From an uncultured Spartobacteria bacterium (GTDB lineage Bacteria > Verrucomicrobiota > Verrucomicrobiia > Chthoniobacterales > Terrimicrobiaceae), in the NCBI GenBank assembly GCA_937890535.1, contig CALBXK010000313.1, positions 1-38,313 on the forward strand: 38,313 bases of DNA. Direction: 5' to 3'. The stretch's first letter is position 1, and each line of letters begins with the position of its first letter. Position numbers and translations under genes: made by a program. Under the pieces are notes generated by a model that saw only the letters and a list, made by a program, of their open reading frames with translations, did not search any database and had not been told where the DNA came from. This document shows, in pieces, positions 1 through 38,313 of this stretch.

Positions 1-831
1 TGGACGGCAGGCATCGTAATGCCGGAACTCAGTGAGTCGGGATATCACGCCGCCTTGACGATGGAGTTGCACCGGGAGTTGGCCCGTCGACATTTCTCCG
101 ACAGAACGTATTTTATTTCTCCGCATAGCATGCCAGCTTCGGAAGTCGATGTTCGTCAGCCTTCCGACTTTTTGGGGCTTGAGACCGATCTGGAGGAGGG
201 GCTGATCGACGCCCTCGTGACCTCGACCCGGCTTTCCTACGACGCGATTCCCTGCGTGGCGCTCGGGAGCAGCCCTCAGTCCAGCAACCCGGCTTCGAAG
301 TTGCGGGTCACCCGGGATCCCGTTTATTTCTTCGAAAGCTCCGTGCGCAAACTCTTTGAGCGCGGATGTCGTCATATGTTCGTTGTCGGGGCGGAACCGA
401 AAGATTCCGCCGTATCCCATCGGACAGCAGGTCAGATTTCGCCCTCCATCAAGATCACCGAGATCCCCATGCCATCGATCAATGATTGGACCGTGGAGTC
501 CGCCGCCGAAAACTTCCTTCGCCAGGCGACAGATAATGAACCGTACGGGTTGATCATCAGTGACGATTTTACCGCTTCCATTTTTTCCCGAAAAATCGCC
601 CAGGGCTCTTCCCTGCGTCCCACCGTTTGTTTGCAGACTCATGGGGCCTCGCAACTTTCTTATGCCCTGCCGGCTCTCAAATACATTACCGATCTCCAGG
701 CTTTGAGTGCGGCCGCCGTGGACGTAATCATCAACAGGTTACTGGGAATTTCCTCCAGCCATACGGAAGTGCGTCTGCCCATGATCTTTCGGGAAGTCGA
801 ACCCCAGGCCATTTTTCCCTCGTTTTCATAA
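1..831 (+). CDS. LacI/GntR-type transcriptional regulator, sugar-binding domain (5' truncated by window edge)
   Basis: Frame is open from base 1 (WTAGIVMPELSESGYHAALTMELHREL...), resembling the start of a LacI-type effector domain (GIVxPELSxxxY). C-terminus ...VRLPMIFREVEP is typical of the family. The DNA-binding domain lies outside the window. Confidence 0.75.
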   Translation, partial: WTAGIVMPELSESGYHAALTMELHRELARRHFSDRTYFISPHSMPASEVDVRQPSDFLGLETDLEEGLIDALVTSTRLSYDAIPCVALGSSPQSSNPASKLRVTRDPVYFFESSVRKLFERGCRHMFVVGAEPKDSAVSHRTAGQISPSIKITEIPMPSINDWTVESAAENFLRQATDNEPYGLIISDDFTASIFSRKIAQGSSLRPTVCLQTHGASQLSYALPALKYITDLQALSAAAVDVIINRLLGISSSHTEVRLPMIFREVEPQAIFPSFS

Positions 832-931
832 ACCTCCGTTCCGGTGACCGACACATCGGACAAACCGGATTCGACGATCCCCCCACCGTGACCCACATGT
901 CACTTTCCGCCCCGATCAAACAGATCCCTGC

Positions 932-3055
932 ATGAACTCCATCGAACCGTCCACCGCGCCTTTTGTTTTTTGTGGAACGGGAGACCATCTTTGGAGTCAT
1001 AAAGTGGAGCCGGTGGACAGTCCGGCAACACTCGCCGCCCTTTGCGAATGGCTGACCGAGACCTATCAGGTCAAACGACTCTATTGGCGAGGGGGACAGG
1101 ATGACATCTGGCACCGGGATTTTCGTCGAGTCTCGCACGACCCGGCGATTTATGACTGGGTGCAGTGGGAGAAATTTCTCTACGACGAGCTCGAGCTCAA
1201 TGCGGCGGCCGTGGCGGCTGCCAAGGCCAAGGGAATGGAAGTCTATCTTTATACGGGGCTGTTCGAACACGGGGTGCAGCCGGACGTGGGCATTGTTCAT
1301 CCCCATGTTTTTGAAGATACCCTGCGCAAGGATCATCCCGAATGGTGTTCGCTTGACCGCTGGCAGCAACGGCGCTGTCCCGGGCCGATGTGTCTAGGCT
1401 ACCCGGAAGTCAGGAAAAGAATCATCGACCGACTGGTCGATCAACTGCACCGTTTTGGCTACGACGGGATCACATTCTATACTTACGTGGAAAATCTCGG
1501 ACTGCGCTACGAGGACGAGTTTGGGTTTAATCCTCCGATCGCCGAAGAATTCAACAAGGCTTACCCGGAAGTCGATCTTGGCAAAGACATCCTGACACCG
1601 GGACAGAAAGCGCATTGGTACAAATGCCAGGGGAAATTCGTCACCGACCTTTTGGTTGAGCTTCACGAGAGAATGGTCCCGGAGAACAAAAAACTCTCGA
1701 TGATTCTGGATGCCGCCGAACCCGATTATCCGCAAAAATGGTGGGGCAAAAAACTCCACGGCACCGGAAAGATTTTCCTGGAATGGGAAAAATGGATTGA
1801 AGCCGGGATCGTGGATGAAATTTGGGTGCAACTTGGAATGCCGGAAGCCCAGACGGCTCTGCTTGACCGGTTGTTGATCCAGTGCGCCGGCAAACCGGTG
1901 CAACTCACGGTTCGAACGCCTGACCCTTTCGCCGAGGTCTGGATCCCCTATGTGCGTCAGGGCGTGACGCCGGTGGCGGTGATTACATGGGAGAATAATG
2001 GGGTTGAGAAGATCTCGCTCGGGCCGACGAGCATGAACACCTTGCAAAGCCCAGATTGGAAGCTGCGAGCCCAGACCCTGGCCGACATGGGGAACGGAAC
2101 GATGGCCCCATCGATTACGTCCCTCGCTTCTTTGGTGAATGACCCCGAAGTCTTGGTACGCCATCGTTTGCCAAGGGCGCTGGCCAAAATTTCGGGAGGA
2201 AAAGCGACGGCGATGCTTGAGGAGCTTCTTACCGATCCGGAATCCAGCGTCCGGATCGCCGCCGCAGAGGCCTTGCGTTCCACTCCCGGGCCGAATACGG
2301 CCCGCCGGCTCATTGAGGCGTTGGAGAAAGGCGAACACTTTCAATTCAAGCTGGTTGCAGTTCCCGCTCTCACAGCCATCGGCGCGAACGCGGTGCCGCT
2401 TCTCCTCGACAACCTCAACAATTCCCAGGCCGATGTAAGCGAAGTTTGTCTCCGCGCCCTCGGAGAAACGTTCAAAGGCAGCCCCAATCCCGATATTTCC
2501 CAGGCCCTGCGAAAAAAAATCCACGATGACACGGCCGATCCGGTGTTACGCACATGGGCCCTCAAAAGCTTATTGAAAATTTTCCAGAACTCCCTTCCGA
2601 ATGTCCCGAAAGGTTTTCGAGACTTTCCAGAGGATTTGATTTCGCTGATTGATTCGAATGGCGCGGGGGCCACGGCCGATCTTCAACTCCATGCCGCTGA
2701 AACACTCAAATCCATCTCCGGCATGATGACTGCGTCGGAAAAGGACAGCTCTCTAAGCGTCTTGGCAAAGGCGTTCCAACGCTATGGTGATGACTCCACC
2801 CGCCCCGATGCCGCCTATGGATGGCGGGTTATCGGGAATGCGATCCTAATACTTCAGGGCCGGAAACTCCTGGAAGAAATGCTAAGGCAGACGGATGACA
2901 AATGGTTGGCATGGAACGCCTACGAAACCGTCTATCTTTTTCATGATCTTTTGCCCCACGCCGAGAATCCTTCGTTCAACGAAGTCGATGAGAAGCAGGC
3001 GATCGAGGAACACAATCTTCATGCCCCCGCCTTTCCGGGATGGAGAAGGTGGTGA
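932..3055 (+). CDS. TIM-barrel-like (glycoside-hydrolase-like) domain fused to C-terminal HEAT-repeat domain
   Basis: 707-aa ORF. N-terminal half has YLYTGLFEHG..., FGYDGITFYTYVEN..., KLSMILDAAEPDYP. C-terminal half has repeated HEAT-like units (DPEVLVRHRLPRALAKI, DPESSVRIAAAEAL, LVAVPALTAIGANAVPLLLDNL). Confidence 0.65.
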   Translation: MNSIEPSTAPFVFCGTGDHLWSHKVEPVDSPATLAALCEWLTETYQVKRLYWRGGQDDIWHRDFRRVSHDPAIYDWVQWEKFLYDELELNAAAVAAAKAKGMEVYLYTGLFEHGVQPDVGIVHPHVFEDTLRKDHPEWCSLDRWQQRRCPGPMCLGYPEVRKRIIDRLVDQLHRFGYDGITFYTYVENLGLRYEDEFGFNPPIAEEFNKAYPEVDLGKDILTPGQKAHWYKCQGKFVTDLLVELHERMVPENKKLSMILDAAEPDYPQKWWGKKLHGTGKIFLEWEKWIEAGIVDEIWVQLGMPEAQTALLDRLLIQCAGKPVQLTVRTPDPFAEVWIPYVRQGVTPVAVITWENNGVEKISLGPTSMNTLQSPDWKLRAQTLADMGNGTMAPSITSLASLVNDPEVLVRHRLPRALAKISGGKATAMLEELLTDPESSVRIAAAEALRSTPGPNTARRLIEALEKGEHFQFKLVAVPALTAIGANAVPLLLDNLNNSQADVSEVCLRALGETFKGSPNPDISQALRKKIHDDTADPVLRTWALKSLLKIFQNSLPNVPKGFRDFPEDLISLIDSNGAGATADLQLHAAETLKSISGMMTASEKDSSLSVLAKAFQRYGDDSTRPDAAYGWRVIGNAILILQGRKLLEEMLRQTDDKWLAWNAYETVYLFHDLLPHAENPSFNEVDEKQAIEEHNLHAPAFPGWRRW

Positions 3056-3113
3056 TCCTGTCGCATTTCCCTTGCGGGTCCCAGGGTTCCATGGGTAAGG
3101 CTCAACCTTTTCA

Positions 3114-4442
3114 ATGAGAGCCAATAATCTCTCCAGAGGTCAGCGCCTTTACCGACGCGCCAAAGAAATCATTCCCGCCGGCACCCAGCTTCTCAGCAAG
3201 CGCCCAGAGATGTTTGCCCCCGACGTATGGCCTCCATATTATCAGAAGGCCAAGGGCTGCCTGCTGACCGATGTGGACGGTGTGACCTACCGTGATTTCA
3301 CAACCATGGGGATCGGCAGCTGCCTACTCGGTTATGCCTGTGACCCCGTCGATGACGCCGTGGTCGAGACCATCCGCAACGGCACCATGTCCTCTTTGAA
3401 TTCCCCTCTGGAAGTGGAACTCGCTGAGAACCTCCTTCAGATTCATCCTTGGGCGGAGGCCACTCGATTCACCCGCACCGGTGGTGAAGCCATGGCCGTC
3501 GCGGTGCGCATCGCCCGGGCGGCCACCGGACGCTCCAAGGTGGCCATCTGCGGATACCATGGCTGGCACGACTGGTATCTTTCGGTTAATCTCGGGAACA
3601 GCGAGGGGCTCGACGGCCAGCTTCTCCCCGGTCTGGCACCCAATGGTGTGCCTCGCCAGCTTGCGGATACGGCCTTTGCGTTCCACTACAATTGCATCGA
3701 CGAACTTGATGTGTTGCTCTCCCAACAGGGAAAAGAAATCGCCGCCATTGTCATGGAGCCGTTTCGCTACGCCCAACCGAAAGATGGTTTTCTGGATAAG
3801 GTTTTGGAGCTGGCAGTAAAACACCAGGTTGTCCTCATTTTTGATGAAATCACGTCGGGGTGGCGTTACGCTTTGGGTGGTATCCATCAACGCCTTGGCA
3901 CAATCCCCCATATCGCGGTCTTTGCCAAAGCGATGTCCAATGGGTATCCAATGGGAGCCATCATCGGAAAAAATGCCGTCATGCAAGCCAGTGAAGCGTC
4001 CTTTATTTCCAGCACCTATTGGACGGAGGCGACCGGCCCGGCTGCAGCCATCGCCACCATTCGGGCCATGGCAGACGCCAGGATTTTGGAGACCATCCGG
4101 GCTGCGTCGCAACGTGTCGCCGCCGGATTACGCGAAGCCGCAGAGAAGCAGGCCCTCGCCCTTGAATGTGTAGAGACCGAGGCCATGGTCATTCTTCGCT
4201 TTAATTTGGGTGAGGACGCCAATGCCGCCAAAACCTGGTATACCAAGCGAATGCTGGAGAAGGGTTATCTGGCGGGCGGACAATTCTACGCCACCGCCGC
4301 ACATACCGCAGCCGAGGTGGAGAGTTTTCTTTCGGCGGCAAGCGAGACCCTCGGGGAACTCGCCCTCATCCTTCGGTCGGGAACACTGCGGACGGAATTG
4401 ACCACCCCTGAGGCGCATCAGGGCTTCCAGCGTCTGACTTAG
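3114..4442 (+). CDS. Class III PLP-dependent aminotransferase (glutamate-1-semialdehyde 2,1-aminomutase-like)
   Basis: 442-aa ORF. GGEAMAVAVRIARAATGRSKVAICGYHGWHDWY, FDEITSGWRYALGG, and the PLP-lysine context FAKAMSNGYPMGAIIGK. Confidence 0.88.
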   Translation: MRANNLSRGQRLYRRAKEIIPAGTQLLSKRPEMFAPDVWPPYYQKAKGCLLTDVDGVTYRDFTTMGIGSCLLGYACDPVDDAVVETIRNGTMSSLNSPLEVELAENLLQIHPWAEATRFTRTGGEAMAVAVRIARAATGRSKVAICGYHGWHDWYLSVNLGNSEGLDGQLLPGLAPNGVPRQLADTAFAFHYNCIDELDVLLSQQGKEIAAIVMEPFRYAQPKDGFLDKVLELAVKHQVVLIFDEITSGWRYALGGIHQRLGTIPHIAVFAKAMSNGYPMGAIIGKNAVMQASEASFISSTYWTEATGPAAAIATIRAMADARILETIRAASQRVAAGLREAAEKQALALECVETEAMVILRFNLGEDANAAKTWYTKRMLEKGYLAGGQFYATAAHTAAEVESFLSAASETLGELALILRSGTLRTELTTPEAHQGFQRLT

Positions 4443-4575
4443 GGCGTGTCAGAGTCCGTTCTGTAGAGTGGATGGCATTCTTGCTACCATCGTCGCGACC
4501 CGGTCCCCCCGGGGTGCGGGTAAACACCAAAACTGCGGTGGACCGGAATTGCTACAGCGAAGAAACCATCATCAC

Positions 4576-5679
4576 TCAACCATGAGCTCTCAACGTCACT
4601 CTATGACGGTGAAACGCCGTCGAACAGGGATTGCCGATGGCGACATCCATCCAACCGGCGGACAAATTCGCCAGGAAGGCGGCGGTCGTTCTGTTCTCAT
4701 CTCCCGGTTTCGGATGGCGGCATATGGACTCGGGTTTCTGCTCGTGATCGGCAAGGAGTGCCCGCAATGACTTCTCGGTGATCCGGCCGGTTCCCTCCGC
4801 CAGGATGCGGTCCACGGTTTTCTGGCGGGTCAGCGAACATGCTGAGGCCTCCGCGGAGCGGTCAAGATGCCTCAGCTCCGGTGTCTGTATGGAATTGGCG
4901 TGCCCGACGGCCTCTCCCGTCATCCTTCGACAATGGGACCGTCCCAAGATGAGTTCCACGAAAGCCGCCTTCCCGCTCTGATCCGCCACGCCCAGGCAAC
5001 CATCCTGCCATCCCCCCACCTCCACATACTGCATCGCTTCGGAGACGTTCCGGCTCTCGAGAATGCCCCGTTTAAGCAGCGAAAAGGGCCGACATTCCCG
5101 GGCATGCTCCTTTGCATACAAGGAATTTCCGCACAATCCCACGCCGTGGGACGTCATCCCGATGTTGGCCAACCAACCGGCATAATTCAGAACAATCATC
5201 TCCAGTCCGTCATCATAGCTCCACCGCATGACGAAATATCGCCCATCGCGCGGAGGCGTATCCTTTGTCTGTCCCAGAAAAACAGAGCCGTCCGCCGTGC
5301 TCTCCGCTCCGCAGTAAAACGAGGTGCAATTGCCGTCAGGACTCGAGCGAAGGCCGTCACTCACCACCAGAAACAAGGCCGCATCCTCAGATATTCCCGC
5401 CCCTTCAGCCAACCCCTCCACTTCGGGCATCAGTTGAGGCAGATTCCGCCGAATCCACGGAACAAACCGCTTCGTATGAGCAAGCATGGCCTCAGTATCC
5501 AAAGAGAAATCGCGGCAACAAGACTCCAAGGCCAGGCTCAATTCACGACGAACTTGTACCGAAAAAGTGCGGCCATGAAGGCGACCGACCTCCTTTCGTG
5601 AACCCCTAAATATCGATTCCGGCGCGCCTGCTTCACCAGGCAATGCCGCCAAATTATCAGTTTCAGATTCCGTCTTCAT
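4576..5679 (-). CDS. C45-type peptidase / acyl-CoA:6-aminopenicillanate acyltransferase-like protein
   Basis: 367-aa ORF. Motifs DGNCTSFYCGAESTADGSVFLGQTKDTPP, GMTSHGVGLCGNSLY and VGHANSIQTPEL are typical of the AAT/C45 NTN-hydrolase family. Confidence 0.75.
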   Translation of the reverse strand: MKTESETDNLAALPGEAGAPESIFRGSRKEVGRLHGRTFSVQVRRELSLALESCCRDFSLDTEAMLAHTKRFVPWIRRNLPQLMPEVEGLAEGAGISEDAALFLVVSDGLRSSPDGNCTSFYCGAESTADGSVFLGQTKDTPPRDGRYFVMRWSYDDGLEMIVLNYAGWLANIGMTSHGVGLCGNSLYAKEHARECRPFSLLKRGILESRNVSEAMQYVEVGGWQDGCLGVADQSGKAAFVELILGRSHCRRMTGEAVGHANSIQTPELRHLDRSAEASACSLTRQKTVDRILAEGTGRITEKSLRALLADHEQKPESICRHPKPGDENRTTAAFLANLSAGWMDVAIGNPCSTAFHRHRVTLRAHG

Positions 5680-5704
5680 CCTGTGCGAAACGAATGCGTC
5701 CGGC

Positions 5705-6658
5705 TCACCCGTCCCAATTGAGAATCCGGCTCTTTAATTTCCCGACCATAAAAGCATAAGCGGCCCGTTGAGATTCGTTGGTCACGCCCCCGACGTGCGG
5801 GGTAATCACCAAGTTCTCATGGTCCCGGGCATAACGAATCAGTGGATGCGAGGGCAGATCTGTGTTCCATTCGCCGTCAATCACATCAAGTCCGGCTCCC
5901 ATCAGGTGGCCGGTCTCCAGCGCTTCCAACAAGGCCGATTCGTCGATCACCGCTCCCCGACTGGTATTAATTATGACCGCCCCGGGTTTCATGCGGGCTA
6001 TCTGTTCTCGTCCGATCAAATGAATGTTTTCCGATGTCAGATGAACGTGGATCGAAAGGACATCGGACAGCCTCAAGACATCGTCCATCGAAACCGACTC
6101 GATCCCTTCTGGGTCATCCCGACGCTGATTGTCGCAGGCAATCACCCGCATCCGGAAAGCCCGCCCGTACTCCGCCACGATCCGTCCCAGCCTTCCGTAA
6201 CCCAGGATGCCCAGGGTCTTTCCAGAAAGTTGATGGCCCCGGCACCCATCCCGGGCCCAGACCCCTTCCCCAGCAAGCCGGATCGCGCTGCGCAGACGAC
6301 GCTCCACGGCCAGAAGCAACCCCCAGGCCAACTCCGCCGTCGCGGTGATGGAACCCAAAAATTCATTCTCTCCCCGCAGAGAAAGAAGCTCCACGCCTTG
6401 ACGGCACAAGCTCTCCTGATCCAGATGATCCCATCCGGTGGAGGGCGTACAGACAATTTTCAATTGACCGCACTGCTGAATCAACTCCTCGCCCAACCGC
6501 AGAGAGAGGGCGCATAAATAGGCGTCGGCCCGGGGCAATTCTCGTTCAAGATTTTCCACCGTTGCCGGCAGAGAAACCACCTCACTGATGGCATCCAGTT
6601 CCCCCAGGACACCCGGAAAGGGTGCCGTATCCGCCAAGTTTAAGATTTTCCACCACAT
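5705..6658 (-). CDS. D-isomer-specific 2-hydroxyacid dehydrogenase
   Basis: 317-aa ORF. LSGKTLGILGYGRLGRIVAEYGRAF (Rossmann fold), MKPGAVIINTSRGAVIDESALLEAL, ITPHVGGVTNES. Confidence 0.88.
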   Translation of the reverse strand: MWWKILNLADTAPFPGVLGELDAISEVVSLPATVENLERELPRADAYLCALSLRLGEELIQQCGQLKIVCTPSTGWDHLDQESLCRQGVELLSLRGENEFLGSITATAELAWGLLLAVERRLRSAIRLAGEGVWARDGCRGHQLSGKTLGILGYGRLGRIVAEYGRAFRMRVIACDNQRRDDPEGIESVSMDDVLRLSDVLSIHVHLTSENIHLIGREQIARMKPGAVIINTSRGAVIDESALLEALETGHLMGAGLDVIDGEWNTDLPSHPLIRYARDHENLVITPHVGGVTNESQRAAYAFMVGKLKSRILNWDG

Positions 6659-6663
6659 CGCAC

Positions 6664-7464
6664 TCAGTACAAGATACCCGGAGTAGGCGGCACCGGGCTC
6701 GAATCCATTGCAAAATAGCCGCGCATTTTTTCAGCTTCGGCCTTGGATCCCGAGGCGAGAAACGGCACATCCCCACCACCCACAACCAGCCCAAATCCAA
6801 AATCTCGGGCCATGGCCCTCGCGGAATCCGACACACCCACACACACGCTCCATTTCTCCACTTTTCGGCAGGCGTCGGCCACGACCTTCATTTGCCGCCC
6901 GATGGTTTCCATGTTTTTGGGAGAATCCACGTCAAAGCCGTCTCGAATCAATAGATCATCGGGCCCAAGAAATAATCCATCCACCCCTTCCAAGGCCAGT
7001 AACTCTTCAGCAATTGAACAAGCGGCGCTGGACTCCACCTGAAGAATGAGAGCCGTGTCCTGATCGGCGGTTTTGTAATAACCACGGCCCTGAAGATCAA
7101 TGATTCGTCTTCCGCCATAGGAGCGATTTCCCAGCGGGGGAAACTTAGCCGCCCGTACCATGGCCTGCGCCTCCGCCACACTCTCCACCAGTGGAACGAT
7201 GACTCCAGCCGCTCCCGAGTCGAGAACTTTGCCAATCCAAGTGGAATCCTGGGATGGCACCCGCACCAAACCGGGACGCTGAATCAGTTGGCTCGCCCGC
7301 ACCAAATCGACCGCGTCACGCCAATCGAGATCGCCATGCTGGGCATCAATCCACAGCCAGTCCCAGTCGGGCCCGATTCGCTCCACAATTCCCGGCGCCG
7401 GATACATGACACAGAGGCCAAGCAAAGGCTTGGGAGATTCCTTATCCAAGAATGGCAGTTTCAT
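6664..7464 (-). CDS. HpcH/HpaI-type aldolase (2-keto-3-deoxy-acid aldolase-like)
   Basis: 266-aa ORF. DWLWIDAQHGDLDWRD, GAAGVIVPLVESVAEAQAMVRAAKFPPLGNRSYGG, LEGVDGLFLGPDDLLI. Start overlaps the upstream stop by 4 bp (ATGA). Confidence 0.87.
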   Translation of the reverse strand: MKLPFLDKESPKPLLGLCVMYPAPGIVERIGPDWDWLWIDAQHGDLDWRDAVDLVRASQLIQRPGLVRVPSQDSTWIGKVLDSGAAGVIVPLVESVAEAQAMVRAAKFPPLGNRSYGGRRIIDLQGRGYYKTADQDTALILQVESSAACSIAEELLALEGVDGLFLGPDDLLIRDGFDVDSPKNMETIGRQMKVVADACRKVEKWSVCVGVSDSARAMARDFGFGLVVGGGDVPFLASGSKAEAEKMRGYFAMDSSPVPPTPGILY

Positions 7465-8894
7465 GAGGGCAAAGATTTGAAGGCAAAGAGATGGGCGTCC
7501 CTCATATGGAAACGAAGCCGTATCTTTTCACCGGCCAGCTTTTTGACGGTCGCGTCCTGCCATGTGACGGCCACAAAGGAACCTGCCTGGCGGGCGGTGT
7601 TGTCGGCAATTGGCTGACAATCTTCTCGAGAGAATCCCGGCCGCACCGCTCCTTGCGCGTCGCAAACTTCCACTCGAATCTCCCCGGTCGCCGTCGCCAG
7701 TGGCGAGTTCAGATCCCGCCGCGGGTCGGCATTGACGGCCAGATCGCCGCCATCCCAGACAAAGGTCGGGGTTTCGAGCCAACCCTCCGCTTCCACCGCT
7801 TGCAGGGAGGCATATCCATCGATGCGAAGCACCGCCAAACCAATGGCGGAGTCATTGAAAGGGAAATGCGCAAAATGAGAGGGTCCACCCCCGGTGTTAC
7901 GTCCGCCGTAATAAAACCAGAGGCGGTTGTTTTTTACAATCGGGGCACTGGACATGAGGCAACTCCAGTCCGCATCCCAGTCCGAACTCTGGCCGGCAGG
8001 AAGAAAGGCCTCCCGCTTCCGGCTCCGCTGCCAATTCAGACCGTCCCGGCTGAATACGAACTCGGAATCCAGGCGATCAGGCACCGTGTGCATCCGTTCG
8101 ACAAAACCTATGTAGATGTCGCCCGCTTTAAAGGCTTGGAGACTGTAGGGCTCGTAGCGGGGTGGGTCTTCGACGTTTTGCTTCAACACGATCTCAGGAT
8201 CAGACCAGGTGACCATGTCCTCGCTTTCGATCCGATAGACCACCCGGCTGAGATAGGGATTGGCGGGCTGGCGGGTATAGACCACAAATTTTCCCTTATC
8301 TCTGGTCGGGAGGGCATTGGTTCGATCTCCCCAGCCATGACAAAACGGACCCGGTGTATTCTCCCATTTCAATCCGTCCTTGGAGCGGGCAGCCACCAAG
8401 CCTCGCCGAGCCCACAATCCGGTGGAATCTCGGGGTCCGATAATGCCCTGCCAATAGACGGCCTTGAGCGGCCACTCCGGTTCCTGATCATCGGATATGA
8501 CCGCGATACAGTCGATGACTCCCGGCTCCTCCGGCATGATGCAAATGTTGTTTTTGCAGCTGCCTTTCCATTCATAGAAACCCAAATCCGGCTTGCGAAA
8601 ATTCAAGCCATCATCGCTCACCGCGTAACAGACCTTGTCCTTCGCCTCGGGGTTAAAAACGGGGTACCAAATATGGATCTGATCGTTCCGGCAGATCGCA
8701 CTCCCATAGCCCAAACATCCCCCTTCATAAGCGCGGTCCGGCTGAATGACAGGCTTCCGATATTTGCGGGCCTGGTGAAAAACCCGGCTAACCCGGATGC
8801 TGTCCTCGATCCAATAGTCATCGAGAAACAACTGGCTGTTTCGCAGGTCGCTCTGGGAATGGGCTCCCTTAGGAGTTGCTGTTTTCATAGTCAT
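7461..8894 (-). CDS. Five-bladed beta-propeller glycosidase-like protein (GH32/43/130-like)
   Basis: 477-aa ORF. AICRNDQIHIWYPVFNPEAKDKVCYAVSDDGLNFRKPDLG, ARSKDGLKWENTPGPF, NNRLWFYYGGRNTGGGP. Confidence 0.65.
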   Translation of the reverse strand: MTMKTATPKGAHSQSDLRNSQLFLDDYWIEDSIRVSRVFHQARKYRKPVIQPDRAYEGGCLGYGSAICRNDQIHIWYPVFNPEAKDKVCYAVSDDGLNFRKPDLGFYEWKGSCKNNICIMPEEPGVIDCIAVISDDQEPEWPLKAVYWQGIIGPRDSTGLWARRGLVAARSKDGLKWENTPGPFCHGWGDRTNALPTRDKGKFVVYTRQPANPYLSRVVYRIESEDMVTWSDPEIVLKQNVEDPPRYEPYSLQAFKAGDIYIGFVERMHTVPDRLDSEFVFSRDGLNWQRSRKREAFLPAGQSSDWDADWSCLMSSAPIVKNNRLWFYYGGRNTGGGPSHFAHFPFNDSAIGLAVLRIDGYASLQAVEAEGWLETPTFVWDGGDLAVNADPRRDLNSPLATATGEIRVEVCDAQGAVRPGFSREDCQPIADNTARQAGSFVAVTWQDATVKKLAGEKIRLRFHMRDAHLFAFKSLPS

Positions 8895-8949
8895 GGAACG
8901 CAGTGCCCACCGATGGCCCGGTCACCAGATGGGAAAAAAAGAACGCCGG

Positions 8950-9786
8950 TCATTGTGCCCATTTGCCGTCGAACCATCTCTCGGTGAGGTCCTCCTGCTG
9001 GTGGACCCCGACGTGACCGTCAAGGAAGAGAAAATTGCCCCTCAAGTTGTGGGGATAGCTGATGGGCAAATTGGGGCCATCCCAGGCCGTTCCGCCCGGG
9101 TTCGACGCCCCGTTTGGATAATATTTTGGACTGCTACTGTATTTTGCCTTGATTCTCGTATAGTCCCCTCCTTCCACCGCAAGCACGGTTCGGGAGGGAT
9201 GGGAAAACGACCCGGGGCGCCGTCCGGTCAATGTGATATTGTAGGCGTAATTGAACCCCACCCAGCGGGGGGTCTTACTCTTCATGGTCGGGCAGTCAAA
9301 AATGCCTCTCAATGGACTGATGGTTGACCCGCGATTTGGATCACGCGCTCTGGCATCAAGATAGGGACCGGCAAAGAACGAGCGCGGATCCTCCGAACCA
9401 TCGACCCAACGCGTGATGGAATCCACGTAATACGGAAGTTCTCCGTGATCAGAGAGGTATTGGAAAAACCCAGCTCCAATTTGGCGAAGGTTTCCTGCAC
9501 AGTGGGCCGCCCCAGCTTTGGCAATCGTCTTATTGTACACCGGCATCGCCAGGATGACCAAAACGCCGATCACCCCGATGACCACCAAAATCTCAATAAG
9601 AGAGAATGCTTTGCGAGAATAATGCCTTTCGCCCAAGCCATCATCGGTGGGAACGCAATCGCCCAGCCGGTTCTCTGGCAGGATCCGGTCGCTGTCTCCA
9701 TCCCGGGCACGCCAAGCCCCGACCCCTGGCGCGAAAAGCGGCCCCACGAAGGAAATGCCAGTGATTTGGATCCCTGTAGGTTTCAT
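8950..9786 (-). CDS. Pseudopilin-like protein with prepilin N-terminal methylation motif and C-terminal H-X9-DG-like motif
   Basis: KAFSLIEILVVIGVIGVLVILAMPVYNKT prepilin motif and C-terminal RGNFLFLDGHV. The true start is probably internal (in-frame TTG giving MGERHYSRKAFSLIEI), because the motif lies ~60 aa into the listed ORF. Confidence 0.8.
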   Translation of the reverse strand: MKPTGIQITGISFVGPLFAPGVGAWRARDGDSDRILPENRLGDCVPTDDGLGERHYSRKAFSLIEILVVIGVIGVLVILAMPVYNKTIAKAGAAHCAGNLRQIGAGFFQYLSDHGELPYYVDSITRWVDGSEDPRSFFAGPYLDARARDPNRGSTISPLRGIFDCPTMKSKTPRWVGFNYAYNITLTGRRPGSFSHPSRTVLAVEGGDYTRIKAKYSSSPKYYPNGASNPGGTAWDGPNLPISYPHNLRGNFLFLDGHVGVHQQEDLTERWFDGKWAQ

Positions 9787-9824
9787 CGATTAAAGATTTT
9801 GCAGATGTTTCCTATGATCTGTAG

Positions 9825-9853
9825 AATAAATGTCATTGTCAATGATTTTTATT
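9825..9853 (-). promoter_or_regulatory. 29-bp dyad, candidate operator copy 1 (plus strand AATAAATGTCATTGTCAATGATTTTTATT)
   Basis: Imperfect palindrome (AATAAA...CATTG-N-CAATG...TTTATT) upstream of the pseudopilin gene. A matching 29-mer lies upstream of the DUF4838 gene, with further conserved islands at the same spacing. Confidence 0.6.
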
Positions 9854-10026
9854 TTTCGGTGATGCGACTGTAAGGCCCCATACTCGGCGACCGTTTTTCC
9901 GATATTGTTCTTTTAATAAAACAAACTAATTGATTTATTTTCGGTGGCGGTCCTTCTTGAAAGCCTCGTCACTCAACCAGGAGCTTTCAGCCGCCATTTG
10001 AGGATGATCCCCGAATAATATTTTTA

Positions 10027-12366
10027 TCAATCATTGGGCAGTTCTAAGACCTTCAGGTCATCGATCCAGATTTGGCCGTTTTGCAAATTCTTGGTTGACA
10101 GCCAGGCATCAAAGTAGCGCGCGCTTTCCTCTTCGGGCAGGTCCGGGGTGGAAAACGCGATGCGGGTCGTTTGCCACTCGGAGCCTTCCATTTTCTCCTT
10201 CGGAAGTACGATCAACGCTTTATAGGGCATGAGCTTCTTTTCGTCTTTAACCTCGTCCCGCCAGCAAAGAGCGAGGGTGACAATCGCATTCGCCGGAAGG
10301 TTCTCGGACTTCGCGGTGTACTCCAATAGATAATTCTTTCCGCCACCCAGCTTAACCTGCCAGAGGGCGAGGGTGCTCGCGGTGGCGTTGTCGCCGAGTC
10401 CTTTTTTCCACGCCTTGATTTTCAAAGATCCCGGTTGTTCGTTCCCTTGATCCGGGTCCCAAGGCAGGCCTTGGATCTCCTTCCGAGACACCCAGCCCTC
10501 GGGACCATCCGTAAAATGCTTTTCGAACACCGGAACCGCTGCGTCGGATTCGATTGGCTCCACTTCTCTCGAAGTCATGGCCGCTATCGCGCTTTGGTAG
10601 CGGAGGATCGGAACCCGTTTGGCAAACTGCTCACGGAGCAGCTTCGCCCGCTTGATCTCCGCCTCGGTGCCGGCGGACGCGACGGCCTTGTCCAAAAGCT
10701 CCAAAGAACGGTTAATATCCTCTGGCCTCACTCCCGCCAGATAACCATTCTGATTGAACATCAGATACAAACTGTTGCTGGATCCGAACCAAGGCGTTTT
10801 TTGCACCCGGGTGGACCAAAAGGTGTTCCAAATCTCATAATACTCGACCAGGAACCCCGCCGCTTGAGATCCGACAGCTTTTTCGCACCAGTCACCCATC
10901 AGGTCCCGTGTGTTTAGTCCCGGATTCCATATCAGACGGGTCAGCGCGTAAACCATAGGGGCACTCAGCAGGCCGCTTTCTATACCCCGTAGACGGGTTT
11001 CGGCATAGTATCCGATGGTTTTGTGCTCCCTGACAAACTCCAGATATTCAGCCAATATTTCCGGATAGATCAAAGGGATCTCATAAGCTCCGAGCCAAAC
11101 GTAGTCATAGACACCCATATGCTTCACTCGTTGGCTCCACGGTTCGAATCGGGAGATGAATTCCTTCCGCCTGCGAGCATCGACCCATTGAAGCGACTCC
11201 CAAGTGAAATAAGGAACCACATTGTCGGGCACAGCGACCTCTTGCGGCGGGTCTATCAGTTCGCGATAAGCGAGCGTTCCCAAGATCTTTTCAGGATGGG
11301 ACATTGCCACCCGCGAGGCAATGCGGTCAACCCAGCGGTAGTATTGGTCGGAATTATTATCGAATCCAAACGCGTTAATCTTTCCCTCCCTTGCTTTCTC
11401 GCATTTCGGACCATGACAGTAGCTTTCGCCATCGCCATCGGACACGCCAAGCGAAACCGATTCATATCCGGGATTCTCATCAAAGAACTTGACCAGCTTT
11501 TCGCCCAATGCGTCGGCAAGCCCGTTGGTGGTAAAGCAAGGATGCCAATTGGACTGGTTGATCCTGGTTGGCAGGCGCCGCTCTCCCTCAATCAGCGGAA
11601 AATATTCCGGATTCGATTTTGTGTAAGCAATATCAACCAGCTTCGAGATATTATGGTGAAACTCGATCCGGCTGTGGATCCGGCTGCGTCGGGTCCATTC
11701 TGTGCCTTCGTCAGAATCCTGCCACCGGAACAACCGTGAGGTGAAAGCCGGTTCCTGCGTCACCTTCCCATCAACCGCCAGTGAGTCCAACCCAGGAACG
11801 CACTCCCAGTCCTTTCCCGGATACAGCCAGCGCACCCCAACGAAACGCTCAAGAAACTCATAAACCGCATATTCAGTTCCCAAGGGACTTCCTCCGAGAA
11901 GAATGGCACGGTCCGGGCGGACGGCGCAGATGACAAACCCGCTTGAATCCTTCAAGCCCTCCAGCAATCGAAGTTCCTGCGCGAACTTTGTCGGCCCAAC
12001 GTGAATCTGCGTCCTTCCCGCCGGCACCTCGCTTTCCCGGTAAATGTCGAATTTTGCCTTGGTGCTGAGATGGAGATAATGCGCCAAAATCTCCGCTGAG
12101 GCCCGCGATGAACTCTTCCAGTGCGAGTGACCCTTAAACTCAATCCATGGCGGCTGTGTTCTATCTGCTCCAGTGGAGTCATCGGCATCCGGCACCACAA
12201 GGACCGCCTCGGCTTGTCCGTCCGCGACGATCTTCACAGACACCGGAACCGCCGTGCGATCCCCAGCCCCCCGCGAGTATGCGGTCGCAGCCAGAATCGA
12301 GAGGCAAAACGCGGCAACCAGCCCTGAAAGTCGAGGTCTAACCGAGAAGCAAGATGATGTTCTCAT
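10027..12366 (-). CDS. Secreted DUF4838 domain protein (alpha-glucuronidase-like fold family) with C-terminal carbohydrate-binding-like domain
   Basis: 779-aa ORF with signal peptide (LVAAFCLSILAATAYSRG). GTEYAVYEFLERFVGVRWLYPGKDWECVP, LGVSDGDGESYCHGPKCEKA, NQYYRWVDRIASRVA-like DUF4838 signatures. C-terminal beta-rich region resembles a CBM. Confidence 0.8.
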   Translation of the reverse strand: MRTSSCFSVRPRLSGLVAAFCLSILAATAYSRGAGDRTAVPVSVKIVADGQAEAVLVVPDADDSTGADRTQPPWIEFKGHSHWKSSSRASAEILAHYLHLSTKAKFDIYRESEVPAGRTQIHVGPTKFAQELRLLEGLKDSSGFVICAVRPDRAILLGGSPLGTEYAVYEFLERFVGVRWLYPGKDWECVPGLDSLAVDGKVTQEPAFTSRLFRWQDSDEGTEWTRRSRIHSRIEFHHNISKLVDIAYTKSNPEYFPLIEGERRLPTRINQSNWHPCFTTNGLADALGEKLVKFFDENPGYESVSLGVSDGDGESYCHGPKCEKAREGKINAFGFDNNSDQYYRWVDRIASRVAMSHPEKILGTLAYRELIDPPQEVAVPDNVVPYFTWESLQWVDARRRKEFISRFEPWSQRVKHMGVYDYVWLGAYEIPLIYPEILAEYLEFVREHKTIGYYAETRLRGIESGLLSAPMVYALTRLIWNPGLNTRDLMGDWCEKAVGSQAAGFLVEYYEIWNTFWSTRVQKTPWFGSSNSLYLMFNQNGYLAGVRPEDINRSLELLDKAVASAGTEAEIKRAKLLREQFAKRVPILRYQSAIAAMTSREVEPIESDAAVPVFEKHFTDGPEGWVSRKEIQGLPWDPDQGNEQPGSLKIKAWKKGLGDNATASTLALWQVKLGGGKNYLLEYTAKSENLPANAIVTLALCWRDEVKDEKKLMPYKALIVLPKEKMEGSEWQTTRIAFSTPDLPEEESARYFDAWLSTKNLQNGQIWIDDLKVLELPND

Positions 12367-12403
12367 CTTTGAATGTTTTTATAGACTCAGATTGCATCCG
12401 TCA

Positions 12404-12432
12404 AATAAAAATCAATATGAATGGTTTTTATT
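12404..12432 (-). promoter_or_regulatory. 29-bp dyad, candidate operator copy 2 (plus strand AATAAAAATCAATATGAATGGTTTTTATT)
   Basis: Same length and dyad layout as copy 1 at 9825. It sits 38 bp upstream of the DUF4838 start codon, as copy 1 sits relative to the listed pilin ORF start. Confidence 0.6.
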
Positions 12433-12642
12433 TATTAACTTCCGCGCTTGTGAGGCCCTGTATTTCTTCGGAACACTACTAAAACCACCCTTATAATAAA
12501 ACAATTTGATTGATTTTTCTTCAAGGCTGGCCGTCCTCCTGCGTTGGCAGGTCGGCCGTTAGCAGACGGTTGAAAAAGCACGAAACGAAAAATCGCTGAA
12601 GAAAAGGGAAAGGATTGTTCTTTAATTCTCGCACAGCGACCC

Positions 12643-13317
12643 TCAATCAGTTTTTAGCTGCATGAGGCGTTCCAGTCTGACCCGTTGCTCTTCGAGTTGA
12701 GCGGGGTTCTCGACGGGCGGCACGAAAAACTGGGGTTGAAAGGTACAGACAATCTTGCTGAACGGGAGCGGGATCATGAAGCGATCCCAGGTTCCCAGTC
12801 GCCAACACTGCCCGCACTCGACCGAAACCGGCTGGATGGGCAGGCCGGTTCTTTGGGCGAGGAAAATCAGACCCGGGTTGAGTTGATAGCGCGGTCCTCG
12901 CGGTCCGTCGGGAGTGATCACCACATCGAAGCCATCCTGGATTTCCCTCATCAGCCCACGGGCGGCGGCCGAACCCTGGCGTGAACTGGATCCGCGCACG
13001 GTGCGGATTCCAAATCTTTCTAAAATCATGGTCAGCAGGGTGCCCTCGCCACTGGCACTGGAGAGGCCCACCAGTCCCCTGCGTTTTCCATAGTACAACT
13101 TGAAAAGCATCGGCATCGCAAACAGACGATTGTGCCAGAACGTGAAAATGCATCCGCCCGATGGCGGATTGTCTAAAAAGCCAGACTCGTCCACGGTCCG
13201 CACCCTCAGAGTTTTGTTGATTGCAATGATAAATCCGCTAACGAACCACGCTAAAGTACGCGCCTTGAGCCGGAGGCCCGCAATTTTGAATTCGGGTTCG
13301 TCGATAGTACCAAGCAT
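12643..13317 (-). CDS. DUF374-type lysophospholipid acyltransferase family protein
   Basis: 224-aa ORF. IFTFWHNRLFAMPML, SASGEGTLLTMILERFGIRTVRGSSSRQGSAAARGLMREIQDGFDVVITPDGPRGPRY. Confidence 0.88.
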   Translation of the reverse strand: MLGTIDEPEFKIAGLRLKARTLAWFVSGFIIAINKTLRVRTVDESGFLDNPPSGGCIFTFWHNRLFAMPMLFKLYYGKRRGLVGLSSASGEGTLLTMILERFGIRTVRGSSSRQGSAAARGLMREIQDGFDVVITPDGPRGPRYQLNPGLIFLAQRTGLPIQPVSVECGQCWRLGTWDRFMIPLPFSKIVCTFQPQFFVPPVENPAQLEEQRVRLERLMQLKTD

Positions 13318-13485
13318 AGCGGTGGGCTGCTCAATATCTCCCTTGGCTCCTCCGGTTTCGAGTCATTTCAGCGATAACTGTTTCAAGTCATAGAAACCAT
13401 GGCGGGTCCGGCGCCGAATCGGGACGGCTTGTTTTTGTTTGGGGGAGAATATCAACCACAATCTGAAAGCGACGGCATTGAGGAA

Positions 13486-13924
13486 TCAGCGGGCCGTCCG
13501 TGAAACCTTCGAAGCCAAGCTTTTGGCGCCCGTGCCCATCTCGGGCAGGACGCAGTCTCCAATTACGCCTGGCCGTCCGTCAAGCGTGGTCACTCCTCCG
13601 ATTTCTGGGTCTACCTGAATCCATTTTTTCGATCGAGATCGATCCGTCTTCGACCTTCCATACCGACTCTTTTCCCGTACCGACGTAGAAGGGTTTCCGG
13701 TGCATGAAGGATAGAAAGACGTGGGTTTCAACCGGCGTCGGACTGACAATGTGAGACACCGAAAAGGCCGCATGCTCTCCGCCTCCTTCGGATGGATTCT
13801 TATCCAAAATGAGCAAACTCTTGAACAGTTCATCCGTCGACTCGGCGGTCATGCCATCTGCAGATACCGTCACCCGAAAATGTCCCCCGACAACAACCTC
13901 ATTCGCGTCCTTGGTCGCAGCCAA
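13486..13924 (-). pseudogene. Orphan, probably frameshifted gene fragment
   Basis: ORF 13580..13924 (AATKDANEVVVGGHFRVTVSADG...SVWKVEDGSISIEKMDS) looks protein-like until about 13620. The overlapping frame 13486..13833 then gives a plausible tail (WIQVDPEIGGVTTLDGRPGVIGDCVLPEMG). No convincing start codon or RBS. Confidence 0.35.
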
Positions 13925-13932
13925 AGAATAAA

Positions 13933-14504
13933 CAACGTTTGAGTCCAGTCACGCCCTGCCGAGTGCGCGCTCCAAAATCAGGTTAAAGGTTTGAATGTTC
14001 ATGGCAATTTCGAGTCCCGGTGGGCAGGGGGTCGATCGGCGACGTCTTGTTATACCCGTTCCCACTCTGCGACGTGTCCTGCGGTTATGATGAATATCGG
14101 ATGTGCCTGGGGGGTCGAAACCCATTTCAGTTCTCGGTAGCGACTTCGGTCGCGTTTCCACAGCTTTCGGAGAAGATGGTCGAGTTCAAACTCAAGTTGC
14201 CCTGATGTGACGAACATCTTCTTTCGGACTCGTCCGCGGGCAATCTTCGCGGCGTCAAAATTGTAATTCCGCTGGATGGCTTCGTTAGAAACTTCGCTAA
14301 GATAGGTTGCTATAGCTGCGACAGGCGTCTTCGTGCTGCGGAATCTGGTGAGCTGCGGATGATGCAAATAACCATTTGTTTGGCCTCTAATCACCTTCTG
14401 AGCAAGTAGTCCCTCGCGCCAAAGAGCGACGAGTCCTTTCGCGTCAAGATAGCTGGGGTGGAGCGACCATAGTCTCACTGCGCTTTTCGGCTGAATTGGT
14501 ATAA
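13933..14504 (-). mobile_element. Candidate integron gene cassette (pyrimidine dimer glycosylase plus attC)
   Basis: Core sites GTTATAC (minus strand, 14505-14499) before the gene and GTATAAC (14055-14049) at its stop. Putative downstream core at 13936-13926. Closing the circle at G^TT gives R'' GTATAACAA and R' TTGTTATAC, an exact reverse complement. Confidence 0.55.
14050..14478 (-). CDS. Pyrimidine dimer DNA glycosylase/endonuclease V-like protein (GTG start)
   Basis: 142-aa ORF. MRLWSLHPSYLDAKGLVALWREGLLAQKVIRGQTNGYLHHPQLTRF matches the small pyrimidine-dimer glycosylase family by recognition. Stop codon TAA lies inside the GTATAAC core. Confidence 0.75.
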   Translation of the reverse strand: MRLWSLHPSYLDAKGLVALWREGLLAQKVIRGQTNGYLHHPQLTRFRSTKTPVAAIATYLSEVSNEAIQRNYNFDAAKIARGRVRKKMFVTSGQLEFELDHLLRKLWKRDRSRYRELKWVSTPQAHPIFIITAGHVAEWERV

Positions 14505-14591
14505 CAGGGACATTTATCGGCGGATCTGCTGAAATTGTCCAGCCGCTTTATAGTTCCCAGTTTTGCAGACTATCATGCAAAAGAATGGAAA

Positions 14592-15090
14592 ATGAGCCTG
14601 GAAAATCAATTGCGGGAGAAGATTCGAGTTCTTCAGTATAGCCTACGCACGGAGGAGTCGTATGTGATGTGGTACCGGCAGTTCGTGCGATTTCACGGAC
14701 TGGAACACCCTGGGGGATGGGGGCCCGTGAGGTCGAGGCATTCTTGACGCATTTGGCGGTCAACCGGCGGGTTGTGGCGGCGACGCAGAATCAGGCCCTC
14801 GATGCCTTGGTTTTTCTCTACCGGCAGGTTTTGGATCGCGAGATTGAGGGTATTGATGCGAAGCGGGTCAAGGAGTCGCGGCGACTTCCTGTGGTTCTGG
14901 CGGTGGAGGAGATTAGCAAACTGCTCGGAGTGCTCGATGGCGAGGAAGGTGTGATTTGTCGATTACTCTATGGGTGTGGGCTGCGGGTGACGGAATGTCT
15001 GAGGCTGAGAGTAAAGGATCTGGATGTGTCCGGTGGAAAGATCGAGGTGCGAGAAGGCAAGGGCAACAAGGATCGCGTGCTCACCATCTG
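14592..15090 (+). pseudogene. intI: Integron-type tyrosine recombinase (IntI-like), frameshifted and 3' truncated
   Basis: [40 protein letters not shown], then a frameshift at about 14712-14717, then [38 protein letters not shown]...RLLYGCGLRVTECLRLRVKDLD...KGNKDRVLT. Similarity ends at about 15090, before the catalytic HxxR and Tyr. Confidence 0.8.
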
Positions 15091-15143
15091 CACCCCGAGG
15101 GACCGGGGTGGCTACAAATTACAGGGTTTTGTCTTTGGCCGAA

Positions 15144-16373
15144 CTAAAACAACATCATGGCGGGATTTTCAACCAGCTTGCGCAGGGTCGATAAGAATTC
15201 CGCCCCGACAGCCCCATCGACAACCCGATGGTCGCCGCTCAAGGAGATGTTCATCCGCTGGCCGACCACGATTTCGTTCTTGGCATTGACGACCGGCTTT
15301 TTGCCAATGGCCCCGATGGCGAGGATGGCCGCTTGCGGAGGGTTGATGATGGCGAAGAATTGTTCGATCCCATAGGCACCGAGATTGGACACCGTGATGG
15401 TGCCGCCTTGGAATTCTTCGGGCTTGAGTTTCTTGTCCCGGGCGCGAGCCGCAAGATCCTTCACTCCGGCGCTGATCTGCTTGAGGGACATCTTGTCGGC
15501 ATTCCGCAGGACGGGGGTGACGAGGCCGTCCTCGACCGCCACCGCGACGGAGATATGGACACCGGAATGTTGGATGATGGCATCTCCGCCCCAGGAGGCG
15601 TTGACAAAAGGATGGGTGGCCGTGGCCCGGCCAATGGCGAGAAGCACAAAATCGTTGACCGTGAGTTTGGGTTCGCCGGCGGCTTCGTTGGCATCATTGA
15701 ATTCCTTGCGAATCCGCATGAGCGGTCCGGCATCGACTTCAATGGAAAGGTAGAAATGCGGAGTCTGCTGCTTGCTGGCCACGAGGCGGTCGGCAATGAT
15801 TCGTCGCAGGTTGGAGAGCGGGATGCTCTGATCGCCTTCCCCCATCTGGGCTTCAATCTTTGGGGACATTGCGGTCGAGGTCGGGATCGAGGTCGCCCCG
15901 CCCTTGTCGGGAACATCCTTTGCCACGATGCGATCTCCGGGTCCGGTGCCGACGAGACCCTGGAGGCTCACGCCCCGCGCTGCGGCAATTTTTTTCGCGA
16001 GGGGGGACGCCTTGATGCGATCCGATCCCCCGGTGGATTTTCTTTTTTCCGTGGGTCCGGAGTTTTTAGGCGCCTCTGGCTTTTTATCCGTCGATGGCTT
16101 TGGGTCCTCCGCGGCTTCGAGATCTTCGCGGGTTTCGCCATCAGCCAAAATTAGGGCAATTTTGGATCCCACCGGAGCCTTGCCACCCGCTTCCACATAG
16201 ATTTCCTCCAGGATTCCATCATCAAAGGCCTCCATTTCCATGGTCGCCTTGTCGGTTTCGATGTCAGCGAGAATGTCCCCCATGGCGATGGTGTCGCCTT
16301 TTTTCTTCTTCCAGCTAGCGATGGTCCCTTCGGACATCGTGTCGCTCAGTTTTGGCATGGTGATTACAGGCAT
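15144..16373 (-). CDS. pdhC: Dihydrolipoamide acetyltransferase, pyruvate dehydrogenase E2
   Basis: MPVITMPKLSDTMSEGTIASWKKKKGD...DKATMEMEAFDDG lipoyl domain; catalytic GDHRVVDGAVGAEFL. Start taken at the internal ATG rather than the listed 16448. Confidence 0.94.
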   Translation of the reverse strand: MPVITMPKLSDTMSEGTIASWKKKKGDTIAMGDILADIETDKATMEMEAFDDGILEEIYVEAGGKAPVGSKIALILADGETREDLEAAEDPKPSTDKKPEAPKNSGPTEKRKSTGGSDRIKASPLAKKIAAARGVSLQGLVGTGPGDRIVAKDVPDKGGATSIPTSTAMSPKIEAQMGEGDQSIPLSNLRRIIADRLVASKQQTPHFYLSIEVDAGPLMRIRKEFNDANEAAGEPKLTVNDFVLLAIGRATATHPFVNASWGGDAIIQHSGVHISVAVAVEDGLVTPVLRNADKMSLKQISAGVKDLAARARDKKLKPEEFQGGTITVSNLGAYGIEQFFAIINPPQAAILAIGAIGKKPVVNAKNEIVVGQRMNISLSGDHRVVDGAVGAEFLSTLRKLVENPAMMLF

Positions 16374-16467
16374 GATGGAAAATGAGGAGTACCGAAGACG
16401 GAACGAATTGACGAACCCAAAATGCTTCGCTCGCGGATCATCCCGCAAATTATTGGAAGGCAGGTGG

Positions 16468-17442
16468 TCAGCAAACTTCCCTCACCTTTTTGATCACCCG
16501 ATCCGGAGTTGGGAGTTGCAGGGGTTCAAGGGCCGGTGAATAGATCGCCGGGGCGTCGAGGGAACACACTCGTCCCACGGGACCATCGAGTTCGTCGAAG
16601 GCCTTTTCCATGATCAGGGAGGAGATCTGAGCGGATACGGCGCAGAACGGTTTATTTTCATCGACGAGGACGACGCGGTGGGTCTTGCGGACGGATTCCA
16701 AAATGGCATCTTCGTCCAGAGGACGGATCGATCGCAGGTCAATAACCTCCGCGCTGATATCATGTTCCGCCTCCAGGGTTTTCGCCGCCTTGAGCGCCGT
16801 GAGCACGGCACGGCCGTAGGCGATCAGGGAGACGTCGGTGCCTTCGCGCTTGCAGTCCGCCTTGCCCAGAGGAATGAGATATTCCTCGGTCGGCACCTCA
16901 CATTTTTCGCCGTAGAGGAGGGTGTTTTCCATGAACATCACCGGATCATTGTCGCGGATGGCGGTCTTCATGAGACCCTTGGCATCATAGCCGGTGGCGG
17001 CAGTGACGACCTTGAGTCCGGGAATGGCGGCAAGCCAGCTTTCCGGGGTGTGGGAATGGGTCGCTCCGACGTTGGTGCCACCATTGGCAGGACCCCGGAT
17101 GACGATCGGACAGTTGATGAGCCCGCCGCTCATGTAACGGATCTGGCCGGCGTTATTGATAATCTGGTCGTAGGCCACCGCCGCGAAACTCCAGAACATA
17201 AGTTCAATGACCGGGCGGATCCCCAACATGGAGGCCCCGATACCCATCCCGATGAATCCCGCCTCGCTGATCGGGGTGTCCACCACCCGCTTGTCACCGT
17301 ACTTTTTCCAAAGTCCGCGGGTGACCTTGTAGGCTCCGTCATATTGGGCCACTTCCTCGCCCATGAGGACGACGTTCGGGTCGCGTTCGATCTCCTCAGC
17401 AAAGGCTTGGTTCAACGCTTCGCGGTATTCAATGAGTGGCAT
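16468..17442 (-). CDS. pdhB: Pyruvate dehydrogenase E1 component beta subunit
   Basis: MPLIEYREALNQAFAEEIERDPNVVLMGEEVAQYDGAYKVTRGL, DTPISEAGFIGMGIGASMLGIRPV. Confidence 0.95.
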   Translation of the reverse strand: MPLIEYREALNQAFAEEIERDPNVVLMGEEVAQYDGAYKVTRGLWKKYGDKRVVDTPISEAGFIGMGIGASMLGIRPVIELMFWSFAAVAYDQIINNAGQIRYMSGGLINCPIVIRGPANGGTNVGATHSHTPESWLAAIPGLKVVTAATGYDAKGLMKTAIRDNDPVMFMENTLLYGEKCEVPTEEYLIPLGKADCKREGTDVSLIAYGRAVLTALKAAKTLEAEHDISAEVIDLRSIRPLDEDAILESVRKTHRVVLVDENKPFCAVSAQISSLIMEKAFDELDGPVGRVCSLDAPAIYSPALEPLQLPTPDRVIKKVREVC

Positions 17443-17501
17443 GATGGGAAAGTCGGAGGTGGGATGTCGGATGTCGGAAGAAAAAGCCTGTGTCGCTCAG
17501 T

Positions 17502-18002
17502 CTAGTGGAGACAGCCTAAATAGATCTTTGTTTTCTTGGCGTAAGAGGTGGGAGCCCAGTCTTTGAAACGTGCGGATTGGGCTTTGGCCTCCCCGGCGGA
17601 TTCGTAGATGCCAGCGATCACGATATAGTAGCCGGGCCGGAATCCGTCGTATCCATCAGAACGTTCGATGGAGAGATAGGGGGTTTCCTTCTCCCCAATC
17701 AGGGTCTCGTTGTAACGCCGGGCGACGTAGTTTCCGGCAAAAACTTCATCGTCATAGCTGTCCGGATAGATCAGGCCCCGTTTTTTATCGAAGATTCGAT
17801 CCTCCATGGAAAACGGCAGCCCACTCGCTTTGGCGATCTTTTCTGCATCGTCGCGAGCGTCAGCGAAAGACGGGTAAGCCGACAAAATCGCCACCCAGCG
17901 ATTCTCGACGAATTCGTTCTCTTGCGCAGTCGCCCCGGAGACTGCCACGACCAAGGCCAAAATGGACAGACCCCAAGTTCCTCGGAAAGTGCCCCTAGTC
18001 AT
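17502..18002 (-). CDS. Secreted SPOR-like hypothetical protein inside the PDH operon
   Basis: Internal start MTRGTFRGTWGLSILALVVAVSGATAQ (signal peptide), then two sporulation-related-repeat-like units (RWVAILSAYPSFADARDDAEKIAKASGLP; GYYIVIAGIYESAGEAKAQSARFK). ATG overlaps the E1-alpha stop region. Confidence 0.65.
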   Translation of the reverse strand: MTRGTFRGTWGLSILALVVAVSGATAQENEFVENRWVAILSAYPSFADARDDAEKIAKASGLPFSMEDRIFDKKRGLIYPDSYDDEVFAGNYVARRYNETLIGEKETPYLSIERSDGYDGFRPGYYIVIAGIYESAGEAKAQSARFKDWAPTSYAKKTKIYLGCLH

Positions 18003-19074
18003 TGAAAAAATGTTTCCCGGTCCGTCCGGCTTCGGTTTGACGATCGACCTCGAAGTACACGTCCTCGAAGATGCTTTCTTCCGTAGGTTGAGGGCTGACT
18101 TCGGCAAACTTGATCGAAGCAGCGGCCTCCGCTCTGGCCTCTGTGTCGATGATGCCGTACTGTTCCTCGGTGAGAACCTGCTCGTCAAGCAGGCGGGCCT
18201 TGAAACACTGGATCGGATCGTGTTGCTTTTTGAAGATTTCGATTTCCTCCTCGGGACGGTAGCCGCCCTTGTGATTGGCGTCGGCAACGGAATGGCCGTA
18301 GTAGCGGTAGGTGTCGAACTCGAGGACGGTGGGCTTGGATTCCTTGTGCGCCCGGTCAATGGCCTTCTGGGTCACCTCCCGCACCTGATAAACGTCTTCG
18401 CCGCTGGCTTGATCCCAATCGATCTTGAAGGCTTCGGCACGCTGGGCCAGGCACTTGTCGAGCGCCGAAGAGCGCTCCAGGCTCGTGCCCATCGAATACC
18501 CGTTGTTTTCAATCACATAAACCACGGGCAACTCAAACAGAGCCGCCATGTTGAGGCTTTCGTAAAAGCACCCCTGGTTGACGGCGCCATCGCCGAGAAA
18601 ACACAGGGCTGCCCCGGTCAGGCCCTTGTATTTGATCCCATAGGCAAGGCCGAGACCAAGCGGGGTCTGACCCGCCACGATCCCGTGACCGCCCCAGTAA
18701 TTTTTATCCGGCGCAAAAAAGTGCATCGAGCCGCCCTTACCCTTCGAGCATCCGGTGGCTTTGCCGTAGAGTTCGGCCATGCATTCGTCCATGCTCATTC
18801 CCACGGCCAAGGCATGCCCATGATCCCGATAGGCCGTAATAATATGGTCGTGTTCCCCCATGAGCGAAACGGCCCCGACGGCCACCGATTCCTGGCCGAT
18901 ATAGAGGTGCAAAAAGCCTCCGACCTTTCCCTGTTGATACATCTTGAGCGAGGCCTGTTCAAACCGGCGAATGCGTAGCATCTCACGAAGAAGCGTTCGC
19001 TTGTCTTCTGAGGTAAGTTTCGCGTTGATCGGTGCCTTTGCGAAGTCAACGCGGGGTGCTACGGATTTTGTCAT
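17995..19074 (-). CDS. pdhA: Pyruvate dehydrogenase E1 component alpha subunit
   Basis: MLRIRRFEQASLKMYQQGKVGGFLHLYIGQE, FLGDGAVNQGCFYESLNMAALFELPVVYVIENNGYSMGTS. Start taken at the internal MTKSVAP. Confidence 0.94.
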   Translation of the reverse strand: MTKSVAPRVDFAKAPINAKLTSEDKRTLLREMLRIRRFEQASLKMYQQGKVGGFLHLYIGQESVAVGAVSLMGEHDHIITAYRDHGHALAVGMSMDECMAELYGKATGCSKGKGGSMHFFAPDKNYWGGHGIVAGQTPLGLGLAYGIKYKGLTGAALCFLGDGAVNQGCFYESLNMAALFELPVVYVIENNGYSMGTSLERSSALDKCLAQRAEAFKIDWDQASGEDVYQVREVTQKAIDRAHKESKPTVLEFDTYRYYGHSVADANHKGGYRPEEEIEIFKKQHDPIQCFKARLLDEQVLTEEQYGIIDTEARAEAAASIKFAEVSPQPTEESIFEDVYFEVDRQTEAGRTGKHFFND

Positions 19075-19224
19075 AAGGTTCAATGGATGAGGCGGCTGAA
19101 GTCCGGAGCCAAAGCATCCTGACGGTACCAAACAAGCCATTTTCGACTCGATTCCAAACTTTGACAATGCGGAATTTACAAGATTCTCTTTTCACCAGCC
19201 GATTTTTTGCTTGGGATATAGCGG

Positions 19225-19908
19225 ATGCAAAACCACGCGATTATCGCCCTAGCCGCCCTTGTGGGAATTTGCCTGTTCACCTCCGGGTGTGCAATTGTGG
19301 AAAGTTACGGAAATTACCGCGAGCGGATCAAGGAGAGCCGAGCCGCAGCCCAGATGCGGGAAGAAGGCCTTCTCGCCCACACGGCGTTTCGCGCTGAGAC
19401 TGGCTGGAAGCGGAAAACCTATCGCAATGAGACGATTCTCGCGCTCGCCACGCCCGCAAACGTAAGTCTGGAGATCGCCCTCAAGAATCAACGAGGATTC
19501 CTTCTCGTCCAGGGGGCCATCGCGATGGATTTCCCGGTGGCATCCGGAAAAAGGTCGCACCCCACCCCCTCCGGAAAATTCGCCATTCGCTCAAAGAAGC
19601 AGAATTATCACTCCAACCTCTACGGCAAAATTATGGACGTCGAAGGCAATGTTCTCGTGGCGGACGCAGACACCCGGCGCGATGTCCTGCCGGAAGGTGC
19701 CACGTTTTCCGGCGCAACCATGCCGTATTGGATGCGCCTCACCGACACCGGCGTCGGACTTCATGTCGGACACGTCCCTGGCCGGCCGGCGTCCCACGGT
19801 TGTGTTCGTTTGAAACGCGAAGCCGCCAGCAAAATCTTTGCTTTGGTGAAAGCCGGAACGCCCGTCGTTATCGCGGAATCCGCCCCGGCCCTGAATCCAA
19901 AATTATAA
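19225..19908 (+). CDS. L,D-transpeptidase (YkuD domain) lipoprotein
   Basis: Lipobox-like ICLFTSGC and catalytic HVGHVPGRPASHGCVRLKREAA. Confidence 0.9.
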   Translation: MQNHAIIALAALVGICLFTSGCAIVESYGNYRERIKESRAAAQMREEGLLAHTAFRAETGWKRKTYRNETILALATPANVSLEIALKNQRGFLLVQGAIAMDFPVASGKRSHPTPSGKFAIRSKKQNYHSNLYGKIMDVEGNVLVADADTRRDVLPEGATFSGATMPYWMRLTDTGVGLHVGHVPGRPASHGCVRLKREAASKIFALVKAGTPVVIAESAPALNPKL

Positions 19909-19949
19909 CCTGACTCATCATCGAGAGGTTTGCCGTCCCTCAGCTCTCG

Positions 19950-20516
19950 TCACTTTCGAGCCTTGGCATCTTGGTCGATGGCCTTCTGAAATTTCTCCAC
20001 TTTCTCTCGGGTCACCGCCTGATTGTAGGGATGAGCCGGATTGCTTTCATAGAAATCCTGATGATGTTTTTCGGCCGGATAGAATTTTTTGAGCGCGACC
20101 ACTTCGGTCACAATCTGGTCCTTAAACTGCACCTGGGCGGATTCTTTTGATTTTTCTGCAGCCGCTTTTTCCTCCTCGTTGCCGTAGAGAATAATGGATC
20201 GATACTGGCTGCCCCGATCAGCACCCTGACGGTTCAATGTTGTCGGATCATGGGCCTTCCAAAATAAATCAATAACTTTTTCGTAGCTGATCTGTCCGGG
20301 ATCAAACGCGATTTGTACCACCTCGGCATGTCCGGTATTACCCCGGCAAACTTGCTCATAGGTTGGATCGGATAGGGTGCCTCCAGCATATCCGCTGACG
20401 ACACTTTTGATTCCTGGAACGGTTTGATAAATGGCCTCCACACACCAAAAACATCCCCCGCCCACCGTAGCAAGGCCTGACCCTGGATCAGCAGCTTTCA
20501 TTGTTGTCATTGTCAT
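19950..20516 (-). CDS. msrA: Peptide-methionine (S)-S-oxide reductase
   Basis: GGGCFWCVEAIYQTVPGIKSVVSGYAGG...VEVVQIAFDPGQISYEKVIDLFWKAHDPTTLNRQGADRGSQYRS. Confidence 0.95.
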   Translation of the reverse strand: MTMTTMKAADPGSGLATVGGGCFWCVEAIYQTVPGIKSVVSGYAGGTLSDPTYEQVCRGNTGHAEVVQIAFDPGQISYEKVIDLFWKAHDPTTLNRQGADRGSQYRSIILYGNEEEKAAAEKSKESAQVQFKDQIVTEVVALKKFYPAEKHHQDFYESNPAHPYNQAVTREKVEKFQKAIDQDAKARK

Positions 20517-20585
20517 AAGAGAAAAAAAGAAAACCTATTGTATCATGGCTCATTCTTATCCCGATCCCCCGTTCGTATAAGACCC

Positions 20586-20891
20586 TCACCAGGTTTCTGT
20601 TAGAATTTTTAAGTCCCCAATAATATCATCGATCTTGCGCAAATCCCGTCGACGTCCCTTTTCCGCCTTAAAATCCGTTTTCCGCAACACCGTGAGCATA
20701 TCACGCATGTCATGCATTTTCGCCGAGGAAAATTTCTTTCGTTTTCCTCCAATCTTCGCCTGAAGATTGCTAATTTCCTCCTCCCGCTTGGCCAAACGCA
20801 TTTTCGTAATTTCTCGCAGGGTCAACCCAAGTTTCGCGAGTTCTTCCAAAACGATGGTTTGTGGCGTTGATTCCTCCTTCTCGATATGCAT
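20586..20891 (-). CDS. Small charged coiled-coil hypothetical protein
   Basis: 101-aa ORF, MHIEKEESTPQTIVLEELAKLGLTLREITKMRLAKREEEISNLQAK...; no family recognised. Confidence 0.45.
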   Translation of the reverse strand: MHIEKEESTPQTIVLEELAKLGLTLREITKMRLAKREEEISNLQAKIGGKRKKFSSAKMHDMRDMLTVLRKTDFKAEKGRRRDLRKIDDIIGDLKILTETW

Positions 20892-21035
20892 AAATCACCG
20901 TTACTCTGACATATCTCTTCAATTACACAAATGGGTTCCTCGCATCGATCCCTCTCCGTCGCAAATTATCTCTCGGCGTCCCGGTAAATGATCGGCGGAT
21001 ATAATATTATATAAATCATTTATAATAAACAGAAT

Positions 21036-21443
21036 ATGACTGACGAACAACTCATTGCTGCCGCGATTTCTACCCGGCAACGCGCCTATGCTCCCTACTC
21101 AAAATTTCTGGTTGGCGCCGCACTTTTGACAGAAGACGGGCAAGTTTTCACAGGATGCAATGTCGAGAATATCAGCTATGGACTCTCCCTTTGTGCCGAG
21201 CGCTCGGCTGTGGTCAGCGCCATTGCCGCTGGCGTGACCTCCTTTATCGCTCTGGCGGTCGTGGCGGATACTACCAACCCCATCAGCCCCTGTGGAGCCT
21301 GCCGGCAGGTACTGGCCGAATTCACTCCCTCCCTGCGAATCGTATCTTCGAATCTGCAAGGACAGTTCGAGACCTTTTCTCTGCAGAACCTTCTGCCTCG
21401 TGCCAAAACAGGAATTCTCGAAGTTCCTCCCAATACTGATTAA
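21036..21443 (+). CDS. cdd: Cytidine deaminase
   Basis: RAYAPYSKFLVGAALLTEDGQVFTGCNVENISYGLSLCAERSA and PCGACRQVLAEF zinc-binding motifs. Confidence 0.95.
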   Translation: MTDEQLIAAAISTRQRAYAPYSKFLVGAALLTEDGQVFTGCNVENISYGLSLCAERSAVVSAIAAGVTSFIALAVVADTTNPISPCGACRQVLAEFTPSLRIVSSNLQGQFETFSLQNLLPRAKTGILEVPPNTD

Positions 21444-21600
21444 GAAGAGATAAACTTTTGGACCTTCTTCATCATATTAATACTGTGAACAACCCACTCC
21501 GAAAGCCTTGGAAGCAGAAGACATCGTTGTTCCAGAGCAAAACTCTCTGCGAGTAACCTGAGAACCTGGGCGCTATCTACACCCAAACTCAAGATCACCC

Positions 21601-22464
21601 ATGAGTCATTCCAATCTTTTCCACCAAGATTCACAACTTGATGACAATTTCCCCACATATCCAAAGTCAATTTGTTCCACGTGGAACATCCGGTTCTTTG
21701 GTTTGTTTTTAGTCAGCCTCTTGTTCGTCGCCTGCAATGGGTCAAAATCCTCCAAACCTCTGGTTGTCGGAATGGATCTTTCCTATCCGCCATTTGAAAC
21801 CATCGATACGGTCGGCCAGCCCCAAGGTGTGAGCGTGGATCTGGCAAAGGCCTTGGCGGATTTTTGTCATCGTCGTCTAAAAATTGAAAACATTCCCTTC
21901 ACCGGCCTGATTCCGTCGTTAAATAACGGTCGAATCGATTGCGTTATCAGTTCGATGACAGAAACCGAAGAACGACGTATATCCGTCGCCTTTTCGGATC
22001 CTTATTTGACCATTGGTCTAGCGCTATTGGTCGGCAAAGGCAGCGACATCCAAAACAGGGAGGATCTCGATGAGCCGGGGAGGATTGTGGCGGTCCGTCA
22101 GGGGACGACCGGGGAGGTCTGGGCTCGAAAAACGCTCAAGCAAGCCGGAATATTGTCCCTCGAAAAAGAGAATGCAGCCGTGCTGGAAGTCATTCAAGGC
22201 AAGGCGGACGCCTTTGTGTACGATCAGATGAGCATCTGGCAAAATGCCCAGAGGCATCCGGAAACAACCAGAGCGCTTCTCGAGCCTCTTCGGGAGGAAA
22301 CCTGGGCCATTGCGGTCAAGCTGGACAACGAGGTCCTGCGCCTCCAGATCAATGCATTCTTGAAAGCGTATCGAGCGGAGGGCGGCTTTGAGGTTTTGGG
22401 AGAAACTTATCTAAAAGCCCAAAAGGAAGCCTTTGCCAAGGAAGGTCGGCCCTTCTATTTTTAA
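21601..22464 (+). CDS. Polar amino acid ABC transporter substrate-binding lipoprotein
   Basis: FLVSLLFVAC lipobox; PLVVGMDLSYPPFETIDTVGQPQGVSVDLAKALA; GRIDCVISSMTETEERRISVAFSDPYL. Confidence 0.9.
   Translation: MSHSNLFHQDSQLDDNFPTYPKSICSTWNIRFFGLFLVSLLFVACNGSKSSKPLVVGMDLSYPPFETIDTVGQPQGVSVDLAKALADFCHRRLKIENIPFTGLIPSLNNGRIDCVISSMTETEERRISVAFSDPYLTIGLALLVGKGSDIQNREDLDEPGRIVAVRQGTTGEVWARKTLKQAGILSLEKENAAVLEVIQGKADAFVYDQMSIWQNAQRHPETTRALLEPLREETWAIAVKLDNEVLRLQINAFLKAYRAEGGFEVLGETYLKAQKEAFAKEGRPFYF
21673..21688. promoter_or_regulatory. parS: parS-like site TGTTCCACGTGGAACA
   Basis: Perfect 16-bp palindrome matching the known chromosomal parS consensus class (TGTTNCACGTGNAACA). Lies within the 5' end of the substrate-binding-protein ORF. 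Confidence 0.7.
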
Positions 22465-22515
22465 AGGGATTCGGAACAGATTGACGAAATGGAGCGGGAG
22501 GAATAGGCAGCAGAT

Positions 22516-23298
22516 GTGAAGTCTTGGACGCGATTGCTTTGGGACGACCCGCGCTTCCCGGCTCCGATGATGGCAAAGGTGGGGACCGCAGGTTTTCTTT
22601 TCATACTCCTGTCTCTGGGGTGCTGGGTAGTCCTGGCCAGTTCGATCCAAAATTCCGAGGTTATTTGGAAATATCGACAGGCCTTTTGGACGGGTTGGCT
22701 TGTGACCGTGAAACTTTCAGCCGTGGCCTTATTGCTTAGCACGGTCATTGGTCTGGCGGCGGCGATGGCAAAACGGTCAAAATTTTTACCAGTTCGTTAT
22801 ACAGCAATTGTTTATATAGAGACGATTCGTGGGATTCCTCTTCTGGTGTTATTGTTGTTCCTCTACTATGGCGTGTTTAATGCAGTGGGATTCGATCACC
22901 GGTTGAGTGCTGGGGTGTTGATTTTGTCACTCTTTTCCGGAGCCTACATCGCGGAAATCCTTCGAGCAGGAATTGAGAGTGTGGGTCACTCCCAGTGGGA
23001 GAGTGCCCGGGCCATCGGCCTAACCAATACGCAAACGTATACATATATTGTTTGTCCACAAGCACTTAAACACTCAACTCCTGCCTTGGCCGGCCAATTC
23101 GCGTCCTTGATCAAAGACTCATCGTTGCTTTCCATTCTGGGCATCGCCGAGTTCACCTTTACGGCTCAACAAGTGAACTCCGCAACCCTTAGCACTTTGG
23201 AATGTTACTTGCCTCTAAGTATTGGGTATCTTATTTTGACGGTGCCACTATCGCTCTGGTCGAAAAAATTGGAAAACGCGCTTCGTTATGAAACTTGA
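22516..23298 (+). CDS. Polar amino acid ABC transporter permease (GTG start)
   Basis: YRQAFWTGWLVTVKLSAVALLLSTVIGLAAAMAKRS, YIETIRGIPLLVLLLFLYYG, ESVGHSQWESARAIGLT (EAA loop). Confidence 0.92.
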   Translation: MKSWTRLLWDDPRFPAPMMAKVGTAGFLFILLSLGCWVVLASSIQNSEVIWKYRQAFWTGWLVTVKLSAVALLLSTVIGLAAAMAKRSKFLPVRYTAIVYIETIRGIPLLVLLLFLYYGVFNAVGFDHRLSAGVLILSLFSGAYIAEILRAGIESVGHSQWESARAIGLTNTQTYTYIVCPQALKHSTPALAGQFASLIKDSSLLSILGIAEFTFTAQQVNSATLSTLECYLPLSIGYLILTVPLSLWSKKLENALRYET

Positions 23299-23697
23299 AG
23301 CATGGATTGGTGTTATCGGCCTTGTTGGTCTTGTCGGCCTTGTGGGCTGCGGCCCGGTGGAGGTCTATTCACCAGAAGAAGCTCCGGGTTACGTAACCAA
23401 CGAAACCACCTCTTTCTTTGTGCATGGCCCGCAACAGCAGGGAGCCCCCGGCCCCTCCCTCCGCACACCGTGCTTCACGTTCTGCGCAAAGAATATGGCT
23501 ATAGTTTTGTTCGTTTGGAGGATGAATCCTTTGGGTATGTGGCCAATGAAGACCTGCGGGTGGAGCCTCCGACTCCCCCGGCGGTACGAATTGAGGAACT
23601 CTTTCCCGAACCGTCTCTCGAATTGCCAGAACCGGACTTTTCCGAACCGGTGGACGATGTGGACTTTTCCGAGCCCAAGGGTTCTTCTCATCCATGA
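23288..23697 (+). pseudogene. SH3-like lipoprotein with apparent internal frameshift
   Basis: Frame 1: MKLEAWIGVIGLVGLVGLVGCGPVEVYSPEEAPGYVTNETTSFFVHGPQQQGAPG. It continues in frame 2 as [61 protein letters not shown]. Switch at about 23450-23475. Confidence 0.6.
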
Positions 23698-24419
23698 TTG
23701 TCGAATGTGATGGGGTGACCAAGTCCTTTGGCAGCCATCTGGCTTTGCGAGAAGTGACTTTCCGGGTGGAATTTTCTCATACCCTGGCCTTGGTCGGGCC
23801 CTCCGGGGGAGGAAAATCGACAGTCCTTCGCATTTTGGCGGGATTGGAATATCCTGATTCTGGAAGAATTTCCATCAACGGTCATCCGTTGGCATCAGCC
23901 GAAAGTGACCTCGCGGCCTACCGCAAAAAGATCGGAGTGGTATTCCAGTCCTACAACCTATTTCCCCATCTCAGTGCGGCGGATAATATCAGGCTTCCCC
24001 TGGAGAAAGTGCATCGATTTCCGGACGCGGAAGCGAGGACCGAACGGATTCTGGAGCGGTTTCAGCTCCGGGATCATGGCAAAAAAAAGCCCGCCGAACT
24101 TAGCGGCGGGCAGCGTCAACGGGTCGCCATCGCTCGGGCGTTGGCGACGGATCCGGAGTTTCTTCTGATGGATGAACCGACCTCGGCCTTGGATCCGGAA
24201 ATGACGGCGGAGGTGCTGGATGTCATTGCCGGGCTTCGTGAGGCCCGGCAACCGCTTATTCTTGTGACCCACGAGATGGGCTTTGCCCGCGAAACCGCAG
24301 ATGCGGTCGCCTTTGTCTCGGAGGGTCAGGTGTTGGAATGTGGCCCTGCGAAGGAATTCTTCGCTTCTCCGCAAAGCGTCGAGGCGAAGAGATTCTTAGG
24401 AAGAATTCTTAAATACTGA
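23694..24419 (+). CDS. Amino acid ABC transporter ATP-binding protein
   Basis: Walker [10 protein letters not shown], signature [15 protein letters not shown], Walker [14 protein letters not shown]. Confidence 0.95.
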
Positions 24420-24435
24420 GGGGAAAAAGGCAAAA

Positions 24436-24605
24436 CCTGAGACCTGAAACCTGAGACCTGAAACCTGAAAGAGGGCGCAAGCGCCCGAGTGCCGGTCCGG
24501 GCCCCGGGAGAGTGGGAAGTGGCGGGTGCGCAACAACGCCCCATCCCGGATCCAGAATCCGCTTTTTCCTTTCAGCTTTCAGGTCTCAGCTTTCAGGTTT
24601 CAGGC
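24436..24605. repeat. Composite intergenic repeat element A: CTGARA-type tracts at both ends (inverted) plus hairpin GGGCGCAAGCGCCC and GAGTGCCG
   Basis: Left tract CCTGAGACCTGAAACCTGAGACCTGAAACCTGAAAG; core hairpin 24473-24486 followed by GAGTGCCG 24487-24494; right tract CTTTCAGCTTTCAGGTCTCAGCTTTCAGGTTTCAGG (inverted). Confidence 0.7.
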
Positions 24606-24611
24606 TTCTCC

Positions 24612-25994
24612 TCACGCTCCAATGCGCTCCTGGAGCGCTGCGGAAATGCGGTCGGCCTGGGTATTGATTTCCGCCTGATCGCGGCCTTCGATAAGGAGGC
24701 GGATTTTGGGCTCTGTCCCCGAATAGCGAAGCAAGACCCGGCCTTTGCCATTGAGCTTTTGCTCGACCTCTTTGAGGAGGGCTTGCACATCGGTGAGGGA
24801 TTCAAGATCGGGTTTGTCCCGCACCTTGAGATTCCGTTGCGCTTGGGGATATTTTTTCAGGACCTTTTTGAGTTCACTCAGAGGCTTGCCGGTTTCGGTC
24901 ATGATCCGGAGAATCTGCAGGGCGCTGACGATCCCGTCGCCGGTCGTGGCATAGTCGCGGAAAATCATATGCCCGCTTTGTTCGCCGCCCACATTGTGGC
25001 CATCGCGAAGCATGGCTTCGATGACATAGCGGTCGCCGACATTAGTGCGCAGGACCTTGCCGCCTGCGGCAGCGAGGCTCTCATCGAGGCCGTAGTTGCT
25101 CATGATGGTGGCGACGAGGGTGTTGCCATCGAGACGGTTGTTCTTCAGAAAATCAATAGCGGCGATTACCATGATTTCATCGCCATCGACCAGCTCCCCG
25201 TTTTCATCACAGAGTAGAACGCGATCGGCATCCCCATCATGTGTGATCCCAATGTCGGCATGGATCTCCTTCACAAAATGCTGGATCTGATCCGGATGGG
25301 TGCTCCCGCAGTTGGCGTTGATATTCGTCCCATTGGGAGCGTTGTGCCGGATGCTGACGTCGGCACCGAGTTCGCGCAGGATGCAGGGCGTCGACTTGTA
25401 AGCGGCCCCGTTCGCGCAATCCACTGCGATACGGAGCGATTCCAAGGTACGGCCCCGTGGGAAACTCTGTTTGGCAAATTCGACATAGCGTCCGAGGGCA
25501 TCATCGATCCGGGTGGCCTTCCCGATCTTGGTGGCGGTGGGGCGAATGTTTTCGATCTCGCCATTGAAGACGAGGTTCTCGATCTCCTTCTCGACTTTAT
25601 CATCGAGCTTATAGCCGTCGTGGCGGAAAAATTTAATGCCATTGTCCTCGTAGGGATTGTGCGAAGCGGAGAGAACGATCCCGGCGTCGGCACGCAGGGA
25701 GCGGGTGATGAAGGCGACGCCCGGCGTGGGGAGGGGTCCAATGACGAGGGCATCCACCCCCAGGGAGGTAATGCCTGCCACCATGGCATTCTCCAACATA
25801 TAGCCCGAGAGCCGGGTGTCCTTGCCAATGACGATCTTGCGTCGATCGCCGGTGTGGTTGGGATATCCACCGGAATTGCTGAAGATGTGGGCCGCAGCCC
25901 GTCCAAGTTTCAGGGCGGTTTCGGCGGTGACCGGGTCGATGTTGGCGACCCCGCGGACACCATCGGTGCCAAAGAGCTTTCGTTGTCCGCTCAT
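24612..25994 (-). CDS. glmM: Phosphoglucosamine mutase
   Basis: KLFGTDGVRGVANIDPVTAETALKLGRA, catalytic GIVLSASHNPYEDNGIKFF, DGDADRVLLCDENGELVDGD, RYSGTEPKIRLLIEG. Confidence 0.95.
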   Translation of the reverse strand: MSGQRKLFGTDGVRGVANIDPVTAETALKLGRAAAHIFSNSGGYPNHTGDRRKIVIGKDTRLSGYMLENAMVAGITSLGVDALVIGPLPTPGVAFITRSLRADAGIVLSASHNPYEDNGIKFFRHDGYKLDDKVEKEIENLVFNGEIENIRPTATKIGKATRIDDALGRYVEFAKQSFPRGRTLESLRIAVDCANGAAYKSTPCILRELGADVSIRHNAPNGTNINANCGSTHPDQIQHFVKEIHADIGITHDGDADRVLLCDENGELVDGDEIMVIAAIDFLKNNRLDGNTLVATIMSNYGLDESLAAAGGKVLRTNVGDRYVIEAMLRDGHNVGGEQSGHMIFRDYATTGDGIVSALQILRIMTETGKPLSELKKVLKKYPQAQRNLKVRDKPDLESLTDVQALLKEVEQKLNGKGRVLLRYSGTEPKIRLLIEGRDQAEINTQADRISAALQERIGA

Positions 25995-26152
25995 TGGTGT
26001 GGTTTGGCTTCGAGGGAAGGCAGGGGACCCCGATCGAATTGGTCGGGGTTTTTGTTCACATTTTGTTTAATGAGATACCACAGGCAACTCGCGAGAATCA
26101 GACACACGAGTTTTGGTTTCCAATTGTTGGTCAGAATTTCTTTGATCGTCAT
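25991..26152 (-). CDS. 53-aa single-TM protein in the cdaR position (mini CdaR/YbbR-like)
   Basis: MTIKEILTNNWKPKLVCLILASCLWYLIKQNVNKNPDQFDRGPLPSLEAKPHQ resembles the N-terminal membrane anchor of YbbR/CdaR proteins but has no YbbR repeat. It lies between cdaA and glmM and overlaps both. Confidence 0.55.
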   Translation of the reverse strand: MTIKEILTNNWKPKLVCLILASCLWYLIKQNVNKNPDQFDRGPLPSLEAKPHQ

Positions 26153-26909
26153 TGTGCAGGAGAAGTTGGCTGAGCAGGTCGCGGAATTTATCCACGCTGA
26201 GGTTGCGTTCCAAAGTGCTATCGTGACAAATGGAAACCTGACCGGTTTCTTCGGAAACCACAATGGTTAGAGCATCGGATTCCTCACAGAGTCCGAGGGC
26301 GGCCCGATGGCGGAGGCCGAGATTGCGGTCAAGATCTTCGCGCTGGGTGAGCGGGAGGATGCAGGCGGCGGCAACGATGCGGTCGTTGCGGACCACGAGC
26401 CCGCCGTCGTGCAGAACGGTTTTGGGCTGAAAAATCGTGAGGACGAGTTCCTTGGAAAAATCCGCATCCACATGCACACCGGTTTCGACAAACGGCTTCA
26501 GGCTAATGTCGCGCTCGACGGCGATGAGGGCCCCAAATCCCTTGCTGGCGATCTCAAAAACCGTATCCGTAATTTCCTCAATCGATTCCCGCCTCTCCAG
26601 AGCGGAGGTGAAAAGGGGATGGCTGCCGAGATCGGTAAGAAGACGGCGGAGTTCGGGTTGAAAGATCACCACAAGCGCCACCGCCAGGAAAACGGATAGG
26701 AACTGGAGAATCCAGCCGATAACCAGCAGATGAAAGATCTGCGAGATGAGGGTGAGGGTGAGGAAAATAACCGCCAGCCCAATAAGAATGCGGGCCCCAT
26801 GCGTACCGCGCAAATAAAGATAAATGTAATAGAGAACCGCAGCGAGAATGATGACCTCGACCGGAGTCCTCCAGTTTTCTAAAACGAATTTTCCAATTGT
26901 CTGAATCAT
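26067..26909 (-). CDS. cdaA: Diadenylate cyclase (CdaA type)
   Basis: N-terminal TM helices (VEVIILAAVLYYIYLYLRGTHGARILIGL), DAC-domain motifs TVLHDGGLVV and LGLRHRAALGLCEESDALTIVVSEETG. Start taken at internal MIQTIGKF, overlapping the folP stop (ATGA). Confidence 0.93.
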   Translation of the reverse strand: MIQTIGKFVLENWRTPVEVIILAAVLYYIYLYLRGTHGARILIGLAVIFLTLTLISQIFHLLVIGWILQFLSVFLAVALVVIFQPELRRLLTDLGSHPLFTSALERRESIEEITDTVFEIASKGFGALIAVERDISLKPFVETGVHVDADFSKELVLTIFQPKTVLHDGGLVVRNDRIVAAACILPLTQREDLDRNLGLRHRAALGLCEESDALTIVVSEETGQVSICHDSTLERNLSVDKFRDLLSQLLLHNDDQRNSDQQLETKTRVSDSRELPVVSH

Positions 26910-27748
26910 GAGGAAGAATTCAAGATGGCCTCTGTCATGCGCAGGGCCTCGTGATGCGGTTGGGGTTCGTGAACCCGAAAGATCCGGGCCCCATGTTCGC
27001 GGCAATAACTGGTTAGCGCCACGGCCGGCCAGAAGCGGTCCGCGATGGCGGGGGAATCGGCCAGCGACGCCAAAAAGGACTTGCGAGAAACTCCAATGAG
27101 GAGGGGACGTTGCAGCGGGGCGAACGCTTCCAGAGACTGGAGCAGGGCCAGATTATGGGCCGGCATTTTGCCGAAACCGATTCCCGGGTCCAAGGCGATG
27201 CGTTCAGCGGACATGCCACATTCTAAGGCAGAAGCCAGCGCCTGTCGAAGAAATTTAGCCACTTCGCCAACGACATCAAGGTAGCGCGGATTGTCCTGCA
27301 TGGTGCGGGGTCGGCCTTGCATGTGCATGAGAACCAAACCCGCGCCGGAGTGGAGAGCCACCTCCGGCATGGCGGAGTCGCCCCGCAGCGCTGTGACGTC
27401 GTTGATGATGTCGGCTCCCGCCAGCACCGCCTCCTTGGCGACAGCGGCCTTACTGGTATCCACAGAGATGAGCACCTCGCTTTGGGCCCGCAAATTGCGA
27501 ATGACGGGAATCACCCGACAAAGTTCTTCGGCTTCGCTGACTGCGGCGGCTCCGGGACGGGTGGATTCTCCACCGACGTCGATGATATCCGCTCCCGATT
27601 TCTCCATGAGCAGAGCGTGGGCCACCGCCTCATCCCCGGACGAGAAACTCCCGCCATCGGAGAACGAGTCCGGGGTGACATTGAGAATCCCCATGATCGC
27701 CCCCCGACGACTCAAATTGAGTTCCCCCCGTTTGTGCTTCCAGACCAT
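26906..27748 (-). CDS. folP: Dihydropteroate synthase
   Basis: GILNVTPDSFSDGGSF, DIIDVGGESTRPGA, INDVTALRGD, LIGVSRKSFL. Confidence 0.95.
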   Translation of the reverse strand: MVWKHKRGELNLSRRGAIMGILNVTPDSFSDGGSFSSGDEAVAHALLMEKSGADIIDVGGESTRPGAAAVSEAEELCRVIPVIRNLRAQSEVLISVDTSKAAVAKEAVLAGADIINDVTALRGDSAMPEVALHSGAGLVLMHMQGRPRTMQDNPRYLDVVGEVAKFLRQALASALECGMSAERIALDPGIGFGKMPAHNLALLQSLEAFAPLQRPLLIGVSRKSFLASLADSPAIADRFWPAVALTSYCREHGARIFRVHEPQPHHEALRMTEAILNSSS

Positions 27749-27833
27749 TGAAGAAAATTAAGAAGGAAGAATTAAGAATTAGGAAGGAAAAGTGATTTCT
27801 TAATTCCTCATTCTTCCTTCTTAATTTTCTTCA
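27749..27833. repeat. 85-bp inverted repeat / hairpin filling the sugE-like to folP spacer
   Basis: Arms TGAAGAAAATTAAGAAGGAAGAAT (27749-) and its exact reverse complement ATTCTTCCTTCTTAATTTTCTTCA (-27833). Confidence 0.9.
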
Positions 27834-28154
27834 GTGTGCCAGCTTGAGGAGGACGATTCCAGAGATGATGAGAAAGATCGCCAGCCAGCGCAGGAGCCCG
27901 GAGGGATCTCCATAGAAAGCGACACCGATGAGAAAGGTGCCGGTCGCACCAATGCCGGTCCACACAGCGTAGGCAGTGCCGATGGGGATTCCCTTTTGGG
28001 CCAGCCAAAGAAACCACCCGCTCAAACCCATGCAGACCACGGCGAGGGCGACACCGGCTAACACTCGTCCCGGGGTTTGGGCGATTTTCAGTCCCACGGG
28101 CCAGCCAATTTCCAATAGGCCAGCCAGACACAGAAAGATCCAGGCACTTTTCAT
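27831..28154 (-). CDS. SMR family multidrug/guanidinium efflux transporter (SugE/EmrE-like)
   Basis: 107 aa, 4 TM; AWIFLCLAGLLEIGWPVGLKIAQTPG, GTAYAVWTGIGATGTFLIGVAFYGDP. Confidence 0.9.
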   Translation of the reverse strand: MKSAWIFLCLAGLLEIGWPVGLKIAQTPGRVLAGVALAVVCMGLSGWFLWLAQKGIPIGTAYAVWTGIGATGTFLIGVAFYGDPSGLLRWLAIFLIISGIVLLKLAH

Positions 28155-29464
28155 TTCGTTTTTTTGGCTTTACTGGGCTTTTTTGGAATTCGGATTGTGG
28201 CCGAACGACCATGGGCATCGAGGCCCTCGATGCTGCTGAAGGTTTTCAAGGTGGGCAGGGAGGCCTTCAGCGAGGGCTCATCGAACATGACCATGCTGGT
28301 GCGGCGCTGGAATTGATCGACGGTGAGTCCGGCAAAGCTCTTCCCGGCTCCCCCGGTGGGAAGCTCGTGGCTGGGTCCGGCGAGAAAATCCCCGGCTGCC
28401 ACCGGCGAGAGGCCGCCCAGGAAGATCGCGCCCGAGGTATGGAGCTGTTGGGCAATTTCGCCGGGACTTTTGGTTGCGATGGAAACGTGTTCCGCTGCGA
28501 ATTGGTTGGCGACGGTCACGGCTGCGGCCAGGTCGGGAACTAAAATCAGCGCGGCGTTGCGTAAGGCTTTGGCCAACTCTCGGGCACGACCGGAGAGAGG
28601 GATTTGTTTTTTCAATTCCGCCGCCACTTCCTTCAGAATCCGGCGAGAATCTGTCACAAGGACGGCGACGCTACCCAGACCATGTTCGCATTGGGCCAGG
28701 AGATCCGCCGCCACCCAGGCTGGCGTTGCGGTGTTGTCGGCGATGACAAGGATCTCGCTGGGTCCGGGGAGCAGATCAATCGCCACTTCACCGAAACACT
28801 GCCGCTTCGCCTCCACGACATAGGCGTTGCCGGGACCAAAAATCTTTTGCACGGGGAGGATCATTTTTGTTCCCAGTGCCAGAGCCGCGATGGCTTGGGC
28901 GCCGCCGGCGCGATAAACCTCGGTGGCCCCGCATTCCACCAAAGCGCCCAACAACGCCGGATGGAGGGAGCCATCGCTGGCAGGGGGAGTGACCACAACA
29001 ATCTGGGGAACTCCTGCCGTAGCGGCCAGCGTACAGGTCATAATGGCGCTGGAGACGAGCGGGGCCGTGCCGCCCGGCACATAAATGCCCACTCGCTGAA
29101 AAGGATCAAAGCGCTCGCCAACGATCGCACCCTGCTTGTTTTTCATGAACCAACTCTTGCGCAGACTCTTCTTGGCAAAGGCGCGCACGTTGGTCCGAGC
29201 GGTGCGGATGGCTTTGTGAGTTTCGTCGGGGAGCTGGCGGCGGGCGGCGGCGAGTTCTGCCGGGGAAACGTACAGTTCAGAGGGATTGAGTTGCGGTCCG
29301 CCGAATTTTTCAGTGTAGCGGAGAAGGGCGACATCGCCTTCCTCCCGTACGGCGGCGAGGATTTCCTCAACGACCGCACGCACCTTGGGGTCGGGGGTGG
29401 ACCGCCGGTTCATTTTCTTCAACCAGCGGTCGTAACTCCGATCTTCGGGATAAATGATCTTCAT
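28151..29464 (-). CDS. hisD: Histidinol dehydrogenase
   Basis: RVGIYVPGGTAPLVSSAIMTCTLAATAGVPQIVVVTPP, AGGAQAIAALALGT, IFGPGNAYVVEAKRQ, GPSEILVIADNTATPAWVAADLLAQCEHG. Start taken at MKIIYPED. Confidence 0.95.
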   Translation of the reverse strand: MKIIYPEDRSYDRWLKKMNRRSTPDPKVRAVVEEILAAVREEGDVALLRYTEKFGGPQLNPSELYVSPAELAAARRQLPDETHKAIRTARTNVRAFAKKSLRKSWFMKNKQGAIVGERFDPFQRVGIYVPGGTAPLVSSAIMTCTLAATAGVPQIVVVTPPASDGSLHPALLGALVECGATEVYRAGGAQAIAALALGTKMILPVQKIFGPGNAYVVEAKRQCFGEVAIDLLPGPSEILVIADNTATPAWVAADLLAQCEHGLGSVAVLVTDSRRILKEVAAELKKQIPLSGRARELAKALRNAALILVPDLAAAVTVANQFAAEHVSIATKSPGEIAQQLHTSGAIFLGGLSPVAAGDFLAGPSHELPTGGAGKSFAGLTVDQFQRRTSMVMFDEPSLKASLPTLKTFSSIEGLDAHGRSATIRIPKKPSKAKKTK

Positions 29465-29536
29465 GGGCGGAGGAAAAAGCAAAAGCTCAAAAGCGAAAAG
29501 CAGGAAGTTGTGGGTTGGGAACCCTAAAAGAAAAAC

Positions 29537-29932
29537 TTACCAAATAACGGAAAGTAAACCGGAAGCGGCGATCTGACGATCCTTGCTTAGGAGGGGAATG
29601 TTCCGGCTGAGCGCGGTGGCCACGATGGCGCGATCGAAGGGATCGGCTTGCTCCAAATTGAGTTCCATCGCCGAAGCGGCTTCCAGCGCTCCAAGTGGTA
29701 GTACGACGTAATCCGTCTCGACGCGTTGCAAAAATGTCTCCACCGAAAGGTCCAATTGCAGTCGGCCCTTGCTCACCAGCATGGCGATTTCGAAGAGCGT
29801 AAAATCCGATATTCCCAAGCTGAGGGGCATGGCATGGCTGATGACAGCGCGGGCCTGGGCTCCCAAAAATTTGGCATCGTCATAGGCCCAGATAACCGCA
29901 TGGGTGTCGAGCAGGTGGGTTATCGCATCCAT
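29537..29932 (-). CDS. vapC: PIN-domain toxin, VapC-like
   Basis: HLLDTHAVIWAYDD, SDFTLFEIAMLVSKGRL, ADPFDRAIVATALSRNIPLLSKDRQI. Confidence 0.88.
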   Translation of the reverse strand: MDAITHLLDTHAVIWAYDDAKFLGAQARAVISHAMPLSLGISDFTLFEIAMLVSKGRLQLDLSVETFLQRVETDYVVLPLGALEAASAMELNLEQADPFDRAIVATALSRNIPLLSKDRQIAASGLLSVIW

Positions 29933-30144
29933 TCGGCATCGTCGGAGCTGGGAGCCGCCAAATTCACTCCAGGCTGGACATGCACCTGCCCCTTCAGCGC
30001 ACCCAAGATAGTGGAGCCTGGGGGAGTCTCTGCGGTCAAAACGAGATTGCCCTCGCGCGTCGCAATCACCACGCGCTCCCCCCGAAAGGCAGCCCGACGA
30101 ATCTTGGGGAATTCCCGCAAAAGCATACTGACGTTAGTTTGCAT
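29920..30144 (-). CDS. Cognate small antitoxin (Phd/prevent-host-death-like)
   Basis: 74-aa ORF directly upstream of and overlapping the PIN toxin; MQTNVSMLLREFPKIRRAAFRGERVVIATREGNLVLTAET. Confidence 0.7.
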   Translation of the reverse strand: MQTNVSMLLREFPKIRRAAFRGERVVIATREGNLVLTAETPPGSTILGALKGQVHVQPGVNLAAPSSDDAEWMR

Positions 30145-30307
30145 GTCTGATAATTTGTCAAATAAGCGAGGTTTGTCAATAAATTGAAGAAGCTTCTGAT
30201 TGAACTGAGTTCATACTTGAGGGGTTCCTAGTTCTCGGTCGGAGAGTGCGCACAGCGTACGAGAAGCGAAGAATATGGAACCAAGAGCCCCCGCTCCCTG
30301 CCACGGA

Positions 30308-31048
30308 TTACTCATCACGCGTCACTTCCTGTCCCGCGAGTTTTACCGAGGGTTGCATGATCTCGGGGGCGAGTTCCGCCACGAAGGATTCGAGCATCTT
30401 CATGGTCTCCGCCTCGGATTTCCCTTGGGGTGTAAAGCCTTCCAGGACCGGGGCACTGACGACGATATAGGCCCAGCGGTGGTTGATATTGTGAACGACC
30501 CGGTCCCAGTTGGCGTGGACCAGCCGCATCCAATGGAAGGGCGTCGTCATGTCCTTCCCGACGAACCAATAAAGAAAAATGGAATTGAGTTGCTTGTGTT
30601 CGCCGGCCCGGACTTCCACCGGGCGGGCGATGGAGAGCTTCATCACATCAAGTGTCTTCCCGTTGTCGAGGGTGATCGGTACGGCCTGGCCGGACTTCAG
30701 ATTCCAACCCTGGGCGGGAAGGCAAATCTCCGGGCGATGGATACTGCGTTTTTCGCCGCCCGCGAGGACGATCTGGCCGGAGATATGGTCACCCCCAAAA
30801 TCGACATAATCTTTTTTTGCGAACTCCGTATCGCCGGGCAGAAGGTGCAGCTCGGACTCTGAGACGGGTTGTTCCTTTCCGGTGAAGCCGTCCACCAATT
30901 CGGGAAGGTTCATGACGACCCCCATTTCGGTGCCGGCTTGGATATCGGGGGTGGAGCGGCAGAGGGAATAGATGACCCCGGCCAGCACGAGGACAACGGC
31001 GGCACGGGCCAACAGGCCCCGGGCACGAAACGGTTCAATATTCGTCAT
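30308..31048 (-). CDS. Exosortase-associated EpsI-like protein
   Basis: 246-aa ORF with N-terminal TM; GGEKRSIHRPEICLPAQGWNLKSGQAVPI, LNSIFLYWFVGKDMTTPFHWMRL. Adjacent to the exosortase gene. Confidence 0.83.
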   Translation of the reverse strand: MTNIEPFRARGLLARAAVVLVLAGVIYSLCRSTPDIQAGTEMGVVMNLPELVDGFTGKEQPVSESELHLLPGDTEFAKKDYVDFGGDHISGQIVLAGGEKRSIHRPEICLPAQGWNLKSGQAVPITLDNGKTLDVMKLSIARPVEVRAGEHKQLNSIFLYWFVGKDMTTPFHWMRLVHANWDRVVHNINHRWAYIVVSAPVLEGFTPQGKSEAETMKMLESFVAELAPEIMQPSVKLAGQEVTRDE

Positions 31049-32087
31049 AAGAATGCGTTGGTTTGTCGGCTACGGAGCGGGACGGCGGATGGAGGGGTTT
31101 CGATTCAAAGAAAGTCCTAAAATTTGTGGAAACGCGGGACCAATCGGCGTTGAGGAGTTTTCCAATCCCAATGAGGCCGGCCAGGGCGACGATGAAAACG
31201 AGGTAGCCGGCCAGCATGTGAAAGAAGCTTGGATCGTCAAGGGAGCCGATGGCGGTTTCGGATCCCATGGCGATTGTTCCGATGGTGAGCATGAGAATGC
31301 GGGCGAGGTTGCCCAGCACGGCCAGCGGGATCGCGCAGAAGAAGAGGGAGACCTTCCGCCAGACGCCCGGTTGGGTGAAGTAGCCATAGAGGGCGGAAAC
31401 CATCATGAGGGCGAATAGCGACCGAATGCCGCTGCAGGGATCGGCCACATCGACGGAAAAGCGGGCGCCGGTTTTGAGTCCGGAGAGTTCATCGGGGGCG
31501 GAGAGGATGGCGGTGCCGACCTTGACCGCTCCCACCCCGAGAAAATTGAGGACACCGACGCTGGCTTGCGACATGATCATGCGAAGCGGAAAGGCGAGAA
31601 TGTTGTCCAGGAATGGCACCGGGTAGAGAAAGACCAAAAAGGCCCAGGCAAAAAACAGATGTCGGGTCCATTTCCATCCACAGAGCCAGAGCAGAACCCC
31701 CCCGGTGAGGATTTGAAAACTAGCGTAGCCAAGATAGACATTGTCGGCGCGGAATCCGAGCCAATACACGAAAAGCCCAAAGACGGTGATCCCAAGCCCG
31801 GTCCAGGCGGTCTGGAGATCCGCAATGTGGAGTTTACGTCGTTTAAAATAGACCATCGCCGCAGCCGCGAAGGGAACGAGATAGCAATGCTGCCAGTCCC
31901 CATTGTCCCCCGACCATAAGGTATTGGCAAAGTGCAGGATGGTGACGAGACCCGCTCCGTAGCCCGAGGCGTAGGGAGCCAGCCCATAGAGCAGGGCGAG
32001 GGCCAGCAAAGAAACCACCAAGGCTCCCAGCGCAACCATACGTTGCCGGGGATCGGTGGGAGGATGGGGGATTTCTGAAGTGATCAC
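31035..32087 (-). CDS. Exosortase (Xrt family)
   Basis: Multi-TM protein with catalytic-Cys motif VADPCSGIRSLFALMM, Arg motif NLARILMLTIG, and His motif FFHMLAGYLVFIVAL. Confidence 0.88.
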   Translation of the reverse strand: MITSEIPHPPTDPRQRMVALGALVVSLLALALLYGLAPYASGYGAGLVTILHFANTLWSGDNGDWQHCYLVPFAAAAMVYFKRRKLHIADLQTAWTGLGITVFGLFVYWLGFRADNVYLGYASFQILTGGVLLWLCGWKWTRHLFFAWAFLVFLYPVPFLDNILAFPLRMIMSQASVGVLNFLGVGAVKVGTAILSAPDELSGLKTGARFSVDVADPCSGIRSLFALMMVSALYGYFTQPGVWRKVSLFFCAIPLAVLGNLARILMLTIGTIAMGSETAIGSLDDPSFFHMLAGYLVFIVALAGLIGIGKLLNADWSRVSTNFRTFFESKPLHPPSRSVADKPTHSYDEY

Positions 32088-32256
32088 GGTTAAAAAAATT
32101 ATTGGAAATGCGGAATCTAAACAGGCCAGGCGACCAAGCCGTCACCCGCGCCCGATCTTTCGCTCACTCGGGAGGTGAATGCAAACCACAACGCCGAACC
32201 CGCGGCAATCCCCGATCACATTTTTAATCTATTCCAAAGGCCGGGCATTCTCAAAT

Positions 32257-33312
32257 TTAAAGATTTCCTTCAGCCAGGGTGCTGGTCAAACGGCTTTCCA
32301 CGAGATCGACGGTGACAGATTCAAGACAAACGATGCTAGGCATGACGCAACGATCGATACAGGGGCGGAAGCGGCAGATGTCGGTGGCGATGACGCGGCT
32401 GGCATTTCCATAGGGGGCAAACCAGGCCGGGGCGCCGGATCCAAAGATCGTCACAACCCGTTTGCCCAAGGCGGCAGCGAGGTGGGAGGGCAGGGAATCA
32501 TTGCAGAGTACGGTATGGCTGGCCTGGAACAAGGCAAGGAGCGGGCCCAAGTCCGGGGTGGTAACGACCAATTGGTGATCCCCGCAGGATCGAAGAGCTT
32601 CCTCGCCGGGGGGCTGGACGATCACCGTGGCGACAGGAGCTCCGGAGGCCAGGCGTTCGAGGAGGGCTTGAAAATAAGGCCAGCGTTTGGTGGGGAGACG
32701 GCCGCCGGGATGAATGAGAAGGACGGGTCCATCGCCTTGGGAGCGAAGAAACGCTTCCACGCCTCCAGGAAGGCTTGGGGAGCGTGAAGAGATCCAAGGC
32801 AGGTCAAAATTGGGGACGAAGCCGAGTGCGGCAGCCAGTTGGGTCCAGGATTCGAGATGACTTTGAGAAGGCGAGCGTCGCTGCAACGGATCCGTGAGCA
32901 AGGGGCCGCCGCTCAGCAGGTGGGCCGTGGCGGAGAGGAATTGTCCAGCCCGCAGCCGCCGATTGCGCCAGGGGAGGTCCGGGGCATAATAGTTCTCGCG
33001 GGTCATGGGAAATCCCACCCGGCGTCCGGCCCCGGAAAGACGCATAAGTCCCTGCGCCCGGGAGTCGGCCCAGACACAGGCGGTGGCGTCTTCGGTGCTG
33101 AGTCCCAACTTGCGTGCCATGGTCGCCCGGGTGCCCCAGGATTCGGAAATCTCTTGAATCCCAATCCCCCGGGTGATCTCACGCAGCAGCGCTGCTACTG
33201 GTGGGCGGCAGACCACGCTCGTTTCATACAGGGAGGAAGCCGCTCGTAGGAAAGGAAGTGCCATGACGGCATCCCCGAGGTGGTGCAATTCAAAGACGAC
33301 CAGACGCGTCAT
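32257..33312 (-). CDS. Glycosyltransferase family 9 (heptosyltransferase-like)
   Basis: MTRLVVFELHHLGDAVMALPFLRAAS, LIHPGGRLPTKRWPYFQALLERL, CNDSLPSHLAAALGKRVVTIFGSGAPAWFAPYG. Start taken at the internal ATG, overlapping the upstream stop. Confidence 0.87.
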   Translation of the reverse strand: MTRLVVFELHHLGDAVMALPFLRAASSLYETSVVCRPPVAALLREITRGIGIQEISESWGTRATMARKLGLSTEDATACVWADSRAQGLMRLSGAGRRVGFPMTRENYYAPDLPWRNRRLRAGQFLSATAHLLSGGPLLTDPLQRRSPSQSHLESWTQLAAALGFVPNFDLPWISSRSPSLPGGVEAFLRSQGDGPVLLIHPGGRLPTKRWPYFQALLERLASGAPVATVIVQPPGEEALRSCGDHQLVVTTPDLGPLLALFQASHTVLCNDSLPSHLAAALGKRVVTIFGSGAPAWFAPYGNASRVIATDICRFRPCIDRCVMPSIVCLESVTVDLVESRLTSTLAEGNL

Positions 33313-34082
33313 CAACGGGACCTCCGGTGGCGACCGAGTTGGGAAAACAGCGCCCGTTTCATTCCGTAATAAGTCTGCCCACCACAGCGCATCCAGAGGG
33401 CCTCCAGTCGGGGCCGCAGAAAAATCCCATAGCGGGCCTGCATGGTGGCGGCCTCCTGCCAGGCGGTGGTGAGGGCGCGGGAGGTCTTGGCCCCGCCGTG
33501 CAGCCGACAGGTCGCCAGCGGCACGGCGAGATGGTGCCAGCGGGTGTAGGGACCGATCCGCAGCCAATATTCGTGGTCCATGCAAAATTGGAGCCGGGGA
33601 TCGAACTCACCAAAATGCTCATAAACCGACCGTCTCCAGAAGACGGCAGGCTGAAGGAGGAAGTTTCCCCGGCGGAGCCGGTCGGAAGTGAATTTTCCAG
33701 CGGATTTTCGGCGTTTCCATCCCGATTCCCCTTCCAGAAACCAGGCATCCCCGAAGACGACCTGGCGGGAGCTGTCGGCCAGAAAGGCGTCGGCTACGAG
33801 GCGGAGCGCATCGGTCTCGAGGAAATCATCAGCGCAGAGATATCCGAGGATATCTCCCGTGCTGCGGCGCAGTCCCTTGTTAATCGCGTCGGTTTGGCCG
33901 GTGTCCGGTTCGCTGATCCAAGTGGCGGAATTCTGCCGCCGAAGAATATCTACGGTGTCGTCCGTGCTTCCGCCGTCGATGACAATGTGCTCGACGTTGC
34001 CTCCGGCATTTCGAACCGAGGCAAGATTTTCTTCCAGCCACGGGCCTTGGTTCAGCGAGGGAGTGATGATGGAGAAGAGCAT
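33312..34082 (-). CDS. Glycosyltransferase family 2
   Basis: MLFSIITPSLNQGPWLEENLASVRNAGGNVEHIVIDGGSTDDTVDILR..., GYLCADDFLETDAL. Confidence 0.93.
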   Translation of the reverse strand: MLFSIITPSLNQGPWLEENLASVRNAGGNVEHIVIDGGSTDDTVDILRRQNSATWISEPDTGQTDAINKGLRRSTGDILGYLCADDFLETDALRLVADAFLADSSRQVVFGDAWFLEGESGWKRRKSAGKFTSDRLRRGNFLLQPAVFWRRSVYEHFGEFDPRLQFCMDHEYWLRIGPYTRWHHLAVPLATCRLHGGAKTSRALTTAWQEAATMQARYGIFLRPRLEALWMRCGGQTYYGMKRALFSQLGRHRRSR

Positions 34083-34094
34083 GGGAAGAAGAGA

Positions 34095-34216
34095 GAGTTG
34101 AAATCTGAAACTTGAGATCTGAAAAAGAAATGGAAAATAATTTTCCGTGCTTGCACGGCACTCCTGGGCGATTGCGCCCGCCTTCAGGTTTCCGGTTTCA
34201 GCTCTTCAGCTTTTTC
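34095..34216. repeat. Composite intergenic repeat element B (same architecture as element A, opposite core orientation)
   Basis: GTTGAAATCTGAAACTTGAGATCTGAAAAAG ... hairpin CCGTGCTTGCACGG (34145-34158) ... CGGCACTC (34156-34163) ... GGGCGATTGCGCCC (34166-34179) ... CTTCAGGTTTCCGGTTTCAGCTCTTCAGCTTTTTC. On the reverse strand: GGGCGCAATCGCCC-AG-GAGTGCCG, as in element A. Confidence 0.7.
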
Positions 34217-36115
34217 TTGAATCTTTCGAACTTTGAGTTCTGCAAAGAGCGATTCATAGCGATCGACGACGAGGTCCCAGTTGAAATGCGTTTGGGCCCG
34301 CTCGAGGGCGAGGCGGCGAAGTTCTTCACAGCGTTCGGGATTGTCCGCCAGATCCGTGAGTTTCTTCGCCAGGGATTCCACCGGATCCGCCGGGTCGAAG
34401 GGCTCAGCAGCATCGCCCACCACCTCTCTCGTTGCCGGACAGTCCATATAGAGGATCGCCGACCCCATGCCGAGCTGATCAAGGAGGACAAGGCGGGTGG
34501 CCTCGATATCCGCCGGCATGACGAAGAAAAGGGCGTTTCGGCTCAACTCAACGTAGGCATTGTCGTAGCGGGCCCCGGTGAAGATGACCCGATCGTCAGC
34601 CAGAGATTGGAGACGGCGGTAATGGGCCTGTTCGTAGTCGGCCGCTCCGCAGATGACAAGTTTCAGCGGGCCACGATATTTGGCGAAGGCCAGCAAGAGC
34701 GTGTCGGCCTGATTTTCGGGGGTGAGACGGGACACAAACAAAATATACTCCCGGGGTTTCAATCCCCAGTGCTCGAGCTCCTCGTGGCCCAAGGTGCCAA
34801 CCCGAATGTTTGCTCCATAGCTCAAATAGAGCGGTCGGGTTTGATAGTCCTGTTCGTAGCGGGCGACGATTTCCTGGTTGTCGGCGATGATGCGGTCGGC
34901 CATCCGGGTGGCCCAACGCTCGCTCAGGTGCAACCAAAACCTACCGAAGGTACTCCATTTTGACCGGCGGAAATCTGCCCCGTCCACATTGATGATCACC
35001 GTCTTGCCGCAAAGGCGCAGAAATCCACCGATGAGGGCGTTGCCCACTCCGCAGAGATAGATCAGGTCGTAATTTTTCCCCAGCGCGTGCAGGGCGGAAA
35101 GCGCGGTGTGGCTGATGGTGTCGAGGTTCTTGGTGGGGATGGTGGGCAGAGTGTGAATCCGCATTCCCTTGTAGAGTTTTGTATGGGGATCGAAGCGGGG
35201 ATAACGGTTGTAAACCGACACGTCATAGCCGCGGCCAACCAACCTCTGACCGAGTTGCTCGACCACGGTCTCGAATCCGGAATAACGCGCCGGAATTCCC
35301 CGGGAGCCGAGGAACGCAATACGGGGCCGGTGCGCTGAAAGACGTGTCGGGGTTCCCAATAATCCATCCCGCAGTAGATAGTAGAGGAAAAGCGAATTGA
35401 ATTTGAGGTAACGGGCTCCAAGTCGCCGTGGTTCCTGGCTCAGCCGATAGAGCCAGGTGAGACCCCGATTTTGCATCCAGGGCGGCGCGTACGGTCGGGC
35501 CCCCGCCAGGAGTTCAAAAGCGTCACCGACAGCGAAGAAGACTCCGCGGGTGTGGCGCTGAAGATTTTTCATAATCCACCGTTCCTGCCGCTCGCCCCCG
35601 AGAGCCACCCAAATAAAATCAGCGGAGCTCTTGTGAATCATTTCCGCGAAGGTCTCCTCATCCTCTTCCGTCCAGGCGCGGAATGGGGGAGAATGGGTTC
35701 CCGCAATTTTGATGTCCGGTTGAATTTCCTCTGCGGCCGCGACCATGCGCTCGAGGCATTCTGGGGTTCCGCCAAAAAAGAAATGTTTCCAGGGTTCGGG
35801 CGTATGGGTCAGGACATGACGCATCAGGTACGGCCCGTAGACCCGGTCTGGGAGTTTTGCCCCCTGAGCATTGAGCCGCCAAATCAAGGGATAGCCGTCC
35901 GGAACGACCAGGTCGAAATCCGCCATGACGCCATGGAAACCCGCATCGGCCCGGGCCAGCGCAATCAGATGGGTGTTGCAGGCAGAAACCGCGCCCGGAA
36001 TTCCGCTCTTCGCCATGCCGAGGCAGGCTTCCAACGCAGTCTCGTAGTTGACCGAATGAATATTGGTCCCCAGAACCGGGAAGACCGGAATCGAGGGCTC
36101 GGTTTCTGCGGTCAT
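34184..36115 (-). CDS. Fusion: N-terminal WecG/TagA/CpsF family glycosyltransferase plus C-terminal GT4 (DUF1972/rhamnosyltransferase-like) domain
   Basis: N-term: VPDGYPLIWRLNAQGAKLPDRVYGPYLM, FFFGGTPECLERM, ADFIWVALGGERQERWI. C-term: RPRIAFLGSRGIPARYSGFETVVEQLGQRLV, EYILFVSRLTPENQADTLL. Confidence 0.9.
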   Translation of the reverse strand: MTAETEPSIPVFPVLGTNIHSVNYETALEACLGMAKSGIPGAVSACNTHLIALARADAGFHGVMADFDLVVPDGYPLIWRLNAQGAKLPDRVYGPYLMRHVLTHTPEPWKHFFFGGTPECLERMVAAAEEIQPDIKIAGTHSPPFRAWTEEDEETFAEMIHKSSADFIWVALGGERQERWIMKNLQRHTRGVFFAVGDAFELLAGARPYAPPWMQNRGLTWLYRLSQEPRRLGARYLKFNSLFLYYLLRDGLLGTPTRLSAHRPRIAFLGSRGIPARYSGFETVVEQLGQRLVGRGYDVSVYNRYPRFDPHTKLYKGMRIHTLPTIPTKNLDTISHTALSALHALGKNYDLIYLCGVGNALIGGFLRLCGKTVIINVDGADFRRSKWSTFGRFWLHLSERWATRMADRIIADNQEIVARYEQDYQTRPLYLSYGANIRVGTLGHEELEHWGLKPREYILFVSRLTPENQADTLLLAFAKYRGPLKLVICGAADYEQAHYRRLQSLADDRVIFTGARYDNAYVELSRNALFFVMPADIEATRLVLLDQLGMGSAILYMDCPATREVVGDAAEPFDPADPVESLAKKLTDLADNPERCEELRRLALERAQTHFNWDLVVDRYESLFAELKVRKIQEKAEELKPET

Positions 36116-37158
36116 GACGCCTTTCGATTGCTAGCTCGTTGCCGCAGTGAGTGACCGGCCCGGCCTCCCGCCGGTCGTCCTCTCACTGCTCCGTGCCAGA
36201 GGCAGGACAGCGCATCTTGAAGCGTCTGCCATCGCAGCCCGTGGGTGCGAAGGAAGCGCCGAAAATTCCCCGGCAAATACGACTTCATGTGACGACTCTC
36301 TTCGGCATGAAATGACAGGTAGCTGAGATTTTGCAGAAGGGAACAAAACTTCAGATAGCTGGCCTGATTGATTTTGGATGTTGGATGTTGGATGTTGGAT
36401 GGGTGGTCGGCTGCGGATTCCAGATCGTATGCCTCCATCTCTGCATTTGTTTCTCTTCCCCTTTGTGTCCTTTGCGTGAGATCCTCTTTAATGTTCTTCG
36501 GCGGAAGGTGAGGAACGGCAACGAGGCAAGTGAACACGGCACGATTCTTGGCCGCAATCCGCATCGAATATTCGAGATCCTCCCCCAGCATCCAAAAGTC
36601 CGTCCGATGCAAGGGTGTGGAGTCCAAGGCGGTTCGACTCACCAAAAAACAAGCCCCGGTGCACCAGCAAAATGGGAGCGGTTCGGCCCCCAGAAGCTTT
36701 CGTGCTTCGCCGGCAGTTCTGGCTTCCCGGATTTTCTGACGGGCCACTCGGTCCACCGGTTCTGGAAAAGCCCAGAGGTGTTCATCGGCACCTTCCAGCA
36801 AGGGGGCGATGGCCCCGGCTTGGCCGCGTTCCATCTCTTGCCAAAGAAGTCCAAGATCCGTCGCGGATATCACCACGTCATCATCAAGATACCAAAGCGC
36901 CTCAAGATCGGGAAATTGCACCAGCGCCTGCCGGGCGGCGTTGGCCCATCCAGCGCCAGGTCCGGGATTCGAAGGATCTTCTAGAACGACCGTTTCCCAG
37001 GGGGTCGCTCTCGCCAGCCCATGGGTGAGGCCGTCCGGCGCATGGTCCGAGATGACACATCCGGTCAAAGGCAGCTCAGAAGCCGCCAACCCCTTCAGCA
37101 AACGCCGCAACTCCGCCGGGCGCTTATGAGTAACAATGGCGGCGACGATGGAAGGCAT
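36112..37158 (-). CDS. Glycosyltransferase family 2 carrying a low-complexity insertion-like tract
   Basis: MPSIVAAIVTHKRPAELRRLLKGL, LWYLDDDVVISATDLG, FWMLGEDLEYSMRI. The tract EDLTQRTQRGRETNAEMEAYDLESAADHPSNIQHPTSKINQ sits between more protein-like sequences. Confidence 0.82.
   Translation of the reverse strand: MPSIVAAIVTHKRPAELRRLLKGLAASELPLTGCVISDHAPDGLTHGLARATPWETVVLEDPSNPGPGAGWANAARQALVQFPDLEALWYLDDDVVISATDLGLLWQEMERGQAGAIAPLLEGADEHLWAFPEPVDRVARQKIREARTAGEARKLLGAEPLPFCWCTGACFLVSRTALDSTPLHRTDFWMLGEDLEYSMRIAAKNRAVFTCLVAVPHLPPKNIKEDLTQRTQRGRETNAEMEAYDLESAADHPSNIQHPTSKINQASYLKFCSLLQNLSYLSFHAEESRHMKSYLPGNFRRFLRTHGLRWQTLQDALSCLWHGAVRGRPAGGRAGHSLRQRASNRKAS
36374..36401. repeat. Heptamer microsatellite (TTGGATG)x4 inside a glycosyltransferase ORF
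   Basis: Direct reading: ttggatg ttggatg ttggatg ttggatg, perfect for 28 bp. Confidence 0.95.
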
Positions 37159-37277
37159 GGGGGGAAGGGCGAAAAGCTAAAAAGCTGAAAAGCGAAAATA
37201 ATAAAGGTGGACGGAAGGGGAAACAATCTTCGGAATTGAGAAACTCCGTTATTCGGACCTTTCCGCTTTTTAGTGTA

Positions 37278-38153
37278 TCAGCTTTTCAGCATTTTCCACC
37301 GGCGAAGGGTCCAGTCGAGGGCCTCGTGGACCTCGCGGAGGGTGATGCCGGTGGCAGCGAGTTTGTCGCTGCTGAGGATACAGTTTGCACGTTTGACCCG
37401 GCCGGGTACGGCCAGAAAATCCTCTTCGCTGGGAAAAAACTGAAATTCCCGGTCGCAGAGTCCATGCTGGCGGAGGGCTTTCGCCACTTCGCTCGTACGA
37501 ATGGCCCCGGGGTTGGTCACATTGTAGATGCCGGGTGGAATGCGGCGTTCCAAGGATTCAATACAGGCGGCGGCAAATTCCTGAAGTTGGGAAATCGAAT
37601 TATTCACTTCCAAGAGCCGTTCATAGCGCATGAGTTTGGTCAGGTAATTTCGCTCGTGATCAAACTGATCAAAAGGAATCCGTAACCGCCAGATCGTACA
37701 GGTCGAACTGTCCGCCAACACGGTTTCGGCCATCGCCTTGGTTCGGCTATACCAACTGGCGTTCGGGTGGCTGAAGGCAAAGTTGGGAGCATCATTTTCG
37801 GTGAAAGGGGTTCCGTCCGGTCGAGATCCATCGTAAATACACCCGGACGAGACATGGCCGAAGGGAACCTTTTGGGCGGTTAAGACTTCTCCCAGCACAC
37901 AGGGGACGGTGGTGTTGGCCGTGAGCGTGAGACTCTTCTCCTGCTCCGTGGAATCAATATTAGGTCGGCCGGTGTAGCCGATGGCATTGATGACATAGCG
38001 AGGCTTCAGCGTCCCCACCATTCGGGCGACCGCATCCTTCGAGGTGGCATCCAGATCCTGGTGCGACGGAGCCGCAAAGACCAGACCCCGGGACTGCAAA
38101 TTGTTGGCAAAGGCCTGGCCGACATAGCCGTGGCCACCAAGAAGAAGAATCAT
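37278..38153 (-). CDS. NAD(P)-dependent sugar-nucleotide epimerase/reductase (dTDP-4-dehydrorhamnose reductase-like)
   Basis: MILLLGGHGYVGQAFANNL, YVINAIGYTGRPNIDSTE, VSSGCIYDG, SWYSRTKAMAETVL. Confidence 0.85.
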   Translation of the reverse strand: MILLLGGHGYVGQAFANNLQSRGLVFAAPSHQDLDATSKDAVARMVGTLKPRYVINAIGYTGRPNIDSTEQEKSLTLTANTTVPCVLGEVLTAQKVPFGHVSSGCIYDGSRPDGTPFTENDAPNFAFSHPNASWYSRTKAMAETVLADSSTCTIWRLRIPFDQFDHERNYLTKLMRYERLLEVNNSISQLQEFAAACIESLERRIPPGIYNVTNPGAIRTSEVAKALRQHGLCDREFQFFPSEEDFLAVPGRVKRANCILSSDKLAATGITLREVHEALDWTLRRWKMLKS

Positions 38154-38193
38154 GAAAAGAAAATGCTAGAAAGCGGACACGCTGAAAAGCTGA

Positions 38194-38313
38194 AAACCAG
38201 CGCGATAGCGCAGCCTGCAGTGGGTCACAAAATGTTTGGCCGGGAGGCAACCGGAGTGAAACCAGCGCGATAGCGCAGCCTGCAGTGGGTCACAAAATGT
38301 TTGGCCGGGAGGC
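38194..38313. repeat. 65-bp tandem direct repeat (1 full copy plus 55 bp of a second, running off the window)
   Basis: AAACCAGCGCGATAGCGCAGCCTGCAGTGGGTCACAAAATGTTTGGCCGGGAGGCAACCGGAGTG, repeated identically from 38259 for 55 bp to the window end. Confidence 0.95.

Follow-up and report, generated by a model that had tools for sequence, protein, structure and literature searches.

An in-frame insert with intergenic-type repeat sequence in the linker of a Chthoniobacterales GT2-family glycosyltransferase

We have found a net 105 nt of additional DNA within a gene for a GT2-family glycosyltransferase of a Chthoniobacterales bacterium. The insert follows the GT-A domain and precedes a conserved C-terminal helical domain, leaves the reading frame open ahead of a conserved C-terminus, and resembles dispersed repeats at one of its ends. 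It probably represents intergenic-type repeat DNA that was inserted or accreted in frame in this lineage alone and is tolerated in the linker of the enzyme. We infer that the DNA derives from intergenic repeats, that the enzyme tolerates it, and that it is nearly neutral; a selected switch is not indicated.

Methods

The window, by which we mean the whole 38,313-nt stretch of DNA that was analysed, is contig C313 of a 3.7-Mb, 410-contig metagenome-assembled genome (MAG) belonging to the Chthoniobacterales. A search of 147 genomes recovered relatives of the glycosyltransferase in 42, its own genome not being counted. Alignments were made with MAFFT using 29 homologues from this search and, separately, 16 proteins from named public MAGs, the organisms being partly shared between the two sets. 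Tandem arrays were surveyed in 205 kb of the genome, made up of the window and 20 contigs picked by number (167 kb), and genes in this sample were called by a simple hexamer method, with no curated annotation. The protein was modeled with AlphaFold using a 17-protein alignment as input.

Results

A first-pass annotation of the window had described a glycosyltransferase ORF containing an intergenic-type repeat tract with a perfect heptamer array. Both the ORF, which encodes a Pfam GT2 domain, and the array, which is exact, were confirmed at the following positions:

36112..37158, (-) strand: GT2-family glycosyltransferase gene, 348 aa, with a GT-A domain and a C-terminal helical domain (residues 265-347)
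36364..36480, (-) strand: in-frame insert, putatively repeat-derived, net +105 nt / 35 aa relative to homologues, edges uncertain by ~10 nt
36461..36480, (+) strand: CTTTGTGTCCTTTGCGTGAG motif (coding strand CTCACGCAAAGGACACAAAG), an intergenic-type repeat at one end of the insert
36374..36401, (+) strand: perfect (TTGGATG)x4 array at the other end of the insert, (CATCCAA)x4 on the coding strand

The gene product matches Pfam Glycos_transf_2 over residues 7-171 (E 6.6e-8), and the solved folds closest to its AlphaFold model (mean pLDDT 87.7) are those of GlfT2 galactofuranosyltransferases and other GT2 enzymes. DDD at residues 92-94, GED at 192-194, and H217 are invariant columns across 17 homologues, and all are N-terminal to the insert. 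Homologues in public genomes come almost entirely from Chthoniobacterales/Verrucomicrobia MAGs, and protein-level identity to the nearest genome (G001) is 61%. Identity to the same-genus homologue is about equal on the two sides of the insert (61 and 63%), and the codon-position pattern of the N-terminal part (0.32/0.24/0.55) resembles that of the C-terminal part (0.33/0.27/0.54); the part that follows the insert thus shows no signs of decay. Because the sequence past the insert is conserved in frame, the assembled copy reads as intact.

The insert is absent from relatives. Residues 2-225 were matched in all 42 genomes and residues 263-346 separately in most, so that most relatives match in two separate blocks, and none of the 42 matches across the insert. 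In both alignments, the homologues have a single 35-residue gap where the tract lies, within KEDLTQRTQRGRETNAEMEAYDLESAADHPSNIQHPTSKINQ, and when set against the 29 homologues from related genomes, the insert is carried by the protein of the window alone. In the same-genus homologue, a short linker connects HLPP to KFCSLLQNLSYLSFH; the edges of the insert are inexact because homologues have a short, variable linker (hinge) at that place. Insert codons score among the lowest 0.5% of 3876 gene windows of 36 codons, which is a descriptive figure since the windows overlap. The net length is a multiple of three without an in-frame stop, so a full-length enzyme is still encoded. Model confidence is high on both sides (pLDDT about 90 or more for most of both flanking domains) and falls below 50 at residues 222-261 only, and the insert therefore looks like a disordered linker loop of ~40 residues in the predicted structure. 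The proposal that an intergenic-type repeat tract had been inserted into the coding region is well supported; the tract is not normal coding sequence shared with any aligned homologue.

The CTTTGTGTCCTTTGCGTGAG motif has seven other copies in the genome at two or fewer mismatches. Four of the seven other copies of the CTTTGNGNCCTTTGCGTGA motif directly adjoin Pfam-identified genes, and none is inside such a gene. A second full copy of the insert was sought in the genome, where only fragments of up to ~35 nt match, and nothing there convincingly resembles the middle ~50 nt, so that no single inserted element could be identified. Neither a target-site duplication of at least 6 nt nor a hairpin was found at the insert, whose RNA folds worse than shuffled sequences (z +2.37), and no Rfam families were found in the window. 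A mobile element bounded by inverted repeats with CTCACGC...GCGTGAG ends was also considered, and a patterned search found none. By eye, some copies of the motif (L011 and L014) seem to have inverted arms, which the insert itself does not.

A further repeat, AACCAGCGCGATAGCGCAGCCTGCAGTGGGTCACAAAATGTTTGGCCGGGAGGC, is present in two closely spaced copies at the end of the contig (38195-38313). Sequence similar to it adjoins the repeat motif in locus L008, and it is probably a dispersed repeat at which the assembly stopped.

Tandem Repeats Finder (TRF) reports the heptamer array as 4.6 copies at 96%, and chance alone would be expected to produce ~1e-6 perfect 4x7 arrays, whatever the unit, in 3.7 Mb. 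(TTGGATG)x3 is found nowhere else in the genome, where the unit forms this one array. Periods of 7 and 14 are nevertheless the commonest in the 205-kb sample, accounting for 18 of 27 tandem arrays (rows of the two periods partly overlap) as compared to ~0.2 in shuffled sequence. Other than that of the glycosyltransferase, the sample arrays are intergenic, lie at the end of a gene, or are found before or near a probable start. Three had been called inside other ORFs; however, that of L078 is at the gene end and those of L075 and L092 are before or near the likely true start, which leaves the glycosyltransferase array as the only heptamer array that is clearly gene-internal in the sample.

(TTGGATG)x3 is present in four other genomes of the 147 searched. 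The arrays examined there adjoin genes or fall between them, often as inverted pairs, and none of the flanking ORFs checked has an array within a Pfam domain. One of these genomes (G139) has about ten TTGGATG arrays, many of them inverted pairs flanking a short loop between genes. Its intergenic elements (L101, L102, L103, L105, L107, and L109, around position 1501) comprise CATCCAA arms, a loop often starting with TGGCGCAAGCG, and inverted TTGGATG arms. Within the window, positions 24420-24611 between convergent genes form one long hairpin (-96 kcal/mol, or -106 on the other strand) with arms of (AAACCTG)-type heptamers and a loop that holds GGGCGCAAGCGCCC. Long inverted repeats with short-period arms occur in L092 (14880-14999) and L084 (14174-14345), the units being AATTAAG heptamers and CACAGAGGA-type units.

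The glycosyltransferase gene sits in a syntenic exosortase/EPS operon of surface-polysaccharide type, with the following neighbors:

34184..36115, (-) strand: WecG/TagA-GT4 fusion gene, downstream of the GT2 gene, in the same order in relatives
37278..38153, (-) strand: RmlD-like NAD-dependent reductase/epimerase gene, upstream of the GT2 gene, same operon

Relatives share the order RmlD - GT2 - WecG/GT4 - GT2 and, if the locus extends far enough, exosortase EpsH beyond it. The start codon of the WecG/TagA-GT4 gene shares 4 nt with the GT2 stop (ATGA). Two other junctions of this operon, 34083-34183 (101 nt) and 37159-37277 (119 nt), are long relative to the roughly 0-30 nt seen there in relatives and contain 7-8-nt tandem repeats, which suggests that accretion of repeat DNA has affected the operon more than once.

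Discussion

In the explanation we favor, repeat DNA landed in the linker between the catalytic GT-A and C-terminal helical domains in this lineage only. The insert would be composed of the CGCAAAGGACACAAAGG motif, ~50 nt of other sequence, and a heptamer array that may have grown by slippage to four units. The gene would still specify a full-length enzyme, now with a disordered loop of ~40 residues that is presumably tolerated because it is placed between folded domains. The heptamer array may occasionally change in length.

The first-pass annotation had read the array as a possible slipped-strand switch for surface glycan structure, with gain or loss of one unit shifting the frame and removing the C-terminal ~90 residues. 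Under phase variation of this kind, the frameshift would leave the C-terminal helical domain either missing or scrambled, and the exopolysaccharide would change in a subpopulation. We consider such a switch possible but improbable. A perfect 4x7 array of a non-triplet unit within a gene is unusual and compatible with it, as is the location in an operon of surface-polysaccharide type, and in H. influenzae, heptanucleotide simple sequence repeats (SSRs) with three units or more were considered candidates for phase variation (PMC2651432). In silico, with three units the protein terminates after residue 266 (stop at 36351) and loses 82 residues, five units give 344 aa with a scrambled, out-of-frame tail (stop at 36131), and one, four or seven units remain in frame. 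The expectation that a change of one unit would remove the C-terminal ~90 residues accordingly holds for loss of a unit but not for gain, which yields a wrong tail without truncation. As the GT2 stop overlaps the next start by 4 nt, translational coupling to WecG-GT4 could be affected as well, and a switch would perhaps weaken it. Against this, the array is absent at the same place from all aligned homologues, truncation results from just one of the two single-unit changes, and repeats of the same class are mostly intergenic. The array is located at ~73% of the ORF, past all catalytic motifs, whereas SSRs are described as suppressed mid-gene and enriched toward the ends of genes, most strongly at the N-terminus (Lin and Kussell, in the form cited in PMC4692102). 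Although the array exceeds the permissive three-unit threshold of PMC2651432, as SSR contingency loci do, its four units are few when compared to the 13-38 heptamers of hmw1a/hmw2a of H. influenzae, which are promoter tracts of over ten units with observed length variation (PMC2651432); the array described here is in the final third of an ORF and is known from one genome's sequence. The insertion of intergenic-type repeat thus stands, while its proposed role in phase variation finds little favor.

A more elaborate version, that of a young contingency locus born of intergenic repeat capture, with three translational states (intact, truncated, and scrambled tail) of the EPS glycosyltransferase and, via the overlap, of the downstream WecG-GT4, is less likely again. 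We would assign similarly low likelihood to an array that is unstable without selection, a fortuitous and weak hypermutable site giving rise to occasional null alleles. In its favor, the perfect units suggest recent slippage expansion, and tandem arrays in the sampled genome are mainly of periods 7 and 14. Finally, misassembly of the metagenome, joining an intergenic repeat into the gene, is very improbable: repeats promote misassembly and the MAG is in 410 contigs, but the operon matches that of relatives in gene order to both sides, the insert leaves the frame exactly intact, and (TTGGATG)x4 is unique in the genome.

The insert shares features with several known systems. STRR-type heptanucleotide repeats, including those of Calothrix/Nostoc, GGGAATC in Xanthomonas and TAACTGA in Beggiatoaceae, are scattered and mostly intergenic with a minority in genes (PMC4692102, PMC4679880). 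The repeat class of the array described here is likewise one of tandem heptamers that are dispersed and mainly intergenic, although TTGGATG itself makes up just one array in its own genome, where it belongs to a longer composite tract within one gene, and is not a G-quadruplex-type unit. Rickettsia palindromic elements are selfish repeats found in frame in protein-coding genes, where the extra segment is tolerated (PMC10969869). The present insert resembles them as a putatively repeat-derived, in-frame segment in a conserved gene, but it differs in having neither a palindrome or stable hairpin nor a second full copy, and in its shorter net length. In Borg proteins, tandem repeats also create disordered regions; however, the unit lengths of their in-gene repeats are divisible by three (PMC9879509), unlike the heptamer.

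For this verrucomicrobial group, the literature searched held nothing specific about tandem repeats or phase variation. The insert offers a clean example of intergenic repeat DNA that apparently came to encode part of a conserved enzyme, and many relatives show the corresponding empty site. For now it is a modest curiosity; should the heptamer turn out to vary, it would illustrate how a contingency locus can arise by repeat capture, in a group for which no such loci appear in the literature searched.
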